From positions 1-62,886 of the forward strand of contig PIYN01000016.1 of NCBI GenBank assembly GCA_003601775.1: a DNA stretch of 62,886 nucleotides, read 5' to 3'. A program made the position numbers and the translations under genes. Numbering within the stretch: position 1 is the first letter of the stretch; every line of letters begins with the position of its first letter. This stretch comes from Candidatus Bathyarchaeota archaeon (GTDB taxonomy: Archaea; Thermoproteota; Bathyarchaeia; TCS64; PIYN01). Below are positions 1 through 62,886 of this stretch, one piece after another. The notes beneath the pieces were generated by a model. That model was not told where the DNA came from. It did not search any database and was given only the letters and a program-made list of their open reading frames with translations.

Positions 1-2586
1 CCAAATACCACAGGGTGGGACTACCTCCCAGCGTTCAGGGAGATTTTCTCCCCCACCGGTGACGTGAACCTTACGATGGAGTTGAGGCCCGGTGCCTCGG
101 TGATCATCGATAATGACATCCAGTTCGTGGATACGACGAGCCCCATCAATGCCTACACCTATGAGGTGATAGACCCGGAGACGGGGGAGACCCTGAACAT
201 CGAGGGCTATGAACTCATCTACGGTACCCTGGAGGAGGCCCATGGCCACTTCCTCAACCTCAACGCCTCCCACCTCATCGTCCCAGCCGATATATCCTTC
301 AACATCAGGGTGAACGCCTCAGCCCTCGTCAAGGGGAGGTACATCCTCAGATCCTTCTTGATAGATGAGCCGGGGCACCTCAGACTCCCGAGGGGAGGCT
401 TGATGCATCTGGACGTGAGGAAGTACTCCCTCCAATACAACTTGGAGATGATGGATGGGGAGGTCGCGAAGACTAAGGCGAAGATCGATGAGATGGATAA
501 GCTGGGGTTCTACCTCACCCTCGAGAAGCAGAGGCTCGTGAGGGTCTCTGGGGTGATGGAGAGCGTCAGATTCGACCTGTTACGGGGGGACTACGTCAAC
601 GGCTTCAAGGAGCTCCGGAAGGCGTACATCGAACTTACAGACCTCTATGCAAGCCTGACCGGCACCTACAGGAGCGCGGCTACTTCGGTCTACATCCTCA
701 TCTTCTTCCTCGCCTTCACCTCGACGACGATCTCCTTCCTCTTCTTTGAGAAGCTCTGGCATAAAACGGCGGCATCTGGAGGCTTGACGGCCGTTACCCA
801 CCTCCTGCTCCATGAGATATACCCCGGAGCGGCGTACATCTCTGCCAGGGCCTTCTCTACCTTCTCCCTCCTCGCTTGGTGCTCCTCACTCCTCGTGACC
901 ATTGTCGTCCCCCACTTCATGAAGGGGAGGGCTGTGGCGGGGAGGACGCCCCTTAGGAATATTATCGTGCCGATCTTCTCCCTCGCCAAGAGGAGCCTGA
1001 CTCGCCGCAGGCTTAGGTTCGTCTTGACGCTCTCTTCGGTCACGATCCTTGTCATGAGCTTCGTGACCCTCACCTCCTTCACGATGGGCTACGGGCTCAT
1101 CCTACGTCGTATCTCGAGGCAGATCGTACCCGTGGATGGGGTTCTCGTCAGGGCGCCACACGGAGAGTACAGCGAGACGTGGTCAACCTTCACACCCCTC
1201 GATGCCGCATCCGTCGAGTGGCTCATGAAGCATGGCGAGGTGGAGGTCGTCGCCCCGAAGGCGGAGAACCTCCCAACTCTCATACCCCTCCTGACCCTTA
1301 ATGGGAGGCCCATCTACGGGATCCTCGGGATCCTTCCCAGCGCCGAGGCGAAGATCCTTGGACTTGATAGGCTTGTAGAGGAGGGGAGGTATCTCTTGGA
1401 TGGGGAGGAGAACGCCATCCTCATCAGCGATCGCCTAAAGGAGGATTTGGGTGTTGAAGTTAACGCTACACTCAGATTGGGTGGGTTGAACGTGGCCGTC
1501 GTCGGCGTCGTCAGCGGCGAGGGGATCAAGGGCCTGAGGGACCTTGATGGGAGTTATGTAATACCCAATAAGCTCGTCGACCTTAGTGCCCCTGATGAGC
1601 CCCCGGATATCCACCCCCTCCCTGTTGAGGTGGACGAGTTCGTGATATGTGACTTGGAGACCGCTCTTAGGATGCCTGGGGTCTTCCTATCGCGCATCGA
1701 CGCCACGCTCAGGACCGGGGAGTCCATTAACGATTTTGCGGAGAGGGTGGCTCTGGAGAGGAACTACAACGTCTGGGCCTCCTCAGAGGAGGGGCTCTAC
1801 ATCGCGAGGCTCGGGACCTACTTCCAGGCCAAGGGCCTTCCCCTCGCCGTCCCCTGGGCTATCGTCGTCCTGAACGTCGTCATCACCATGCTGAACAGCC
1901 TCTACGAGAGGAGGAGGGAGATCAGCATCCTCTCCTCCGTCGGCCTCAACCCCTCCCACATCGCGGGGATCTTCATCGCGGAGGCCATAGCCATAGGCCT
2001 CATAGGGGGTGGAGTGGGCTACCTCCTAGGGCTTGGGATGTACAAGGTGATGACCCTACTCCACATCGCCCTCGAGGTGAGGCAGAAGGTCTCGGCCCTC
2101 TGGTGCCTCGGCGCCCTGGGGATAGCCATGACCGCCGTCATCATCGGCGCCCTCTCGGCCCTCAAGGGTTCTGTGATCATCACACCCTCCCTGATGAGGA
2201 GGTGGAGGATCAGGGGGAGGGAGGAGTTCGGGAAGCCCATAGAGATCGACCTCCCCATCAGCGTCCCGAGCGATGAGATAGACGACTTCATGGACTACCT
2301 CCTGAGAAACCTGAGGAGATATGAGGATGACCCGGTGGCGAGGACTGAGAGGTTCAAGGTGTGGAGGGAGGATACCGAGGAGAGGAGCGTGCGGGGCATC
2401 AAGTTCATCTACAGGACGGTGGGCGCGGCCTTCGCCGACTACTCCACCAATAGGATAGTCGCGGAGAGGAGGAGTGGGGAGGAGTTCTACACGGTAAAAC
2501 TGTATTCTCTCGGGGAGAGGAGGTGGGTCCATCAGACCGGGAGCCTCGTCCGGCTGATCATCATGCGGTGGAGCACCAGAAAATAG
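1..2586 (+). CDS. FtsX/MacB-type ABC transporter permease, 5'-truncated by window edge
   Basis: The frame is open from base 1, so the gene starts upstream of the window; GTG at 64 is only the first start-like codon visible. About 860 residues can be read. A long hydrophilic, probably extracytoplasmic part (first ~200 residues) is followed by hydrophobic segments near residues 208-228, 265-285 and 320-345 counted from base 64. A second ectodomain follows, then a C-terminal FtsX membrane domain with the typical stretch YERRREISILSSVGL before its last helices. Large permeases of this kind work with a LolD/MacB-like ATPase in lipoprotein or lipid export, or act as mechanotransmission complexes. 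An ATPase gene lies convergently 5 bp beyond the stop and could serve it. The substrate cannot be told from sequence. Confidence 0.85.
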   Translation, partial: PNTTGWDYLPAFREIFSPTGDVNLTMELRPGASVIIDNDIQFVDTTSPINAYTYEVIDPETGETLNIEGYELIYGTLEEAHGHFLNLNASHLIVPADISFNIRVNASALVKGRYILRSFLIDEPGHLRLPRGGLMHLDVRKYSLQYNLEMMDGEVAKTKAKIDEMDKLGFYLTLEKQRLVRVSGVMESVRFDLLRGDYVNGFKELRKAYIELTDLYASLTGTYRSAATSVYILIFFLAFTSTTISFLFFEKLWHKTAASGGLTAVTHLLLHEIYPGAAYISARAFSTFSLLAWCSSLLVTIVVPHFMKGRAVAGRTPLRNIIVPIFSLAKRSLTRRRLRFVLTLSSVTILVMSFVTLTSFTMGYGLILRRISRQIVPVDGVLVRAPHGEYSETWSTFTPLDAASVEWLMKHGEVEVVAPKAENLPTLIPLLTLNGRPIYGILGILPSAEAKILGLDRLVEEGRYLLDGEENAILISDRLKEDLGVEVNATLRLGGLNVAVVGVVSGEGIKGLRDLDGSYVIPNKLVDLSAPDEPPDIHPLPVEVDEFVICDLETALRMPGVFLSRIDATLRTGESINDFAERVALERNYNVWASSEEGLYIARLGTYFQAKGLPLAVPWAIVVLNVVITMLNSLYERRREISILSSVGLNPSHIAGIFIAEAIAIGLIGGGVGYLLGLGMYKVMTLLHIALEVRQKVSALWCLGALGIAMTAVIIGALSALKGSVIITPSLMRRWRIRGREEFGKPIEIDLPISVPSDEIDDFMDYLLRNLRRYEDDPVARTERFKVWREDTEERSVRGIKFIYRTVGAAFADYSTNRIVAERRSGEEFYTVKLYSLGERRWVHQTGSLVRLIIMRWSTRK

Positions 2587-2590
2587 GGTT

Positions 2591-3310
2591 TTAGGGGAAG
2601 TCGATCGATGGGTACTGCCCTCCCTTCTCTATCTTCTCTATCTTCCCGTCACGCATGTAGACCACTCGGTCACTCGCCCCTATCATCTTGAGGTCATGGG
2701 TAGCCGAGATGAGGGTCACGCCACGCTTTTCGTTCAGGTCTCGGAGGAGGTTTATGATCTCCATCCCCGTGTGAAGGTCGAGGTTCCCCGTCGGCTCATC
2801 CGCCAGGATGATCGCCGGGTCGTTCGCCATAGCCCTCGCGATGGCGACCCTCTGCTGCTGGCCCGCGGAGAGCTCCCTGGGCTTATGGTTCAGACGGTCG
2901 CCGAGTCCGACGGCCTCGAGGAGCCTCTTAGCCTTCCTCTCCCCCTCGTCCCTCGGTACCCCTGCGAAGATGGTGGGGAGGGCGACGTTCTCGAGGGCCG
3001 TGAGGGTGTCTATGAGGTTGAAGGTCTGGAAGATGTAGCCGATCTTCCTGCAGCGGAGCCAGGCGAGTTCATAGGCGTCGAGCTGAGAGATGTCAACCCC
3101 GTCGATGATGACCCTCCCCCTTGTCGGCCTATCCAGCCCCCCGATCATGTTGAAGAGCGTCGTCTTCCCCGCGCCTGAGGGTCCGACGATGGAGAGGTAC
3201 TCCCCCCGATGGACCCTGAGGTTAACGCCGTCCAGCGCCTTTATCACCTCTCCCCCGACCTCATAGTATCGAGCCAAGTCCTCGGTCTCAATAATATACT
3301 CAGACCTCAT
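2591..3310 (-). CDS. ABC transporter ATP-binding protein, LolD/MacB family
   Basis: 239-residue ATPase. Walker A GPSGAGKTT lies near residue 43, a Q-loop follows at about 93, then the signature LSAGQQQRVAIARAMA and Walker B IILADEPTG, with the switch histidine in SATHDL. Length and motifs fit the LolD/MacB/FtsE family, which pairs with FtsX-fold permeases. The ATG at 3310 lies inside the end of the upstream permease gene (11-nt overlap), indicating one transcript and translational coupling. It probably energises the 211-residue permease and possibly the large convergent permease as well. Substrate unknown. Confidence 0.93.
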   Translation of the reverse strand: MRSEYIIETEDLARYYEVGGEVIKALDGVNLRVHRGEYLSIVGPSGAGKTTLFNMIGGLDRPTRGRVIIDGVDISQLDAYELAWLRCRKIGYIFQTFNLIDTLTALENVALPTIFAGVPRDEGERKAKRLLEAVGLGDRLNHKPRELSAGQQQRVAIARAMANDPAIILADEPTGNLDLHTGMEIINLLRDLNEKRGVTLISATHDLKMIGASDRVVYMRDGKIEKIEKGGQYPSIDFP

Positions 3311-3935
3311 ATCTTAAAGCCTCCACTGGATCTAACTTCGCCGCCCTATAGGCCGGATACATCGTTGCAACCGTGCTGAGGGCGACGGAGAGGAGAATCG
3401 TCTCCCCCAAGAGGGCGAGGAGAGATGTAGGGGGGGTCTTCAGGACGATGTTAAAACCCAAAGTGAATGTGACGGAGATGATGGAGGCGACCAGTCCTAT
3501 CCCATACCCCAAGGAGCCGCCGAGGAGGGCGAGGATGATGGACTCCACGAGGAAGAGTTTGAGCACGTGCTGGTCGAGGGCTCCCAGGCACTTCATCGTC
3601 CCTATCTCCCTATAGCGCTCATAAACGGCGATGAGCATCGAGTTGGTGATGCTGACGACGCAGACGACCAGGGAGACGAGGAGGAGCCAATACTGGTAGC
3701 TCTCCATCCTTAGGCCCCCACCCTCTGCCTGGGTGTAAATCCTGAAGAAGGTGTCCATAAGGGAGAGTGTTGAGAAGAAGGCGATGCCGAGGGTTATGGC
3801 CGCCATGCTGAGGGCCGCTCTATTGAAGCGACGTTTGACGTTGTCGTATCCCAGTCGGAAGGCGTCGATCAGGCTGAAGGTGATCCTCCCGACCTCCCTC
3901 TTCTCCTCCACCTCGCCCCGCCTTCTCCTCCACAC
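3300..3935 (-). CDS. FtsX-like permease domain protein, compact
   Basis: 211 residues. After a basic N-terminus there is one membrane segment near residues 40-65. The FtsX core contains NSMLIAVYERYREIGTMKCLG, then helices near 125-150 and 165-195, ending in YPAYRAAKLDPVEALRYEV, the usual C-terminal signature of MacB/LolC-type permeases. It is much shorter than the family norm (~400 residues) because the extracytoplasmic domain is nearly absent (about 20 residues between helices 1 and 2). The start is GTG at 3935; a TATA-like aagtttatct lies ~25 nt upstream, so the mRNA is probably leaderless. First gene of a two-gene operon with the ATPase. Confidence 0.85.
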   Translation of the reverse strand: MWRRRRGEVEEKREVGRITFSLIDAFRLGYDNVKRRFNRAALSMAAITLGIAFFSTLSLMDTFFRIYTQAEGGGLRMESYQYWLLLVSLVVCVVSITNSMLIAVYERYREIGTMKCLGALDQHVLKLFLVESIILALLGGSLGYGIGLVASIISVTFTLGFNIVLKTPPTSLLALLGETILLSVALSTVATMYPAYRAAKLDPVEALRYEV

Positions 3936-3996
3936 TAATGAGAAATCCTAAGATAAACTTATTCCTTGGATACTTCCTGCCGAGACGGAGTGAGGG

Positions 3997-4854
3997 TCAC
4001 CCTCTAATACTCCCCGCTAAGAATCCCAGGAGGCCGAGGCCCATCCAGAGGAGGAAGAGGCTCTTGATCTTCTTGGCTCTCTCCCGACGTGGCTCTCTAA
4101 GGAGCCAGAGGGAGGAGGCTATAAAGCCCACATCGGCGGTCGAGACGAGGGGAAGGTACCAGGGGGAGACGAGGTGCCAGAGCCAGGGTAGGATGGAGAG
4201 GAGTACCGCCACTGAGTTGAGGGTCGCTGCAGTGAGGGCCGCCGCACGGGGCCCATAGGCGACCGCGATGGTCCTGATACCTCCTCTCGCATCTCCCTCG
4301 ATGTCCACGATCCCCTTCGCCACCTCCCTCGCCGTGTTTGAGAGGAAGGCCATGGAGGAGAAGAGGAGGGATGAGGGAGGGAGGTCTCCCCCGAGGGCGA
4401 GGGCGCCGTAGAGGAAGGGGAGGGAGACGCAGGTGCTCACGAGGAGGTTCCCGGGGAGCCCCGTCCGCTTCCCCCGGGTGGAGTAGAGGGTCATCACGGA
4501 CCAAGCGAAGGCCGCCATCACGAGGCATCTCAGGCTCGTGAGGAGGGCCGTGGAGAGGCCGAGGAGGGTGAGGAGGACGAAGAGGAGGAGTGCCTCCCCT
4601 GGGGAGACCGCCCCGCTGGGTATCGGCCTCTGAGGCTCGTTCACGGCGTCGATCTCCCTGTCATAATAGTCGTTCACAGCCATGGCGCCCCCCGTGAGGG
4701 CGAAGGCCGTGAGGAAGGAGAGGAGGAGCCCCCGCCAGGCTTCTGGGGGAAATCTGAGGCCGGAGGCGAGGGCTGCCCCGACTATGACGGCGAAGCCCAT
4801 CATCACGCAGTTCAGGGGTCTCATCAGCCTAAGAAACCCGGCGAGGGAGCCCAT
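3997..4854 (-). CDS. UbiA-family prenyltransferase, probable DGGGP synthase
   Basis: 285 residues from ATG 4854; an upstream in-frame start at 4869 would add five residues. Nearly all of it is hydrophobic, with about eight to nine membrane helices. The two aspartate-rich motifs of the UbiA superfamily are present: NDYYDREIDAVNEPQRP near residue 66 and DIEGDARGGIRTI near residue 190. In archaea the commonest enzyme of this size is geranylgeranylglycerol-phosphate geranylgeranyltransferase, which adds the second isoprenoid chain of archaeal membrane lipids. That assignment fits the isoprenoid genes elsewhere in the window but remains a family-level inference; another UbiA substrate is possible. 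TATA-like sequences lie in the end of the thiolase gene upstream. Confidence 0.87.
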   Translation of the reverse strand: MGSLAGFLRLMRPLNCVMMGFAVIVGAALASGLRFPPEAWRGLLLSFLTAFALTGGAMAVNDYYDREIDAVNEPQRPIPSGAVSPGEALLLFVLLTLLGLSTALLTSLRCLVMAAFAWSVMTLYSTRGKRTGLPGNLLVSTCVSLPFLYGALALGGDLPPSSLLFSSMAFLSNTAREVAKGIVDIEGDARGGIRTIAVAYGPRAAALTAATLNSVAVLLSILPWLWHLVSPWYLPLVSTADVGFIASSLWLLREPRRERAKKIKSLFLLWMGLGLLGFLAGSIRG

Positions 4855-4884
4855 CTCTCGACAACGCAATATATAGGAGACTCT

Positions 4885-5877
4885 TTATATGTCATTTGCC
4901 TGATCCCGGTTGATACCCCTCAGGAGAGGATTCAACTTAGACCTTTGTCTTCTTTTCTCCAGAGTATTCTTGACGAGTTCGACCCGCCTACAGTAGGCGC
5001 AGACCTCAGCCGAGGAGGGGTAGCCGCAGCGCCTGCAGGTAGTGAGGGGCGGCTGATCCACGTGCTTCTCCAGTATGGGGATGAGCCTGAGGAAGTTGTT
5101 GAGGGTCTGATGCCTGAAGGCGGGGTTCCTCCTTGAGAGGGCCTCCAAGAGTTCCTGGTTCCTCCGGACCCTCGTCCCCCCGGCGTGGGGGCATCCTATG
5201 TCGCGGAAGGGGAGGTCTGAGTAGGCGGCGTAGAGGAGGTCCTCCCACTCGGGGCTCCTCAGCAGGGGCTTCACCTTCCGGGTCTGGAGGGGGGATAGAG
5301 GGGGGAGCACAGGCTTCAGCCTCACGAGCTGGGACCAGTCCCCGGCGAGGAAGGTGGTCAACATCGTCCCTACGACGTCGTCCAGGTTGTGTCCCGTCGC
5401 CAGTACCTTGACCCCTGCCTCTCGGGCCAACTCGTCGAAGAGGTGCCTCTTGATCGTCCCACAGGGGGCGCAGATCTTCCTCCTATATGGTGTCAGCCTG
5501 AAGTCGTCGATGCTGAACCCGAGCTCACGCTTCAGGTCGAAGACGTGGAGTTCCACCTCCAGCCCCCTCGTCAGCGCCCTCACCTTCTCGAGGCAGTGCT
5601 CGGAGTACTTCTTGATGCCGAGGTCCACGTGCAGGGCGACGAGCTTCAGGCCTGGGAAGGCCTGGCGTAATCCATGAAGGAGGGCCGCGCTGTCCTTTCC
5701 CCCGGAGACGGCGACCCCGACGGTGTCCTGGGACTTGAACATCTTGAACTCCTCGACGGTCCGCCTTATCCGGTCCTCGAAGTACCTCCTGAAGCAGTCT
5801 GGGCAGAGGCTCATCCTGGCGTAGGGGAGGCGGACCTCTGCGGGCTTCGAGCGACATCTCCTACAGATAGCTGGCAT
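4885..5877 (-). CDS. TtuA/Ncs6-type tRNA 2-thiolation ATPase
   Basis: 330 residues. An N-terminal zinc finger (CRRCRSKPAEVRL, then LCPDCFRRYF) is followed by the PP-loop VAVSGGKDSAALLHGL at about residues 54-69. Catalytic-type cysteines lie in CAPCGTIKRHLFD, and a C-terminal zinc finger is TTCRRCGYPSSAEVCAYC. This architecture is that of TtuA and archaeal Ncs6 proteins, which adenylate U54 or U34 of tRNA and transfer sulfur using an Fe-S cluster. Which uridine is modified cannot be decided; the double zinc finger and length favour the TtuA (position 54, thermophile) type. A TATA box lies 25-34 nt upstream of the ATG, so the mRNA is nearly leaderless. Head-to-tail with the prenyltransferase. 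Confidence 0.9.
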   Translation of the reverse strand: MPAICRRCRSKPAEVRLPYARMSLCPDCFRRYFEDRIRRTVEEFKMFKSQDTVGVAVSGGKDSAALLHGLRQAFPGLKLVALHVDLGIKKYSEHCLEKVRALTRGLEVELHVFDLKRELGFSIDDFRLTPYRRKICAPCGTIKRHLFDELAREAGVKVLATGHNLDDVVGTMLTTFLAGDWSQLVRLKPVLPPLSPLQTRKVKPLLRSPEWEDLLYAAYSDLPFRDIGCPHAGGTRVRRNQELLEALSRRNPAFRHQTLNNFLRLIPILEKHVDQPPLTTCRRCGYPSSAEVCAYCRRVELVKNTLEKRRQRSKLNPLLRGINRDQANDI

Positions 5878-5901
5878 CTCATCCTGAAGACGGCTGACCC
5901 A

Positions 5902-5911
5902 TCTATAAAAT
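5902..5911 (-). promoter_or_regulatory. TATA box of the tRNA thiolase gene
   Basis: On the minus strand the element reads ttttatagat, centred 29 nt before the ATG at 5877. With the usual ~26-nt spacing, transcription would start 3-5 nt before the start codon, giving an essentially leaderless mRNA. Confidence 0.55.
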
Positions 5912-6000
5912 CTTGATGTCCGTGGCGTGGAGGGTGAAAGGTGATCCTGGAGGTATAGGGGACGGGATGCTGTCCCTCTCTCGAGGCTGGCCCTTCGTAT

Positions 6001-6009
6001 TTTATATAA
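6001..6009 (+). promoter_or_regulatory. TATA box of the amidohydrolase gene
   Basis: tttatataa lies 33-41 nt upstream of ATG 6042. A Shine-Dalgarno-like GGTGAT at 6032-6037 sits about 4 nt before that ATG. The pair decides against the earlier in-frame ATGs at 5913 and 6024: 5913 lies upstream of the promoter and 6024 would fall upstream of the predicted transcription start. Confidence 0.55.
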
Positions 6010-6041
6010 CTTGGATTAAGATAATGGGATGGGTGATTCTG

Positions 6042-7277
6042 ATGCCCGAAAAAGGGGAGGCTGAGAAGGTTAGGGTCCTGAGGAACGGCGTTCTAATAGA
6101 TGGGACCGGAAAGGCGCCGATCAAGGACGCCGTAGTCGTCATTAAGGGAAATAAGATAGAGGCGGTCGGTGAGGCTGGTGACGTCAGGGTGCCCGGGAGC
6201 GCCGAGGTCATCGACGTGAAGGGGAGGACTATCATGCCGGGGATGATCGAACTCCACGGCCACATGGCCTTCACCTGGCCGGGGCAGCCGATAGACGAAG
6301 GCCTCTTGGCGCTGAGATCGGCTCACGCCCTGAAGCAGAGTCTGGATAAGGGGATTACCACGGTCCGCTCGGCGGGCGAGAATTTCAAGACGGCCTTCGC
6401 GATCAAGACCGCCCAGGGTAGAGGACTCTTCGTGGGCTCTCGGGTGAGGGTCTGCGGGGGGATCATCGCGATAACCGGGGGCCATGGCAACGTGACGGCG
6501 GACGGCCCCTGGGAGTGCAGGAAAAGGGTGCGTGAGGCCATCAAGGCCGGGGCGGACCACATCAAGATCGGGACGACCCACAGGCCCTGGCGGGGGGTCG
6601 AGGAGTTCACCATGGAGGAGCTGAGGGCGATCGTCGAGGAGGCACATAAGTACGGGAAGAAGGTCATGGCCCACGCTGCGATGATGCCAGGGATGAAGAT
6701 GGCCATAGAGGCGGGTGTCGACTCCATCGAACATGGCCCCTCCGAGTTCCCCTTCGAGGTCGACGACGAGACTGTGAATCTGATGATCGAGAGCGGCATC
6801 TGGTGGGTCCCGACCCTCTGGGTCTTCCTCCACGAGAGAACGCCTGAGGAGGAACGGTGGAGGAAGATGCGCCTCGAGCAGATGCCGCCTGAGGAGGCTG
6901 AGCTATCGGAGAAATGGTTCAACGAGGACGTGAGGAAGTATGCCCCCATCAACTTCAAGAAGTGCCTCGCCGCCGGCTTCAAGAGGATCGGCACAGGGAC
7001 CGACACGATGGGCGGCAGCAAGTTTCATACCTTCGGCCAAGCACACGAGGAGGCGATCCTCTTCGTGAAGTACGGCATGGAACCGATGGAGGCCATCAAG
7101 GCCGCTACACTCAACGCGGCTATGGTCATGGGGGAGGAGGAGAAACTCGGCAGCATCGAGCCCGGGAAGCTGGCTGATATCATCGTCGTCGATGGGAATC
7201 CCTTGGAGGATATCACCGTTCTCAGGAAGGTCCTCCTCGTCATACTCGATGGGAAGGTTTACAAGAACGAACTTTAG
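6042..7277 (+). CDS. Metal-dependent amidohydrolase (imidazolonepropionase/prolidase-like)
   Basis: 411 residues from ATG 6042, chosen by the TATA and ribosome-binding arrangement; the frame stays open to 5913. Amidohydrolase-superfamily metal ligands are all visible: HGH in MIELHGHMAF, the lysine in ADHIKIGTT, single histidines in KKVMAHAA and DSIEHGP, and the aspartate in IGTGTDTMG. The ends carry the beta-sandwich seen in this family (start VLRNGVLIDGTG; end GKLADIIVVDGNPLEDI). Relatives include imidazolonepropionase, Xaa-Pro dipeptidases and organophosphate hydrolases, so the substrate cannot be assigned. No histidine-degradation genes lie nearby. It stands alone between divergent and convergent neighbours. 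Confidence 0.9.
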   Translation: MPEKGEAEKVRVLRNGVLIDGTGKAPIKDAVVVIKGNKIEAVGEAGDVRVPGSAEVIDVKGRTIMPGMIELHGHMAFTWPGQPIDEGLLALRSAHALKQSLDKGITTVRSAGENFKTAFAIKTAQGRGLFVGSRVRVCGGIIAITGGHGNVTADGPWECRKRVREAIKAGADHIKIGTTHRPWRGVEEFTMEELRAIVEEAHKYGKKVMAHAAMMPGMKMAIEAGVDSIEHGPSEFPFEVDDETVNLMIESGIWWVPTLWVFLHERTPEEERWRKMRLEQMPPEEAELSEKWFNEDVRKYAPINFKKCLAAGFKRIGTGTDTMGGSKFHTFGQAHEEAILFVKYGMEPMEAIKAATLNAAMVMGEEEKLGSIEPGKLADIIVVDGNPLEDITVLRKVLLVILDGKVYKNEL

Positions 7278-7349
7278 GGCGAGGGTCAATAATCCCCCTT
7301 ATTTTTGGTTCATTCCTTCTTTTGAGATAAAAAAGAGGGGATTGGCTAT

Positions 7350-8672
7350 TTATGGTGGTCTCAGCATCAGTCGCTTCTTGAAGTAGTCCTCGATCTCCTT
7401 CCTCTGCTTCTCGGGTATCTTCTTCTCGAAGGGGAAGGCTGCGGCCTGGGCGACGTATCTGGTGAGGAAGCGCTCCACGAACTCGCCCTGCACCTGGAGG
7501 GCCTGGGGCTTCAGCCATCGGATCGTGTCCTCGACGCTGTGCATGAAGACGTTGCTCCCTCCCCCTCGGCCGAAGCTGACGCTGGGGACGCCGACGCTGG
7601 AGAGGGAGGTCCCGTCTGAGGAGTAGACGCCCTCCTTCACCTCGAAGGCCACGCCCACCTCCTTCGAGAGGAGCTTGACGGCGGCCGTCAGCTCGGGCGG
7701 CCCCAGGACCCTGGCGAAGTTGGTCCCGAGGAAGGCCCCGTGGACGTCGAGGTTGATGGTGAGCTTTATCCTGTCGAGCTCCGTCTCCACCTCCTCCTCG
7801 GGCCTCTCCTTCCTCAGTCTCTCGGCCTCCTCCCTCAGCCTCCGGGCGTAGTGGATGCTCCCCCTGAGGCCCATCTCCTCGCATCCCCAGGCGATGAAGC
7901 GCATCGTCCTGCGGGTCCCCTTCTCCTTGAAGACCCTCGCCAGCTCCATGACGAGGGCCGTGCCCCCGGCGTTGTCCCCAGCCCCCTGGACCTCAGGCAC
8001 GGTGTCGTAGTGCCCCCCGACGAGGACGATCTCCTCGGGTCTCTGACTCCCCTCCAGCTCCCCTACGACGTTCTGAGACCGAACCTTCTCCTCCTCCGTC
8101 TCCACGACGACGCGCACCCTCCTCGCCCCCCTCTCCAGGAGCTTGAGGCCGTCCTCGTAGGACACTCTGAGGGACGGGATGGCGCCGTACTTCTCCCTGA
8201 GTTCGGGCATCCCCCAGAGGTGCTTAGGCAGTGTCCGGGGCGAGGCCTCTATGGTGATGACGGCCAGGGGCTTCAGCTTCGCGAGGAGTCTGATCTCCCG
8301 GCGGTTGAATCGACCCGTCAGGATGACCTTCCCCGAGACCTCGGGTGTCAGGTACTCCTCGTCGGTGGTCTCCAGGTACAGCAGGTCCCCGACGACCCCT
8401 TCCGGGCCGGTGCTCCCCATCAGGGGGATCGCCTCGCAGGCGACCTCCTCGGAGTAGGGCTCGAGGACCTCCAGGCGCTTCGAGACGACTCTGCCGGTTG
8501 TCACCTCGAACTCCTGGAGGGACGTCTTGAGGCCGAGGTCCTCGAACTCCGAGGCTATGTACTCCGCCGCCCTCCTCTCCTCCCTGCTCCCGCTCGGCCT
8601 GGGGCCGATCTCCACTGCGAGCTTCTCAAGGTGCTTGAAGGCCCTCTCGCCGCTGAAAAGGATATCTCTCAA
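7350..8672 (-). CDS. M28-family zinc aminopeptidase
   Basis: About 440 residues if translation starts at TTG 8672, which has a GAGGT ribosome-binding site 7 nt upstream and a TATA-like ttttaa ~35 nt upstream. An ATG further out at 8792 would overlap the divergent gene and its promoter, so I reject it. A PA-type insert domain lies in the first half. The M28 di-zinc site follows: HYD in GGHYDTVPE, D in GAGDNAGGTALV, the EE pair in WGCEEMGLRGS, a further D in NLDVHG, and H in FMHSVEDTIRW. There is no obvious signal peptide, suggesting a cytoplasmic peptidase that trims peptides from the N-terminus. Convergent with the amidohydrolase. Confidence 0.9.
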   Translation of the reverse strand: MRDILFSGERAFKHLEKLAVEIGPRPSGSREERRAAEYIASEFEDLGLKTSLQEFEVTTGRVVSKRLEVLEPYSEEVACEAIPLMGSTGPEGVVGDLLYLETTDEEYLTPEVSGKVILTGRFNRREIRLLAKLKPLAVITIEASPRTLPKHLWGMPELREKYGAIPSLRVSYEDGLKLLERGARRVRVVVETEEEKVRSQNVVGELEGSQRPEEIVLVGGHYDTVPEVQGAGDNAGGTALVMELARVFKEKGTRRTMRFIAWGCEEMGLRGSIHYARRLREEAERLRKERPEEEVETELDRIKLTINLDVHGAFLGTNFARVLGPPELTAAVKLLSKEVGVAFEVKEGVYSSDGTSLSSVGVPSVSFGRGGGSNVFMHSVEDTIRWLKPQALQVQGEFVERFLTRYVAQAAAFPFEKKIPEKQRKEIEDYFKKRLMLRPP

Positions 8673-8741
8673 GGTCCATACCTCATAGATCGTTCCCCTT
8701 TTCCCCTTAAAAGACTGCTTTAGGCGGAGGGTGGGGGTCAA

Positions 8742-8750
8742 GTTATAAAT
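8742..8750 (+). promoter_or_regulatory. TATA box of threonine dehydratase gene
   Basis: gttataaat is centred ~36 nt upstream of the TTG start at 8782, predicting a ~10-nt leader. Confidence 0.5.
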
Positions 8751-8781
8751 CCCTGTTGGCATATCTTCCAAGGGATCTGAC

Positions 8782-9741
8782 TTGGAGTTCAAGGATGTCT
8801 ATCTTGCAGGGAGGAGGCTTCAGGGCCTCGTGAGGAGGACGCCGTTGGAGTACTCCCCCTTCTTCAGTGAGGTCTGCGGCGGGGAGGTCTACCTGAAGCT
8901 GGAGAACCTCCAGCTCACGGGGGCCTATAAGGTGAGGGGGGCGTTGAACAAGATGCTCCAGCTGAGCGAGGAGGAGCGGGGGAGGGGCGTCGTCACGGCC
9001 TCCTCTGGGAATCACGCCCAGGGCGTCGGCTACGCGGCGAGGATGCTCGGGGTGAGGGCGACGGTCGTCGTCCCCCGGAACACCCCGAGGACGAAGATCG
9101 AGGCGATCAGGAGGTACGGCGTCGACCTGATCGTCCATGGGGAGATCTACGACGAGGCTGAGTTGAAGGCGCGGGAGCTGGAGAGGGAGTTGTCTAAGGT
9201 CTATATCTCCCCCTACAACGACTATGACGTCATAGCCGGGCAGGGGACGGTGGGCCTCGAGATGTGGGAGGAGAAGAGCGGCCTCGACGTCGTCCTCGTC
9301 CCTGTTGGTGGAGGGGGGCTCCTCTCGGGGGTCGCCGTCGCCCTGAAGAGCCTCAACCCCGAGGTGGAGGTCCTCGGCGTCCAGTCGAAGGCCTCCCCCG
9401 TGATGTATGAGTCCTTCAGGCGGGGGGAGATCGTGGAGGTGCCGATGGAGGAGTCGGTCGCAGAGGCCCTCCATGGAGGCATCGAGAAGGGGTCGGTCAC
9501 CTTCGAGATCGTGAGGGAGCTCGTCGATGACATCCTCCTGGTGGAGGAGGGGGAGATAAGGAGGGCGATCGCCCTCTTCCTTGAGCATCACCACCAGGTT
9601 GCGGAGGGGGCTGGGGCTGTGGGCCTCGCCGCCCTGATGACCTACGGGGAGCGGTTCAAGGGGCGTAGGGTCGGCGTCGTGATCAGCGGTGGGAATATAG
9701 ACATATCGCTATTGAGGGAGATACTCCTCGAGGGTCGTTGA
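8782..9741 (+). CDS. ilvA: Threonine/serine dehydratase, PLP-dependent
   Basis: 319 residues from TTG 8782, with a weak gggat upstream. Fold-type II PLP enzyme: Schiff-base lysine in LTGAYKVRGAL near residue 55, substrate loop SSGNHAQGVGYAA near 80, and the phosphate-binding glycine loop VGGGGLLSG near 177. It ends after the catalytic core, with no C-terminal ACT regulatory domain, so it resembles the short catabolic (TdcB-like) or archaeal form rather than allosteric IlvA. It deaminates threonine to 2-oxobutyrate, the entry to isoleucine synthesis, or serine to pyruvate. Serine racemase activity is an alternative within the family. Followed by pdaD after 37 nt on the same strand. Confidence 0.92.
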   Translation: MEFKDVYLAGRRLQGLVRRTPLEYSPFFSEVCGGEVYLKLENLQLTGAYKVRGALNKMLQLSEEERGRGVVTASSGNHAQGVGYAARMLGVRATVVVPRNTPRTKIEAIRRYGVDLIVHGEIYDEAELKARELERELSKVYISPYNDYDVIAGQGTVGLEMWEEKSGLDVVLVPVGGGGLLSGVAVALKSLNPEVEVLGVQSKASPVMYESFRRGEIVEVPMEESVAEALHGGIEKGSVTFEIVRELVDDILLVEEGEIRRAIALFLEHHHQVAEGAGAVGLAALMTYGERFKGRRVGVVISGGNIDISLLREILLEGR

Positions 9742-9778
9742 GGGGTGTGGGGTAGATCCGCCTCCGGAGTGGGATGAT

Positions 9779-10318
9779 GTGTTGTCTGGCCGAGGAGGGG
9801 TCGATAGGCTGAGGTTGCTGCCCAAGTACTATCTCGTCGTCTCAGGGGCGGCCCTCAGCCCCGTCTCCCCCCTGAACGCCTTCGATGGGGCGCTGAAGGC
9901 GGCGGGGATCCATAATACGAACCTCGTGGCGGTCTCATCTATACTCCCGAGGGGGGTCGTCCACTTGGAGCTCAATAGGGAGGAGTTAGCCTCCTTCTTC
10001 GAGCCCGGGGAGATCCTCTTTGTCGTCCAGGCGGTCAGGATGGGGAGGGAGGGGGAGTACCTCTCAGCCGGGTTGATGTGGGGCGAGGGGGTAACGTCCA
10101 ACGGCCTTGTCGTCGAGCACACCTCCTCCAGGGAGGGGCCTTCAAGGGAGGAGTTGGAGGAGGTGAGAAGGGAGGTGGTGGAGGCGCTGAGGTCGAAGTT
10201 CCAGGAGGGGGTGCGCATCAGGGGCATCAGGACGAAGGAGCCCAGGTTCAAGGTGGCCGAGGTCCTCGTCCCCGAGGGGATGTATGGGTGCGCCCTCGTA
10301 GCCCTCATCCTCTGCTGA
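9779..10318 (+). CDS. pdaD: Pyruvoyl-dependent arginine decarboxylase
   Basis: 179 residues from GTG 9779; TTG 9782 is an alternative and ggagtggg lies upstream. The family's self-processing site is VAVSSILP, where cleavage between Ser53 and Ser54 would generate a beta chain and a pyruvoyl-capped alpha chain. Flanking features are VVSGAALSPVSPLNAFDGAL and the C-terminal GMYGCALVALIL. The enzyme converts arginine to agmatine, the first step of archaeal polyamine synthesis, including modified tRNA cytidines (agmatidine) that need agmatine. It may share a transcript with the dehydratase upstream. Length matches the Methanocaldococcus-type enzyme. Confidence 0.93.
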   Translation: MLSGRGGVDRLRLLPKYYLVVSGAALSPVSPLNAFDGALKAAGIHNTNLVAVSSILPRGVVHLELNREELASFFEPGEILFVVQAVRMGREGEYLSAGLMWGEGVTSNGLVVEHTSSREGPSREELEEVRREVVEALRSKFQEGVRIRGIRTKEPRFKVAEVLVPEGMYGCALVALILC

Positions 10319-10332
10319 GCAGCCGTTGACCC

Positions 10333-10734
10333 CTACCAGGTCTCGGTGCTCAGACCTACCACCCTTCTGAAGTGCCCCACATTCCTCGTCACGAGGGTAT
10401 AACCGCCGGCTAAGGCTATCCCCGCTATTATCGCATCCCTCAGGCCGATGGGCATCCCCTTCCTCAATAGCTCCGAGAAGACCTCCCCCGCCCTCCGAGC
10501 GCCCTCTAAGTTCAAGTCAAGAACCTTGATGGAACTCAGTAGATCATCGGCTTCCTTAAGGTTCTTAGAAGCCTCGCGGGACCTAAAGGCGCCCAGATAT
10601 ATCTCGAAGGCATTCATCGACGTTGTTGAGACCTCCACCCCTGAGGAGTCGTACTCCTCAGCCCTCTCAAGAGCCTCTGGATGTCCTCTCAGTAGCGCCA
10701 CCAGGAAGTCTGTGTCCAAGCAGATCCTCCTCAT
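10333..10734 (-). CDS. vapC: VapC-type PIN-domain ribonuclease toxin
   Basis: 133 residues from ATG 10734. The frame extends upstream to 10809, but the PIN fold begins exactly at MRRICLDTDFLVALLRG. Acidic PIN residues are visible: D in CLDTDFL near residue 6, E in MNAFEIYLGA near 43, D in LRDAIIAGIAL near 98, and a further D/N position in the TRNVGHF region. VapC toxins cleave RNA, often initiator tRNA, unless bound by VapB. The gene starts inside the last 68 nt of the antitoxin gene, so the two are co-translated. Convergent with pdaD. Confidence 0.88.
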   Translation of the reverse strand: MRRICLDTDFLVALLRGHPEALERAEEYDSSGVEVSTTSMNAFEIYLGAFRSREASKNLKEADDLLSSIKVLDLNLEGARRAGEVFSELLRKGMPIGLRDAIIAGIALAGGYTLVTRNVGHFRRVVGLSTETW

Positions 10735-10963
10735 ACCTCCTCCAAGCCTCCGAGATCTCTCCGAAGATCCGCCTCTCCTCCTCGTCATCCATGTCCCATG
10801 CCCCGGCAAAGCTCTTCAAGGGCCTCCTCGGAACGCCGGAGCATAACCTAAGGATCACGTCGGTGAAGGACTCCCCCTTCCTCTTCAGAGAGGCAAGCCT
10901 CCTGTAGGCCTCATCTGAGAGGCTGATCGTCCTGTAACCCACCTCCAACACCAATCTATACAC
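10667..10963 (-). CDS. vapB: VapB-type antitoxin (DUF217-like)
   Basis: Up to 98 residues. The core RTISLSDEAYRRLASLKRKG followed by ESFTDVILRL is the short ribbon-helix-helix-like motif of archaeal VapB antitoxins of the DUF217 type, with an acidic toxin-binding tail (DMDDEEERRIF). The start is unsure: GTG codons at 10963, 10951 and 10942 and TTG codons between are possible. A TATA-like ttatat at 10976-10983 favours a leaderless start near 10942-10954. Its C-terminus overlaps vapC in another frame by 68 nt, unusually long for a VapBC pair. Confidence 0.78.
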   Translation of the reverse strand: MYRLVLEVGYRTISLSDEAYRRLASLKRKGESFTDVILRLCSGVPRRPLKSFAGAWDMDDEEERRIFGEISEAWRRYEEDLLGHRLPGGATERTSRGS

Positions 10964-11059
10964 AGAAAATACACAGATATAAGACTTATGAGACTAAGAA
11001 GAGCCCCCGATACTTAGAGGAAATGAGCCGGTCTAAGGGAGCAGAGAAAAATAGGGAGG

Positions 11060-12493
11060 CTACTCCCCTGAGCCCTTGATCTTCGAGATCTCCTCCTTCC
11101 ACTTCGTCCCCAGGAACTTCCCTATCCCAGAGGAGTCTATGGGCCCGACGAGGACCCTCCACCCCGTCAGGTCCTCGATCTCCCCGCTGATCCTGGCGGC
11201 TCTCCCAGGGATGATGAGGAGCCTGTGCTTCACCAGGTCCCCCACCTTGAAGTTCCTTACGGCCTCTGCCACGGTATCCGCCGTCAACTTCCTCCCCGCG
11301 ATAGCGCTCTCCACGGAGATCCCCTCCGAGTCCACGACGAGGAGGTAGGCATCCGCCTTCGCGCTCTGGACATCTGAGGCGACCGTGTAGTAGGTCAGGG
11401 CGAAGTTTGTGGTGAACATCACCGGAGACCACTCATCGGGCTCCCCGAAGGTCCTCACCCCCGGCTCCACGGAGACGGGCTTCCTCGGGTCCGTGTAGAT
11501 GTTCTGCCTCAGGATCACCACAGGGAGGAGAGCCCACCCGCTGAGGGTGTGCATGATGAGGAGGTCTGCGTAGCGGACGATGAGCATCGAGGCGAGGTAG
11601 GACTCCTTCCACTCATTCAGCGTCGGGTCCTCCTCCCTCCTCGACCAAGCGACGATGGGGGCACCGAGGAGCGGGAAGCCGAGGGCCTCGTCACCCTCCC
11701 TTATCGCGCTGAGACGGAGCATCGTGAAGTTATCCAAGGTATCGGCCAGTCCCTCATCGGCATAGGTCCCCGGGTCCAGGACGAGGTCCTCAACCCCATA
11801 CTTGAGGAGCGTCGTAGTCAGGGACCTGAGGAGCTTAACGTCGTTCGGAGCCGAGACGACGAGGGGGCACTTGTACATGAGGGCGAGGTCCGCCATCTCC
11901 CCCCAGTTATCCCTCGTCGCGGCGTAGATGAGGGGCCTCCTCTCGCCGACGACCGCGAGTCCCTGCTCCATGACGCTGGGGTTCAAGGAGCAGAGGATGA
12001 GGGGTAGATCTGTGGTCTCCGCCGTCTTCTTCACGGCCCACTCAAACCTCCTCGGGTCGTTCGAGGAGGAGCGAACGGCGATCATATCGAGATAGAGCTT
12101 CATCCCGATGTACTCGTAGCAGAAGTTGGAGGTCTTCTCCACCCTCTCCACGAGGACCCCCTCCTCCATCTCATCAGAGACGTCTATGGCTATCGCCGTG
12201 GGATGGAAGTAGGTGAACTCGTGTCGATGGACGACGTACTCCCCCCCGATGACGACCTTGCGGTCGCCGACCCCCACCTCAACGCCCCTCACAGGGGGCT
12301 TAAGGAGGTCCCATAGCTTCTCGAACTGGGGTCGATACTTCTCCTCCAGCAACACCGGGCACTGCTGGAGCGTCGCCTCCCTCGCGACAAGTTTGGCCGC
12401 GAAGGACATGCAGTTAGGCTCCCCACATTTCTTACAGTTCGTCCTGGGCAGGAGCTTGTACACATCTATCGGGCTTAACTCCTTCGCCGGCAC
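11060..12493 (-). CDS. cdhE: CO dehydrogenase/acetyl-CoA synthase gamma subunit (corrinoid Fe-S protein, large)
   Basis: 477 residues. The N-terminal 4Fe-4S motif is TNCKKCGEPNCMSFAAKL, with a following cysteine in QQCPVLL, typical of CdhE/AcsC. A TIM-barrel and a C-terminal corrinoid-binding region follow. With CdhD it forms the corrinoid protein that carries the methyl group from tetrahydromethanopterin to the acetyl-CoA synthase. It is the last gene of the cdhABCDE operon; the GTG start lies 13 nt after cdhD and has GGAGGGG upstream. No cooC/acsF-type maturation ATPase is found in or next to the operon. Confidence 0.95.
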   Translation of the reverse strand: MPAKELSPIDVYKLLPRTNCKKCGEPNCMSFAAKLVAREATLQQCPVLLEEKYRPQFEKLWDLLKPPVRGVEVGVGDRKVVIGGEYVVHRHEFTYFHPTAIAIDVSDEMEEGVLVERVEKTSNFCYEYIGMKLYLDMIAVRSSSNDPRRFEWAVKKTAETTDLPLILCSLNPSVMEQGLAVVGERRPLIYAATRDNWGEMADLALMYKCPLVVSAPNDVKLLRSLTTTLLKYGVEDLVLDPGTYADEGLADTLDNFTMLRLSAIREGDEALGFPLLGAPIVAWSRREEDPTLNEWKESYLASMLIVRYADLLIMHTLSGWALLPVVILRQNIYTDPRKPVSVEPGVRTFGEPDEWSPVMFTTNFALTYYTVASDVQSAKADAYLLVVDSEGISVESAIAGRKLTADTVAEAVRNFKVGDLVKHRLLIIPGRAARISGEIEDLTGWRVLVGPIDSSGIGKFLGTKWKEEISKIKGSGE

Positions 12494-12506
12494 CTCCGAC
12501 CCCTCC

Positions 12507-13715
12507 CTATATCTTCAGCGTCACCCAGTCCACGGGCTCCATCTCCTTCCTCCCGCCCATCAGCTCGTCTATGACGGCCTTCAGCGTCTGAACCGCCGCG
12601 GGGTGCATCATCATGAAGTAGTCCACCCCGGCGAGGAGGAGGGTGAGGCCCGTCGTCACCTCCCAGAGCGGCCCCCTAAGGAGCTTCGGCTCCCACTGGG
12701 GGTCCATCGTCATCCAAGCCTCCCGGGCCGCCCAGGCATTCGTCGTCCCCGAGGAGAGGGGGTGCTGGAGCTCCGGGTCGCCTCGGAGGGCGGCGAGCCG
12801 CGCCCGCTCCATCACAGTAAAGGCATAGTCCAGGCCGTAGCCGAGGGCGCCCGTCGTAGTATCCATGACGATCTGCTCCCTCGGGAGGAACTCGTAGAGC
12901 TTCCTGTTCAGCTCCCTCGCATGGTTCACGTCCATGGAGGTGAAGGCGATGACTGTGTGACCGTACTTATTTATGATCTTGGCCGTCTTCTCTATATCCA
13001 TGTCCAGGGTGACGGAGTTGAAGAGGATGCGCTCCCCCTCCGTCGCCTCGGCGATCTTCTCGAAGACCTTCAGGTCCTTCACGGGGTCGCCACACCCCCC
13101 CACGGTGATCGGAACATCCACTGCATCAAGGACGGCCTCCACGGTCTTCAGGGCGTCCTCCGGCGAGGTATCATCGATGAGGGGATCGATGCTAATGAGG
13201 TGGAGGTTCACCATCTCAGCCCCGAACTTCTCGATGCAGAGCCTCGCCCAAGCCGCCGGGTCATCTCGGACCTCCTGGACGTGCATCTTCACGGCCTTCG
13301 CGAGGGGGACCTTCGGGGTGTCGAAGACGTCGAAGGCTATGACGGGCTTATGCGGAGTGGAGGTGTGGAAGAGGTAGAAGGCCGGGGCGGTCTCCCCTCC
13401 GATGACGATGGATCGGCCCCTCGTCCCCCCCTCAGCCCTCGTTGCACCCAACTTCACCTCCACTATCCTCCCCGTATACTCCAGCTTCGGCGGGGCATAC
13501 TCCACCTCTATCAGCTTCGCCGGTTTCTCCTCCGGTGGGGCCATCCTCGGGATGACCCTCACCCTACCCGGGAGGAGCTGGAGCTCCAGCTCATCGAAGT
13601 CCAGCTCGATGTCCTCCAACTCAATCTCAGAGGCCTTGGCGAGCATCTCCAAGAGCTCTGTCGTGAGGCGTATCACGGGCTTCCTATCCTTCTTCTCCTC
13701 CTTCAAGGAGCTCAC
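12507..13715 (-). CDS. cdhD: CO dehydrogenase/acetyl-CoA synthase delta subunit (corrinoid Fe-S protein, small)
   Basis: 402 residues with the CdhD N-terminus (IELEDIELDFDELEL) and a TIM barrel containing FDVFDTPKVPLAKAVK, TVGGCGDPVKDLKVFEK and TTTGALGYGLDYAFTVMER. It partners CdhE in methyl transfer from methyl-H4MPT. The GTG start overlaps the cdhC stop in a GTGA tetranucleotide, implying translational coupling. Length and residue pattern match the archaeal form rather than bacterial AcsD. Confidence 0.95.
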   Translation of the reverse strand: MSSLKEEKKDRKPVIRLTTELLEMLAKASEIELEDIELDFDELELQLLPGRVRVIPRMAPPEEKPAKLIEVEYAPPKLEYTGRIVEVKLGATRAEGGTRGRSIVIGGETAPAFYLFHTSTPHKPVIAFDVFDTPKVPLAKAVKMHVQEVRDDPAAWARLCIEKFGAEMVNLHLISIDPLIDDTSPEDALKTVEAVLDAVDVPITVGGCGDPVKDLKVFEKIAEATEGERILFNSVTLDMDIEKTAKIINKYGHTVIAFTSMDVNHARELNRKLYEFLPREQIVMDTTTGALGYGLDYAFTVMERARLAALRGDPELQHPLSSGTTNAWAAREAWMTMDPQWEPKLLRGPLWEVTTGLTLLLAGVDYFMMMHPAAVQTLKAVIDELMGGRKEMEPVDWVTLKI

Positions 13716-15112
13716 TTCTCCCTCATCGGCTTAATTATCATCTTCTTGACCTTCAGCCTCGCCCCCTTCAGGATGATCTTCACGTTCATCCCCGCGGGCA
13801 GCCCCGCCATGGGCAGGCCCTCCATGGAGACCTCGAGGGCCGGGCCCTCCTCAGGCCTCTCAGCCTCGACGGCGGCCTCCTCCGCCGGCATCTCCTTCCA
13901 TCTCTCGACGACGGGGTGCCCCCTGGCGATGAGGAACTCCCTCAGCTCATCGAGGTTGGAGACGTCCTCCTCCGTCGCGATCTTGTCCACGAGATCGGGG
14001 GGGATGAAGTCCTTCACCCTCTCCTTCACGGACTTCGGGAGCCAGACGACCCTGCTCCAGCCCCCATCCGCCTGGAGGAACTTCTTGGAGCGCATGTACT
14101 CGATGGAGAGGCCGTGGAAGCCGTCGACCTGCCGTCCCCCGGCCGTCGCGTCGGCGATCGTCGTGAAGGTGAGGCCGTTCACCGTCTCCCCCCTGAAGTT
14201 CCTATCGACGATGCCGAAGCCGTCGACCTCTGGGATGTAGAAGGCGCAGCCCTCGAAGCAGCCACAGGAGGTATGGGGGTACCCGAAAGCGGTGTAGAGC
14301 CAGACCCTCGTGATCTCCCCGAGGGACTTATCCCTCACCGCCTTATTTGCGCCCTCATACTCCCCCTTCACGGGGTCGAGGCACTTCCCCTTCGGGATCG
14401 CGAAGATCGGCCCCTTGGGGTCGACCCTCGCCGCGGCCCGTCCATCGAACCAGCTGATGGCGCCGCAGTTCGCGTACCTCTGGGGGGTGATGACGCAGAC
14501 GTGGGTGGGGGCGAAGGATTGACAGAGGGTGCAGCCATAGAAGGTATCAACCTCCTCGTCCGTGAGACCCCTCGCCCTTGCATCCCTCTCCTGGTAGATC
14601 CTCATCGCCTCCTCGTACATCTCCTTGACCTTCTCCCTGTCCGTGACGAAGATGAACTCGATCTTCTCTATGATGGGTAGCTCGCTCTTGAAGAGGCGCT
14701 CGAGGACCTTCCCGAGGAGCTTGAAGGTGTTGAAGCCCCTTTGGAAGGACTTCTTGCTCAGCCTGAGGTGGATGTCGTAGCGCTGGTTGAGGTGCATGAA
14801 CCCCTCGATGTAGTTGATGTACTCGTGGATGCGTCTCTCTATGACGCCCTCCAGGTCCCTCTCCAGCTCCTTGCCCGCGACCTTGATGTAGATCCCGAAG
14901 GGGTGGTTCTTCCCCTCCTCGAGATCCTTGAGGTCCGGGCCGATGATGGTCACCTTCCCATCCTCGACCTCGTCCATGGGGAAGACCCGGACGAGCTCGA
15001 ACTTGTACTTCTCCCTTGGACCGCCGAGCTCCACCTGCATCTGCCTATACCTGATCCTCTCCCCCTCGTAGATGACGCCTACATCTACGGGGATATCCTC
15101 AAACATGGACAT
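13712..15112 (-). CDS. cdhC: Acetyl-CoA decarbonylase/synthase beta subunit (acetyl-CoA synthase)
   Basis: 466 residues from ATG 15112, which overlaps the cdhB stop in a TGATG junction. A-cluster cysteines are present in FYGCTLCQSFAPTHVC and in SCGCFEGCAFYIPEVDG, matching ACS ligands for the Ni-Ni-[4Fe-4S] centre. The archaeal form lacks the bacterial N-terminal CODH-binding domain, and the length fits that. It condenses CO, a methyl group and CoA to acetyl-CoA, or runs in reverse. The C-terminal ~60 residues are basic and acidic-rich with no motif. Fourth from the end of the operon transcript and tightly packed with its neighbours. Confidence 0.95.
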   Translation of the reverse strand: MSMFEDIPVDVGVIYEGERIRYRQMQVELGGPREKYKFELVRVFPMDEVEDGKVTIIGPDLKDLEEGKNHPFGIYIKVAGKELERDLEGVIERRIHEYINYIEGFMHLNQRYDIHLRLSKKSFQRGFNTFKLLGKVLERLFKSELPIIEKIEFIFVTDREKVKEMYEEAMRIYQERDARARGLTDEEVDTFYGCTLCQSFAPTHVCVITPQRYANCGAISWFDGRAAARVDPKGPIFAIPKGKCLDPVKGEYEGANKAVRDKSLGEITRVWLYTAFGYPHTSCGCFEGCAFYIPEVDGFGIVDRNFRGETVNGLTFTTIADATAGGRQVDGFHGLSIEYMRSKKFLQADGGWSRVVWLPKSVKERVKDFIPPDLVDKIATEEDVSNLDELREFLIARGHPVVERWKEMPAEEAAVEAERPEEGPALEVSMEGLPMAGLPAGMNVKIILKGARLKVKKMIIKPMREK

Positions 15113-15660
15113 CAGCCACTCACCTCCAAATCCTCTATGATCTTGCTTAGATACCCCCTCCACTCCTCGGGGAGGGTGTTGGGGAAGGACCAACTCGCGT
15201 GGGGCTGGTAGAACCTCCCCAGCGAGATCGTCCTCAGATGTGGGGCGAAGTGCTTCAGCCCCGAGAGGAGGAGCCACTCATAGTAGTAGGGGAAGCCGAG
15301 GAGGAGCACCAAGTCATAGGGCCCCTTGCCGTCCAGCCCCTCCCACTCGGGGTCCCTCAGCCTATCGCCGAGGTTGAAGAGGGGAATGGTATAGGCCCCC
15401 TTGAAGCCCCTCCTGATGAACTCCCCTATAAGGTGCCCCGTCACGGCCACCTGCACCTTCCCAGTCCTCCCAAGCCTTATCGCGGAATCTATGAGGTCTC
15501 CGTCCTCCGTCTTCACCTCCATGGCCTTCGACCCCACGATGAGTAGAACCCTCTTGGCCCTCCTCACTATCGCTGAGACAACTCCGGGCTTCGAGATCAC
15601 CAACGCCTTCTTCGGCCCCGGGATCTCAGCCCTCTGCCAGGGCTCCAACCTCGCCGACAT
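15112..15660 (-). CDS. cdhB: CO dehydrogenase epsilon subunit
   Basis: 182 residues from ATG 15660, which overlaps the cdhA stop in TGATG and has GGAG upstream; a GTG three bases earlier is the alternative. It carries the DHS-like nucleotide-binding fold of CdhB (RVLLIVGSKAMEV, DLVLLLGFPYYYEWLLLSGL). In methanogens the epsilon subunit binds the alpha subunit tightly and is thought to help FAD or electron transfer. It is specific to the archaeal CODH complex, which supports an archaeal-type Wood-Ljungdahl pathway. Confidence 0.93.
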   Translation of the reverse strand: MSARLEPWQRAEIPGPKKALVISKPGVVSAIVRRAKRVLLIVGSKAMEVKTEDGDLIDSAIRLGRTGKVQVAVTGHLIGEFIRRGFKGAYTIPLFNLGDRLRDPEWEGLDGKGPYDLVLLLGFPYYYEWLLLSGLKHFAPHLRTISLGRFYQPHASWSFPNTLPEEWRGYLSKIIEDLEVSG

Positions 15661-18011
15661 CACGCTCTCCTCCTGATCAGCCGCTCCAGGAGGGTTGGGT
15701 CAGGGGTCTCAATCTTCCCCTCCTCCCACCCAGCCGCCTTCAAGACCTTCAGGATCTCCGACCTCATCGTGAAGGGTATGTCGGATTCCCTCCTCACGTA
15801 GAGGGGTAGGTCCTCGGGGAGCGTCCCGTAGTAGCGCTTGTGCAGATCGATATAATGTGTCAGTTTTATGGCCCTACCCTTGCTCGTGTCGTTAGGGCGC
15901 ATACAGAGCTTCGCGACCATGACCATCGCCTCTTCGAGGGTCTCGGCGGCGTAGAAGAGGTGCTCAGGGACCGGGCCGACGTAGACCCTCCGCCCTGTCC
16001 TCGCATCGTAGACGTACCAGTCCTCCTCCCGCTCCTTCCTCCCCAGGAGCATCCTCCTGTACTTCGACCCATGGGGACCGACGATGACGGGGACCCCGAG
16101 TCTCCAGAAGCCGGCCGCGATGGAGGCGGCCTTCTGGGACATCGCGCCCCAGGCGACGCCCACGGCACCGACGCGATTGTATATATAGTCGGCGATCTCC
16201 TCGTAATTAGCCCTGAGGGGTCGTTTAGCGAAGATGCTGGCGATCTTTATCGCCGCACCGGATATATGGGAGTTGGAGACGCAGGAGCCTATGTTGAGAA
16301 GCCCCCCCGCGTCGAAGATCCCGGGGTACCGCTCGTAGAGGGTCTCCCCCTCCTCGTTCTTCACCATCGCTATGGACATCGCCGCACACCCCGTAGCCAC
16401 GACGATATATCGGCGCTTCAGGAACTCCTCGGCGAGCCTCGCGACCTCCACCCCGCCACGGGGGTAATTGGCGCAGCCGACGAGGGCGAGGATCCCGGGG
16501 ATCTCCCCCAGGACGATTGACCTCCCCACCTCCCTTATCTCAACATCCTGCACCGCACCCCTCCCAACCCGGATGTTGAAGCGTTCATCGGCTATCTTCT
16601 CCTCGGCAGCCCTGTTCATGAAGCTGATGATGGGGAAGCCCTCGGGACATGCGTGCTCACACCGGGCGCACCCGACGCAGAGGTCGTAGAGGGCGGCGAG
16701 CTTCGAGAAGTCCCCCTGAGACGCCGCCTTGACGGCCTCCTGTATGGGGAGGGTGTTCGGACATGCCCTGACGCACTCAAGGCAGCCCCGACATCTCTTC
16801 GCGGCCTCCTGCACCTCCTCCCTCGTGAGCGTCTTGAACCCCCTCCTCTTGGGGGCGATCCTCAGGACTGCCTCGACGGCGACCTCTCCCACCTTCTTCG
16901 GGTCCAGGATCAGGACGCCGGGGACCTTTCCCTCGGCGAGCTCCTCCACGATCTCCTTCGGGTCCGCGTGGGTCCTGTCGGGTAACCCAAGGCAGCTCTT
17001 CTCGTTCGTGGCGATGACGGGGGCGCCGATCTTCTGGGCCTGCTGTACCACGTCCACCCGGATGCACTGCTCATCAACGACGATGAGGTCTGGGATGCCG
17101 GAGCGGATGAACCTCATCTGCCAGGAGATGGGTCCGATGATCTTCGCCATCTTGTTGTTATACCGGGTCATATCGATGGCGGTGCAGCAGAGCCCCCCGA
17201 CCTCCACCTCCCCGAAGAGGTTCCTCTCCATGAGGTAATCGATGATGTCGACGCTCGGCAGGACGTTGTGGCCTATGACCATGATCACCGGCTTGGACTT
17301 GTCGATAGTCCCAAAGCCTATCTGGGTCATGGGCGCCTCGGGGTCGCCCTTGGGTAGGTCGAGAGATGCGATCTGCACTATGTCGGCGACCTCCATCGCG
17401 ACGTGGTCGAGCATCCCAGCGTGGAAGACCTTAGACTCGAAGTCGATGTTGTCCCCCTCCTGCCCCGTATGACAGGAGGAGACGAGGTGGACGATCTGCG
17501 TCTCAACGTAATCCAGGACGTCCTCCAGATCCCCGATGGTCCTGGGCCTGACACCGCAGACGAGGCGGGTATTGGGGGCCTCGAGATCCGTGTTCATCGC
17601 CACGTCTAGGGGCGTGTCCTCCCCATAGTACTCCTTCAGATGCTCTAACAGGTGCCTCGCGTGGCCCGCGTGGGCCGAGACGCCTATGCAGGCTGCGAGG
17701 AGGACGATTCTCGACTGCTGTGTCGCCATATCGATCCCGCAGGCACCCCGCTTATTCCCTGTCAGGTCGCACTTCCCGAAGGTGCAGAGGCAGCAGAGGT
17801 CGCAGAAGGGCATGTAAAAGGGCCTGTAGCGGCTGAGCAGCTTCCTATCCCAGTCCCTCAGGTCCGTGATGGAGGGGAAGGGCGTCGGCCCCATAGGCTC
17901 CTCCCAGTCCTCCACGTAGAGCCGACCAACGCTGATCTCGAGGCCCTTGAAGGTGCCAAGAGAGGTCTTGACTTCGTCGATCTTCCAACGCAGGTTCTTC
18001 CTTGAGACCAT
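15660..18011 (-). CDS. cdhA: CO dehydrogenase alpha subunit, Ni-Fe
   Basis: 783 residues. N-terminal cluster cysteines lie in FCDLCCLCTFGKCDLTGNKR. Two ferredoxin-type 4Fe-4S motifs in the middle (CRGCLECVRACPN and CVGCARCEHACPEG) are specific to the archaeal subunit. C-cluster residues lie in the flanking CODH domain (for example VSSCHTGQEGDN, GLCCTAIDMTRYNN, GCANYPRGG, GSCVSNSHI). It oxidises CO or reduces CO2 at the Ni-Fe C-cluster. First gene of cdhABCDE. A TATA box 31-40 nt before the ATG, just beyond the mer stop codon, predicts its own transcript with an ~8-nt leader. Confidence 0.96.
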   Translation of the reverse strand: MVSRKNLRWKIDEVKTSLGTFKGLEISVGRLYVEDWEEPMGPTPFPSITDLRDWDRKLLSRYRPFYMPFCDLCCLCTFGKCDLTGNKRGACGIDMATQQSRIVLLAACIGVSAHAGHARHLLEHLKEYYGEDTPLDVAMNTDLEAPNTRLVCGVRPRTIGDLEDVLDYVETQIVHLVSSCHTGQEGDNIDFESKVFHAGMLDHVAMEVADIVQIASLDLPKGDPEAPMTQIGFGTIDKSKPVIMVIGHNVLPSVDIIDYLMERNLFGEVEVGGLCCTAIDMTRYNNKMAKIIGPISWQMRFIRSGIPDLIVVDEQCIRVDVVQQAQKIGAPVIATNEKSCLGLPDRTHADPKEIVEELAEGKVPGVLILDPKKVGEVAVEAVLRIAPKRRGFKTLTREEVQEAAKRCRGCLECVRACPNTLPIQEAVKAASQGDFSKLAALYDLCVGCARCEHACPEGFPIISFMNRAAEEKIADERFNIRVGRGAVQDVEIREVGRSIVLGEIPGILALVGCANYPRGGVEVARLAEEFLKRRYIVVATGCAAMSIAMVKNEEGETLYERYPGIFDAGGLLNIGSCVSNSHISGAAIKIASIFAKRPLRANYEEIADYIYNRVGAVGVAWGAMSQKAASIAAGFWRLGVPVIVGPHGSKYRRMLLGRKEREEDWYVYDARTGRRVYVGPVPEHLFYAAETLEEAMVMVAKLCMRPNDTSKGRAIKLTHYIDLHKRYYGTLPEDLPLYVRRESDIPFTMRSEILKVLKAAGWEEGKIETPDPTLLERLIRRRA

Positions 18012-18040
18012 TTAGGGTTCTACCTTACTTCGATTTTGAG

Positions 18041-18050
18041 CCTATAAAGG
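18041..18050 (-). promoter_or_regulatory. TATA box of the cdhABCDE operon
   Basis: On the minus strand it reads cctttatagg, centred ~35 nt upstream of the cdhA ATG. It occupies most of the 47-nt gap between mer and cdhA, so the CODH operon can be expressed independently of mer. Confidence 0.6.
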
Positions 18051-18058
18051 TTAGGGAA

Positions 18059-19063
18059 TTAATCCCCCTCCCGGAGGGAGGGGAGGACCTCGCTGCCAAG
18101 CAGGTCTATGGACTCCCTCACCTTTGGTCCGAGGGGCGATCCGGCGACGAACTGCGTGATGCCGAGCTTGAAGAGGGCTTCCACCTTCTCCACACAGGTC
18201 TCTGGCGTCCCGCAGATGGAGAAGGCCTCGATCATCTCAGGGGTGACGGAGGAGAGGGCCTTGCCCCAGTCCCTCTTCACGAGGGCCTCCCTGATCTTCT
18301 CCGCCGCATCGAGGGGGATTTCATGGCGCTCCAGTATCCGGGGTGGACAGCCGGCGGCTATGAAGGCCACCACGGGGATGACGGCCCCCCTCGCGTCCTT
18401 CTCCTTCTTCGCGACGGAGAAGGAGGTGTAAGCGGCGATGTCCAGATCGGACAGGCTCCTACCGCCTCTTCTCACACCCCTCTCCACATTCACCAGGGCC
18501 CTCCGGATATCCTCTGGATGCGACGCATTTATGAGGACCCCATCGCCGATCCTCCCGGCCAGGGCCAGCATCTTCGGTCCCTGGGCGCCGATGTAGATGG
18601 GTATCCTCTCCCGGACCTTGAAGTTGAACCGGGAGCCCTCGCGCTTGACGAAGATCTTTCCCTCGAACCCGCTGGGGTCCCGTGCTATGAACCTCCTGAT
18701 AATCTCCACCGCCTCCTTCACCGCCCTCAGGGGGGCCTCCTGCCTCACGCCCACCATATCGAGGGTTGTCTTATCCCCCGCCCCCATCCCGAGGACGACT
18801 CTCCCAGGGGCCATCTCGTTCAGCGTTGCGATACTCTGGGCCGCGACAGCCGGATGGATCAGGTAGGGGTTAGTGACGCCCAGGCCCAGCCTGATTCTAT
18901 CGGTATAGGCCGCCAAGAACCCGAGGAAGACGTAGGCGTTCCTATTGTTGAAGTGATCCGTGATCCAGGCGAAGTCGAAGCCCCGCTTCTCCGCCTGCAT
19001 CACATAGAAGGCCGTCCGCCAGTACAGCTCCTGAGGGACGAACTCCACCCCAAACCTCCTCAT
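18059..19063 (-). CDS. mer: F420-dependent 5,10-methylenetetrahydromethanopterin reductase
   Basis: 334 residues, luciferase-like TIM barrel. The start MRRFGVEFVPQELYWR, then AWITDHFNNRNAYVFLGF, LGLGVTNPYLIHPAVAAQ, VVLGMGAGDKTTLDMVG and IYIGAQGPKMLALAGRIGDG closely follow methanogen Mer proteins, including the F420-contacting Asp of TDHFNN. It reduces methylene-H4MPT with F420H2 to methyl-H4MPT, the methyl donor for CdhDE. Its position directly before the CODH operon supports this. The ATG follows the stop of the 98-aa gene by 2 nt, so the two are co-transcribed. Another F420-dependent luciferase-like enzyme is the alternative but unlikely. Confidence 0.93.
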   Translation of the reverse strand: MRRFGVEFVPQELYWRTAFYVMQAEKRGFDFAWITDHFNNRNAYVFLGFLAAYTDRIRLGLGVTNPYLIHPAVAAQSIATLNEMAPGRVVLGMGAGDKTTLDMVGVRQEAPLRAVKEAVEIIRRFIARDPSGFEGKIFVKREGSRFNFKVRERIPIYIGAQGPKMLALAGRIGDGVLINASHPEDIRRALVNVERGVRRGGRSLSDLDIAAYTSFSVAKKEKDARGAVIPVVAFIAAGCPPRILERHEIPLDAAEKIREALVKRDWGKALSSVTPEMIEAFSICGTPETCVEKVEALFKLGITQFVAGSPLGPKVRESIDLLGSEVLPSLREGD

Positions 19064-19065
19064 AC

Positions 19066-19362
19066 CTACGACACCTCCAGCCCCAACTTCCCAGCAACCT
19101 CAGAGAGCCCCTTCGAAGCGAGGAGTCTTCCAGTCCCCTCCGGATCCACGGAGAGGGCTGCCTCCAAGAGTAGGGTCACCCCATCAGGCGTGTCGAGCTC
19201 GTCTCTACGCCAGAGTTGGAGCAGCTTCTTCACTGAGGCACTTGGCAGTCTGTCCCCCTTCTTCGCCGCGAGCAGCAGGTCCATCAGGTCCATCGAGAGG
19301 TCTCCATAGAGTTCGGAGGGTACCCTCCCCACGATCTCCCTTAGGTCTGCTCGAGACTTCAT
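19066..19362 (-). CDS. Conserved-looking small helical protein co-transcribed with mer
   Basis: 98 residues, not recognised. No cysteines, no membrane segment. It is predicted mostly helical, with a basic/acidic N-terminus (MKSRADLREIVGRV), a middle containing KKLLQLWRRDELD and a C-terminus DPEGTGRLLASKGLSEVAGKL. The reading frame has gene-like codon use and starts with an ATG about 8 nt from the predicted transcription start. It ends 2 nt before mer, so it is the promoter-proximal gene of the mer transcript. Function unknown; possibilities are a Mer-associated or regulatory factor, both inferred from context only. Confidence 0.7.
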   Translation of the reverse strand: MKSRADLREIVGRVPSELYGDLSMDLMDLLLAAKKGDRLPSASVKKLLQLWRRDELDTPDGVTLLLEAALSVDPEGTGRLLASKGLSEVAGKLGLEVS

Positions 19363-19390
19363 TTTGATTCCCTTGATTTTGGATTAAATA

Positions 19391-19400
19391 CTATAAAAAA
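19391..19400 (-). promoter_or_regulatory. TATA box of the mer operon
   Basis: On the minus strand the element reads ttttttatag, centred 34 nt upstream of ATG 19362. It predicts an ~8-nt leader for the transcript carrying the 98-aa gene and mer. Confidence 0.6.
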
Positions 19401-19419
19401 TTGATGAAGTGAGGTGAGA

Positions 19420-20625
19420 TCATGAACTCCGATTGAGATGGGCGATGAGGATATCAAGGATCTTCCTCGCGACGATCATCTTCGGGGCCTTCGGTATGTG
19501 GACGGCCTCCTTCTCCCTGTCTATGACGTAGACCTCATTCGTGTCGACGGCGAAGCCCACCCCCTCCCTGGAGACATCGTTCGCTACGATGAGGTCCATA
19601 TCGGCCTCCAAGAGGCGCTTGTAGGCTCTCTCGATCAGGGTATCATCCGAGACGTTGTACTCGGCCTTGAAGCCGACGAGGAAGACCCTCGGGGCGATCT
19701 TCTTCACCTCCTCCACGATCTTCGGCAGGGGCTTCAGGTGGACCGTCACCTCCTTGGTAGTCGAGGGGATCTTCACCATGGGCCGGTCGGTGGGGCCGAA
19801 GTCGGAGACCGCCGCGGCGAGGACGACGATATCGTAGTCTCCTTCCTTCAGTTCATCTGAGACGGCCTTGAGCATCTCTTGAGTTGTCTCGACCCTGAGC
19901 GTCCTCACAGCACCGTAGGGACTGTGAGGGCTCGGCCCGAGGATCAGGGTGACATCGGCTCCCCTCCTTGCGGCCTCCTCGGCTATGGCGATCCCCATCT
20001 TCCCGGAGCTGGGGTTGGAGATGAACCGGAAGGCGTCGATGTACTCTCTTGTCGGCCCGGCCGTCACGAGGACCCTCCTCCCCTCCAGGTCCCTCGGTCC
20101 CCCGAGCCTCTTCAAGACCCTTTCGACGATCTCCTCCGTCTCGGGTATCTTCGCCTTCCCCTCCTCCACCCTCGGCATCATCACCTCCACCCCGATGGCC
20201 TCGAGCCTCTTGATGTTCTCCCTCACTATGGGGTGATTGTACATGGATTGATGCATCGCCGGGGCGATGATGACGGGCACCCCTGCCCCGATCCCCGTCG
20301 TCAAGACCGTAGTGACGGGTGTATCATCGATCCCGCAGGCGACCTTCCCTATGGTGTTGGCTGTGGAGGGCGCGACGAGGATAAGGTCCGCTCTCTCAGG
20401 GTGGTCACCCGCGAGGGTGACGTGCTCGACCTCTCCCGTGAGCTCCGTGACGACGGGGTTCCCCGTCGCCCATTCCAAGAGGTAGGGATGTATGATCCTC
20501 TGGGCCATCGGGGTCATGACGGCGTAGACCTCAGCCCCATAGCGCATAAGCTCCCTCGCTATCTCGGGGCTCTTCACGGCCGCGACGCTCCCGGTGACGC
20601 AGAGGACGATCTTACGTCCCTTCAA
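19420..20625 (-). CDS. coaBC: Bifunctional phosphopantothenoylcysteine decarboxylase/synthetase
   Basis: 401 residues from TTG 20625, preceded by GAGTGAT; the frame runs to TTG 20679, but a TATA-like attaaag at ~20700 puts that codon at or before the transcription start. N-terminal CoaC flavodoxin-like half: VTGSVAAVKSPEIARELM, an active-site His in AMHQSMYNHP, and a Cys in KVACGIDDTPVTT. C-terminal CoaB half: GRRVLVTAGPTREYIDAFRF and FISNPSSGKMGIAIAEEA. It makes 4'-phosphopantetheine precursors of coenzyme A, the product carrier of the CODH/ACS complex upstream. Single gene, divergent from the PadR regulator. Confidence 0.93.
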   Translation of the reverse strand: MKGRKIVLCVTGSVAAVKSPEIARELMRYGAEVYAVMTPMAQRIIHPYLLEWATGNPVVTELTGEVEHVTLAGDHPERADLILVAPSTANTIGKVACGIDDTPVTTVLTTGIGAGVPVIIAPAMHQSMYNHPIVRENIKRLEAIGVEVMMPRVEEGKAKIPETEEIVERVLKRLGGPRDLEGRRVLVTAGPTREYIDAFRFISNPSSGKMGIAIAEEAARRGADVTLILGPSPHSPYGAVRTLRVETTQEMLKAVSDELKEGDYDIVVLAAAVSDFGPTDRPMVKIPSTTKEVTVHLKPLPKIVEEVKKIAPRVFLVGFKAEYNVSDDTLIERAYKRLLEADMDLIVANDVSREGVGFAVDTNEVYVIDREKEAVHIPKAPKMIVARKILDILIAHLNRSS

Positions 20626-20832
20626 TCTATCACTCTTCGCCCCAATTATGCCCTTAGAGGTGTGGGTCCCAAGGGACAATGCCAGACCACCGACTCCTTT
20701 AATGTCCTTGAAGTAGTGATGGGGGAGGGCTATAATAATGTTTATTCACTTCCCCCCACAACTTCCCACCCTGAGAATTCTGGGGTAAAAAATAAATTGT
20801 TCCATTCTATTCCTTTTAACTGGTTTGAGTTT

Positions 20833-21177
20833 ATGGAAGCGGGGAGGACGTTGATTCACTTCACCTTAAGGAGCCTGAACAGGATCATTATCCTCTCCCT
20901 TCTAAGCCGAGCCTCCCTCTCAGGGTACAGGGTGACGAAGGAGATGAGGAGGATAACAGGGCGGAAGTACAACGTGGGGGTGATCTACCCCATCCTCTAC
21001 CAGTTGGAGGGGGATGGCCTGATCCTCGGGGAGTGGGTGGAGCGGGGGCGGAGGAGGATCAAGAAGTACTCCATAACCGAGAAGGGGAGGAGACTCCTAC
21101 AGGAGGTCAGGGAGTTCTTCAAGGGACCCATAAGGGAGATCCTGCTGGACCTCCTGGGAAGTGAGTCCTCAGAATAA
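20833..21177 (+). CDS. PadR-family winged-helix transcriptional regulator
   Basis: 114 residues from ATG 20833. An in-frame extension far upstream is an accidental antisense frame over coaBC. The PadR core is visible: IIILSLLSRASLSGYRVTKE, GVIYPILYQLEGDGLI, RIKKYSITEKGRRLLQE. Short PadR proteins of this class lack the C-terminal dimer helix domain beyond one helix. An AT-rich run aaaaaataaatt near 20790-20800 gives a TATA about 36 nt upstream. The target is not evident; the divergent coaBC promoter lies 200 bp away. Confidence 0.88.
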   Translation: MEAGRTLIHFTLRSLNRIIILSLLSRASLSGYRVTKEMRRITGRKYNVGVIYPILYQLEGDGLILGEWVERGRRRIKKYSITEKGRRLLQEVREFFKGPIREILLDLLGSESSE

Positions 21178-21372
21178 ATGACTTTTAGATCTTGAAGGGG
21201 TAGAGAGGTGGGGAAGAGAAAAGCACTCAAGAATAAAGGGAAAGGCACGCTTTTCATGACGATCGGTCAACAGTCGGGGGCGGAGGAGGACCGCCGGGGA
21301 GGATACTTCCCTGTCGTAGAGTACCAGTGCCCCGTTGCGGGTGCCATACGGATCGGGGGGAGGGGGCGGAAG

Positions 21373-21582
21373 ATGAGGAAGTTGACGAGGGGGGAGATCA
21401 ACAGGCTCCTTTCCAGATCCGGGGTCAGCCGTGAGGCGGTAGAGGGATTCCTATCTACGATGGGGGCCGATAGGCAGAGGGCCATAGCCAACTTACTGTT
21501 GTTCGAGAGCCTATACAAATGGAATAGGGCGACGGTGAGGGCGATACTCGACGGAATGGAGCTGGCCCTAACTGAAGGATAA
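21373..21582 (+). CDS. Small hypothetical helical protein
   Basis: 69 residues from ATG 21373, which has the strong GGGAGG purine run 12 nt upstream. The frame extends to GTG 21208 (124 residues), where a TATA-like cttttaga could allow a leaderless start, so the longer form is possible. The 69-residue part is amphipathic: LTRGEINRLLSRSGVSREAV then a C-terminal helix RATVRAILDGMELAL. I do not recognise a family. It lies alone between the PadR gene and an opposing tRNA-Asp gene. Confidence 0.45.
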   Translation: MRKLTRGEINRLLSRSGVSREAVEGFLSTMGADRQRAIANLLLFESLYKWNRATVRAILDGMELALTEG

Positions 21583-21596
21583 GACCTCTGAAGAAG

Positions 21597-21700
21597 CGCC
21601 CTGGCCGGGATTTGAACCCGGGTCGTGCGGGTGACAGCCGCACATACTATTCCGGCACAAGGCGCTGCGTCCTTGTGTGACCGGACTATACTACCAGGGC
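21597..21700 (-). tRNA. tRNA-Asp(GTC) with a 29-nt intron in the D-loop
   Basis: Acceptor GCCCTGG pairs with CCAGGGC, with discriminator G at 21597. U8-A9, a four-base D stem (GTAT with GTAT through G-U pairs), anticodon stem TGCGG/CCGCA with loop CTGTCAC (GTC, Asp), and a T arm with the conserved TTCAAAT loop. The D-loop is far too long. It contains a bulge-helix-bulge motif: CCGG then bulge TCA, an intron hairpin with stem CACAAGG/CCTTGTG, then CCGG and bulge AAT. Cutting after the second base of each bulge removes 21650-21678 and leaves an 11-nt D-loop with GG and A21 in place. CCA is not encoded. A TATA-like sequence at 21727-21737 lies ~30 nt upstream. Confidence 0.93.
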
Positions 21701-21741
21701 GCTTAGCATATTGGTGTACACTCCCCTATTTAAATTTCGTC

Positions 21742-22233
21742 TCACTGGCCCAAGGCTCTGATGACGTCCTCAGCGTTCGAGAGGTCCAAGAGGGCGATCC
21801 TCCCCGCCTCAGTGAGCCTCACGGGGAGACCCTTGTTCCTCCTATCCCCCGCCTCTAAGAGGGCCGCCTCCCTCAGGATCCTCAAGTTCCATCTCGCGGT
21901 GGACTTCGGCATCCTGAACTCCCTTGAGATCAAGTCCACCAACCTCGTGTAGACGATCTCCCTCTCCTTATTCTCGCCGAGCCACCTCAGGATCCTCCGC
22001 TGCTTCTCCGTCAACCGCAGTGAGGCCAGGGCGCTAATACTCCTCTCCAGCTCCGAGAACCTCCTCTCCAGATCCCATAGGATGTCCTCCACCTCGTCCA
22101 GAGTCCCATGAACCTCGCCGGAGGTGGTTCCTGAAGGGTCGGAGAGTCTTTTCCTCAGCTTCTCCACCAAATAGAAGAGCCTGGAGAAGGGGTCAGTTGG
22201 GTGATCTCGAGGGGCTGATGAGAACGCGTCCAC
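21742..22233 (-). CDS. Winged-helix transcriptional regulator with N-terminal coiled coil
   Basis: 163 residues. The first ~85 are helical and charged (FSRLFYLVEKLRKRL, DILWDLERRFSELERSI), likely a dimerising coiled coil. The rest is a winged helix: LTEKQRRILRWLGENKE, the recognition region FRMPKSTARWNLRILREAAL and a wing before LTEAGRIALL. It resembles archaeal MarR/ArsR-like regulators, with no ligand cysteines. Single gene between the two tRNA genes; target unknown. Confidence 0.8.
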   Translation of the reverse strand: MDAFSSAPRDHPTDPFSRLFYLVEKLRKRLSDPSGTTSGEVHGTLDEVEDILWDLERRFSELERSISALASLRLTEKQRRILRWLGENKEREIVYTRLVDLISREFRMPKSTARWNLRILREAALLEAGDRRNKGLPVRLTEAGRIALLDLSNAEDVIRALGQ

Positions 22234-22321
22234 CTCTCAACCATACCCACCTCCAAAGCCAGAGGTAACTCGCCCTTAGGCTTCTTAAGTATTTCGCTTT
22301 TTAAAGCCTCAGAGAAGTTGG

Positions 22322-22413
22322 AGCGGCCGGCGGGATTTGAACCCGCGACCACGGGTTTTCTCCTACCATGGTATCCGAAGACCCGCGCCCTGTCCAGGCT
22401 GAGCCACGGCCGC
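22322..22413 (-). tRNA. tRNA-Arg(TCG) with a 17-nt intron at position 37/38
   Basis: Acceptor GCGGCCG/CGGCCGC, U8-G9, D stem GCTC/GGGC, anticodon stem CGGGT/ACCCG with mature loop CTTCGGA (anticodon TCG), and T arm GCGGG-TTCAAAT-CCCGC. After G37 there is a 17-nt insert with a perfect bulge-helix-bulge: CTTC pairs GGAG between bulges GGA and AAA, and the intron hairpin is TACC-AT-GGTA. Cutting after the second base of each bulge restores a 7-nt loop. The discriminator would be T, which is uncommon. A TATA element gtttatatag (22437-22446) lies ~28 nt upstream. CCA is not encoded. Confidence 0.94.
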
Positions 22414-22508
22414 CGATTTTCCCTTTCCCCAAATGACTATATAAACCAAGAGGGATGAAATTAACGATTTAATAATAGTGGCATCCCATTATTGGTTCTG
22501 ACCGAGCG

Positions 22509-23834
22509 ATGTCCTCTCTGAGCGGGATCCGTGAGATCTTCTCCAACAGGAACGTGGCAGTAATAATGGTCACTCAGACCCTCTCCATGTTCATAGCCTG
22601 GCTCTGGTGGCCGTACCGGAGCCTCTTCATCCTCGAGTTAAAGGCCACGAAGGAGCTCCTCGGGATGCTGTTAACGGTCGAGACCCTATCGCAGTTCCTC
22701 TTCCAGCTCCCAGGGGGCATCTTGGCCGATAGGTTGGGGAGGCGGAAGGTGATCATCCTGAGCTCCGTCATCGGGATAGGCTCCCCCCTGATCTACCTGG
22801 CTGCAACCCACTGGACCCACCTGATACCGGCTTTGATCCTCGGCTCCATGGGGATGCTGAGCATGCCCGCGCGGAACGCGTTGATCGCGGAGTCCCTCCC
22901 GAGGGAGAGGAGGGGGGCGGGGTTCGCGGCGATCAGCACCGTCAATAAGATACCGAGGATCTTCACGAGCCTGCTTGGAGGCATACTCATGGATTACTTC
23001 GGCGTCTACCAGGGTGTCAGGATGGTGTTACTCGCCTCCGTGGTTGTCTCCATCCTCTCTGCCTTCCTCTTCTGGAGGTACATCACCGAGACGCTTGACC
23101 AGGCTGTGATCAAGGAGAGGAGGGCGGCTCCCGGGGGTATAGGGTCCCTCAGGGAGCTGGGTTCGATGCCCAGGAACGTCTGGGTGATGACAATCGTCGC
23201 TGGGTTGAGCGCCTTCGCCGTCCGCATAACCTTCTCCTTCACGGTGATCTACGCCGTCGAGGTCATCGGCTTAACGAAGACGGAGTACGGCGCCATCGGC
23301 ACCGCCGTGAGCCTCGTCTCCACCTTCCTCACCTTCCCAGGGGGCATACTGGCCGACAGGATCGGGAAGAAGACGACGATCGTCGTCTCACGGGTCCTAT
23401 CGGCCTTCTCAACCCTCGGGATCACCTACGCCGGGGATTTCTGGGAGTTGGGCGCCGTCAGGCTCCTCGGGGGCATCGCCTCGGGGATGGGAGGGACCTT
23501 CATGCGTGTCAGGGGAGGACCGGTCTGGACCGCTCTCGTCGCGGACGTCACACCCCCCGAGAGTAGGGGGCGGATGATGGGGATGATGGGCACTGTGGTG
23601 AGTCTCGTCAGCACCCCGGGGGCGTGGGTAGGGGGCTACCTCTACGACAACGTATCGCCGGCTTCACCCTTCCAGGCCAACTTCCTCCTGAACATGTTGG
23701 GGACGGTGATCTTCATCCTACTTCTGAAGCCTTCTAAGGGGGGAGGAGGGGGAGTCCCGCAGAGACGATTGAGAGGAGGTCGAGGAGGGACTCCAAGAGT
23801 TCTGAGCCCTTCTAAAGGGTCCTCGGGGATGTAA
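22509..23834 (+). CDS. Major facilitator superfamily transporter
   Basis: 441 residues with about twelve predicted membrane helices. The MFS loop motif occurs in both halves, as GGILADRLGRRKVI near residue 72 and GGILADRIGKKTTIV near 277, showing the usual internal duplication. Other family-like stretches are ESLPRERRGAGFAAI and PPESRGRMMGMMGTV. The C-terminal ~35 residues are Gly/Arg-rich and outside the membrane. This type is often annotated as a drug or sugar exporter; the substrate cannot be assigned. The ATG follows a TATA-like tttaataat by ~35 nt. Single-gene unit. Confidence 0.9.
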   Translation: MSSLSGIREIFSNRNVAVIMVTQTLSMFIAWLWWPYRSLFILELKATKELLGMLLTVETLSQFLFQLPGGILADRLGRRKVIILSSVIGIGSPLIYLAATHWTHLIPALILGSMGMLSMPARNALIAESLPRERRGAGFAAISTVNKIPRIFTSLLGGILMDYFGVYQGVRMVLLASVVVSILSAFLFWRYITETLDQAVIKERRAAPGGIGSLRELGSMPRNVWVMTIVAGLSAFAVRITFSFTVIYAVEVIGLTKTEYGAIGTAVSLVSTFLTFPGGILADRIGKKTTIVVSRVLSAFSTLGITYAGDFWELGAVRLLGGIASGMGGTFMRVRGGPVWTALVADVTPPESRGRMMGMMGTVVSLVSTPGAWVGGYLYDNVSPASPFQANFLLNMLGTVIFILLLKPSKGGGGGVPQRRLRGGRGGTPRVLSPSKGSSGM

Positions 23835-23858
23835 GAGCCCTTAATGTCTCTGTGAATA

Positions 23859-23868
23859 AGTATATAAG
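23859..23868 (+). promoter_or_regulatory. TATA box of the EF-2 gene
   Basis: agtatataag is centred ~58 nt upstream of ATG 23922, predicting a leader of ~32 nt that includes the ribosome-binding stretch aaggttgag. It is one of the few clear leadered promoters in the window. Confidence 0.55.
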
Positions 23869-23921
23869 GGACTCTCCATCTCACTCTATGGGAAAATTAC
23901 ATTTGAAAGGTTGAGTTTGCC

Positions 23922-26129
23922 ATGCCGAGGTTCAGGCAGACATCTGAGATCCTGAAGCTGATGAGGGATAAGGAGCGTATCAGGAACATCGGGATCATCG
24001 CTCACATAGACCATGGTAAGACGACGATGAGCGATAGCCTCCTCGCCGAGGCGGGGATCATCTCCCCGACCATCGCGGGAGAGGCGAGGGCCCTGGACTA
24101 CCTGGAGGAGGAGCAGAGGAGGGGAATCACCATCAAGACGGCGAACATCAGCCTCCTCCACGAGGTAGGGGGTAAGCCCTATGTCATCAACCTCATAGAC
24201 ACGCCGGGGCACGTCGACTTCTCGGGGAAGGTGACACGAGCCCTCAGGGCCATCGACGGCTGCATCCTCCTCGTCGACGCCGTCGAGGAGTTCATGGTCA
24301 TGTCCGAGGTCAGGCTCCGCAAGGCCCTGGAGGAGAGGGTGAAGCCGGTCCTCTTCATCAACAAGATCGACAGGCTGATCAAGGAGCTGAAGCTGGATGC
24401 GAGGGGGATCCAGGAGAAGCTGAACAGGGTGATCAGGCAGTTCAACAACATCGTCCAGACCTATGCCGAGGGCGAGCTGCGGGAGAAGTGGAAGGTGAAC
24501 CCGGCTAACGGGACCGTCGCCTTCGGCTCGGCCCTGGACCGCTGGGGCTTCACCGTCCCCATGATGCTGAAGAAGGGCCTGAAGTTCAGCGATATCGTCG
24601 AGCTGTACAAGGAGGAGCGGATCGACGAGCTCCAGAAGTTGCTCCCCCTCCACGAGGCGATCTTGGAGATGGTCATCGAGCACCTCCCCAATCCCATAGA
24701 GGCACAGCCCTTCAGGATCCCAACGATCTGGCGGGGGGACATAAACAGCGAGATCGGGAGGGCGATGATGGAGATAGACGAGGACGGCCCGACGGTCATC
24801 TGCGTCACCCAGGTCCAGTTCGACCCCCACGCCGGGATCGTGAGCACGGGGAGGATCTTCTCCGGGACCATCCACAAGGGGGACGACATATACCTCTTGA
24901 ACGCGAGGAAGGACTACAAGGTCCAGCAGGTCAGCATCTACATGGGGGCCTTCAGGGAGGTCGTCAACGAGGTCCCCGCCGGGAACATCGCCGCCCTCCT
25001 CGGCCTCGACCTCTGCAGGGCAGGTGAGACCATCGTGGACGCGGAGCATAAGGACGTCGCAGCACCCTTCGAGTCGATGAAGTACATCTCCGACCCCGTC
25101 CTCACGATAGCCATCGAGCCCAAGCACCCAAGGGACCTCCCCAGGCTCATAGACGCCATGACGAAGCTCTCGATCCAGGACCCGAACCTTGTCTCCACGG
25201 TGAACCAGGAGACGGGGGAGTACCTCCTCTCGGGGATGGGGGAGCTCCACCTCGAGATCGCCTGCAAGGACCTGGTGAGAGAGTTCAAGGTCGATATCGT
25301 GACGAGCAAGCCCCTCGTAGTCTACCGGGAGACCGTCCGGACCTCCGCAGGTCCCTTCATGGGGAAGAGCCCGAACAAGCACAACAAGCTCTGGTTCACC
25401 ATCGAGCCCCTCGAGGAGAGCGTGATGAAGCTCATCAGAGAGGGGGAGCTGACGGAGATGCTCTCCAGGAAGGCGAGGAGGGAGGTCCTCATACAGAAGG
25501 CCGGGTGGAGATCGGCAGACGCCAGGGACGTCATAGCGGTCGATAAGAACGGGAACATCCTCGTCGACACGACGACGGGCATCCAGTACCTACGAGAGGT
25601 CAGGGACCACATCGCATCGGGCTTCCACTGGGCCGTGGAGTCAGGACCCCTGACGGGAGAGCCCATCAGGGGCGTCAAGATCTCCCTGGTAGACGCGCAG
25701 CTCCACGAGGACCCCGTCCACAGGGGACCCGCCCAGATCATGCCCGCGACGAGGCAGGCCATCTTCGCGGCCTTCCTCTCGGCGAACCCGACGCTCCTGG
25801 AGCCCATCTACAAGATCCAGATACGCATCCCGCCCGAGGAGCTCGGGAACGTGACGGGGCTGATCAGCAGGAAGAGGGGGAGCATCCAGGTTGTGGAGCA
25901 GAAGGGCCCTGTGATGAACGTCATAGGCTTCATCCCCGTCTCCGAGTCCCTTGGGCTCTCACAGGAGATGAGGGCCGCCACATCGGGGACCGCCTTCTGG
26001 CAGTGCACCTTCGACCACTGGAGCCCCGTCCCAGATAGCATGCTCCCCCAGCTGATAAGGAAGATCAGGGAGCGCAAGGGCCTCGACCCAGAGCCGCCCT
26101 CCGCGAGCAAATACATCGTCAAGGAGTAA
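23922..26129 (+). CDS. fusA: Translation elongation factor aEF-2
   Basis: 735 residues, the normal archaeal length. G1 AHIDHGKTTMSDSLL, the switch I region ending RGITIKTANI, G3 DTPGHVDFSG and G4 FINKIDRL are intact. The domain IV tip carries LHEDPVHRGPAQIMPATR, whose histidine in HRG is the diphthamide site. It translocates the ribosome with GTP. A short leader with a ribosome-binding site precedes the ATG. The gene is monocistronic or followed by the small Toprim gene 62 nt downstream. Confidence 0.98.
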   Translation: MPRFRQTSEILKLMRDKERIRNIGIIAHIDHGKTTMSDSLLAEAGIISPTIAGEARALDYLEEEQRRGITIKTANISLLHEVGGKPYVINLIDTPGHVDFSGKVTRALRAIDGCILLVDAVEEFMVMSEVRLRKALEERVKPVLFINKIDRLIKELKLDARGIQEKLNRVIRQFNNIVQTYAEGELREKWKVNPANGTVAFGSALDRWGFTVPMMLKKGLKFSDIVELYKEERIDELQKLLPLHEAILEMVIEHLPNPIEAQPFRIPTIWRGDINSEIGRAMMEIDEDGPTVICVTQVQFDPHAGIVSTGRIFSGTIHKGDDIYLLNARKDYKVQQVSIYMGAFREVVNEVPAGNIAALLGLDLCRAGETIVDAEHKDVAAPFESMKYISDPVLTIAIEPKHPRDLPRLIDAMTKLSIQDPNLVSTVNQETGEYLLSGMGELHLEIACKDLVREFKVDIVTSKPLVVYRETVRTSAGPFMGKSPNKHNKLWFTIEPLEESVMKLIREGELTEMLSRKARREVLIQKAGWRSADARDVIAVDKNGNILVDTTTGIQYLREVRDHIASGFHWAVESGPLTGEPIRGVKISLVDAQLHEDPVHRGPAQIMPATRQAIFAAFLSANPTLLEPIYKIQIRIPPEELGNVTGLISRKRGSIQVVEQKGPVMNVIGFIPVSESLGLSQEMRAATSGTAFWQCTFDHWSPVPDSMLPQLIRKIRERKGLDPEPPSASKYIVKE

Positions 26130-26191
26130 CCTATCGGAGACCCCTCCAGCCACCAATATCTCCTCTCATGTCGTAGTGGGGGTGGGAGAGC

Positions 26192-26587
26192 TTGATCCAG
26201 CGGGAAGAGGAGTATAGGAACGTGTGGCGTGACCTCGTCTCCCTCTTAGAGGAGATCGACAGGCTCGTAGACGCCATCATAGTCGAGGGGAGGAGGGACT
26301 CCGAGGCCTTGAGGGGCATGGGGTTGACTAAACCCATCTACAGGAGTTCCACCCCTGGGAGGTCTCGCTCGGACCTCGTGGAGGAGCTTGCGAAGAATCA
26401 CTCGAGAGTCGTCATACTCACGGACTTCGACGAGGAGGGGCGGGACCTGAACAGGAGGCTCTCTGATCTGCTGGAGCACAGAGGGTTGAGAGTGGAGAAG
26501 ACCTACAGAAGGTCGGTGGGTAGACTCATGGGGGAGCTGAGGGTCACGACGATAGAGTCGCTGAACAAGTTGAGGGGAGAGATGTAA
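26192..26587 (+). CDS. Toprim-domain protein (UPF0292-like)
   Basis: 131 residues from TTG 26192, with gggtgggag upstream. A lone Toprim domain: catalytic glutamate in IVEGRRDSEAL near residue 31 and the DxD-type motif LTDFDEEGRDL near 78. Small archaeal Toprim proteins of this kind resemble RNase M5 and the Toprim domain of primases; they are predicted nucleases or nucleotidyl transferases without a proven role. Same strand and 62 nt after EF-2. Confidence 0.85.
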   Translation: MIQREEEYRNVWRDLVSLLEEIDRLVDAIIVEGRRDSEALRGMGLTKPIYRSSTPGRSRSDLVEELAKNHSRVVILTDFDEEGRDLNRRLSDLLEHRGLRVEKTYRRSVGRLMGELRVTTIESLNKLRGEM

Positions 26588-26656
26588 GATCGCCAGCCCT
26601 CGGATCCCTTCATTTTATATTTTAAGTCGAGATAAAATGAATCGAGGAGTATAATC

Positions 26657-27523
26657 ATGAATACATCGGAGAGGCGAGAGCTATCTGCTGAGGAGAAGCT
26701 GAGGAGGTTAGTCGTCGGATTGGCCGTCGAATGCGAGATCTACAACAGGAGGAGGAACCCGGAGCTACTCCGCCTCTACTCAAACCCGGACCCGGAGGAG
26801 ATCAAGGCCCTCTACGAACGCCTCATCACCTCCGAGGACCACCGCGACAGGGAGGTGGCCATCTGGCTCGGCCTTGCGGTGGAGCTGCCGCCTATTAAGA
26901 TCGACTTCAGGGACCTCATCACCGAGCTACAAGAGATGGAGTTCATCCTCTTCCACCTGCTCCGAAGGGTTGACGAGGAGGCGCAGAGGGACCTCAGCGA
27001 CTGGATGAATTACCTGGCCAACGCGGCCTACAGCCTCAGAGATGGGTTCCTGCTGGATGCGAAGAGCGATATGAACCGGGCCCTGGAGAGCTCCAAGAGG
27101 GAGTCCGTCGAGAGGGCCAAGGTGAACTCGAGGCTGAGGTACGAGATCGAGCTCCTCCAGGCGGAGACTTCAAGGCGCTTCGAGGAACTGAAGAACCTTC
27201 CCGTATCCCTGGACCTCCCAGAGGAGCGCTTGGACCTACTGATGGGGATCCAAGAGGCATTACTCAAGTTGATGAGGAGGTACTACCTTGACCACATCGG
27301 CAGGAAGTATGACCTCTTCCCCTACGTTGTTCAGAGGCTTAACAGTGCCTTGAGGTACGCCATGCGCAGGGACGTGGAGATGGAGCGGGTAGGTAAGGAG
27401 ATGGAACTCGCCTTGATCTACCTCAGGGAGAGGGGGACGAAGATATCGGAGGAGGAACCCGCCGCACTCGCCAGGGAGATGCTCGGAGAGATCGAGCGCC
27501 TCGCCCTTCGAGTCGAGGACTGA
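26657..27523 (+). CDS. Uncharacterised all-helical protein
   Basis: 288 residues, not recognised. It is strongly charged and almost entirely helical by pattern (for example RLRYEIELLQAETSRRFEEL and VGKEMELALIYLRERG), with no cysteine cluster, nucleotide-binding motif or membrane helix; TPR-like or coiled-coil packing is likely. A TATA-like tttatattttaa lies at 26613-26624 before ATG 26657. It precedes adk on the same strand by 61 nt. Function unknown. Confidence 0.75.
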   Translation: MNTSERRELSAEEKLRRLVVGLAVECEIYNRRRNPELLRLYSNPDPEEIKALYERLITSEDHRDREVAIWLGLAVELPPIKIDFRDLITELQEMEFILFHLLRRVDEEAQRDLSDWMNYLANAAYSLRDGFLLDAKSDMNRALESSKRESVERAKVNSRLRYEIELLQAETSRRFEELKNLPVSLDLPEERLDLLMGIQEALLKLMRRYYLDHIGRKYDLFPYVVQRLNSALRYAMRRDVEMERVGKEMELALIYLRERGTKISEEEPAALAREMLGEIERLALRVED

Positions 27524-27584
27524 GCCCCTCGCTGGGAGAAACCTTTTCTACTCTAAAGACCCCTTAGGGAGGAGGTGACTGAGC

Positions 27585-28235
27585 TTGAGGATCGTGATCC
27601 TGGGTCCGCCGGGTTCCGGGAAGGGGACTCAGGCGAAGATTATATCTGAGATGTACGGCATCCCCCACATAAACACGGGAGACCTCCTGAGGGAGGAGGT
27701 CGCGAAGGGGACTGAGGTGGGGAGGATCGCTAAGCCCTACATGGATCAAGGTAAGCTCGTTCCTGATGACGTCATCACGAGGATGTTGGAGGAGCGTCTC
27801 TCCCAGGAGGACTGTAAGGGGGGCTTCATCTTGGATGGTTACCCCAGGAACCTACATCAGGTGGATCTCTTAGATGAGATCCTGAAGAGGCTCGGGGTGG
27901 ATTTGGACTGCGTCCTGAATATCCTCATCGACGACGAGGTGGTCGTGAGGAGACTGACGACGAGGCGGATCTGCTCTGTCTGCGGCGCCATCTACAACCT
28001 CATAAATAAGCCCCCGAAGAAGGAGGGGGTCTGCGATATCTGTGGGGGTAGGCTCATCCAGAGGGACGACGATAGGGAAGAGGTCATCAGGAGGCGCCTG
28101 GAGGTCTACAAGGAGCAGAGTGAGCCGGTCCTCGAGCGCTACAGAAAAAGGGGTCTCGTAAGGGATATCAGGGGAGACGTCGGACTGGAGGCCCTCCCAG
28201 CGGAGATTAAGCGGGTGCTCGCCGGCTGCAAGTAG
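27585..28235 (+). CDS. adk: Adenylate kinase, zinc-LID type
   Basis: 216 residues from TTG 27585, with the strong ribosome-binding site GGAGGTGA 8 nt upstream. P-loop ILGPPGSGKGTQAK near residue 4, NMP-binding region INTGDLLREE, and a long LID with four zinc cysteines (CSVCGAIYN and CDICGG) before RDDDREEVIRRRL. It interconverts ATP+AMP and 2 ADP. This bacterial-like zinc-LID form occurs in several archaeal lineages beside the trimeric archaeal AdkA. Confidence 0.96.
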   Translation: MRIVILGPPGSGKGTQAKIISEMYGIPHINTGDLLREEVAKGTEVGRIAKPYMDQGKLVPDDVITRMLEERLSQEDCKGGFILDGYPRNLHQVDLLDEILKRLGVDLDCVLNILIDDEVVVRRLTTRRICSVCGAIYNLINKPPKKEGVCDICGGRLIQRDDDREEVIRRRLEVYKEQSEPVLERYRKRGLVRDIRGDVGLEALPAEIKRVLAGCK

Positions 28236-28238
28236 TCC

Positions 28239-28721
28239 TCAGAGCTTATAGCGGAGCTTCCTCAGGATCTCCTTCCTCCACCTTATACCCTCCTCATCCT
28301 CGATGCCCCTCGGCGTCCCCCCGTCCACGACGCCCAGCAGGGCCCTCCCGGAGTCGGTCTCAGCTACGATCACCTCGACGGGGTTGGCGGTGGCCGCGTA
28401 TATGGTGCAGACCTCTGGGACCCGCTTCAGCTCGTTCAGGACGTTGATGGGGTAGGCGTCGCGGAGGAAGATGATGAAGGAGTGCCCACACCCGATCCTC
28501 AGGGCGTTCTCGGCAGCCGCCCTCTTGAGCTCCTCATCGTTCCCCTCCACCCTCACGAGGCGCTCACCAGAGCTCTCGCAGAAGGCGAGTCCGAACTTCG
28601 CCGAGGGGGTTGAGGAGGCCATGGCCTCGTAGAGGTCCTCGACGGTCTTGATGAAGTGGCTCTGCCCGAGGATGAGGTTACATCCCTCAGGCGTCTCGAC
28701 CTTCACGACCTTTAACTCCAT
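28239..28721 (-). CDS. Adenosine-specific kinase family protein (PF04008/DUF355)
   Basis: 160 residues from ATG 28721, preceded by gatgtgagg; an in-frame start at 28736 adds five residues. Family traits: CNLILGQSHFIKTVEDLYEA, AKFGLAFCESSGERLVR, ENALRIGCGHSFIIFLRDAYPINVL, and IYAATANPVEVIVAETDSGR followed by GVVDG. Members from Pyrobaculum bind adenosine/AMP and were proposed to be adenosine-specific kinases; the biological role is unsettled. Its stop lies 3 nt from the adk stop (convergent), and both handle adenine nucleotides. Confidence 0.88.
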   Translation of the reverse strand: MELKVVKVETPEGCNLILGQSHFIKTVEDLYEAMASSTPSAKFGLAFCESSGERLVRVEGNDEELKRAAAENALRIGCGHSFIIFLRDAYPINVLNELKRVPEVCTIYAATANPVEVIVAETDSGRALLGVVDGGTPRGIEDEEGIRWRKEILRKLRYKL

Positions 28722-28809
28722 CCTCACATCCCTCAAGAGAGAATCCTTTAATCATGGTGATAAAGGATACTTTTATAGTAGAGGAATTGAAGGGAGATCC
28801 TTGAGAGGT

Positions 28810-29454
28810 ATGCCTTCAACGGGTAACGATTTCTTGTACCCTTCTCCAAGGGGTATCGGCCTCCTCGATTTCACGGCTCTCTGGAGGGACAACCCCATGA
28901 GTGTCGCCCCCTTTGTCCCCTCCCCCATGGATGTCGTGAGGGAGATGCTGAAGATCGCGGAGGTAGGACCTGATGACGTGGTCTACGACCTCGGGTGCGG
29001 TGACGGGCGGGTCCTCTTCACCGCCGTCCAAGAATTCGGGGCGAAGAGGGCTGTCGGCTACGACTTGAATAAACGCTTCTGTGACGACATCAGGAAGAAG
29101 GCTACGTCCCTCGGCCTCCAGGACAGGATTCAGGTGGTGAACGGCAACTTCTTCCTCGCAGACCTCTCACCCGCCACCGTCATCACCCTCTACCTCACGA
29201 CCTCAGGGAACTCGAAACTGAGGCCGAAGCTGGAGAGGGAGAGCAGGCCTGGGACGAGGGTCGTGAGTCATGACTTCCCCATCCAGGGCTGGACCCCCAG
29301 CGGCGAGGGAAACGAGGGATACTATAGGTTCAAGTCCCATAGGATCTACCTCTACAGGATCCCGGAGGCCTACGGGCTGAGCCCCCAGGTCAAGGACTCT
29401 TCCCGCTCGAGGTTGCAGAGGATCAGGGAGCTTTTCACGCATCGCCGGTTCTGA
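28810..29454 (+). CDS. SAM-dependent methyltransferase, aKMT-like
   Basis: 214 residues from ATG 28810 with GAGAGGT just upstream; TTG 28801 is possible, and a TATA-like ttttatagt lies near 28770. SAM-binding motif I is VVYDLGCGDGRVLFTA near residue 60, and GYDLNKRFCDD follows. The unusual LADLSPATVITLYLTTSGN and PGTRVVSHDFPIQGW match the small archaeal protein-lysine methyltransferases (aKMT) and the related FAM173 family. Those modify lysines on chromatin or ATPase proteins. Substrate here unknown. The gene is convergent with pyrB. Confidence 0.87.
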   Translation: MPSTGNDFLYPSPRGIGLLDFTALWRDNPMSVAPFVPSPMDVVREMLKIAEVGPDDVVYDLGCGDGRVLFTAVQEFGAKRAVGYDLNKRFCDDIRKKATSLGLQDRIQVVNGNFFLADLSPATVITLYLTTSGNSKLRPKLERESRPGTRVVSHDFPIQGWTPSGEGNEGYYRFKSHRIYLYRIPEAYGLSPQVKDSSRSRLQRIRELFTHRRF

Positions 29455-29466
29455 GGTCTCAGAGGT

Positions 29467-30608
<1,142 letters not shown>

Positions 30609-30673
30609 GTCGATACTTAGTTTCCCTCAACCTTAATAACAGTTTTGATGTAGTTCAGATATAAAACAGCGAT

Positions 30674-31120
30674 TCATGATCCCTCTTCCCAAAGGCTGAC
30701 GCGCTCCAAGAGGAGTTTAAAGGTCTCAGTGAGGGGGTATCGCTTGAACTCCTCTCTCCTCACCCATCGGGCCTCGAGGGCGTCTGAGGAGGCCCTCATC
30801 CTGCCTCCTTTGGGGACGGCGAGGAAGTCGACGATGATGAAGTGGTACTTGACCCTGCCCTCTTCATCCCTGACGATCTTGTCTATCACATCGAGGACCT
30901 CTCGGACCTCCACCTCCAGCCCCGTCTCCTCCCTTGCCTCCCTCACCGCGGCCTCCCGAACCCGCTCCCCCACCTCGACGAGGCCGCCGGGTATCGTCCA
31001 GAGACCCCTGTCAGGCTCAGCGGCACGCCTGATGAGGAGATACTTCTCCCCATGTTTGATGAGTATCCCGACTCCTACGAGAGGGTGGGATGGGTACTCG
31101 CGTCCCATCGATCCGGTCAT
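30674..31120 (-). CDS. Nudix hydrolase
   Basis: 148 residues. The Nudix box is complete: GGLVEVGERVREAAVREAREETGL, read as GX5EX7REUXEEXGU, at about residues 45-67; it is interrupted here only by being quoted in two parts, GGLVEVGERV and REAAVREAREETGL. The surrounding VGVGILIKHGEKYLLIRR and GLWTIPGG are typical of ADP-ribose pyrophosphatase/MutT-like enzymes. The substrate is likely a nucleoside diphosphate derivative; specificity is not readable. Tail-adjacent to the ABC fusion gene, 29 nt after it on the same strand. Confidence 0.9.
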   Translation of the reverse strand: MTGSMGREYPSHPLVGVGILIKHGEKYLLIRRAAEPDRGLWTIPGGLVEVGERVREAAVREAREETGLEVEVREVLDVIDKIVRDEEGRVKYHFIIVDFLAVPKGGRMRASSDALEARWVRREEFKRYPLTETFKLLLERVSLWEEGS

Positions 31121-31149
31121 CCCCTGAGGTTATGGAATGGATACAATGG

Positions 31150-32922
31150 TTATTCCCTCTTCTGGTTGATTATATGGAATCGGATCCCTATGTAGAGGAA
31201 TAGGGCTAAATAGAGGAGGAGGGCTGCCATGTTTATGGGAAGACCGAAGGTACTCCCCCCTCCCAGCCCCTCCCTGAGCAATTCGATGGTGTGGGTTAAG
31301 GGGGAGAAAAGCGATACGGCTTGTCCCCAGGGTGGTAGTTCCTTGACTGGGATGAAGACGCCACTTATGAAGAGCAGGGGGATACGGACGAAGTTCAGGG
31401 GCATCATGACCTGACCTGGGCTCTGGCCTGGTATGGAGGCGAACATGATCCCCATTGCGGCGAAGCATAGGGCCGAGAGGATCATACCGATTATGAGGGC
31501 CAAGGGGTCTGTTACAGAGGAGTGGAAGACAAGGGACCCTATCACCACGGGGATCGTGGAAACCAGTATACCGTAGAGGAATCCCGCGATCGTCTTGCCC
31601 AGGAGCACCGTGATGAGGGAGACGGGGGCGATAAGGAACCTATCAAAGGTCCTGATCCTCCTCTCGAGGGGGATGGTGACAGGGCCTATGGTCGAGGAGG
31701 CGAAGAAGAGTGTCTGTGCGACGAGCACCGGGATCGACCTGCTGATGGGCATCTTCCGACCCACCACGAAGGCGAGGAACATGGAGAAGGGGAATAGGAC
31801 GCCAAACATCAGGGAGGGGAACTTTGCATAGTATATCTTTATATCCTTCTCCCCTATCGCCCAGGCGACTCTCAGCTCCCTCAGGAGACGGTGGGCCTCT
31901 ACCAAGGTCGCCCCCCTCCGATCCCGGCTCTTGACCTCATACCCCTTCTTCCTTGCCCAAAGCCCCCCCTTAAACATCCCAGGTCCCACTTCTGGTTTTA
32001 TGCCCGTGAGTTCGATAAAGACGTCCGCCAAACTGGGACCCAGGGTGTTCAGGGTAATGATCCTCAGACCGTTGGCCTTAGCGTACTCGCAGAGGGCGGA
32101 GAGGACCTCCGGGGGGTTCTCCGTGTAGATTCTGTACTTGTCCCCGTACTTCATGACTTTGGTGACTGCCGGGAAGGCTTCGAGGTCCTTTATGAGACCC
32201 TCCTTCGCGGCGTAGAAGGAGACCTCCACCGACTGGAGTCTCTTTATGGTCCTCTTAAGCCGCTCTGGCGTGTCTATGGCCACGATCTTCCCCTTGTTGA
32301 TTATGGCCACCCGGTCGCACATCTCATTTGCTTCCTCCATGTTATGGGTCGTGAGGAAGATTGTGAGCCCTTCCTGATTCAACTCCCTGATCAGATCTCT
32401 TATCGTTAGGATGCTCTGAACATCGAGGCCAGCGGTTGGCTCGTCGAGAAAGAGGACTGAGGAGTCGTTCATGAGTGCCATGGCTATGCAGAGGCGTCTT
32501 CTCATCCCCCTTGAGAATCCCTCCACCTTCTCGTTTCGTCTGTCATAAAGGTTGAAGAGCCTCAGGAGCCTCTCTGCCTTCTTTTCCCTCTTGGGTTTGG
32601 GTATGTCATAGAGTCTTCCCATGAAGATCAGGTTATCCCAGGCGGATAACTCGGTATAGACGTTGGAGATATCCGTGACCATCCCTATCAACTCCTTCGC
32701 CTTCACAGATTGCCTCTGAATATCGAACCCCATGATCTCCGCTGTCCCCTCTGTAGGTCTTGATATCCCCGTCAGCATCCGGACAGTAGTCGTCTTCCCC
32801 GCACCATTGGGGCCGAGAAAGCCGAAGATCTCCCCTTCCTTCACCTCGAAATTCACGTGGTCAACGGCCAGAAGGTCTCCATAGTACTTCGTGAGGTTGA
32901 TCGCCCTTATAGCTACGCCCAC
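31150..32922 (-). CDS. Fused ABC transporter: ATPase plus ABC-2 permease in one chain
   Basis: 590 residues. The N-terminal ATPase (1-~310) has GFLGPNGAGKTTTVRML (Walker A, residue ~35), the signature FSRGMRRRLCIAMAL and Walker B SVLFLDEPTAGLD, followed by a DrrA-type C-terminal extension. Residues ~365-590 form an ABC-2 membrane domain with about six helices (FPSLMFGVLFPFSMFLAFVV, a re-entrant IPLLFISGVFIPVKELPP, and a last helix ending near residue 585). Homologues are usually two genes (drrAB-like). A half-transporter fusion implies a homodimer exporting drug or lipid. Clear TATA absent; the gene faces the AlaX gene on the same strand. Confidence 0.92.
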   Translation of the reverse strand: MGVAIRAINLTKYYGDLLAVDHVNFEVKEGEIFGFLGPNGAGKTTTVRMLTGISRPTEGTAEIMGFDIQRQSVKAKELIGMVTDISNVYTELSAWDNLIFMGRLYDIPKPKREKKAERLLRLFNLYDRRNEKVEGFSRGMRRRLCIAMALMNDSSVLFLDEPTAGLDVQSILTIRDLIRELNQEGLTIFLTTHNMEEANEMCDRVAIINKGKIVAIDTPERLKRTIKRLQSVEVSFYAAKEGLIKDLEAFPAVTKVMKYGDKYRIYTENPPEVLSALCEYAKANGLRIITLNTLGPSLADVFIELTGIKPEVGPGMFKGGLWARKKGYEVKSRDRRGATLVEAHRLLRELRVAWAIGEKDIKIYYAKFPSLMFGVLFPFSMFLAFVVGRKMPISRSIPVLVAQTLFFASSTIGPVTIPLERRIRTFDRFLIAPVSLITVLLGKTIAGFLYGILVSTIPVVIGSLVFHSSVTDPLALIIGMILSALCFAAMGIMFASIPGQSPGQVMMPLNFVRIPLLFISGVFIPVKELPPWGQAVSLFSPLTHTIELLREGLGGGSTFGLPINMAALLLYLALFLYIGIRFHIINQKRE

Positions 32923-33002
32923 TCTCTTGTCTCCCTCCTCTCCTTAGGAGTCAGTTATGCTCTTCATTAATCTATCTTTAGGGGATCTTGGAAAGACGGG
33001 TC

Positions 33003-33455
33003 TTAAGCAGGATAGATATTGAAGGATATCTCCAAGAGCTGTTTGGAGCGTCTGTATCTCGTCTTCACGATCCTGAGGGAGCCTATCTCGCCCGTCGTCT
33101 TCGTATGAGCCTTGTTGCACGCGTTCACGTTCCATCCGGGGATGCGGAGGATCTTCAGGCGGGTGATGGAGGCTGGGAGGGGGAAGAGGTCGTAGATGGC
33201 GTCTCCCCACCGGCTCTCGGCCTCGCTCCGCTCCATCTCGAGTTCCTCCACGGGGGCGTCCTCCCTGATCTTCTTGTTCGCCTCCTCCTCGATGAGCGCC
33301 ACTTCCTCGGGTGTGGGCTTCCTCCCGAACTGGACGGTGAGCCTCCCGTGGGATCCCTTCACGTAGACGCTGGCGGTCCACTTCGCCCCCAGCACCTTCA
33401 CCACAGCCCCCTTGAGGACGTGGAGGGCCGTATGAGTCCGTACCTCAACCGACAA
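33003..33455 (-). CDS. alaX: Alanyl-tRNA editing protein AlaX-S
   Basis: 150 residues from TTG 33455, which has GAGGG 7 nt upstream; the product then begins [19 protein letters not shown], just as short archaeal AlaX proteins do. The in-frame ATG at 33608 lies upstream of the promoter and overlaps the divergent gene, so I reject it. Zinc ligands: HTALH near residue 8 and [13 protein letters not shown] near 116. It hydrolyses mischarged Ser- or Gly-tRNA(Ala) in trans. AlaX-S lacks the N-terminal glycine-rich domain of AlaX-M. Confidence 0.93.
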
Positions 33456-33538
33456 GGCAACCCCTCGATCCTTAAGGGCTCTCAGAGATCGATTAAGCCT
33501 TTCCTCTCCTAAACTTTTGAGGGAGGGGGACAACAAGC

Positions 33539-33547
33539 TTCTATAAG
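33539..33547. promoter_or_regulatory. Shared bidirectional TATA box between alaX and the DUF166 gene
   Basis: ttctataag reads as tctataag on the plus strand and cttataga on the minus strand. Plus: centred 25 nt before ATG 33568, so a leaderless start. Minus: predicts transcription from ~33517, leaving a ~60-nt leader for alaX. No second TATA is visible in the gap, so both genes may use this element. Confidence 0.45.
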
Positions 33548-33567
33548 GGTTAAGCCAAACCCTTCCT

Positions 33568-34284
33568 ATGGGGACCTCCTTGGAGAACTTCAGAGCCCTC
33601 TTCTTCACCCAGGGCGATTACGGGGAGAGGATCTTCAGTTACATCGCCAGTGAGGCTCCTCCTCACTGGTCCCTGAGGAAGATCCGCCTCCCTCGGGGCC
33701 TCTCGGATCTCGTTGAGGAGTCTGAAGGGGTTGTCAGGGGGCTTCTCCCTGATGAGGGGTTGAGATGCGACCTACTCGTCTTCCTGGGGGAGAGTCCCTC
33801 CTCCTTCTCCCTCCTACCTGAAGTCCTTGAGCGGGTTCAGGCGCGGAGCCTCATCGCCCCAGCCGATGACTATGCCTGGCTTCCGCTTGGGCTGGAGAGG
33901 CAACTTAGGTCCGAGTTGGGGCTTCCTGCCGTCTTCCCCAGGCCCTTCTGTTCCCTTACAGAGGTGGGGGAGCCCGTGATAGACGAGTTTGCGAGATTCT
34001 TCGGACGCCCCAGGCTTCGTGTTAGGATAAGGGAGGGAGTAGTCGAGGAGGTGGAGGTCCTCAGGGGAGCGCCCTGCGGCTCCACGCGATACATGGCTGA
34101 GAGGCTCGTGGGGACCCCAGCGGGCGAGGCTCCCAGAAGGGCGAGCCTCCTCGTCCAGACTTACCCCTGCCTCGCCTTGAGGAGGATCGAGAAGGTCATA
34201 AACGACTCCCTGATCCACATCTCAGGGCAGATCATCAAGAGGGCTGTGGAAGAGGCTCTTAGAAGGAGGTTAGGTTATCGTTAG
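33568..34284 (+). CDS. DUF166 family protein
   Basis: 238 residues. Matches the archaeal DUF166 family by VLFTQGDYG-like start ([17 protein letters not shown]), [20 protein letters not shown] near residue 125 and the conserved cysteines in [16 protein letters not shown] and LVQTYPCLA. The family was once mislabelled thymidylate synthase; its real role is unknown. The conserved Cys residues and GAPCG stretch suggest a redox or metal site. Likely leaderless from a shared TATA element. Convergent with herA, with a 15-nt 3' overlap. Confidence 0.8.
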
Positions 34285-35802
34285 CGGCTTCTGCTCCTCT
34301 CTGTCCATGGCTTGGGCCATCTCCATGAACCTCTTGAGGGGTGTCGTCGTCGCCGATGAGGGGTAGAGCTCGGGTATCACCTTGACCCATAGGGGGAAGC
34401 GACACTTCAGGGCCGTCCCCTTCACTATCGCCTCCCCTGGAGGGAGCTCTCCGAGGAGGTCGACAAAGTTCTCACCCACGATCTCCCCGAGCCTCCTCTT
34501 GTCCAGGTCCTCGAGGGCGTGGCAGACGATGTTGTTCGCACACTGGGTCACGACCGTCTTCTCCACCGTCGCCAGTCTCTGGGTCACGATCCAGAGGCCC
34601 ACGCCGTTCCTCCCTCCATTCGTCGCGATCTCCTTCACCACCGAGAGGAGCCTCACCCTACTCTCAGCCGAACCCACCTCGAAGAGTCCCCTCTGAGGGG
34701 CATAGTACATCGCCTCCTCCAGGAGGATGACGCATCCGAAGCCCTGGTCCTCCAAGGCCTCGGTGAAGATCCTCTTGAGGACCTGGGCGATGACGACATG
34801 CTTCTGTGACCAAGTATCCCTCCCCTGCGAGAGATCCATGATGACGATGCGATGCCTCCTCAGGAGCTCCACCGGGTCCAGCGCCTCCACATCATCATCA
34901 GGGATGAGGCGGGAGTAGGCCACGGCGTTGGCCACCTGCCTCTTATAGTCCTCCAGCTCCTCCCCCTTCTTCCTGAAGCCCAGGTCCTCCCCCTCGACGA
35001 ACTGTAGGACCCTTATCAGGTTCCTCTTCGTCAGGAGCTCCCCGGAGGACCTCAGCATCCTCAGTGCCCTCCTGAGGACCTTGGAGGTCCACCAGTTCCT
35101 CTGCCACCCAAACTCAGCGAGGAAGTCCTCATAGCCTATGTCCGAGGGCTTGAAGAACCTGATCCAGGGGACCCTCACCGCCTCCCCGGGCCCGAACCTC
35201 TCAAGGAGGCTCCCATACTCCCCGTCCTTGTCCACGATGAAGAAGCGGACGGGCGGCTCCAGGCTCGCGGCCCTGCAGACCATGGTGATCGCCGTCGTCG
35301 TCTTCCCCGTCCCCACAGAGCCACAGATGAGGCAGGACTGCCTGATGAGGTGATGGAGGTCGAGCTCCACCTCGAGGCCGCAGCTCAGGTCCGTCCCGAG
35401 GAGGATCCTCCACTCCCCCTCGGGCTTCGTGAACCTCGCGACGACCTCCCTCCCGGCCTTGTAGACCGGGGTGTTCGGTGGGAGCGGGTACCTCAGCGCC
35501 CTCAGGCGTCCGAGGTCGTCGAGCCACCCCCACTGATAGGCCTCGACGTGGATGGTGGAGTCCTCCCAGTCCGGGACGATCCTCCCCTCCTTCAGGAGGA
35601 ACTCCTCGTACTCCCTCACCCTCCTATGGGGGTAGACCCTGACCACTTGGTAGACCACGGGCCTCCTCCTCTTCGGGTGGAGGACGTAGATCAGGTCACC
35701 CTTCGCGACCTCCCTACCCTTCCTCAGCACCACCGTTATCTGATCATGGAGGTACTCCCCCGTGGTGCTGAAGGTGTGGCCGATCACCTCATCCCCATCC
35801 AT
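34270..35802 (-). CDS. herA: HerA-type DNA translocase/helicase
   Basis: 510 residues. N-terminal HAS-barrel (~1-120), then the RecA-like motor: Walker A CGSVGTGKTTTAITM near residue 162, FIVDKDGEYGSLL, Walker B CVILLEEAMYYAP near 360, and the sensor stretch GVGLWIVTQRLATVEK, then CANNIVCHALEDLDKRRLGE, characteristic of HerA. It forms hexamers that drive NurA in DNA-end resection. Its start lies inside the end of nurA (19-nt overlap). No mre11 or rad50 neighbours are present, unlike the four-gene archaeal cluster. The last 14 bp overlap the opposing DUF166 gene. Confidence 0.92.
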   Translation of the reverse strand: MDGDEVIGHTFSTTGEYLHDQITVVLRKGREVAKGDLIYVLHPKRRRPVVYQVVRVYPHRRVREYEEFLLKEGRIVPDWEDSTIHVEAYQWGWLDDLGRLRALRYPLPPNTPVYKAGREVVARFTKPEGEWRILLGTDLSCGLEVELDLHHLIRQSCLICGSVGTGKTTTAITMVCRAASLEPPVRFFIVDKDGEYGSLLERFGPGEAVRVPWIRFFKPSDIGYEDFLAEFGWQRNWWTSKVLRRALRMLRSSGELLTKRNLIRVLQFVEGEDLGFRKKGEELEDYKRQVANAVAYSRLIPDDDVEALDPVELLRRHRIVIMDLSQGRDTWSQKHVVIAQVLKRIFTEALEDQGFGCVILLEEAMYYAPQRGLFEVGSAESRVRLLSVVKEIATNGGRNGVGLWIVTQRLATVEKTVVTQCANNIVCHALEDLDKRRLGEIVGENFVDLLGELPPGEAIVKGTALKCRFPLWVKVIPELYPSSATTTPLKRFMEMAQAMDREEQKPLTIT

Positions 35803-36881
35803 CTTCCCTCACCCCAGACAGGGGCCACATAGGAGAGCTCCCCCGTCTCCCTCCCAACCCTCGAGAGGACCTCCAGGTAGACCTCATCTATGAACTCCTT
35901 CGAGATCCTCACCGACTCATCCGCCTTGATGACCGGGAGCGGGACCCCTTGGAGGTAGCTCGTCGCGTAGCAGTACTCAGCGATCTCCTCCACATATCCG
36001 AGGGAGAAGGCTGGGAGGTCGATCCTGATGGGCGGTATGGACCAGTCCCTGGAGAGGCGGGCGTAGAAGGAGTAGATGGGAAAACCTATCGCGTCCATGA
36101 AGGGCGAGGACCTGACCACCCTCCTGAGGGCTGACCTCGGCGAGAAGAGACCCGTCCTCTCCCCGGGCCGGAGCACCTGGAGGAGGATGAAGGAGTCAGG
36201 GAGGTTCGTCGCTTCCTGCAGCCCCAGGTGGTAGAGCAGGTACCTGGCGGAGGGCCTCTTCACGATCCCAGCGACCAGGACCTCCCTCTCCTGGCAGAGG
36301 TGGAGAAACCGGTTCACCCTATCCACCAGGGCCCTACGGTCAACGGGCCTCCCGGCGGCCCTCCACCAGTTGCTGAAGGCGAGGGGTCCATCTATCAGGA
36401 TCAGCTCCACATCGGGGTTCCTCTCCAGGAACTTTATCCCGGTCTCGTAGAGCTTCGCCTCCCTCCGTACGCTGAGGATGCTCTTGAACTTCAGGTTCGA
36501 GAGCCTGTAGGAGAACTTGATGGACTCAGGCTCCGTGAAGAAGCACCTCCCCTCAGGGAGGGAGTAGGCGAGGGCGCTTATCACGGCGTACCATCGGGAG
36601 GAGAGGGGGAGCCTCTGCCCCCCCGCGTCGATGCCCGTGACCCTTGTGAAGTGCTCCCTCCGGCTGATCTCCATGATCTCCGCCCCGGCACGGATCTTCT
36701 CGGCGATACCCGCCACGGCCTCGAGATCAGCGTAGACATCCTTAGTTATCTCCCCGAGGACCAGATTCCTTATGGCGAGGCAGAGGTCTGGATGGGTTGA
36801 GAGCCCGCCCCCTACTTCCCCAGCGCTCCCTGGGTCCAGCCTCGCCGAGAAACCCCGCTTCAGCGTCAACATCTCAACCAC
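35784..36881 (-). CDS. nurA: NurA-domain nuclease
   Basis: 365 residues. NurA motifs: acidic metal site VTGIDAGGQRLPL near residue 82, second acid LILIDGPLAFSNWW near 165, then GIVKRPSARYLLYHLG, and a late aspartate in DAIGFPIYSFYARLS followed by IRIDLPAF. NurA is a 5'-3' exonuclease and endonuclease that works with HerA on DNA ends. First gene of the nurA-herA operon. Upstream it faces a 199-bp AT-rich spacer and then the divergent winged-helix gene array. Confidence 0.88.
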   Translation of the reverse strand: MVEMLTLKRGFSARLDPGSAGEVGGGLSTHPDLCLAIRNLVLGEITKDVYADLEAVAGIAEKIRAGAEIMEISRREHFTRVTGIDAGGQRLPLSSRWYAVISALAYSLPEGRCFFTEPESIKFSYRLSNLKFKSILSVRREAKLYETGIKFLERNPDVELILIDGPLAFSNWWRAAGRPVDRRALVDRVNRFLHLCQEREVLVAGIVKRPSARYLLYHLGLQEATNLPDSFILLQVLRPGERTGLFSPRSALRRVVRSSPFMDAIGFPIYSFYARLSRDWSIPPIRIDLPAFSLGYVEEIAEYCYATSYLQGVPLPVIKADESVRISKEFIDEVYLEVLSRVGRETGELSYVAPVWGEGRWMGMR

Positions 36882-37047
36882 CAGAGAGGAGCACTATACA
36901 ACACATTATTTCTTGGATATATAAACCCTACGGTTCTCTGAGCATAATTTCTGATTATTATCCTTTTATTTATATATGTAGAAATTAACTTGCTCTAAAT
37001 TAATCCTGACAGGTCGAAAAGGAACTAAGGTCAAAAGGTAAAGTTAA

Positions 37048-37058
37048 TAAGTATATAG
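37048..37058 (+). promoter_or_regulatory. TATA box of the winged-helix gene array
   Basis: taagtatatag is centred 27-28 nt before ATG 37081, predicting leaderless transcription of the first gene. The rest of 36882-37047 is AT-rich and has no ORF; it must also hold the nurA promoter. Confidence 0.6.
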
Positions 37059-37080
37059 GTGAAGTAAAAAATGTATCAAA

Positions 37081-37335
37081 ATGGGCGAGGAGAGAACTCT
37101 GAAGGAGATGGTCTTCAGGACCTTTCTGCTACATCCCGGCTTCGGCCCGAGGGAGATGACGGATCACCTCCAGGTGAACTACAACTCCGTGAAGGCCATA
37201 TACTCGAAGCTCTGCGATGAGGGGCTGCTGAGGAGGGAGGCGCGGGGGACCTACTCCCCAAACATACCGGGCATCCTCCTCCACCTCATGGACCGCATAG
37301 AGGCGCTGGAGAAGAGGTTGGGAAAGGCGGGATGA
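37081..37335 (+). CDS. Small winged-helix protein 1 of 5
   Basis: 84 residues. A single winged helix: FGPREMTDHLQVNYNSVKA as the helix-turn-helix, IYSKLCDEGLLRREARGTY as recognition helix end and wing, then a C-terminal amphipathic helix IPGILLHLMDRIEALEKRL suited to dimerisation. No ligand domain, no cysteine pair. First gene of a five-gene operon of similar proteins. Likely a DNA-binding regulator; target unknown. Promoter predicted just upstream, leaderless ATG. Confidence 0.8.
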   Translation: MGEERTLKEMVFRTFLLHPGFGPREMTDHLQVNYNSVKAIYSKLCDEGLLRREARGTYSPNIPGILLHLMDRIEALEKRLGKAG

Positions 37336-37339
37336 TGAG

Positions 37340-37606
37340 ATGGAGGGTCTCTGGGACGAGGCTCTGAGGCGTCTATCGCCGGGTAAGAGCCTCTTCAAGG
37401 TCCTGGTATACCTATCCTTTAAGGGGAGGAGCCGCCCCGCGGAGATCGCGGGGGAGACGGGTCTCTCCCCTGGGACGGTACGCCCCGCGCTGAGGAACCT
37501 GCTGAACATGGGGTTAGTGAGGCAAGAGGAGGATGGTTCCTATATATCTAACATACACTTCACCGAGATCGTATCTGACATCTACCGTCGTCTCCCCAGG
37601 GAATAG
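37340..37606 (+). CDS. Small winged-helix protein 2 of 5
   Basis: 88 residues, ATG 4 nt after the preceding stop. Winged helix: SLFKVLVYLSFKGRSRPAEI, TGLSPGTVRPALRNLLNMGL, wing VRQEEDGSYISNI, then a helix FTEIVSDIYRRL. Its closest relative in the operon is gene 4, which shares the pattern FKVL.YL.FK, G.TVR..L..L...LV, DGY(V/I)SNI and I..IY...RRE. Predicted DNA-binding regulator. Confidence 0.78.
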   Translation: MEGLWDEALRRLSPGKSLFKVLVYLSFKGRSRPAEIAGETGLSPGTVRPALRNLLNMGLVRQEEDGSYISNIHFTEIVSDIYRRLPRE

Positions 37607-37622
37607 GATACCGTGGTCCCCC

Positions 37623-37895
37623 ATGAGCCAAGAGACGTCTGAGGCCCTCGAGGGGCTCCGGAGGGCGGAGACCCAGAGGAAGGTGTTATTGCTCCTGATC
37701 CGGGAGGAGAGGGAGATGAGCAACAGGGAGGTCGCTGAGGCGCTCAAGTTGAGCATGAACGCTGTCAACATCGCCCTCCACAACCTCCATACCAAGGGCC
37801 TCGTCGAGAGGGTCTCGAGGGGGGTCTACAGGTATAAGCTGGGACCGATCCTGGCGACCATCTTGAAGAGGTATTTAGAAGGAGGATCAAAATGA
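37623..37895 (+). CDS. Small winged-helix protein 3 of 5
   Basis: 90 residues from ATG 37623; the frame extends 30 codons upstream into the previous gene without sense. Winged helix: RKVLLLLIREEREMSNREVA, EALKLSMNAVNIALHNLHTKG, wing LVERVSRGVYRYKLG, then ILATILKRYLEG. It resembles gene 1 in its wing and C-terminal helix (RG.Y...LG/PGIL). No strong ribosome-binding site is visible upstream, so expression may rely on coupling. Confidence 0.72.
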   Translation: MSQETSEALEGLRRAETQRKVLLLLIREEREMSNREVAEALKLSMNAVNIALHNLHTKGLVERVSRGVYRYKLGPILATILKRYLEGGSK

Positions 37896-38185
37896 GTAAG
37901 AAAAGAGTATTAAAGGCCCTGGACTCCTTAGGGGTGAGGACCTCCGCCTTCAAGATCCTCTGCTATCTCACCTTCAAACAGGGGGAGCTGAAGCCCTCCG
38001 AGATCTCGGAGGGGCTGGGGATGAAGGCAGGGACGGTCAGGGCGAGGCTCAGCGAGCTCAAGGAGGCAAAGCTGGTGAGAACCCTACGCGACGGCTATGT
38101 CTCCAACATCCTTCCCTACGACATCCTGATGAGGATCTACGAGGAGATAAGGAGGGAGATGAAGGAGGAGAGGAAGAGTGGCTAA
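37892..38185 (+). CDS. Small winged-helix protein 4 of 5
   Basis: 97 residues; its ATG overlaps the stop of gene 3 in ATGA. Winged helix: SAFKILCYLTFKQGELKPSE, EGLGMKAGTVRARLSELKEAK, wing LVRTLRDGYVSNI, and a C-terminal charged helix ILMRIYEEIRREMKEERK. Paralogue of gene 2. Predicted DNA-binding regulator. Confidence 0.78.
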   Translation: MSKKRVLKALDSLGVRTSAFKILCYLTFKQGELKPSEISEGLGMKAGTVRARLSELKEAKLVRTLRDGYVSNILPYDILMRIYEEIRREMKEERKSG

Positions 38186-38498
38186 GGGAAATCTGGAAGA
38201 GCTCAAAGAGCGGATGGAGAACCTCCTCACACTCCGAAGGGCCCCAAGTCAATTCAACATCCTCATCCACCTCATCAGCACGGGGAAGCCTTTGACGATC
38301 AAGGAGATCTCCGAGGGGCTCTCGCTGACCTACAAGGCCGCGGAGAGGGCCGTCGCGAAGCTCCTTGAGAAGGGCCTCATACAGCGCCTCCCCTTCAAGG
38401 AGGGAGCCTACACCTGCGACTTCAGACAACTACTCCTATGTCTCCTGCTCGCCTATATGGAGATGAACACCCGGATCCAAAGGCAGGTTAAGCCTTAA
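38178..38498 (+). CDS. Small winged-helix protein 5 of 5
   Basis: 106 residues from GTG 38178, overlapping gene 4 by 8 nt. It has an added N-terminal helix (NLEELKERMENLLTL), then SQFNILIHLISTGKPLTIKE, EGLSLTYKAAERAVAKLLEKG, wing LIQRLPFKEGAYTC, and a hydrophobic C-terminal helix QLLLCLLLAYMEM that could support dimerisation or membrane contact. Last gene of the operon; convergent with two further winged-helix genes after ~90 bp. Confidence 0.76.
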   Translation: MAKGNLEELKERMENLLTLRRAPSQFNILIHLISTGKPLTIKEISEGLSLTYKAAERAVAKLLEKGLIQRLPFKEGAYTCDFRQLLLCLLLAYMEMNTRIQRQVKP

Positions 38499-38589
38499 CC
38501 TCGAAGCTGAGTATTGGAGGTTTCCCTCTTTGGGTCAGCTCTCCAGGGATCCCTCATTAGGAGGTAGCTTCTTGTTCCTTGAGAGCCGC

Positions 38590-39075
38590 TTAATCCTTGC
38601 TGGTTTTTCGGGCGAGCAGGCGTGGGAGGATCTCCTCCTCCACCCACTTGATCCCGCTGGTGGAGAGCTTATACTCTGGTGTCCTGGGGTTGGGCTTGAA
38701 GATGTACCCCCTCTTCCTCATCTCGTTCAGCCTGGCTGGGACGGTGACCTTCTTCCCGCTTGAGAGGAGTAGGTTTCGTAGCTTCCTTGAGGTACATTGG
38801 TTATCCTTTGAGCAGTAGAGGATGAGGGCGATGGCCTCGTAGTGTGTCAGCTTCTTCTTGGTCACTATGATGGGCCCCTCCCTCGTCATATCAACGATGC
38901 CCTGTAGGGCGTTTCTGGTATGCCCTGAGGTAAGGGGGGAGATGCTGGAGGTTAGTCTTGAGTAGAACTGGGGGTTCAGATCCTGGAGGAGTTGGAGGAC
39001 CTCCTCTGGCGTCTCCCCGCTGACCACGATCTCCCCGAAGGAGGTCTTGATGCTGACCTTTATTCCCTTCGTCAT
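38590..39075 (-). CDS. Two-domain protein: small N-terminal module plus winged helix (a)
   Basis: 161 residues. Residues ~5-32 form a beta-alpha module, VSIKTSFGEIVVSGETPEEV followed by LQLLQDL, shared in pattern with the preceding gene in this operon. A linker follows, and residues ~75-150 are a winged helix (LTHYEAIALILYCSKDNQCT, LNEMRKRGYIFKPNP). The ATG overlaps the stop of gene (b) by ATGA. Similar module-plus-wHTH proteins occur as multi-copy families in archaea; function unknown. Predicted regulator. Confidence 0.72.
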   Translation of the reverse strand: MTKGIKVSIKTSFGEIVVSGETPEEVLQLLQDLNPQFYSRLTSSISPLTSGHTRNALQGIVDMTREGPIIVTKKKLTHYEAIALILYCSKDNQCTSRKLRNLLLSSGKKVTVPARLNEMRKRGYIFKPNPRTPEYKLSTSGIKWVEEEILPRLLARKTSKD

Positions 39076-39515
39076 CGCTCAACCTCCGTCTCTACCAGGG
39101 TATAGAGGTACTTGCCGTCCTCACCCTTCCATCTCCTTAACTTACCCTTCTTCACGAGCCAGTTCAAGGTCCCGGAGAGGGTGGAACTCGGGTAATGGAT
39201 GGCGTTCGCCTCCATCCCCTCCCTCAACTCGGAGAGGGTCCGTGGGGTCTTCCCCCACTCGGTCTGGAGGAGGCTGATGATGGCCTCGCTGCACTTCTTC
39301 GTCCTTGGGATCGTGGGGTACCCGGCCTTTGAGGGGGTCTCAGCATCCATGGCCTCCTCCCTCCTCTGTATGGACCCCTCCCTGAAGGCCCTTGATACCT
39401 TGCTGATGATCTCCTCAAGGTCTTCGAGGGCTGCCATGACGTCTTCGCGAGTCCCTCCGAACTCGACCTCTTGGTCGCCGATCCTGATGCGAAGGGTGAA
39501 CCGGGAGTTCTCCAT
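39072..39515 (-). CDS. Two-domain protein: small N-terminal module plus winged helix (b)
   Basis: 147 residues from ATG 39515. N-terminal module FTLRIRIGDQEVEFGGTREDV with following helix AALEDLEEII, a variable linker (~45-75), and a C-terminal winged helix (CSEAIISLLQTEWGKTPRTL, SSTLSGTLNWLVKKGKLRR, wing WKGEDGKYLYTL). Paralogue in layout of gene (a), to which it is coupled. A TATA-like gtttaatc near 39540 predicts a leaderless ATG. Confidence 0.74.
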   Translation of the reverse strand: MENSRFTLRIRIGDQEVEFGGTREDVMAALEDLEEIISKVSRAFREGSIQRREEAMDAETPSKAGYPTIPRTKKCSEAIISLLQTEWGKTPRTLSELREGMEANAIHYPSSTLSGTLNWLVKKGKLRRWKGEDGKYLYTLVETEVER

Positions 39516-39594
39516 CAAGACTCACATCAAGCTCGAGATTAAACAGGTGACTGTACTGAATTCCTCCCTTTCGATACTTAAATCTAATGTAACT

Positions 39595-41499
39595 CTACTT
39601 CCCCAGGAACTCCTTCAGGGCCCTCTCCACGAGAGAGCGGACCACCTCAGCCCTCGCCCTCCCCCTCACCTCCCTCATCACGGCCCCCATCAGAGGTCCG
39701 ACGGCCCTGAGTCCCATGCGCCTCACCAGCTCCTCGTTCTCCCTCACCTTGCCCCTGACGATCTCCCATAGTTCCTCCTCCTGGAGGAGTTCGAGGCCCA
39801 GGGCCTTGACGGCGTCTTTGGTCGTGGACCCTGGGTGGTTGGCGAGCCAGGAGAGGACGTCTGGTATGGACTCCTTGACCATCAGGCCCCTGTCCAGTGA
39901 GATGAAGACCTGCTTCAAGGTCTCATCGTCCAAGGTCTCGACCTTAACCCCCTCTCTCCCCAGGCTCTTCAGGGTCTCGGTGAGGGTGACGGCTACGAGG
40001 GAGGGCGCCACCTTCGTCTCCCTACATATGGACTCGAAGAGGTCGAGGTAGTCGGAGTCGATGAGCTGCGTCGCTAACTTCCTGTTTAGGTGGAACTCCC
40101 TCATCAGTCTGGAGAGCCTCTCCTCGGGCATCTCAGGTAGGGCGCTTCTGATCCTCTCCAGTCTCTCAGGGGTGATGGGGATGGGGACCACATCCGTCTC
40201 TGGGTACATCCTCGCCGCCCCCGGCCTGGGCCTCATATAGTGGGTTGTCCCATCCGGGTTCGGACCCCTCGTCTCGCTCGGGACCCCCTCCAAGGCCTCC
40301 GCGGCCCGCTCCAGGACGGCCCTGAGGGCGTCCACGCACCTCTGAGGCTCCCCCGAGGTGATGACTACGGCGTCCTCCTCGCCGGCCCCCACGGCACTGC
40401 GGAGCTCGGCCACCTCCTTGGGTGTGATGCCATAGCCGGGGAGCTCATCCGTGTGGAAGAGGCCGCTGACCCGCCCCCAGAACTTCGCCCTGTCAGCCAT
40501 CTCGGTCCCCAGCCTCCTTCCAGGGCAGAGCTCTCGGCCCAGGAGGCCGGCGAAGCGGGGCAGCCTGAGGGCGTAGACGCGCCTTCCCTTCTTGATGGAG
40601 GATCTGAGGACGCGACACCTTGTCCCCTGGAAGACCTCGGTGACGTCGATGAACTCCTCCCTCAGTTCCTCCCTGCGTACGCCCCTTCTCTGGAGCTCGT
40701 CGCGGATCTCCAGGAGGGCTACCTGGCGCTGTACCTCGTACTTGACGATCTTCGAGACGAGGTCGAGCTGCTGGACTCCCTTGATCTCTATGAGGGCCCC
40801 TCCCTCTATCGAGATGTTGATGTCTTGGCGTATTGTCCCCAGCCCCCTCCTGACGCGTCCCGTCGCCCTGAGGATCTGCCCTATGGCGAGGGCGACCTTC
40901 CTCGCCTCCTCGGGGGATTGTATCACGGGCTCCGTCGAGATCTCTATCAGTGGGATGCCCAGCCTGTCGATCCTGTAGCGGTGGAGCACCCCGGATTCAC
41001 CGGTCTTTCGAGCGGCGTCCTCCTCCAGACAGATCTGCTCTATCCCGATCCTCTTCCCCTCCACATAGACCTCACCCCCGAGGGCCACGACGCAGGTCCT
41101 CTGGAAGCCCGTCGTGTTCGAGCCATCTATCACCGTCTTCCTCATGACGTGGATCTCGTCCACCGGCCTCGAGCCGATCATCAGGGCCACGGTGAGGCAG
41201 ATGTCGACGGCCTCGGGGTTGAGGGGCCCCGGGGGCTCCTCATCCATCTCGACGAGGCAGTCCGTCTCCCTGCTCGCCTCATAGAGGATGGCCTTCCCCT
41301 GCTGGAACTCGAAGAGGGCCGCTGGGTCGACCTCCCCCAGCTCGCTCTGAGTGGGCCTCAGGCGCCTGAGGAAGGTGTACTCGGCCTCCTCCCTGAAGAG
41401 GCGTGGGGGGCAGGCGCAGAAGAGCTTATGGGAGGTCGCGAGCTCCTGGTGTATCTCCAGGCCGACCCTGAGGCCCAGGGCCTTATAGTCCAGGGTCAT
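39595..41499 (-). CDS. gatE: Glu-tRNA(Gln) amidotransferase subunit E
   Basis: 634 residues from ATG 41499, which overlaps the gatD stop in ATGA; a longer frame reaches 41787 but only antisense-like sequence lies there. GatB/E catalytic core: GLRVGLEIHQELATSHKLFC, RPTQSELGEVDPAALFEF, SNTTGFQRTCVVALGG, TGRVRRGLGTIRQDINISI. An AspRS-type insert (~275-405) is specific to GatE, and the C-terminus has the YqeY-like tRNA-binding tail (VGPLMGAVMREVRGRA). With GatD it amidates Glu-tRNA(Gln). Confidence 0.97.
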   Translation of the reverse strand: MTLDYKALGLRVGLEIHQELATSHKLFCACPPRLFREEAEYTFLRRLRPTQSELGEVDPAALFEFQQGKAILYEASRETDCLVEMDEEPPGPLNPEAVDICLTVALMIGSRPVDEIHVMRKTVIDGSNTTGFQRTCVVALGGEVYVEGKRIGIEQICLEEDAARKTGESGVLHRYRIDRLGIPLIEISTEPVIQSPEEARKVALAIGQILRATGRVRRGLGTIRQDINISIEGGALIEIKGVQQLDLVSKIVKYEVQRQVALLEIRDELQRRGVRREELREEFIDVTEVFQGTRCRVLRSSIKKGRRVYALRLPRFAGLLGRELCPGRRLGTEMADRAKFWGRVSGLFHTDELPGYGITPKEVAELRSAVGAGEEDAVVITSGEPQRCVDALRAVLERAAEALEGVPSETRGPNPDGTTHYMRPRPGAARMYPETDVVPIPITPERLERIRSALPEMPEERLSRLMREFHLNRKLATQLIDSDYLDLFESICRETKVAPSLVAVTLTETLKSLGREGVKVETLDDETLKQVFISLDRGLMVKESIPDVLSWLANHPGSTTKDAVKALGLELLQEEELWEIVRGKVRENEELVRRMGLRAVGPLMGAVMREVRGRARAEVVRSLVERALKEFLGK

Positions 41500-42842
41500 C
41501 TCTGGACACCTCCCCAGGGCTGGTAGAGGGTCCTGGGGGAGAACTCGTGGGCTATGTTCTTCCTCAGCAGCCTGACGGCTTCTTCCCGGTCCTCCGTCTG
41601 TCCGAGGGCCCACATCAGCTTGACGAGGGCCGTCTCGGGGAGCATATCCTCCATGGGGATGACGCCGAGCCTGAGGAGCATGATCCCGTTCCTGTAGACC
41701 TTCATGTGGACCCTCCCCCAGATGCACTGGGAGGTCATGGCGACGATGAGCCCCTCCTCCACGGCTCTCCCCACGGACTTGAAGCACCGCTGCGCCACGT
41801 GCCCGAGCCCCGTCCCCTCGAGGACGATCCCCCTATAGCCGCGGTCCACGAGCCAGTCTATGAGCTCGGGGTCGAAGCCCGGGTGGAACTTGACGAGGGC
41901 CACCCTCTCCTCAAATCGATCCCTCAGCACCAGCTGCCTCTCCGGGTCCCTACGCCTGTAATCCTTGAGGATCATCTCGATCCTCCCCTTCCTGTAGAGG
42001 GCCAGTGGCTCGGTGTTCACGGACTGGAAGGCCCAGCGGGCGCTGGTGTGGCACTTCCTCACTTTCGTCCCCCTGTGGAAGGCGATCTCCGTGTCGGAGG
42101 TCGTCCTATGCATCCCGACGACGACCTCGGCGAAGGGGGCCCTCGCCGCTGCTGTGACGGCCCCGATGAGGTTGAGGGCGGCATCGGAGCTGGGCCTGTC
42201 TGAGGAGCGCTGGGAGCCGACGAGGATGACGGGGACGGGGAGTTCTTGGAGGGCGAAGCTGAGGGCCGCGGCTGAGTAGCCCATGGTATCCGTCCCATGG
42301 GTGATGACGACGCCGTCGACGTCCCCCTCTATCTCCTCCGCCACCCTCCTTGCCATCCCGGACCAGTGCTCTGGGGTGAGGTCCTCGCTGAAGACGCTGT
42401 AGAGGATCTCGGACCTTATCACGGCGATCTCCGAGAGTTCGGGGACGACGCTGTAGAGGTCGCTCGCCGAGATCGCTGGGTAGACCCTCCCCGAGAAGTA
42501 GTCGACCCTGCTCGCGATGGTCCCACCCGTGCTGATGATGCTCACCCTCGGGAGGCCCTCCTTGGAGACCGGTGGGGGCGGAGGCCTGAAGTGGGGCTTC
42601 TCCGCCTCCCCCAGCCGCCTGATCACCGTCTCCCCTGGCCTATAGGCGACTCCGATGTTGTAACCGCTCTTGAGCTTGAGGACTATATGCCACTCGTCCT
42701 CCAGCTCAGACCTCGGCATCAGGATGCCCCTGTACTCGAAGCCCCTTGAGCGCACTGAGATGAGGTCCCCGATGTTTATGCCCTCCTCCTCAAGCGCCCT
42801 CCTCAGCTCCCCCCTGTAGCCTGAGAGTCTCTCCATCTCCAC
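41496..42842 (-). CDS. gatD: Glu-tRNA(Gln) amidotransferase subunit D
   Basis: 448 residues. N-terminal beta-barrel extension (~1-90), then an asparaginase-like domain: first catalytic Thr in ISTGGTIASRVDY near residue 106, second site VVITHGTDTMGYSAAAL near 183, and YRGIVLEGTGLGHV later. It releases ammonia from Gln or Asn for GatE. Transcribed just ahead of gatE and coupled to it by a 4-nt overlap. Only 23 nt after elp3. Confidence 0.97.
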   Translation of the reverse strand: MEMERLSGYRGELRRALEEEGINIGDLISVRSRGFEYRGILMPRSELEDEWHIVLKLKSGYNIGVAYRPGETVIRRLGEAEKPHFRPPPPPVSKEGLPRVSIISTGGTIASRVDYFSGRVYPAISASDLYSVVPELSEIAVIRSEILYSVFSEDLTPEHWSGMARRVAEEIEGDVDGVVITHGTDTMGYSAAALSFALQELPVPVILVGSQRSSDRPSSDAALNLIGAVTAAARAPFAEVVVGMHRTTSDTEIAFHRGTKVRKCHTSARWAFQSVNTEPLALYRKGRIEMILKDYRRRDPERQLVLRDRFEERVALVKFHPGFDPELIDWLVDRGYRGIVLEGTGLGHVAQRCFKSVGRAVEEGLIVAMTSQCIWGRVHMKVYRNGIMLLRLGVIPMEDMLPETALVKLMWALGQTEDREEAVRLLRKNIAHEFSPRTLYQPWGGVQR

Positions 42843-42865
42843 CGATATACCTTCGCTCCTCGGAT

Positions 42866-44446
42866 TTAAAGGTCCTTCGAGACGTAGACGCCGTCCCGCC
42901 TGTAGCCCCTCTCCATGTAGTACCTCTTCGTCCCCAAGGCGCTCATCACGAGGATCTTCCTCCGATCATACTCCTCCCTGGAGAGCCTCTCCGCCTCGGA
43001 GAGGAGGATGGAGCCCCACCCCCTGTGCTGCCAAGCCCCAGGGAAGCGCCTCCCCACGGGGACCATGGGTCCGTAGACGTGGAGCTCCCTGACGATGCTG
43101 TCCTTGGAGGGGTCGATCTCGGGCCTATGCGCCCTCTCCGAGGGGATCCTCAGCCTGAGGAGGGCTACGAGGATGTCCCTCCGTCTATCCTCTATGGAGA
43201 GGAACTCCTCCACGCCCTCTGAGGCCTCATAGGTCCTCCTCGTCAGCTCGAGGTCGTCGGGGTCCGGCTCGACGCCCTCCTTGAGGAGCCTATGCCCCAC
43301 CTCCCGGCACCGGATGCACCTACACCGCTTCCCCAACTCCCTGAGGCGCTCCGCGACGAGCTGCCGGAGGTTGCTCTTCCTGACCCCTGCCTCTATGAGG
43401 TTCACGGGTATATCCCTCTGTATCCTCATGATGCGGACCCAGGGAGGGACCATCTCCTTCACCTTAACGAGGAGCTCCACGGCCTCCTCCGTGGAGAGGG
43501 GCTCATACTCCCCCCTCCTCCACCACTCGTAGAGCTTCGTCCCCTTGATGACGAGGCAGGGGTAGATCTTCAACATATCCGGCCTGAAGTCCGGGTCCTG
43601 GAAGATCCGCTTGAAGGCGAGGAGGTCTCTTTCGAGGCTGGAGCCGGGGAGGCCGGGCATCATGTGGTAGCAGACCTTCAGCCCCGAGTCCTTGAGGATC
43701 CGGGTCGCCTCGATGACGTCCCCGACGGTGTGCCCCCTCTCCACGAGGCGGTAGATATCGTCGTAGACGTTCTGGACGCCGATCTCAACCCGTGTCACGC
43801 CCATCTCCAGCAGTCGATCCACCTGCTCCTCCCGGGCATAGTCAGGGCGCGTCTCGACGGTTATCCCCACATTCCTGATCTCGCCCCCCTCAGCGAGGAG
43901 CTTCGCCTCCTCGAGGCCCCCCGTCCTCCGTCCCAAGAGGCCCTCCAGGCACCCCTTGACGAAGTACCTCTGATAACTCTCTGGGGCGGCTGGGAAGGTC
44001 CCGCCCATGATGATGAGCTCCACCTTATCGACCCTATGCCCTATCGCCCTCAGCTGCCTGATCCTGCTCTCCACCTGCCTGTATGGGTCGTAGAGGTTCT
44101 GGGCGCCCCGCATCGAGGCCGGCTCGTGCCCCGTGTAGCTCTGGGGGACCCCCGCCTCGGGGCCTCCGGGGCAGTAGGCGCACCTCCCATGGGGGCAGGG
44201 TAGGGGCTTCGTCATAGCCGCGATGACTATGACGCCGCTCGCGGACCTGACCCTCTTCCTCCTGAGGATCGGCAGGAGCCTCCTCCGCTCCTCCCCCTCC
44301 CTCAACGCCCTTATCAGGTCAGCGTTCCCCGGTATCCTCCCAACCCCCAGGGCGCCGCAGACCTCGAACTTCACCCGTTCGACGTCCTCCCTACTGGGGG
44401 AGGACAGCTCCATCAGCCGCTCGATGATCGCCCTCGAGGCATCCAT
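42866..44446 (-). CDS. elp3: Elp3 radical-SAM tRNA U34 carboxymethyl synthase
   Basis: 526 residues from ATG 44446, ~6 nt from the transcription start predicted by the TATA-like acctatattcc; the longer in-frame start at 44518 would overlap the S30e gene. Radical SAM cysteines: PCPHGRCAYCPGGPEAG near residue 86. Family stretches KVELIIMGGTFPAAPESYQ and TRVEIGVQNVYDDIYRLVERG are present, and the C-terminal ~150 residues are a GNAT acetyltransferase domain (RGWGSILLSEAERLSREEY, GTKRYYMERGYRRDG). It makes cm5U at the wobble position from acetyl-CoA. Confidence 0.96.
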   Translation of the reverse strand: MDASRAIIERLMELSSPSREDVERVKFEVCGALGVGRIPGNADLIRALREGEERRRLLPILRRKRVRSASGVIVIAAMTKPLPCPHGRCAYCPGGPEAGVPQSYTGHEPASMRGAQNLYDPYRQVESRIRQLRAIGHRVDKVELIIMGGTFPAAPESYQRYFVKGCLEGLLGRRTGGLEEAKLLAEGGEIRNVGITVETRPDYAREEQVDRLLEMGVTRVEIGVQNVYDDIYRLVERGHTVGDVIEATRILKDSGLKVCYHMMPGLPGSSLERDLLAFKRIFQDPDFRPDMLKIYPCLVIKGTKLYEWWRRGEYEPLSTEEAVELLVKVKEMVPPWVRIMRIQRDIPVNLIEAGVRKSNLRQLVAERLRELGKRCRCIRCREVGHRLLKEGVEPDPDDLELTRRTYEASEGVEEFLSIEDRRRDILVALLRLRIPSERAHRPEIDPSKDSIVRELHVYGPMVPVGRRFPGAWQHRGWGSILLSEAERLSREEYDRRKILVMSALGTKRYYMERGYRRDGVYVSKDL

Positions 44447-44504
44447 AGGGTTCGATCTAACCTCAGGAAAATGGGAATATAGGTATTCGCCTATGGAGAA
44501 ACAG

Positions 44505-44669
44505 CTACCTCCTCCCACCCCTCTCGGGCTGGGCGGCCATGAGGAACCTCTTCTGGTAGTTCGCCCAGTTCCTCCTACGCGGGATGGGGCTCCTCCTCGG
44601 CCTCCCCTCGATCTTCGGGGTCTGGGACCTCACCTTCCCGGCCTTCGTCAAGGAGCCGTGTGTCGGCAT
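44505..44669 (-). CDS. rps30e: Ribosomal protein S30e
   Basis: 54 residues, ATG 44669 to TAG 44505. The start MPTHGSLTKAGKVRSQTPKI is the S30e signature; the rest is very basic (EGRPRRSPIPRRRNWANYQK). It binds the small subunit near the decoding centre. The gene lies 58 nt before elp3 on the same strand and overlaps only the false extension of that gene. Easy to miss because of its size. Confidence 0.9.
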   Translation of the reverse strand: MPTHGSLTKAGKVRSQTPKIEGRPRRSPIPRRRNWANYQKRFLMAAQPERGGRR

Positions 44670-44725
44670 CTTAAACCACTCCGCTCAACGTAGCGGCGAT
44701 CCCCTCTATAAAGTTTATGGGCGAG

Positions 44726-47041
44726 CTATCTCCGTCTAAGTGTGAGGAATAGCGCGACTGTAGCGACGAGTATAAGAGAGAATATGGTTATCCACTTCCA
44801 GGGAGAAGCGGGTGGTGTCACTGGTTGAACCGGACTCGTTGTACCGCTCACTTGATTAGAGTCGGCTGATTCCCCGCCCTTATCGACGACTCTTATGGTG
44901 AAGTAGTACGTGGTCTCGGGTAATAGCCCAGTTACCTCATAAGAGGTCACGGAGCTGTTAGTTATAGTGCAGATCTTTGTTCCGAGGGTCCCCCTCGAGA
45001 TTGATTGATAGATCTCGTAGGCGGCGAAGTCTAAGTCGTAGTTTCTCGTCCAGATCAGCTTCATAGAGTCATGAGTGATATTAACGGGGTTATAAAGCGA
45101 GACCGGGGTTGGTGGTAGGTTTATAGTATAGGTAACGGATCTTACGGTCTCATTATTCCCAGCATTATCCACGCTATAATAACTTATGGTATAGTTTCCC
45201 TCCGCTGTGAGATTAAAGGGTTCCATAAATCTCATCCATTCATCGCCATCTATCTTATAAAAGGTCTTATTTACCCCAAAGCCCACATCCACAGCAGTTA
45301 ACCGTACTGAAATCGGTTCAGAGTAAACTCCCCCCTCAGGACTGATCGTGGTCTTAGGTGGAGTGAAGTCCATCGTACTCACATAGTATTCAAACATCTT
45401 CATTAAGGGATAATAGTCTATTGGATCCTTATACTCAGAATAGGGCGTGTTACCGATCCCATCCCCATCCAAATCCTCACCTTCATAGTCACTCCAGTAG
45501 TTGCCCAGATAGTTTCTATAGAGAGTACCATTAAACACATACTTCATCGGTACAAGAGAATGCCAGATGGTTGTTGAAGAGTCGTAATTGAAACTTTCTT
45601 CATTATCTATGAAGTTATTAAGAAAAATGACATTATTGTCTGAAGATCTAAGGTCAATACCCACGAAATTGCCTGATACATTGTTAAAATAGATCATATT
45701 ATCATTGCTGGAGGAGTTTAAGCGAATGCCAACAACTATTGTTGATAGAGTATTATTAGCGATTGTGTTATTGGACGAGGAATGAAGGTTGACACCATAG
45801 TAGCTATTAACCACGGTATTTCCGATGATCATGTTATTTCTTGAATTTCTCAGGTAAACGGCATGATAGTTATCTGGTGCATAAACGTTTTCTATCCTGC
45901 AGTTATTGGAATAAGCAAGTAATACTCCCTGTCCATTACGTCTTATTGTCAGATCTTTCACAATTACATCACTTGAATTTATAATTCCAATATATCCTGC
46001 ATCCTTTGGTATATACAAACTATGTTTATTTATTAAATAATAAACGGGGTTACCTTCCACGAGATTACTCATATCTATGTTGTGTTCGAAATGGGAGAGT
46101 TCATTACCGTAAACTTGGAAGTTAAGATAATTCATAGACATAATATTTTCCTTTAATGTACAATTAATTGAGTACAATAGGTAGATGCCACAGATATTAT
46201 TTGTTGTATTGACGTTTTCTATCCTACAGTTTTTAGAGTAAGCCACTAAAACGCCATGTCTATTTTTCATCAGTATTAAATCCCTTACGTTTATGTTAGT
46301 TGAGTTCACGATCCCCACATAACCCGCGTCACTCGGTATCTCCCTATTCTTCTCGCTTACTAAATAGTAAATCGATTTTCCATCTACCTTATTGCTTGAA
46401 TCTATCTTGTGCAAGAAATGACAGAATCTTGAACCCTGTACGTTGAAATTATAGTCATTTTCAAAGATTACGTTGTTTAACATCTTAATATTTTCTGACT
46501 TATATATATAGACTCCAAAGTAATTTTTTGATACTTTGTTACTAACTATTGTAACATTATTTGTCTCCTCTATCAATATGCCACAGTAACTATTATTTGA
46601 GACTATATTATCTGTTATTATGCCATTTGTTGCAGTGTCCAACTTAATACCGTAGAAATGGTTTGAGATGATGTTATCCTTTATGACAAAGTTCTTGGGA
46701 TAAATCAGGATTCCCGAGGTCGTATTGCCGTTTATAGTAAATCCCTGTATGGTCACATCACTCCCTGTAATGAAGAAATCATGTACGATACAGTTTTTTG
46801 GACCATTCTCTGACCTGATCGTTAGACTCTTTCCTACTGTGACGCTCTCAGGGTAGACTCCGTCCTTAACGATGATCGTGTCGCCGGAATTTGCATGGTC
46901 CACGGCCTCCTGAATTGTTGGGTAGTCCACGGGCACTATGATCGCCCTCGGGCTCGAATCTACGGGATACGAACTATAAAATAGGCTATAGATCAACAAT
47001 ATAATGAGGGAAGAGTTGAGGAGAAGAGGTGGTCTTTTCAT
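44726..47041 (-). CDS. NosD-like right-handed beta-helix surface protein with Fn3 domain and C-terminal anchor
   Basis: 771 residues. Signal peptide (hydrophobic ~10-25, cleavage near Ser30), then DYPTIQEAVDHANSGDTIIV, the usual start of NosD/pectate-lyase-fold parallel beta-helices. Many N-rich coils follow (NN.I..N.., GI.L). Two tandem ~108-residue units (about 198-306 and 307-413) share H.ID.SN.V.G....YYL, DAGY.GI.NS and YS.NCRIENV. Near 500 there is a dockerin-like DGDGIGNTPY segment, then a beta-sandwich (~570-640), an Fn3 domain (~645-740), and a final membrane helix WITIFSLILVATVALFL with RRR tail. Many N-glycosylation sequons. GC content is visibly far below the neighbours, suggesting transfer. 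Probable S-layer-associated or adhesion protein. Confidence 0.88.
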   Translation of the reverse strand: MKRPPLLLNSSLIILLIYSLFYSSYPVDSSPRAIIVPVDYPTIQEAVDHANSGDTIIVKDGVYPESVTVGKSLTIRSENGPKNCIVHDFFITGSDVTIQGFTINGNTTSGILIYPKNFVIKDNIISNHFYGIKLDTATNGIITDNIVSNNSYCGILIEETNNVTIVSNKVSKNYFGVYIYKSENIKMLNNVIFENDYNFNVQGSRFCHFLHKIDSSNKVDGKSIYYLVSEKNREIPSDAGYVGIVNSTNINVRDLILMKNRHGVLVAYSKNCRIENVNTTNNICGIYLLYSINCTLKENIMSMNYLNFQVYGNELSHFEHNIDMSNLVEGNPVYYLINKHSLYIPKDAGYIGIINSSDVIVKDLTIRRNGQGVLLAYSNNCRIENVYAPDNYHAVYLRNSRNNMIIGNTVVNSYYGVNLHSSSNNTIANNTLSTIVVGIRLNSSSNDNMIYFNNVSGNFVGIDLRSSDNNVIFLNNFIDNEESFNYDSSTTIWHSLVPMKYVFNGTLYRNYLGNYWSDYEGEDLDGDGIGNTPYSEYKDPIDYYPLMKMFEYYVSTMDFTPPKTTISPEGGVYSEPISVRLTAVDVGFGVNKTFYKIDGDEWMRFMEPFNLTAEGNYTISYYSVDNAGNNETVRSVTYTINLPPTPVSLYNPVNITHDSMKLIWTRNYDLDFAAYEIYQSISRGTLGTKICTITNSSVTSYEVTGLLPETTYYFTIRVVDKGGESADSNQVSGTTSPVQPVTPPASPWKWITIFSLILVATVALFLTLRRR

Positions 47042-47123
47042 ACCTCAACCCCATAAACTAGTCTTCCTATTCGATGGATAACCCTTTCGCGTGCGGACAC
47101 TCCTCTCAAAGGTGTCCTTTAGG

Positions 47124-47837
47124 CTACCCGTAGAGGTTTTCTCTTCCCAGGGCTATCGCCACAGCCTTCTCGGCCAAGACCTGTAGTGGATCGATCACGG
47201 GGACGGGGACATCCCCCTCCTTTAAGACGAGGGAGACCTCGGTGCACCCGCAGATGATCGCCTCCGCCCCCTCCTCGACGAGTCTGGCGACCACCTCGAG
47301 TATGATCTCCCTCCCCTCGGGGATCAGACCCCTCTTTATCTTCTCATAGATCGCCTCCATGCCCCGCCTCTGAGCCTCCTCGCTCGGATGGATGACCTCG
47401 ACCCCATGCTTCTCCAGCGCCCTGTCGTAGATCCCCGCCCTGAGGGTCCCCGTCGTGGCGATGAGCCCGACTCTCCTCGCCTCTGGGAGCCTCTCCCTTA
47501 TCCGGGCGGCCGTCAACTCGATCATGTTCAGGATGGGTATCCGCACCCCCTCCTTGAGTTCCTCATAGAAGTAGTGGGCCGTGTTGCAGGGGATGATGAT
47601 GAAGTCTGCCCCAGCCCTCTCCAAGTTCCTCGCTGTCCTCCTCATCTCCGGCAGGGGGCTGGGTCCCTCCCCCAGGATCGCCGCGGTCCTGTCCGGGATC
47701 TTGGGGTTGCTGTCTATGATCACCCTCAGATGGTCCTGGTCCCTCTCAACGGGGGTCGCCCTGATGATCCTCATGAAGAGCTCCGCGGTGGCCTCGGGGC
47801 CCATACCCCCCAGGATCCCGATGACCTTCTCCTCCAA
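47124..47837 (-). CDS. Aspartate/glutamate racemase family protein
   Basis: 237 residues. Both catalytic cysteines of the two-base mechanism are in place: IIPCNTAHYFYEEL near residue 83 and IICGCTEVSLVL near 195. The start KVIGILGGMGPEATAELFMR is typical of the aspartate racemase (RacD/YgeA) branch. It would interconvert L- and D-aspartate or a related acid. Two nucleotides separate it from the upstream metallo-hydrolase gene, so they share a transcript. Confidence 0.92.
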   Translation of the reverse strand: MEEKVIGILGGMGPEATAELFMRIIRATPVERDQDHLRVIIDSNPKIPDRTAAILGEGPSPLPEMRRTARNLERAGADFIIIPCNTAHYFYEELKEGVRIPILNMIELTAARIRERLPEARRVGLIATTGTLRAGIYDRALEKHGVEVIHPSEEAQRRGMEAIYEKIKRGLIPEGREIILEVVARLVEEGAEAIICGCTEVSLVLKEGDVPVPVIDPLQVLAEKAVAIALGRENLYG

Positions 47838-47839
47838 AC

Positions 47840-48568
47840 CTATCCCTCTCCATGTAAAGTGAAGGGCGCGTCGTGGCCGGGTATGACCAAGCTCGGCCTC
47901 AGACCACGGATGACCTCCAGGCTTCTGACGGAGGCCTCGGGGTCGAAGTTCATGCTCACGACGGAGGGGGGCCTCATCTCGAGGAGGTCCTCCTTCACTA
48001 TCACGGCGTCGCCGACGATGGCGACCCTCCCCTCCTCCGTCTCGGCGATGACGGAGATGCTCCCCGGGGTATGCCCCGGGGTCTCGACGACCTTCACATT
48101 CTCCGTGAGCTGGATCCCCTCGGAGATGGGGTCCACGTCGAGGATGGAGATGAAGGCCTCCGCGAACTCTGGCCAGTAGAGGCGCTTACAATACTCGACC
48201 TCCCTCTCATGGATGATCAGCCTCTTCCCCCTGAAGAGGTAGTTACATTCGATGTGGTCGTAGTGGCAGTGGGTATTCACGACGATATCTACATCCTGAG
48301 GGGAGAGGCCGACCTCGGCGAGCCTCGCCCTCAGCGCTCCATACCTGCCGAGCTGGAGGATGCCGGGGTCGACTATGATGTTCTCTCCCCCGTCCCTTAT
48401 CAGGACCGTGTTGGTCGAGCCCAGGTTGAAGCGGAGGTCGCCGTAGATCTCCCTCACCTCAGGCCCTGGCATCGGGGTGAGGGGCCACCTGAGATTGAGG
48501 ATGGGGCGCCCCGCCCTCAGGCCGAGGGACATGTAGAAGCAGTGGATGAGGATCTCAACCTCCGCCAA
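47840..48568 (-). CDS. Metallo-beta-lactamase fold hydrolase
   Basis: 242 residues. Zinc motif THCHYDHIECNYLF near residue 96, further ligands in TPGHTPGSISVIAE (~155), VAIVGDAVI (~177) and IPGHD (~232). This is a complete glyoxalase II/lactonase-type site. The N-terminal ~45 residues are hydrophobic and precede the core. Substrate unknown; homologues act on thioesters, lactones or RNA, but no beta-CASP domain is present, so RNA cleavage is unlikely. First of a two-gene unit with the racemase. Confidence 0.88.
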   Translation of the reverse strand: MAEVEILIHCFYMSLGLRAGRPILNLRWPLTPMPGPEVREIYGDLRFNLGSTNTVLIRDGGENIIVDPGILQLGRYGALRARLAEVGLSPQDVDIVVNTHCHYDHIECNYLFRGKRLIIHEREVEYCKRLYWPEFAEAFISILDVDPISEGIQLTENVKVVETPGHTPGSISVIAETEEGRVAIVGDAVIVKEDLLEMRPPSVVSMNFDPEASVRSLEVIRGLRPSLVIPGHDAPFTLHGEG

Positions 48569-48627
48569 AGGGTGACACCTGATCTCTGAAGGGGTCCTCG
48601 AGGTATTTTTAATTGTCCCCTGGGCTC

Positions 48628-49443
48628 CTATTTCTCGACCCTGATCCTCCTCCCTGAGGCGTCCAGCCGGGTCCTGCCGAACTCCTCCGCGATGCTCTTC
48701 AGCTGCTCCGAGTTGAAGACCGGGCCGTCGACGCAGACCCTAAATCCCCCTATGGCGCAGCTCCCGCAGAGGCCGACGCCGCATTTGATGATGCGCTCGA
48801 GGCTCGCCTGGACGGGTATACCGCGTTTCTCCGCCTCCCTGAAGACCTCGACCATCATCAGCTCAGGCCCGCAGGTGTAGATCATGTCGAAGTGCTCCTC
48901 ATCCATCTTCCTCGCCGCCCAGGTGGAGGCGAAGCCCTTGAGGCCGTAGGAGCCGTCGTCCGTCGTCACGATGAGCTCACCCCTCCCCTGTAGGAGCTCC
49001 CTCAGCCTCTCGAGGAAGATGAGCCTCTCCCTGTCCCTCCCGCCGAGGATGAAGGAGACCTCCGCGCCCCCCTTGAGGAGTTCCTCGGCCAGAGGCGTGA
49101 GGGCGGCGACCCCGGTCCCCCCTCCCACGAGGAGGCACCTCCCCCGGACAAGGTCGAAGCCGTTCCCCAGGGGACCCCGCACCCCTATGAGGTCGCCCTT
49201 CCCCTTCCTGTGGAGTTCCTCGGTCGCCTCGCCAACCCTCCGGACGGTCACTGCCGAGAGTCCTCCTCGGTTGATCGTTGAGAGGGACATGGGGACTTCA
49301 TCCACGCCCGGCACCCAGACCATTACGTACTGCCCCGGCCTCGCCGAGAGGCAAGCCTCATCCCTGAAGAAGAAGGTCTTGACATCCCCCGACTCCACCT
49401 TGACCTCCTCTATGGGGACGACCCTTATCCTAAGCCGCTCCAT
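48628..49443 (-). CDS. pyrK: Dihydroorotate dehydrogenase electron-transfer subunit
   Basis: 271 residues from ATG 49443, inside the end of pyrD (14-nt overlap). Ferredoxin-reductase fold: FAD-binding ARPGQYVMVWVPGVDEVPMS, NAD-binding LLVGGGTGVAALTPLAEEL, and the C-terminal [2Fe-2S] cysteines in CGVGLCGSCAIGGFRVC. With PyrD it forms a class 1B enzyme that passes electrons from dihydroorotate to NAD+. Coupled to pyrD by overlap. Confidence 0.94.
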   Translation of the reverse strand: MERLRIRVVPIEEVKVESGDVKTFFFRDEACLSARPGQYVMVWVPGVDEVPMSLSTINRGGLSAVTVRRVGEATEELHRKGKGDLIGVRGPLGNGFDLVRGRCLLVGGGTGVAALTPLAEELLKGGAEVSFILGGRDRERLIFLERLRELLQGRGELIVTTDDGSYGLKGFASTWAARKMDEEHFDMIYTCGPELMMVEVFREAEKRGIPVQASLERIIKCGVGLCGSCAIGGFRVCVDGPVFNSEQLKSIAEEFGRTRLDASGRRIRVEK

Positions 49444-50347
49444 GAGCCCTCCCAACAACCTCCTCCACGCCCCCGAAGCCCTTCCTCCTCAGATAGGCCT
49501 CGATCCCCTGGATTATCTCCTGGAAGACGCCGAGGCCACGGTACATGATCGCCGTCCCCACCTGGACGGCGGAGGCCCCACAGAGCAGGAATTCGACGGC
49601 GTCCCTCCAGGTCAAGATGCCCCCGCAGCCTATGACGGGGATCTCCACGCTCTCCGCGACCTCCCAGACGCACCTCAGCGCCACGGGCTTGATGGCCGGT
49701 CCCGAGAGCCCTCCGGTCACGTTGGAGAGGATGGGGCGGCAGGTCTCGACGTCCACGGCCATCGCCCTCAAGGTGTTGATGGCGGTCACCCCGTCGGCCC
49801 CACCCCTCTCGGCCGCCCGGGCCACCTCCCCGATCCTCGTGACGTTCGGGGTCAGCTTCGTGAAGACCGGGACATCAACGGCCCCCTTCACGGCCCTCGT
49901 CACCTCCTCCACCATCCCCGGGTCCTGTCCCAGGAGTCCGACCTCCCTCACGTTGGGGCAGCTGCAGTTTATCTCTAGGGCATCAGCTCCGGCCTCTGAG
50001 AGCTTCTCCGCGACCTCGACGTACTCCTCGGCCTCTTCGCCGAAGATGCTGGCGACCACCGTGACGCCCCACCTCTTCAGGCTCCTGACCTCCTCTGAGA
50101 ATTCATCGACGCCGGGGTTCGGGAGCCCCATGGAGTTTAGGAGACCACAGTCCACCGCGACGACGGTAGGGTTTGGATGCCCAGACCTCGGTCTCGAGCC
50201 GATGCTCTTCGTCACGACGGCCCCAGCCCCGCTCTCGTAGACGCGCCTGAGCAGTGGGGCGGAGAGGCCGAGGATGCCGGCGGAGAGCATCACGGGATTT
50301 CTCAATCTTAGACCGGAGATCTCCACGGCTAAACTTAATTTCGACAT
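49430..50347 (-). CDS. pyrD: Dihydroorotate dehydrogenase, class 1B catalytic subunit
   Basis: 305 residues from ATG 50347, preceded by gtagg; eight extra in-frame codons to 50371 overlap the divergent nop5 gene. FMN TIM barrel: LRNPVMLSAGILG, GAGAVVTKSIG, LEINCSCPNVREVG with the catalytic cysteine, FTKLTPNVTRIGEVA, and GCGGILTWRDAVEFLLCGAS. It oxidises dihydroorotate to orotate. Forms an operon with pyrK. Its start lies only 14 nt from the opposing nop5 ATG. Confidence 0.95.
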   Translation of the reverse strand: MSKLSLAVEISGLRLRNPVMLSAGILGLSAPLLRRVYESGAGAVVTKSIGSRPRSGHPNPTVVAVDCGLLNSMGLPNPGVDEFSEEVRSLKRWGVTVVASIFGEEAEEYVEVAEKLSEAGADALEINCSCPNVREVGLLGQDPGMVEEVTRAVKGAVDVPVFTKLTPNVTRIGEVARAAERGGADGVTAINTLRAMAVDVETCRPILSNVTGGLSGPAIKPVALRCVWEVAESVEIPVIGCGGILTWRDAVEFLLCGASAVQVGTAIMYRGLGVFQEIIQGIEAYLRRKGFGGVEEVVGRAHGAA

Positions 50348-50361
50348 CCTACTTGAAGTAG

Positions 50362-51576
50362 ATGGATACAACTGATAAAGGTTGGGAGAAGGGTTTGGAG
50401 GGCAAGGTCACGGAACGGAGGTGGGAGGAGGCCTTCATCGTGGACTCGGTCCTCGGCATCCTCGCCTTCAACCCCAGGAACGAGCTGGTGGAGAGGGTCC
50501 TCTTCCCCCCTGACCCCAAGGGGATCGCCAAGGCCCTCATGAGGCTGGAGAGGGGGGAGGTCATACCCGAGGTCAGGGAGGTCCTGAGGAAGCTCTCCCA
50601 GAGGGGCTTCAGGGTCTTCACCTTCGAGAATAGGGCCCTCGCGAGGGCCCTCCAAGGAGAGGCGCAGATGGGGGTCCGATTCAAGGAGCGCACTCCCGCC
50701 GGCGACCTTCTCCGCAACAGGCTCGTCGAGATGGCCGTTGATATGGGGATGGCCGAGGAGGAGAAGGATCTCTGGGCCCTGATACACGAGGTCGCCTTAA
50801 GGATGGCGAGGGGGAAGGTCACCCAAGAGTTTGAGGAGGTCCAGCACATGATACTCCAGGCTGTGGGCATCCTCGAGGAGCTGGACAAGGTGATAAACGT
50901 CCTGTCCATGAAGGCGCGGGAATGGTACGGCATCCACTTCCCTGAACTCGGCCGTCTCATCGGCGACCATGAGACCTACATGAGGCTCGTCGCGGAACTG
51001 GGAGATCGGGCGAACTTTACGGCCAGAAACTTGGAGGGGATTGGCCTGCCCGCCCCCTTATCCAGAGAGGTCGCGGCGGGGGCGGCGAGGTCTCTTGGGG
51101 CGCCCCTGAGGTCGGGGGACTTGGAGATGATTAGGGGGGTATGCCGGGAGATCCTATCCCTCTACGACCTGAGGAGGAGGGTGAGCGACTACCTTGCCTC
51201 TCTCACCCAGGAGGTCGCTCCCAACACCGTGGAGGTGGCGGGACCCCTGCTGACGGCGAAGCTCATCGCCAAGGCGGGGGGCTTGACGAAGTTGGCGATG
51301 ATGTCCTCGAGCAAGATACAGGTCCTGGGCGCGGAGAAGGCGATGTTCAGGGCCATGAGGACAGGCTCCAGGCCACCGAAACACGGACTCATCTTCCAGC
51401 ACCCACTCATCCACTCGGCCCCCAGGAGGCACAGGGGAAAGATCGCGAGGGTACTGGCCGGGAAGCTGGCCATGGCGGCGAGGGCGGACGCCTTCTCAGG
51501 GAGGTTTATAGGGGATAAACTAAGGGGAGATCTGGAGGAGAGGATCCAAGAGATAAGGGTCTCAAAAAGCAAGTAA
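50362..51576 (+). CDS. nop5: C/D box snoRNP core protein Nop5 (Nop56/58)
   Basis: 404 residues. A short N-terminal fibrillarin-binding domain (~1-110), a coiled coil (~135-270) and the Nop domain with PNTVEVAGPLLTAKLIAKAG, then LAMMSSSKIQVLGAEKA near residue 325, ending in a basic tail. It bridges L7Ae/sRNA and fibrillarin in archaeal 2'-O-methylation complexes. L7Ae and fibrillarin are both in this window. Fibrillarin normally sits next to nop5; here it is 834 bp away. Confidence 0.95.
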   Translation: MDTTDKGWEKGLEGKVTERRWEEAFIVDSVLGILAFNPRNELVERVLFPPDPKGIAKALMRLERGEVIPEVREVLRKLSQRGFRVFTFENRALARALQGEAQMGVRFKERTPAGDLLRNRLVEMAVDMGMAEEEKDLWALIHEVALRMARGKVTQEFEEVQHMILQAVGILEELDKVINVLSMKAREWYGIHFPELGRLIGDHETYMRLVAELGDRANFTARNLEGIGLPAPLSREVAAGAARSLGAPLRSGDLEMIRGVCREILSLYDLRRRVSDYLASLTQEVAPNTVEVAGPLLTAKLIAKAGGLTKLAMMSSSKIQVLGAEKAMFRAMRTGSRPPKHGLIFQHPLIHSAPRRHRGKIARVLAGKLAMAARADAFSGRFIGDKLRGDLEERIQEIRVSKSK

Positions 51577-51585
51577 AAAGATCTC

Positions 51586-51611
51586 CGCAGCCCCGACCCT
51601 TCGAGGCTGCG
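51586..51611. terminator. Stem-loop between convergent nop5 and alba genes
   Basis: cgcagcc at 51586-51592 pairs with ggctgcg at 51605-51611 around a 12-nt loop, immediately after the nop5 stop and before the alba stop. It could act as a shared 3'-end or processing structure; a classic archaeal U-tract follows on neither side, so termination is only inferred. Confidence 0.3.
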
Positions 51612-51637
51612 TACTCCAATCGACCTGTGCCTCTGCT

Positions 51638-51916
51638 TCACTCCTGCTTCTTTCGGCTCAAGGTTATGGCGATCGTCGAGACGTTCCTCTTGTTCTCCCC
51701 TTCTCCCAGGACCTCGGTGCCTATGGTGATGTTGTCTACGACGATGTCCGTGAGGAAGCTCCTCCTCGTGACCTCCACGACGTCCACGGCGCTGCTGATG
51801 GCTCTCCCCCTCGCCAGGACGTTCACCTTATCCGCCTTCTGTAGGGCGGTGACCAACGCGGTCACATAGCTCAGGATGGGCTTAGAGCCCACATAGACGT
51901 TCTCGGTCTCAGACAT
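51638..51916 (-). CDS. alba: Alba chromatin/RNA-binding protein
   Basis: 92 residues. Alba fold: NVYVGSKPILSYVTALVTAL with the DNA-contacting Lys near residue 12 and its neighbour hydroxyl residues, KVNVLARGRAISSAVDVVEVTRR, the exposed hairpin GTEVLGEGENKRNVSTIAI, and a short basic tail. It coats DNA and RNA and is a major nucleoid protein. The strong ribosome-binding site GGAGGAG and TATA element taagtataag (~51951-51960) suggest high expression. Oriented against nop5 and between it and fibrillarin. Confidence 0.95.
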   Translation of the reverse strand: MSETENVYVGSKPILSYVTALVTALQKADKVNVLARGRAISSAVDVVEVTRRSFLTDIVVDNITIGTEVLGEGENKRNVSTIAITLSRKKQE

Positions 51917-52007
51917 TTCCCATCTCCTCCTTCATATCTAATTCAACACTTATACTTAAAATATCCTCATCGATCCTGCCTGTATAGACCCCTAAGATGG
52001 ATTAATA

Positions 52008-52349
52008 ATGTGGAGTAATATGAAAGATTTACATACTACATCATGGATATATTATCTACAGTGCAGGTGGGCGAGGAAATTGGGCGCGTCTGAGAGAGGG
52101 AGAGGGGGCGACCTGGGGAGCTTCTATGAGCCCCTGAAGGAGTTCAGTGGGCAGAACTGCTGCCCCTTCCTCAAGACCTGTTCGGTCAAGCTCACTCGGG
52201 ATTACTTCCTGAGGATCTGTAACACCCACGGCTACGTGAACTGCCATCACTTCGCGAAGAGGATCGGAGAACTCAGGACGCCCATAAACTGGCTTCAGAG
52301 GATCGCTGTGGAGAAAGCCAAGAGGACTCAGGGTAGGTTCCAGAAGTAG
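52008..52349 (+). CDS. Cys-rich small hypothetical protein between nop5 and fibrillarin
   Basis: Up to 113 residues from ATG 52008; ATG 52020 or TTG 52080 are also possible, since the TATA-like attaataat at 52000-52008 lies at the first ATG. The core NCCPFLKTCSVKLTRDYFLR, then ICNTHGYVNCHHFAKR, has five cysteines and two or three histidines, spaced like a zinc or Fe-S site (CC-x5-C-x12-C-x7-C-HH). The C-terminus is basic (EKAKRTQGRFQK). I do not recognise the family. Same strand as flpA, 61 nt upstream, so co-transcription is likely. Confidence 0.7.
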   Translation: MWSNMKDLHTTSWIYYLQCRWARKLGASERGRGGDLGSFYEPLKEFSGQNCCPFLKTCSVKLTRDYFLRICNTHGYVNCHHFAKRIGELRTPINWLQRIAVEKAKRTQGRFQK

Positions 52350-52410
52350 GCGTGAATGGATCATAGAAGCCTTTAAGCGGGAGTTCTCTTCTTAACTCAG
52401 AGGGGTTATC

Positions 52411-53115
52411 TTGGTTCATATCTCGCCCCATGAGAGGTTCCCCGGGATCTTCTGGGTCGCCGGGGGGGAGGGGGAGAGGAGACTGGCGACCCTAAATCTC
52501 ACGCCCGGGAGGAGGTTCTATGGGGAGGAGCTCCTTGAATACGAGGGGAGGGAGTACAGGGTCTGGAACCCCTTCAGGAGCAAGGTCGCCGCGGCGATTC
52601 TAAGGGGGATCAAGGAACTCCCCATCTCACCTGGAATTACCCTCCTCTACCTGGGCGTCGCCTCGGGGACGACCTGCTCTCATCTCTCCGATATAGTTGG
52701 GGAAGAGGGGCATATCTTCGGCGTGGAGTTTGCCCCGAGGGCCATGAGGGACTTCATCGAGAACCTCTCAAGCCATAGGGGGAACGTCTCCCCCATCCTC
52801 GCGGACGCCAGGAGGCCGCTCTCCTACCGGATGATCGTCCCGAAGGTCGATGTGATCTACGCGGATGTGGCCCAGCCAGATCAGGCGAGGATCCTGGCGG
52901 ATAACGCCGAGGTCTACCTAAGGGATGGAGGGTGGGCCATGATGGCGATTAAGGCCCGGAGCATCGACGTGGCTGAGGAGCCGTCTCTGATCTACGGGAG
53001 GGAGGTCGAATATCTGAGGAGGAAGGGCTTCGCAGTCATGGACCTCGTCGACCTCGCGCCCTATGAGAAGGACCACGCCATGGTGGTAGCCCGATACCGG
53101 ATTACTTCTGCCTGA
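52411..53115 (+). CDS. flpA: Fibrillarin, rRNA/tRNA 2'-O-methyltransferase
   Basis: 234 residues from TTG 52411. SAM-binding LLYLGVASGTTCSHLSDIVG near residue 72, VEFAPRAMRDFIENLSSHRG, DARRPLSYRMIVPKVDVIYA, and the catalytic K-D-K-H set including MMAIKARSID. Methylates ribose 2'-OH as part of the C/D sRNP with Nop5 and L7Ae. Its last 14 bp overlap the opposing rnhB gene. Confidence 0.95.
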   Translation: MVHISPHERFPGIFWVAGGEGERRLATLNLTPGRRFYGEELLEYEGREYRVWNPFRSKVAAAILRGIKELPISPGITLLYLGVASGTTCSHLSDIVGEEGHIFGVEFAPRAMRDFIENLSSHRGNVSPILADARRPLSYRMIVPKVDVIYADVAQPDQARILADNAEVYLRDGGWAMMAIKARSIDVAEEPSLIYGREVEYLRRKGFAVMDLVDLAPYEKDHAMVVARYRITSA

Positions 53116-53749
53116 GAGACCTTAGACGCCTCACAGTCGCCCAGGAGACCCTGACGAAGGGAGGGCATTCCCCCCCTCCCTTGAGGAGGCTCTCCAAGAA
53201 GCGGATCGTCCTGGGGTCGGAGGGGTAACCGGAGCCGAGGTCTCCGTATCTCTTCCTGAGCTCCGAGATCCTCTCATCCCTCCTGACCTTGGCGAGTATC
53301 GAGGCCGCTGAGACGACGGGGTAAATACGGTCTGCGTGACGTTCCGAGAGGACCTCCACCTTGAAGGGGAGCATCGCCTGGATCTCCCTGACACAGCGCT
53401 CCGGGCTTACATCGCAGGGGTCGACGATCGCCTTACTCGGTCTGAGCTCCTCGATGATTCTCGCCATCGCGACCATCTCAAGGTAGTTCAGCCTCCTGTA
53501 CTTCACGCCATGGAGGACCACCCTGTCGATCTGGGCCGGGCTCAGCTCCGAATAGGCGTATCTCAAGGCGACCTCCTTGATCTTCCCTGAAAGTTCTCTA
53601 CGCCTCTCCGGGGTCAGGAGCTTCGAGTCCTTCACGCCGAGCCGCTGGAGGGCCTTGAGGCCTCCTTCGTCCACCAGGACTCCTGCGACCACCAGTGGCC
53701 CTATGACGGAGCCCCTCCCCGCCTCATCGACCCCTGCGATGCTTGTCAT
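53102..53749 (-). CDS. rnhB: Ribonuclease HII
   Basis: 215 residues. Catalytic acids: Asp and Glu in IAGVDEAGRGSVIGPLVVAG near residue 7, Asp in KAIVDPCDVSPERC near 112, and Asp in LSERHADRIYPVVSAASILA near 138. It removes RNA from RNA-DNA hybrids. Some archaeal L7Ae-S28e-L24e loci carry ndk next; here rnhB follows L24e on the far side instead. Convergent 14-bp overlap with flpA. Confidence 0.95.
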   Translation of the reverse strand: MTSIAGVDEAGRGSVIGPLVVAGVLVDEGGLKALQRLGVKDSKLLTPERRRELSGKIKEVALRYAYSELSPAQIDRVVLHGVKYRRLNYLEMVAMARIIEELRPSKAIVDPCDVSPERCVREIQAMLPFKVEVLSERHADRIYPVVSAASILAKVRRDERISELRKRYGDLGSGYPSDPRTIRFLESLLKGGGECPPFVRVSWATVRRLRSLRQK

Positions 53750-53818
53750 GTCGTCCCCTGAGGGATATTAGTTCTCCTTCTTGATAAATAAGCGACTGTG
53801 AAGGATGGCCTTCTCGCT

Positions 53819-54007
53819 TTATCTCTGTCTCTGCTTGTAGGCCTTGCACCACTTGAACTTACGTGGGTCCCTCTTGAGTTTGATCATGCTCTTCCGGCAC
53901 TTGCTGGAGCAGAACCTGAGTATCCTTCCGTCTCGGCGGACATAGATGGAGCCCGTTCCCGGGGGGATCTCCCTCCCGCAGAAGGAGCACTCATAGGTCT
54001 TCGGCAT
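53819..54007 (-). CDS. rpl24e: Ribosomal protein L24e
   Basis: 62 residues with the L24e zinc ribbon: [18 protein letters not shown] near residue 6 and [20 protein letters not shown] near 32. Binds the large subunit. Third gene of the rpl7ae-rps28e-rpl24e operon, 12 nt after rps28e. Confidence 0.96.
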
Positions 54008-54019
54008 GGGATCTCCTCC

Positions 54020-54235
54020 TCACCTGATCTTCTTGGCCTCCCTCTCCGTCTCCCTGAGCATGAGGATATCCTTCAGCCTCACCGGGCCCTTCACGTTCCT
54101 CGTGATGATGCGCCCCTTATCTGGTCCCTCCAGTATCCTGACCCTCACCTGGGTGATCTCCCCCGTGAGGCCCGTCCTCCCCAGGATCTGGATGACCTCT
54201 GCGGGCGTCAGGACCTCTGAGCTCCTCTCCCCCAT
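54020..54235 (-). CDS. rps28e: Ribosomal protein S28e
   Basis: 71 residues, OB-fold S28e: [40 protein letters not shown] and the conserved end [12 protein letters not shown]. Start ATG is one base after the rpl7ae stop. Small-subunit protein near the mRNA exit. Confidence 0.96.
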
Positions 54236-54236
54236 C

Positions 54237-54629
54237 TCACTTCACGATTTCCCTTAACTTTGAGAGGATCTCCTCCAGGAGGGCTTTCCCCTCCCCAGGG
54301 TCGATGACGCAGGCTGAGGCTGCTGAGACCTCGAGGCCCACGGCCTCCCCGACCTTCTTCTTGTCTGGGATGTAGACGTAGGGGCATTTCCTCTCCTCGC
54401 AGAGCAGCGGCAGGTGGGCGACGATCTCCGGTGGCTCGACGTTCTCCGCTATCACGACGAGCTTCGCCACTCCCCTCTCGACGGCCTTCGTCGTCTCATT
54501 CGTCCCCTTCTTCACCTTCCCCGTCTCCCTCGCGATCTTTAGGAGCTCGTAGGCCGCGTCGGCGACCTCCTTGGGGACCTCGAACCTGACGTAGAAGGGT
54601 TTTGAAGGATCTATACCCTTTCCGGACAT
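54237..54629 (-). CDS. rpl7ae: Ribosomal protein L7Ae / kink-turn RNA-binding protein
   Basis: 130 residues. K-turn-binding motif [20 protein letters not shown] and then [40 protein letters not shown] closes the fold. It is both a large-subunit protein and the k-turn binder of C/D and H/ACA sRNPs and RNase P, linking this operon to nop5 and flpA nearby. First gene of the ribosomal operon; an AT-rich 80-bp spacer with ttatgtttatat lies upstream. Confidence 0.97.
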
Positions 54630-54710
54630 TTCATCTCCTTCCGTGTATTATAGACAACACAATCCACTGTTTTTAAACTTTATGTTTATATGAAAATCGT
54701 CCGAACTGTT

Positions 54711-56441
54711 CTACCTGTGGGCGAAATACGCGATTAAAGTCCCCCCTGAGACATCGTCCACCCTGACGAAGCCGAACCTCTCGAACTGGATAACGGTATC
54801 CGGCTTCAGATCCATACACCTCCTTTCCGATAGGCCCTCCACTGTCGCCGCGTCTGGCATGACCACCCGCGTAGGGGCGCCCTCCCCCTCCGGCAGCCAG
54901 TGGATGAGGGGGGCGCCGAGGGACCGTGCCTCTGAGTAGGGCTCGCTGAGGTAGTCCGCCTCGACGACCCCCTCCCCGACCCTCTGGACCCTTAGGTTGA
55001 AGAGGCCCATGAGCCTGAGGCCCCGTCCCGCCTCTAGGAGCCTCAGGTCATCGCCTGATATGAAGAAATCGAAGCGGCCCTCAATGGGCGTGATCTTGAA
55101 GTCCCTCGTCCCCCACTCGGGATGATCGGGGTGCAGTGGGAGCCTTGGGTCGAATTCGTGAGGTATGCCCCGGACCTTCAACCTGATGGGGTTGGCCACG
55201 AAGAAGTATCTCCTCGCCCTCGGCTCCACGACCCTCCTGTTCGCAGCAGCGATGTTCCCCCAGGTGAGGGTCGCGTTGATGGGCTTCGTCCCCAGCTCGA
55301 TCATCAAGGCCCTTATCGCCTCGGGCTGGATGCCCCGCCGCCTCAGGGCCATAAGGGTTCCGAGCCTCGGGTCGTCCCAGCCTGTGTAGAGGCCGCTCTC
55401 TACCCCCGCCCTGATCTTGGACTTGCTGAGGATCGCCCCCTCGAGGCTCACCCTCCCGACGCTGAGGACCTCGGGGTACTCCCAGCCAAGGTGTTGGTAG
55501 AGGTACCTCTGCCTCGTCGTGTTTACGAGGTGCTCCTTCCCCCTGATGACATGGGAGATCCTCATCTCGTGGTCGTCGATGGCACAGCTGAAGTTGTAGA
55601 GGGGCCAGACTCGGTACTTGGCCCCTGTCCTGGGGTGGGGTGTCGTCTTGATGCGGAGGGCCGGCCAGTCCCTCACCGCCGGGTTCGGGTGGGAGAGGTC
55701 CGTCTTTATCCTCACCACCGCCTCCCCCTCGCCGTAGGTCCCGTCCAGCATCCACCCCCACCGCTCGAGGTGGGTCTCCGGCGGGAGATCCCTGCAGGGG
55801 CAGGGCTTCTTGGCGAAGTAGAGCTCCCTGAACCTCTGGGGGTCACAGGTGCAGACGTAAGCCGAGCCCTGGGATAAGAGTCTCTCCGCGTACTTGTAGT
55901 AGATCTCAATCCGGTCGGACTGGATGTACACCTCGTCGGGCTCGGCATCCAGCCACCTCAGGTCCTCCATGATCCAGTTGTAGGCCTCGGCCATGGGGGC
56001 CTTTACGTCGGGGGAGGTATCCTCATACCTCAGGATGAAGCGCCCCCTGTACATGCGGGCGTACTCCTTGCAGAGGACGATGGGGCGGGCCTGTCCGAGG
56101 TGGAGGGGGGCGTTGGGGTTCGGGGCGAAGCGGGTCCTCACCTCCGGGAACCTCTCCACGTTCGGCAGGGGTGGGAGCCCCTTCTCCCGTCGCTCCCTCC
56201 TCCTCTCCACCAAGAGCTCGGGCCATCTGGACTCCAGCTCCCTCCTCTGCCGTGTGAGTGGCCAGGAGTTCACCTCAGAGACGACCTCTCCTGCCAGCTG
56301 GAAGAGCTCCCTCGCCCTCTCCCGGAGCTCTGGTCTCTCCGCGATGACCTTGCTGACGACGGGCTTCGGCCTCGCCTTCCCATCATGTCTCACGGCGTTG
56401 AGGAGCGCGTACTTGAAGACCAGAGCTCTGATGTCCTCCAT
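54711..56441 (-). CDS. gltX: Glutamyl-tRNA synthetase, archaeal type
   Basis: 576 residues. N-terminal helical domain (~1-95), HIGH-type motif RFAPNPNAPLHLGQARPIV near residue 110, KMSKS-type ILSKSKIRAGVESGLY near 345, and two C-terminal beta-barrels (archaeal/eukaryal GlxRS class) rather than the bacterial helical domain. It charges both tRNA-Glu and tRNA-Gln with glutamate; GatDE in this window corrects the latter. Downstream of the prenyl synthase on the same strand with an 80-nt gap. Confidence 0.96.
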   Translation of the reverse strand: MEDIRALVFKYALLNAVRHDGKARPKPVVSKVIAERPELRERARELFQLAGEVVSEVNSWPLTRQRRELESRWPELLVERRRERREKGLPPLPNVERFPEVRTRFAPNPNAPLHLGQARPIVLCKEYARMYRGRFILRYEDTSPDVKAPMAEAYNWIMEDLRWLDAEPDEVYIQSDRIEIYYKYAERLLSQGSAYVCTCDPQRFRELYFAKKPCPCRDLPPETHLERWGWMLDGTYGEGEAVVRIKTDLSHPNPAVRDWPALRIKTTPHPRTGAKYRVWPLYNFSCAIDDHEMRISHVIRGKEHLVNTTRQRYLYQHLGWEYPEVLSVGRVSLEGAILSKSKIRAGVESGLYTGWDDPRLGTLMALRRRGIQPEAIRALMIELGTKPINATLTWGNIAAANRRVVEPRARRYFFVANPIRLKVRGIPHEFDPRLPLHPDHPEWGTRDFKITPIEGRFDFFISGDDLRLLEAGRGLRLMGLFNLRVQRVGEGVVEADYLSEPYSEARSLGAPLIHWLPEGEGAPTRVVMPDAATVEGLSERRCMDLKPDTVIQFERFGFVRVDDVSGGTLIAYFAHR

Positions 56442-56521
56442 CTGGCACCCTCCCAGCGTCTCCGCTTCCTCTACAATCCCATCCCTTTATGGGATCTCCC
56501 GGATAATAAATGTGTAGGAGG

Positions 56522-57529
56522 TCAGTACTTTCGGCTGATGAAGAACTCCACCAAGTCCAGGAGGTCCCTCTTTGCCTCGCAGTCCGGGAAACCCCTTAGG
56601 TTGTCCTTTGCCTTCTCGACGTACTCCCTGGCTCTTTCCAGGGTGTAGGAGAGGCTTCCCAGGGCTTCGAGGATCTCGGTGACCTCTTTCACCTCCTCCC
56701 GGCTGAGCCTTGGGTTCCCCAGGGCGCTCAGAATTCTCTTCTTCTCCTCTGGTGGGGCGTGGGCGAGGGCGTGGACGATGATCAGGGTCTTCTTTCCCTC
56801 CCTGAAGTCGCTCCCCACGGGCTTCCCGAGGACCTTCTCGTCGGCCGTGGCGCCGAGGTAGTCGTCGACGAGCTGGAAGGCGAGGCCGGCGTTGTAGGCG
56901 AACTCCCCGAGCCTCCGGACCTCCTCCCCTCCGCCTCCCCCGGCGATGGCCCCGATCTCCGCGGAGGACCTGAGGAGGGCGGCCGTCTTCCCCCCGATCA
57001 TCCTGAAGTAGTCCTCCTCCGTCACCCCCTTGAGAGATGCGAAGGAGATGTCGAGGACCTGTCCCTCGCAGATCTCGATGCTCGCTCGGGTCACCTTCTC
57101 CATGATGGCCAGTGCCCGTTCAAGGGGGGGCCTCCTCTCCTCCGCCCACCTCCCCACCGCCTCGTAGACCTTGGCGAAGAGGAGGTCCCCCGAAGCTATG
57201 GCGATGGGGACTCCCCAGAGCCTATGGACTGTGGGGACGTTCCTCCTGAAGTCGTCGTTATCCATCACATCATCGTGGATGAGGGTGAAGTTGTGGAGGA
57301 GCTCGATGGCGGCAGCCAGGGGGACCGCCTCCCTCTGCTCCCCGCCGACGAGGGAGCACGCCTTCAGCAGTAGGAAGGGCCTCAGCCTCTTACCCCCTGC
57401 CTCTATGAGGTGCCTCGCCGCCCTGTAGAGGGCCTCAGGCCTCCTGACTCGGAGGACTTGGTCCATGTACTCGTCGACGAGCCTCGCCGACTCCCTCAAC
57501 TTCTCCGTGATGCTCTTTGCTGAGGACAT
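56522..57529 (-). CDS. idsA: Polyprenyl (geranylgeranyl) diphosphate synthase
   Basis: 335 residues. First aspartate-rich motif LIHDDVMDNDDFRRNVPTVH near residue 87, second LAFQLVDDYLGATADEK near 218, GGKRLRPFLLLKACSL near 50. It elongates IPP/DMAPP to C15-C20 diphosphates for archaeal lipids. The residues before the first motif (ELLHNFTL) are consistent with a C20 product but product length is not decidable. Downstream gene of the mvk-ipk-fni-idsA series. Confidence 0.95.
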   Translation of the reverse strand: MSSAKSITEKLRESARLVDEYMDQVLRVRRPEALYRAARHLIEAGGKRLRPFLLLKACSLVGGEQREAVPLAAAIELLHNFTLIHDDVMDNDDFRRNVPTVHRLWGVPIAIASGDLLFAKVYEAVGRWAEERRPPLERALAIMEKVTRASIEICEGQVLDISFASLKGVTEEDYFRMIGGKTAALLRSSAEIGAIAGGGGGEEVRRLGEFAYNAGLAFQLVDDYLGATADEKVLGKPVGSDFREGKKTLIIVHALAHAPPEEKKRILSALGNPRLSREEVKEVTEILEALGSLSYTLERAREYVEKAKDNLRGFPDCEAKRDLLDLVEFFISRKY

Positions 57530-57573
57530 TGGAGACTACCCTCTGTCAAGGGGGATGTAGAAGGGTGGAGTTT

Positions 57574-58677
57574 TTATCTCTTTGCCCTTGCGGCGAACTC
57601 CTCCGGCCTGAAGCCCCGGAGCCTCAGCCACTCCCCGGTCCTCCCACAGATGACAACGGGGACCTCCCTCAGTTCCCTCACCGTCCCCGCGCCGACGAGG
57701 AACATCGCGATCCTGAACTCCAGGAGGATCTGCCTGAGGTAGTCCACGAGGCTCTCAGCCGACTTGACGGCGTACTTGAGTAGAGGATGGGCGACGCCGA
57801 CGGCGTCGGCGCCGAGGGCTATGGCCTTGGCCATGTCGATCCCCGTCCGGATGCCCCCTGAGGCGATGACCGTGAGGTTTGTCGACCTCTTCACCTCCAC
57901 GAGGCTTATGGCCGTCGGGATCCCCCAGTCCCAGAAGGTCCTTCCCAGCCGCTCCCTCAGGCGGTCCCCGTGGTCTCTGGCGAGGTAGTGCTCCGTGGCA
58001 GACCAGCTCGTCCCACCGACCCCGCTGACATCGAGGGCCTCGACGCCCGCCCTCTCCAGCAGGACCGCCTCCTCGTAGGCTACGCCCGATCCCGTCTCCT
58101 TTGCGATGACCGGGACGTCGAGGCCCTCGGCGATCTCCCTGATCCTCTCCAGGACTCCCCGGTATCTGGTATCCCCGCCCATCTGGATCGTCTCTTGGAG
58201 GGGATTCATGTGGAGGGCCAGCGCATCTGCGTCGATCATCTCGACGCACCTCCTCGCCTCCTCCACGCCGTAGCCGAGGGCGAGCTGGGGGCAGCCCAGG
58301 TTCCCTATGAGGAGGGTCGTGGGTGCGTGTTCCCTGACGACCCTGAAGGTGTACTCCCTGCTGGGGTCCTCAAGGGCTATCCTCTGGCTCCCCACCCCGA
58401 GGCCTATCCCGAGGAGCTCCGCTGCCTCTGCGAGGTTCTCGTTTATCCTTGCCGCCTCCTCCGTCCCCCCGGTCATGGCCGAGATGATGAAGGGGGCGGA
58501 GAGGCGGTGGCCGAAGAGCTCAGTCTCTGTCCTGACGTCCTCCAGGTTCAACTCGGGGAGGCATCTGTGGATGAGGTGGACGTCCTCCAAGCCGGTGCCA
58601 ACCCTTGTCTGGACGTCCTCTTTCAGGGATACCTCGATATGTCGCTTCTTCCTCTCCTCGATGGAAGGCAGGACCAT
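57574..58677 (-). CDS. fni: Isopentenyl-diphosphate delta-isomerase, type 2
   Basis: 367 residues from ATG 58677, which overlaps the ipk stop in TGATG. FMN TIM barrel: RKKRHIEVSLKEDV near the start, SAPFIISAMTGGTEEAARIN, VSGVGGTSWSATEHYLARD, and ASGGIRTGIDMAKAIALGAD. It converts IPP to DMAPP using reduced FMN. Part of the isoprenoid operon. Confidence 0.96.
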   Translation of the reverse strand: MVLPSIEERKKRHIEVSLKEDVQTRVGTGLEDVHLIHRCLPELNLEDVRTETELFGHRLSAPFIISAMTGGTEEAARINENLAEAAELLGIGLGVGSQRIALEDPSREYTFRVVREHAPTTLLIGNLGCPQLALGYGVEEARRCVEMIDADALALHMNPLQETIQMGGDTRYRGVLERIREIAEGLDVPVIAKETGSGVAYEEAVLLERAGVEALDVSGVGGTSWSATEHYLARDHGDRLRERLGRTFWDWGIPTAISLVEVKRSTNLTVIASGGIRTGIDMAKAIALGADAVGVAHPLLKYAVKSAESLVDYLRQILLEFRIAMFLVGAGTVRELREVPVVICGRTGEWLRLRGFRPEEFAARAKR

Positions 58678-59456
58678 CACCTACAGAGAACTGTTCCGAT
58701 CACCCTCTCTCCCCTAAGTGCCTTAAAGATGTTGTGAGGCCTCCCAGCGTTCAAGATCACCACTGGGATCCCGGCCTCCACGACGGGGAGGGCCTCTCTG
58801 ATCTTGCCAAGCATCCCCCCCGTGACGTCCGTCGAAGTCGCCCCCCCAACCCTCGCCACATCCTCCATCTCCTCGAGGCGGAGGACCTCGAGGAGCCGGG
58901 CCTCCAGGTCCAGCTTCGGATTCGAGGTGTAGACTCCATCGACATCGACCCCGAAGATCAGCCTCGAGGCCCCTAACTCCAGGGCCAATCGGGCTGAGAG
59001 CTGGTCTCCTGAGAGGATGGTGAAGCCCCTCACGGCGTCGAGGACGGCGTCGCCGTAAAGGACGGGGACGAAGCCCCTCTCGAGGGAGGACCTGAGGACC
59101 TCGAGGTTCAGCGCCTTGATCCTCCCGTCGTGGGTGATGATGAAGGAGGAGGGCGGGAGCGAGAGGGCTGGGATCCCCTGCCCTAATAGGGCGTTGACGA
59201 TCAGACGGTTGAGCTCCATCATCGCCCTATGGGTCTTGGAGAACCCCAGGAGCTGTGGCTCCTCCTTGAATCCCTCGGCGATCTTGAACCTCTCGGCTAA
59301 GGGGTGACCGAAGGACCCTCCCCCGTGGACGATGATAAGTTCCCTGACCCCTGACAGGGCGACCTCCTCGGCCAACCTTCTGATCGCGATCCGGTCGGCT
59401 GTCATGGGGCGCTCCTTGTCCGTGATAACGGACCCACCCAGCTTGAGCACTATCAC
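58677..59456 (-). CDS. ipk: Isopentenyl phosphate kinase
   Basis: 259 residues from GTG 59456, overlapping mvk by GTGA. Amino-acid-kinase fold: MIVLKLGGSVITDKE at the start, and LIIVHGGGSFGHPLAERF near residue 40, whose glycine run and His are the IPK catalytic site, then DVDGVYTSNPKLD. It phosphorylates isopentenyl phosphate in the archaeal mevalonate pathway variant. Confidence 0.95.
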   Translation of the reverse strand: MIVLKLGGSVITDKERPMTADRIAIRRLAEEVALSGVRELIIVHGGGSFGHPLAERFKIAEGFKEEPQLLGFSKTHRAMMELNRLIVNALLGQGIPALSLPPSSFIITHDGRIKALNLEVLRSSLERGFVPVLYGDAVLDAVRGFTILSGDQLSARLALELGASRLIFGVDVDGVYTSNPKLDLEARLLEVLRLEEMEDVARVGGATSTDVTGGMLGKIREALPVVEAGIPVVILNAGRPHNIFKALRGERVIGTVLCR

Positions 59457-60439
59457 CCTTCTACCCTCCAGACCCTCACTCCTGATCGTGATATCCCAGC
59501 TCTGAGGGAGGAGCCCCCTGAACGCTCAATCGCGGTGGAGACCGCCCCAAGCCGATCGGGCTCCGCGAGGGCGATCATGCAGCCCCCTCCACCCGCCCCA
59601 GTCAACTTAGCGCCCAGAGCTCCCGCCTCGAGGGCCGCGTTCACGAGCCTATCCAGCTCGGGGGATGAGACGCCGAGGGCCCAGAGGAGGCCGTGGTTCA
59701 TCCTCATCAGCTCCCCCATCCTCCATAGGTCCCCCTCGAGGAGGGCCTCCCTGCCGAGGCGGGCTATATGGGCTATGGCGTCGATGATTGGGTCCACCAA
59801 GGTTCTGTACTTCTCCCTTAGCCTCCTCACCCTCCCCACCAGCTCCCCGGTCGAGCGGCTCCTCCCCGTGTTCCCTATGACGAGGGGGATCTCCCTTAGG
59901 CTCTCAAGGCGCTCCATGCCCTTCCCCCTCTCGTAGACGAGGCCTCCCCCATAGGTCGCGATGGTGTTATCTATGCCGGAGGGGGTTCCATGGACGACCC
60001 TCTCGGCCTCGTAGGCGAGGAGAGAGATCTCCTCAGGGGTCAACCCACCTCCCAGGAGTTCGCCGACGGCGGCGACCGTCGCGACGGAGGCGGCGGCAGA
60101 GGAGCCGAGGCCGACGGCTATGGGGATCTCGGATGCGACTGAGAGGCTCACCCCCGTCTTCCGCCCCAGCCTCTCCATCGTCCTCTCCACGGCCACCCAG
60201 AGGGGCCTGAGCACCCCTTCTCCCCTTCTACCCCCCGCCGCTGGATGGTATCTCCCCTCATGGAAGAAGCCTGAAACGCCGAGGTCTGGGGCCTCGATGA
60301 AGAGCAGGTCGTCCCCTCTGGGCTCCGCTAAGACCTCGACCCTCCGGTCTATGGCCAGGACGATGGCTGGTCCCCTGTAGACGACGCTGTGCTCACCGAA
60401 GAGTATGACCTTTCCCGGGGCGGAGGCCTTCACCCTCAA
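59453..60439 (-). CDS. mvk: Mevalonate kinase
   Basis: 328 residues from TTG 60439. GHMP kinase: ASAPGKVILFGEHSVVYRGP, the ATP loop VGLGSSAAASVATVAA near residue 110, the aspartate region TPSGIDNTIATYGG, and KLTGAGGGGCMIAL near 280. First committed kinase of the pathway. Downstream of MEMO1 by 8 nt. Confidence 0.95.
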   Translation of the reverse strand: MRVKASAPGKVILFGEHSVVYRGPAIVLAIDRRVEVLAEPRGDDLLFIEAPDLGVSGFFHEGRYHPAAGGRRGEGVLRPLWVAVERTMERLGRKTGVSLSVASEIPIAVGLGSSAAASVATVAAVGELLGGGLTPEEISLLAYEAERVVHGTPSGIDNTIATYGGGLVYERGKGMERLESLREIPLVIGNTGRSRSTGELVGRVRRLREKYRTLVDPIIDAIAHIARLGREALLEGDLWRMGELMRMNHGLLWALGVSSPELDRLVNAALEAGALGAKLTGAGGGGCMIALAEPDRLGAVSTAIERSGGSSLRAGISRSGVRVWRVEG

Positions 60440-60447
60440 GGAGGGCC

Positions 60448-61293
60448 CTACCTGCTTATGGCGATGGAGCAGTAGCCGACGACGGCGGAGTAGTCCCCCG
60501 TGATGTCCCCGCTCGTCCTGTAGGAGAGGAGCTCGGCACTCCTCGCCCCCAGCATCTTCGAGGCGACGAGGACGGCGGAGATGGGGCCGTAACCGCAGGC
60601 CGAGATACCGTGGGAGCGGACCCTGGATTGGAGGACCTCCTCGTCCAGGGAGAGGACCGCGTCTATGACCATCTTGTCCTTCTCCTCAGCCACCCTCTGC
60701 GGGACGTAGTGGGAGAGGTCTGAGGAGGCGATGAGGACGGCGTTCTTACCTCTGAGGACCGTCCCGAGGGCTCTCCCCACCTCCCTACTCGTCTCCAGGT
60801 CCTGGAACCCCATACAAATGGGCACGAGCTTGAAGCCTGAGCCGTAGATGTACTGCAGGAAGGGTAGCTGAACCTCTATCGAGTGCTCGTTCATATGTGC
60901 AACCTCGTCCACGTCGATGATATTCGAGGCTCTGAAGACCTCCTTAGCCAGCACCTCGTCTATCTCAACCCTCCCGAGGGGGGTGACCCATTCCCCCTTA
61001 GCCATAAGGGAGACGGGGCTGCCCAGGCCTGTGTGGTTCGGACCCAGAATCACGACCACCTCCGGGGCGGCCTCCTGGCCCAGGCGATAGTAGGCGTGGG
61101 AGGCGACGGGGCCGGAGTAGAGGTACCCCGCATGGGGGCAGACGAGGGATATGGTCCTCCTCTCGGCGGAGGGCTCCCCGGGGAGTTTCCCAGGTCCGAA
61201 TCTGTGGAGGAAGCAGTTCTCTATCTCCCTCCTCAGCTCCCCTGGGTCGCGGGGGTAGAAGGACCCTGCGAAGATGGGGCGCCTAATGCTCAG
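60448..61293 (-). CDS. MEMO1 family protein with non-canonical start codon
   Basis: 281 residues if translation starts at CTG 61293. The only ATG/GTG/TTG in frame is GTG 61059, which would remove the first ~78 residues, including RRPIFAGSFYPRDPGEL and CPHAGYLYSGPVASHAYY. That region is conserved in MEMO1 and carries one of its three metal histidines; the others are in LGPNHTG and SSDLSHYVP. From CTG the product begins MSIRRPIFAGSFYP, as expected, with GGAGGGG ~9 nt upstream. ATT 61287 is another option. An out-of-frame ATG at 61300 reads only five codons. The family is linked to radical-SAM partners and redox biology; its function in archaea is unclear. Sits between rps2 and mvk. Confidence 0.85.
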   Translation of the reverse strand: MSIRRPIFAGSFYPRDPGELRREIENCFLHRFGPGKLPGEPSAERRTISLVCPHAGYLYSGPVASHAYYRLGQEAAPEVVVILGPNHTGLGSPVSLMAKGEWVTPLGRVEIDEVLAKEVFRASNIIDVDEVAHMNEHSIEVQLPFLQYIYGSGFKLVPICMGFQDLETSREVGRALGTVLRGKNAVLIASSDLSHYVPQRVAEEKDKMVIDAVLSLDEEVLQSRVRSHGISACGYGPISAVLVASKMLGARSAELLSYRTSGDITGDYSAVVGYCSIAISR

Positions 61294-61306
61294 GACTCAT
61301 CCCCTC

Positions 61307-61912
61307 CTAAAGGGGTGTCTCGAACTCCTCTATAGGGACCTCAAGGTCTCCGTCCGGCGGGATCTCGTTCCTCTCCCTCTTGACCTCACGGCAGAGGAGC
61401 CAGTAGGCGACGGCGAGGGACCTCCTCCCCTTGTTATTCAAGGGTATAACCAGGTCCACGTTCGAGGAGGTGTTATCGGTGCTGCAGAAGGCGACGACGG
61501 GGATGCCCACGATGGACGCCTCACTCACCGCCTGGGCATCGGCTGTTGGGTCCGTCGCCAGCAGTACCTCGGGCTCGATGTAGGTCTCACACCTGGGGTT
61601 CGTCAGGGTGCCGGAGGTGAAGCGCCCCACTATGGGCGTTGCCCCTGTGAGCTCGCAGAACTTCAGGACGGGCACCCTCCCATACCTCTTCGAGGAGACG
61701 ACGAGCAGCTTGGAGGGGTTGACCCTGGAGAGGAACTTCGCCGCGACCTTTATCCTCTCGTTCATCTTCTCCACGTCCAAGATGTAGAGGCCGTCGTTCC
61801 TCACCTTGTAGATGAAGGGCTCCATCTCCTTCGTCTTTATCCTGGTCCCGATATGGACCCCCGCGGAGAGGAGGACGTCCCTGGGTAGAAGCAGGTCCTC
61901 AACCGAGTCCAA
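61307..61912 (-). CDS. rps2: Ribosomal protein S2
   Basis: 201 residues from TTG 61912 with gggatagg upstream. S2 features: LLSAGVHIGTRIKTKEMEPF, VSSKRYGRVPVLKFCELTGA, RFTSGTLTNPR, PVVAFCSTDNTSSNVDLVIP. Length typical for archaea. It begins 2 nt after the rpoN stop; rpoK and eno, which often lie between rpoN and rps2 in archaea, are absent. Confidence 0.96.
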   Translation of the reverse strand: MDSVEDLLLPRDVLLSAGVHIGTRIKTKEMEPFIYKVRNDGLYILDVEKMNERIKVAAKFLSRVNPSKLLVVSSKRYGRVPVLKFCELTGATPIVGRFTSGTLTNPRCETYIEPEVLLATDPTADAQAVSEASIVGIPVVAFCSTDNTSSNVDLVIPLNNKGRRSLAVAYWLLCREVKRERNEIPPDGDLEVPIEEFETPL

Positions 61913-61914
61913 GC

Positions 61915-62166
61915 CTATCCCTCCCTTACCCCACTCCGCTCCTTCTCATAAACCTTTAGGAGCTCGTCTATGATCTCGACGTGGGAGAGGAGCATACGCC
62001 TACAGCAGTACCTCGTGACCCCGAGGGAGTCCAAGACCTCATCCGGGGGCTCCCCCGCCTTCACCCTCCTGGCGAACTCCTCCCACTTGTCGCCTATGAC
62101 CTTGCCGCATGAGAAGCCTCTCGCCACGGCTCTTCACGGGCCGCGGTATCGAACCGGCACAATCAT
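61915..62166 (-). CDS. rpoN: RNA polymerase subunit N, predicted to be split by a 30-nt BHB intron
   Basis: Exon 1 is 62148-62166 (ATG start), exon 2 is 61915-62117; joined they encode 73 residues starting [18 protein letters not shown], the standard RpoN N-terminus, with zinc ligands C7, C10 and the CC pair in [11 protein letters not shown]. Unspliced, the ATG frame stops at a TGA inside the insert, and the longest open frame (GTG 62127) lacks MIVPVR and the first zinc cysteine. The junction falls within the Cys7 codon. RpoN helps assemble the RNAP core with RpoL, RpoD and RpoP. A TATA element gatttaaaag (62228-62237) lies upstream. Confidence 0.9.
62118..62147 (-). other. Predicted archaeal bulge-helix-bulge intron in rpoN mRNA
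   Basis: On the minus strand TTCG (end of exon 1) pairs with CGAG at the intron's end (one G-U). Three-base bulges ATA and AGG lie on opposite strands, and an inner hairpin is CCGCGGC/GCCGTGG with a 9-nt loop. Cutting after the second base of each bulge removes exactly 30 nt, the same rule that yields correct mature tRNAs for the two tRNA introns in this window. The outer exon helix is weak. Confidence 0.88.
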
Positions 62167-62227
62167 GGTACGAACCTTCCCCCTTCCCTCACCTCACAAC
62201 CGATTTAGGGTAGAGGAGACTCTCCTC

Positions 62228-62237
62228 TTTTAAATCT
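62228..62237 (-). promoter_or_regulatory. TATA box of rpoN
   Basis: gatttaaaag on the minus strand, ~65 nt upstream of the exon-1 ATG, predicting a ~40-nt leader. This shows that transcription starts well upstream of exon 1, so the exon-intron structure would be in the transcript. Confidence 0.5.
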
Positions 62238-62252
62238 TCCTAAAAATCCGAC

Positions 62253-62396
62253 TCACCGTGATGGGAGGGGGAACTCTCGGCCACACCTCGGACACTTGGC
62301 GTATCTACAGGAGACGTTAGAAGGACAACCTGCACAAGCAAGGGCCCTCCCATAGGAGATATGAAACCTATACCCGCACTCTGGACAGGTTATCAT
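62253..62396 (-). CDS. Small zinc-ribbon protein
   Basis: 47 residues from ATG 62396 (an in-frame ATG at 62441 adds 15). Eight cysteines in two ribbon knuckles with an internal cluster: ITCPECGYRFHISYGRALAC, then AGCPSNVSCRYAKCPRCGRE. Similar short archaeal proteins occur near iron-transport genes in methanogens; their function is unproven. It is on the same strand as rpoN, 86 nt upstream of exon 1, but rpoN has its own TATA. Confidence 0.8.
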   Translation of the reverse strand: MITCPECGYRFHISYGRALACAGCPSNVSCRYAKCPRCGREFPLPSR

Positions 62397-62441
62397 CCAC
62401 CTATCCTCTTTCCTCAACCAATCTCGCCCCCATCCAATCAA

Positions 62442-62886
62442 AGTCTGTAACGCCTAACAAGATAAATAAACTTTGACCCGACGATTTGGGGATGTCCTCC
62501 ATAGATGCATTATATAACTTTCTCTTAATGGGTTTAATGATGTACATATAGGAAACATGTCTCGCTTACTCTTCCTCGACGGGAGTTGTGACGAGAGCTT
62601 GAAGCCGTTGATCGTAGATCTCGGCGATTTTTCGACTGTTAATTATGTTAAATAATTTAGAATCGAGTATTTTATTTATCATATAATTTCAAATTTGTTA
62701 TGAATTGTTTTCTTTTAGCCATTTTTTAATTTTTAATCGGAGTTTTGGAAATTTTGTTAGCATTTCGGTTATTATTTTAAACCTTAGTTCATCGAGTTCG
62801 TCCAATTTCAGATATCTCCATTGTGTTTTATTGTTAATAATAGTATTTTCTTTTTAAATTTTTGGGGTAGGTGTATCTGTTATCAT
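62442..62886. other. AT-rich, nearly gene-free window end
   Basis: About 445 bp of low-GC sequence, unlike the rest of the window. No tRNA, rRNA, CRISPR or convincing gene is seen. A 33-codon plus-strand frame at 62557 (MSRLLFLDGSCDESLKPLIV start) follows a TATA-like acatatagg, but is short and has no support. A minus-strand open stretch is listed separately. Confidence 0.5.
62698..62853 (-). pseudogene. Possible degraded gene end
   Basis: An open stretch with no ATG at its beginning. It translates to a charged, gene-like C-terminus (WRYLKLDELDELRFKIITEM, then LRLKIKKWLKENNS and stop). A stop codon blocks it upstream while another frame looks gene-like there (TYPKNLKRKY), as after a frameshift. 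It may be the remnant of an AT-rich gene extending beyond the window, or chance in AT-rich DNA. Confidence 0.25.

Follow-up and report, generated by a model that had tools for sequence, protein, structure and literature searches.

The five-gene array

The window, the whole 62,886 nt stretch of DNA analysed here, comes from a 1.53 Mb genome assembly of the class Bathyarchaeia. It includes five consecutive forward-strand frames of 84–106 codons, here named g1 to g5 and separated by +4, +16, −4 and −8 nt (Table 1), with the positions, sizes and spacings given in an earlier note on this DNA. The flanks of the array include the housekeeping genes gatE and an EF-2-like GTPase. Further along the window, the GC content falls to 0.45 between 45000 and 48000, against ~0.60 around it, where there is a 771-aa frame (44726–47041) with a signal-peptide-like start.

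Table 1. Features of the array locus
Feature	Position	Strand	Description
HerA2	34270–35802	-	Second HerA-family ATPase; Walker A GSVGTGKT
NurA2	35784–36881	-	Second NurA-family nuclease; divergent from array; conserved D85, D164
nurA2 TATA-like element	36915–36928	-	GGGTTTATATATCC on - strand; conserved; putative function, from spacer alignment
56-bp bipartite inverted repeat	36940–36995		Proposed operator; arms GAGCATAATTTC (36940–36951) and, inverted, GAAATTAACTTGCTC (36981–36995)
Centre of 56-bp site	36964–36977		AT-rich, TATA-like; TTTTATTTATATAT
g1 BRE/TATA-like element	37031–37052	+	TCAAAAGGTAAAGTTAATAAGT; ~29 nt before ATG; conserved; putative function, from spacer alignment
g1	37081–37335	+	84-aa wHTH; paralogue farthest from the others; near-invariant recognition segment YNSVK; orthogroup n=28
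g2	37340–37606	+	88-aa wHTH; sister g4; invariant VRP.LR
g3	37623–37895	+	90-aa wHTH; sister g5; invariant NA.NI.L; best-conserved member (75% mean column identity)
g4	37892–38185	+	97-aa wHTH; long C-terminal helix; invariant VRARL
g5	38178–38498	+	106-aa wHTH; GTG start; invariant APSQ, T.K..ER and one Cys (C80)
c161	38590–39075	-	Convergent neighbour; conserved N-terminal region, wHTH-like C-terminus; relatives tandem upstream of NurA in other orders
c148	39072–39518	-	Distant c161 relative; in other orders, relative often divergent from NurA–HerA

The description of the proteins as lone winged helices was borne out, and the C-terminal helix was seen in the models of g3 and g4. g2 to g5 score above the Pfam cut-offs for winged helix-turn-helix (wHTH) models (HTH_IclR, HTH_24, TrmB, MarR_2 and HTH_5), and AlphaFold2 models built from natural alignments gave a wHTH fold for g3 (pLDDT 92, C-terminal helix 73–87) and g4 (pLDDT 94, C-terminal helix 75–96). 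Taken alone, g1 is weak in Pfam (AbiEi_4, E 0.16), and it joins the wHTH superfamily only via profiles of its paralogues, which recovered it. When the g3 and g4 models were compared using Foldseek, the neighbours were wHTHs of several kinds (AF2008, MepR, ArsR-type, TFE and ST1889) and pointed to no specific family. g3 also matched Z-alpha domains, but the resemblance looks like that of wHTHs in general, and this assignment was rejected. The five proteins are mostly basic (median pI 7.9–9.3, median net charge +1 to +3), and no ligand-binding domain was found in any of them. The cysteine of g5 is invariant among 25 aligned sequences and could be a redox sensor; thiol-based single-wHTH regulators are known in archaea (PMC9426492).

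A second HerA–NurA pair

According to the earlier note, the operon contains no gene for an effector or enzyme. This is true of the operon itself, but a second HerA–NurA pair, which in every intact genome diverges from the same spacer as the array, had been overlooked. Both proteins contain their family domain above the Pfam cut-off together with the catalytic motifs, and Asp85 and Asp164 of NurA2 sit in IDAG and IDG motifs.

A canonical operon on another contig of the same genome encodes NurA (441 aa), HerA (530 aa), an Mre11-like metallophosphatase and a Rad50-like ATPase, the textbook arrangement of NurA, HerA, Mre11 and Rad50 in one operon (PMC7690668). At both loci, the herA and nurA family genes are in tandem and overlap. 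However, HerA2 shares 23% identity with HerA1 over ~370 aa, NurA2 and NurA1 align by profiles only, and the window pair has no adjoining mre11 or rad50 and is linked to the wHTH array instead. A defence island or HerA anti-phage system was considered and rejected, as PADLOC recognised only HerA, the wHTH matches being at domain level, and the locus is inherited vertically across the order.

Conservation of the array within one order

With g4 as the query, 30 of the 32 same-order genomes (its own genome counted) yielded relatives, whereas none of 29 genomes from different orders of the class did so. Both same-order genomes that lack the array are incomplete (64% and 58%). Thirty genomes yielded the block comprising herA–nurA, g1–g5 and c161–c148–gatE, less any genes cut off where contigs end; in G005, gatE lies ~3.5 kb further away. 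nurA is present at all but two of the 30 array loci, and those two are truncated. The complete g1–g5 set, always in the same order, is present in 26 of these genomes; the set is broken by a run of N in G013 and by contig ends in G022, G024 and G027. The array spans 10 genera and three families, occupies the same chromosomal place throughout, and has diverged in a tree-like manner. In four genomes of one genus (genus g6; L035, L037, L041 and L042), a GNAT-like acetyltransferase gene on the opposite strand lies between g4 and g5, and g5 is therefore separable.

In a tree of 142 proteins and 94 columns, in which the deep forks are uncertain, each array position formed its own clade, with four label changes where the minimum possible is four. 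Sister groups were formed by g2 and g4 (99/77) and by g3 and g5 (92/76), with g1 apart. The claim that g2 and g4 are clear paralogues thus stands, and is further supported by comparison of their profiles (hhalign E 2e-22), while the proposed similarity of g1 to g3 does not, as the group nearest to g3 is g5 and g1 is the most distant of the five. Median pN/pS values of 0.11–0.17 across all five genes indicate purifying selection on each, and the alignment of each orthogroup revealed its own near-invariant recognition-helix residues. The earlier note would have been undermined by an absence of synteny in relatives or by frames that are not translated; instead, the array is fixed throughout the order and selection has acted on every gene. 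The order and frames conserved in 30 genomes, together with these pN/pS medians, go far beyond what chance would give. From the conserved order, the pN/pS values, the separate clades and the distinct recognition residues, we conclude at the level of sequence that these are five distinct, translated, non-redundant proteins that have been retained together.

Profile searches of 200 class genomes with g3 and of 250 phylum genomes with g4 returned no orthologues outside the order. The best out-of-order matches were solo minimal wHTHs of 62–71 aa in other Thermoproteota families, and the rest were generic wHTHs. These solo proteins (L162–L168, e.g. L162:6715-6915, minus strand) contain the motif NYNTVRARLHDLRKEGL, which resembles the recognition region of g4. 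Separately, families f1 and f3 have an extra, dispersed g3-like wHTH gene (98–107 aa) located away from the array (L169:1689-1985 in G000, contig C2; L170:1982-2305 in G006).

A conserved site in the shared spacer

The divergent spacer between nurA2 and g1 (36882–37080) is shared by the two transcription units. Alignment of this spacer from 27 genomes revealed a TATA-like box for either direction of transcription, with a 56-bp site between the two boxes. The rest of the spacer is poorly conserved, and the stretch from the right arm to the g1 box is unconserved. The distance of the g1 box from the ATG is consistent with a leaderless mRNA. The consensus of the site is GAGCRTAATTTC–N29–GAAATTAnnnYGCTC, with constant geometry and TTTTATWTATA in the centre.

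When the 32 genomes of the order were scanned with the fixed 56-bp pattern, allowing no variable gap and at most two mismatches, the site was found in 28, with 0–2 mismatches and always within the nurA–g1 spacer. There was one additional two-mismatch match, in G009, and reversed-pattern controls gave none. The four genomes without a match (G013, G021, G025 and G027) lack the spacer, or have it cut or lying behind an N gap. G000 contains two copies of the half-site GAGCNNAATTTC. A relaxed scan of loci from other orders found nothing beyond one poor, chance-like match, and no known RNA element was detected in the region using Rfam. By its distribution, the 56-bp site is operator-like and locus-specific, and not a motif spread over the genome. 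Neither arm is a palindrome in itself, and the two are asymmetric, one having 3 bp inserted relative to the other; this would suit heteromeric binders better than a single homodimer. As the site is upstream of both TATA-like boxes, activation would suit it as well as repression.

wHTH genes beside NurA–HerA in other orders

The c161 and c148 proteins have a similar N-terminal region (IKT.FGEI.VSGE..EEVLEAL and RIGD.EVE.GG..EEVL..L) followed by a wHTH-like C-terminus, and neither reached the cut-off of any Pfam model. Relatives of c148 (E 1e-6 or better) were found in 106 of 201 class genomes. A second c148 match of nearly full strength lies on a separate contig in G009 (G009:C4:3444-3875; L132). 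Among 20 NurA loci from other orders, a non-random set picked from Pfam NurA matches, a c161- or c148-family gene adjoins nurA in 14. A c148-like gene is divergent from nurA in G103, G168, G131, G155, G135, G125, G137, G154 and G123, two to four c161-like genes are co-directional upstream of nurA in G068, G052, G032, G084 and G048, and in G046 (L126) the order is c161-c161-c161-c148-nurA-herA. In G137 the NurA–HerA pair is followed by Mre11/Rad50-like frames, and the linkage to wHTH genes therefore extends beyond Mre11-free pairs.

Several of the divergent nurA/c148-type spacers have inverted TTGCGCAT-type arms in common. The inverted repeat TTGCGCAT ... ATGCGCAA at L142:6190-6230 is perfect over 26 bp and differs from the 56-bp site of the order. 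Along with this type of repeat, a block, TTGGTGAA..TTG.TGATTGAACAA, is shared by the regions upstream of nurA in L142, L137, L138, L141, L143, L144 and L154.

Like the array, the c161/c148-type genes of other orders are linked to NurA–HerA, include tandem wHTH genes and in some cases have a palindromic divergent promoter. They differ from g1 to g5 in their length (~130–190 aa), their extra N-terminal region and their number (1–4 genes), and homology is weak. Using hhalign, the c161 wHTH matched g4 with E 3e-5 over 41 columns and g3 with E 0.006. As this similarity is weak, common descent of g1–g5 and the c161 wHTH is unproven, and that g1 to g5 are truncated c161 paralogues is no more than a possibility.

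Possible roles of the array

The best-supported reading, for which we judge the chances to be about even, is that the array is a self-regulated, heteromeric set of wHTH regulators that controls itself and NurA2–HerA2 via the one divergent promoter. The co-inherited set would have arisen as genes were duplicated serially, at the latest in the ancestor of one Bathyarchaeia order, with g2/g4 and g3/g5 as sister pairs. g1 to g5 are probably transcribed as one polycistronic mRNA, and the proteins probably pair via their terminal helices to form hetero-oligomers, for which the two-armed 56-bp site in the array's divergent promoter would be the probable target. The bound site would set the levels of g1–g5 and of HerA2–NurA2, with autorepression the most likely sign. 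The controlled pair would be a helicase-nuclease without Mre11/Rad50 linkage. The combinatorial heterodimers or layered switch suggested in the earlier note are still plausible, given non-redundant paralogues with different recognition helices and a two-armed site, though the heteromers themselves are something we infer.

wHTHs of the fold class seen here (MarR-, ArsR- and AF2008-like) commonly autoregulate divergent genes. A local switch is supported by order-wide synteny combined with a locus-specific site of fixed geometry, and by the wHTH genes that flank NurA–HerA elsewhere together with the palindrome in L142. The presence of the canonical NurA–HerA–Mre11–Rad50 set on a separate contig also favours a switch that acts on the second pair. 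Against it, five proteins seem a large number to serve one promoter, g5 is split from g1–g4 in one genus, a dedicated local regulator would not usually be conserved this strongly, and no ligand-binding domain was detected. A factor other than g1 to g5 could also bind the 56-bp site.

In the main rival reading, which is possible though on balance unlikely, the array proteins would not be transcription regulators but would belong, in fixed stoichiometry, to a larger HerA2–NurA2 machine, as subunits that bind DNA or act as a scaffold and recruit the machine to DNA ends or particular DNA structures. The order-wide linkage to HerA2–NurA2 fits this, as do the fixed gene order and overlapping genes, which suggest stoichiometry. 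For the canonical pair, a recruiting role belongs to Mre11–Rad50 (PMC7690668), which does not adjoin the window pair. The two to four c161-type genes co-directional upstream of nurA-herA in other orders (G032, G046, G048, G052, G068 and G084) also fit a complex better than a divergent repressor. However, g1 to g5 are only weakly related to the c161 wHTH, the array is in the transcription unit opposite to nurA2-herA2, and the conserved cis-site argues for a role at the promoter.

In an improbable further reading, the five wHTHs would assemble as one hetero-oligomer at a unique site on the chromosome and guide HerA2–NurA2 to act there. Such a system would serve site-specific DNA processing or chromosome maintenance instead of plain regulation. 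If so, the 56-bp site, with its inverted arms, AT-rich core and approximately one copy per genome, would be the chromosomal target of an FtsK-superfamily translocase and its nuclease. The position of the locus relative to a replication origin or terminus was also considered: in G018, the sole strong Orc1/Cdc6 match is at 668 kb and the array at ~756 kb, and the sampled GC skew was too noisy for placement.

We consider it very unlikely that the array encodes small nucleoid-associated chromatin proteins acting in place of, or in addition to, Alba and histones. Five tiny, mostly basic variants with DNA-binding folds could make up a mixed coat, and TrmBL2 (PDB 5bpd), an archaeal wHTH chromatin protein, is among the distant fold matches. 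However, the net charge is modest, the array is tied to one locus and one cis-site, and the same genome has three Alba and three histone-fold matches, which also disfavour the earlier suggestion that the array replaces a longer multi-wHTH chromatin protein. That the array derives from an integrated virus or plasmid, as a leftover or a regulatory cassette, is scarcely credible: archaeal viruses commonly encode lone wHTHs of this size and the distribution is lineage-restricted, but the array has kept its place among housekeeping neighbours while diverging in a tree-like manner across 30 genomes, and no viral hallmark gene was seen near it.

A switch of the kind proposed would join two open questions: how HerA–NurA is controlled in archaea, and why sets of minimal wHTH paralogues are retained by some of them. 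The comparative data indicate that wHTH genes accompany NurA–HerA pairs in many Bathyarchaeia. The array, its single cis-site and HerA2–NurA2 are together small enough for reconstitution in vitro, and both heteromer formation and promoter control are testable.

Comparison with known systems

In the open-access full text searched, where absence is no proof, we found no description of HerA/NurA with a tandem wHTH array, and as far as we could establish the proposed switch is new to the literature. The proteins matched the MarR, ArsR, TrmB and IclR families at domain level only, and NCBIfam equivalog and subfamily cut-offs were not reached. Lrs14/Sta1 models matched g3 and g5 with E values of 2e-6 to 3e-8, but the scores fall far short of the model cut-offs, g3 reaching 33.8 bits against the NCBIfam cut-off of 90. 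The wHTHs of g2 and g4 resemble the C-terminal domain of Csa3/CasR (E 1.6e-6 and 5.6e-5), but they lack the CARF domain and these matches are also below the family cut-off.

To our knowledge, the single-domain archaeal wHTH regulators are encoded by single genes. Like g1 to g5, these regulators (the TrmB-type of PMC9426492, Lrs14/Sta1, the MarR-type BldR and AF2008, 1sfx) consist of one winged helix with flanking helices in ~85–140 aa. The array differs from them in that five paralogues, each with its own orthologues, are held together in one fixed order.

Follow-up and report, generated by a model that had tools for sequence, protein, structure and literature searches.

The interrupted rpoN gene and its predicted product

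The window, that is, the whole 62,886-nt stretch of DNA analysed here, belongs to contig C27 of the genome of an uncultured Candidatus Bathyarchaeota archaeon of 1.53 Mb (47 contigs, 92.7% complete) and carries on its minus strand, in this order, rpoN, rps2 and a MEMO-family gene. RpoN (RNA_pol_N, Rpo10) is a small essential subunit of RNA polymerase, and the closest named matches to the rpoN of the window are found in Candidatus Bathyarchaeota assemblies. An earlier note on this DNA had claimed that rpoN is interrupted by a 30-nt insert of the bulge-helix-bulge (BHB) type, and all the elements that it described, namely the frame, the central helix, both bulges and the inner stem, are present (Table 1). 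The insert, ACCGCGGCCCGTGAAGAGCCGTGGCGAGAG, breaks the coding frame: frame 1, read from 62166, gives the canonical RpoN start, then ten insert codons including an in-frame TGA, and then the remainder of RpoN. The MEMO-family gene (61293-60448, minus strand) also looked truncated at its N-terminus, which has no ATG, GTG or TTG. An intron was rejected as the cause in this case, since a likely CTG start (61293-61291) with a well-placed Shine-Dalgarno sequence (GGAGGGG, 7 nt upstream) explains it.

Table 1. Features of the interrupted rpoN locus (positions in the window)
Feature	Position	Strand	Basis
rpoN, whole gene including the insert	61915..62166	-	
rpoN exon 1, ATG ATT GTG CCG GTT CGA T (MIVPVR and base 1 of the Cys7 codon)	62148..62166	-	same start as in archaeal RpoN chains of known structure
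Predicted BHB intron, 30 nt, in-frame TGA inside	62118..62147	-	frame, motif, excision scan
rpoN exon 2, GC TTC TCA TGC GGC ... from bases 2-3 of the Cys7 codon, stop included	61915..62117	-	ORF and Pfam match
ORF expected from an ordinary gene finder, 70 aa, GTG start, without Cys7	61915..62127	-	ORF list
BHB central helix, 5' strand TTCG, in exon 1	62150..62153	-	
5' bulge ATA, predicted cut after AT	62147..62149	-	
Inner stem, 5' strand CCGCGGC	62140..62146	-	
Inner stem, 3' strand GCCGTGG	62124..62130	-	
BHB central helix, 3' strand CGAG, in intron	62120..62123	-	
3' bulge AGG, predicted cut after AG	62117..62119	-	

Excision of the insert joins the flanks into CGA TGC TTC and restores the canonical RpoN N-terminus. 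When all excisions starting in the first 60 nt and 3-69 nt long were tried, this was the only one that did so. The insert splits the codon of Cys7 into T and GC, so that this residue, the first of the CxxC...CC cysteines that act as zinc ligands in RpoN/Rpb10, exists only after splicing. The spliced protein matches Pfam RNA_pol_N (PF01194) over its full length (1-58 of 58, 110.6 bits), as compared to 5-58 and 92.5 bits for the naive ORF. It aligns end to end, from residue 1, with solved archaeal RpoN/Rpo10 and contains Cys7, Cys10 and the Cys-Cys pair in TRYCC. Thus, at the sequence level, the joined exons restore a full-length RpoN that is predicted to be functional. The claims that excision yields the canonical N-terminus with a TGC for Cys7, and that a standard annotation would miss one Cys by shortening the protein, both hold, the latter being in line with the 70-aa ORF. 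A second intact rpoN was looked for in the contigs of this 92.7% complete genome, and no other PF01194 match was found. The insert sequence is also present in a single copy in the genome, even with up to 3 mismatches allowed.

The BHB motif, its chance level and its folding

The boundaries dictated by the protein separate nucleotide 2 from nucleotide 3 in each bulge of a 3-4-3 BHB, where two 3-nt bulges are separated by a 4-bp central helix (one U-G pair) next to a 7-bp inner stem (one G-U pair). A motif as good as this in the required register was obtained with 4 of 200,000 shuffled inserts (exons fixed) and with 8 of the 125,653 30-mers of the window when these were put in place of the insert, which sets the chance of a BHB at the protein-dictated register at ~2e-5 to 6e-5. 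BHBs of such strength are common per se: the window (59.5% GC), with both strands counted, contains ~60 that are no longer than 40 nt. Since such hairpins are frequent anywhere in the window, the evidence lies in the coincidence of two independent criteria and not in the hairpin alone. A blind scan of the window for BHB-interrupted genes gave 192 candidates with zero discrimination, and was uninterpretable.

The outer exon-exon helix, to which the earlier note did not refer, has only 2 bp (G-C and G-U) in the strict register. The minimum-energy fold prefers a GCC/GGC pairing instead, by which the 3' bulge becomes a 2x1 internal loop; given this pairing, the motif is relaxed on its 3' side. The stability of the insert fold is ordinary (z -0.5). 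For short transcripts starting from the ATG, the central helix is predicted to pair with a probability of ~0.8-0.95. In transcripts reaching ~62103, a hairpin between the 3' half of the intron and exon 2 competes, and the central helix ranges from 0.01 to 0.87 depending on the window folded. During transcription, the BHB would be expected to form before the competing hairpin, which would favour splicing. The 5' junction (62145-62155, minus strand), GGTTCGATACC, resembles a tRNA T-arm, and its CGGT/ACCG could form a small competing hairpin; the likeness probably coincides with the PVR codons by chance.

Splicing enzymes, other introns and rpoN in related genomes

The genome encodes both a splicing endonuclease and a ligase. 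Two paralogues of tRNA_int_endo (PF01974) are present. The subunit on contig C38 retains the Tyr/His/Lys motif (KYGCDFAVYQHGPGIDHAPYIVQVKEP), is catalytic, and is closest to the chains of crenarchaeal heterotetramers (3p1z, 3ajv, 2cv8 and 2zyz). The paralogue on contig C2 (GVDFLLYERGAFGKRPPKYLVYG), a more distant homologue of the solved endonucleases, lacks the active-site His as judged from the motif and is non-catalytic. This is the subunit pattern of a hetero-oligomeric splicing endonuclease, into which the two would presumably assemble. Hetero-oligomeric endonucleases have been linked with relaxed, non-tRNA substrates (PMC2738675). An RtcB ligase is encoded on contig C15.

BHB introns with a 4-bp central helix are found in several tRNA genes, among them those for Tyr (43 nt), Lys (16 nt), Arg (12 nt) and Glu(TTC) (17 nt) and one at locus L170 (19 nt). 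The tRNA gene at window 22319-22413 (minus strand), which ARAGORN leaves without a name, can be read as tRNA-Glu(TTC) if a 17-nt BHB intron is removed at ~22358-22374, and the tRNA loci L041 (Ser-GGA) and L173 (Pro-like) seemingly have more than one intron or a non-canonical placement. The similarity of the rpoN intron to the tRNA introns of the genome is not above chance. Its likeness to window 39981-39954 (minus strand), with a score of 18, looked striking at first but was also rejected: this segment is part of a gatE frame that is intact, and scores of at least 18 were reached by random 30-mers in 6 of 200 trials, so the similarity is attributable to chance. The cbf5 gene of the host reads HGGTLDPKVTGVLP without interruption; no intron was found in it, the catalytic Asp region included, and the intron described here, which lies in another gene, does not belong to the cbf5-intron lineage.

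Among 111 rpoN loci examined, almost all from Bathyarchaeia and with some genomes counted twice, 110 are uninterrupted at the intron site and contain P-x-R-C-x-[ST]-C-G with Cys7 in frame; the exception is the locus of the window, and no intron was seen at this site in any of the other 110. An rpoN match was obtained in 234 of 257 genomes in a survey of the class and in 391 of 397 genomes in a sample of the phylum. Among the genomes of the class listed, conspicuously weak rpoN matches were found only for the genome of the window and for G243, which was considered as a further interrupted case and rejected because a gap of Ns explains it. Outside the class, equally weak E-values occur in many lineages, for part of which the alignments were seen, and further rpoN introns may exist there. 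As the other rpoN loci read are uninterrupted, the intron looks private to the host lineage, and, judging from these comparisons, it is most likely a lineage-specific gain. The host genome is the sole member of its family among the genomes compared.

Two side observations were made on rpoN in these genomes. G107, G108 and G109 (one genus), G001 and G476 have no rpoN match, although three of them are at least 94% complete. A gap of 100 Ns lies close upstream of rps2 in G107, and the missing rpoN in these five genomes may reflect a gap, a loss or a split gene; no sign of a split rpoN was found in the match-less genomes (genus g51, G001, G476 and others). In addition, the rpoN frames of L081, L093, L100, L104, L109 and others read II(I)PVRC and lack a Met, Val or Leu where the protein usually starts, which suggests that ATA/ATT or other unusual start codons may be used in Bathyarchaeia.

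Proposed splicing, alternatives and comparison with known systems

Considering the unique restoring register, the BHB at that register, the single rpoN, the splicing enzymes and the tRNA introns of the genome together, splicing is the best reading, and we put the probability that the insert is an archaeal pre-mRNA intron of the BHB type, excised by the tRNA-splicing machinery, at about 0.88. The gain in the Pfam match and the in-frame Cys7 of the other loci also make an intron in the sole rpoN, as the earlier note proposed, the best-supported reading. In this mechanism, the rpoN transcript would fold locally into the BHB, the two-subunit tRNA-splicing endonuclease would cleave after AT and after AG in the two bulges, and the exons would presumably be ligated by RtcB. 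Ligation would bring T and GC together as the Cys7 codon, allowing RpoN (Rpo10) to be made at full length, the CxxC...CC zinc site included. From the sequence, both cleavage and ligation are expected to take place in the cell, and no functional RpoN would be made without them. Splicing by the endonuclease and RtcB accounts for all the observations.

If the transcript were left unspliced, translation from the GTG at 62127 (MARGFSCGK...) or from another downstream start would give an RpoN that is altered at its N-terminus and, unlike all the others read, has three cysteines. The 70-aa ORF with its GTG start is indeed available for this. However, Cys7 and P-x-R-C are in frame in all the other rpoN loci read, and exon 1 keeps a perfect MIVPVR after its ATG although this would be useless without splicing; we regard this alternative as very unlikely. 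An artefact of assembly or sequencing, by which the organism would have an ordinary rpoN lacking the 30 nt, is conceivable in principle, as the gene is known from a single MAG contig of a genome that stands alone in its family among the genomes compared. Yet an error is unlikely to create a BHB with both cuts in the sole restoring register (2e-5 to 6e-5), and the insert copies nothing else in the genome at up to 3 mismatches, which leaves an artefact most unlikely.

That rpoN is a decaying pseudogene, with RpoN supplied from another copy, might be entertained because the contigs may lack ~7% of the genome. The single PF01194 match and the otherwise intact, highly conserved exons speak against it and render it highly improbable. 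A hairpin placed between two in-frame coding segments also calls to mind translational bypassing, where the ribosome hops over the hairpin and the RNA stays uncut. Because the Cys7 codon is split into T and GC, with no whole codon on either side, bypassing cannot supply this residue and only RNA excision regenerates TGC; hence bypassing is almost inconceivable here. If the insert is spliced as proposed, it is tempting, albeit speculative and in our judgement unlikely, to regard the intron as a control point, at which the capacity of the splicing endonuclease, and the BHB as opposed to the alternative hairpin of the 5' region, would set the amount of full polymerase and couple its assembly to tRNA splicing.

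The splicing of rpoN, if true, would make it a second protein gene with a coding intron spliced by the endonuclease, in this case in a core RNA polymerase subunit. It would also imply that such coding introns, seemingly none of which has been described in Bathyarchaeia, arise independently, and that automated gene finding and annotation truncate the proteins concerned without any warning. It would be worthwhile to look for more cases among proteins in which a conserved residue near the N-terminus is missing. The earlier note was not aware of any reported rpoN intron, and in our full-text search of open-licence papers no report of an intron or BHB in rpoN/Rpo10 was found.

Short introns in cbf5 pre-mRNA (16-44 nt) have been described in Desulfurococcales and Sulfolobales, where they split the codon of the catalytic Asp after base 1, and unconfirmed introns have been predicted in other protein genes (PMC2738675). 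In 2020, cbf5 was given as the only additional reported archaeal mRNA with a BHB intron besides the 5'-UTR case of that study (PMC7714728). The rpoN intron resembles the cbf5 introns described in PMC2738675 in being a short BHB intron (30 nt) in a protein gene, in interrupting a key residue's codon after base 1, and in having a BHB that may be unconventional, as those of cbf5 often are, in a host with a two-subunit splicing endonuclease. Unlike the cbf5 introns of that source, it lies in rpoN, in the class Bathyarchaeia and six codons past the start, and is known from sequence alone. With the Haloferax volcanii HVO_1309 mRNA (PMC7714728) it would share cleavage of an mRNA at a BHB by the splicing endonuclease, as predicted for rpoN, although the HVO_1309 intron is in the 5' UTR and that of rpoN lies within the coding sequence. 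Archaeal BHB tRNA introns, several of which are present in the host genome, have the same motif and presumably depend on the same enzymes, and the rpoN intron differs from them by its mRNA context. Taken together, our best reading is that the rpoN intron is a new member of the mechanism class that the cbf5 introns represent, and that it extends this class to a new gene and lineage.
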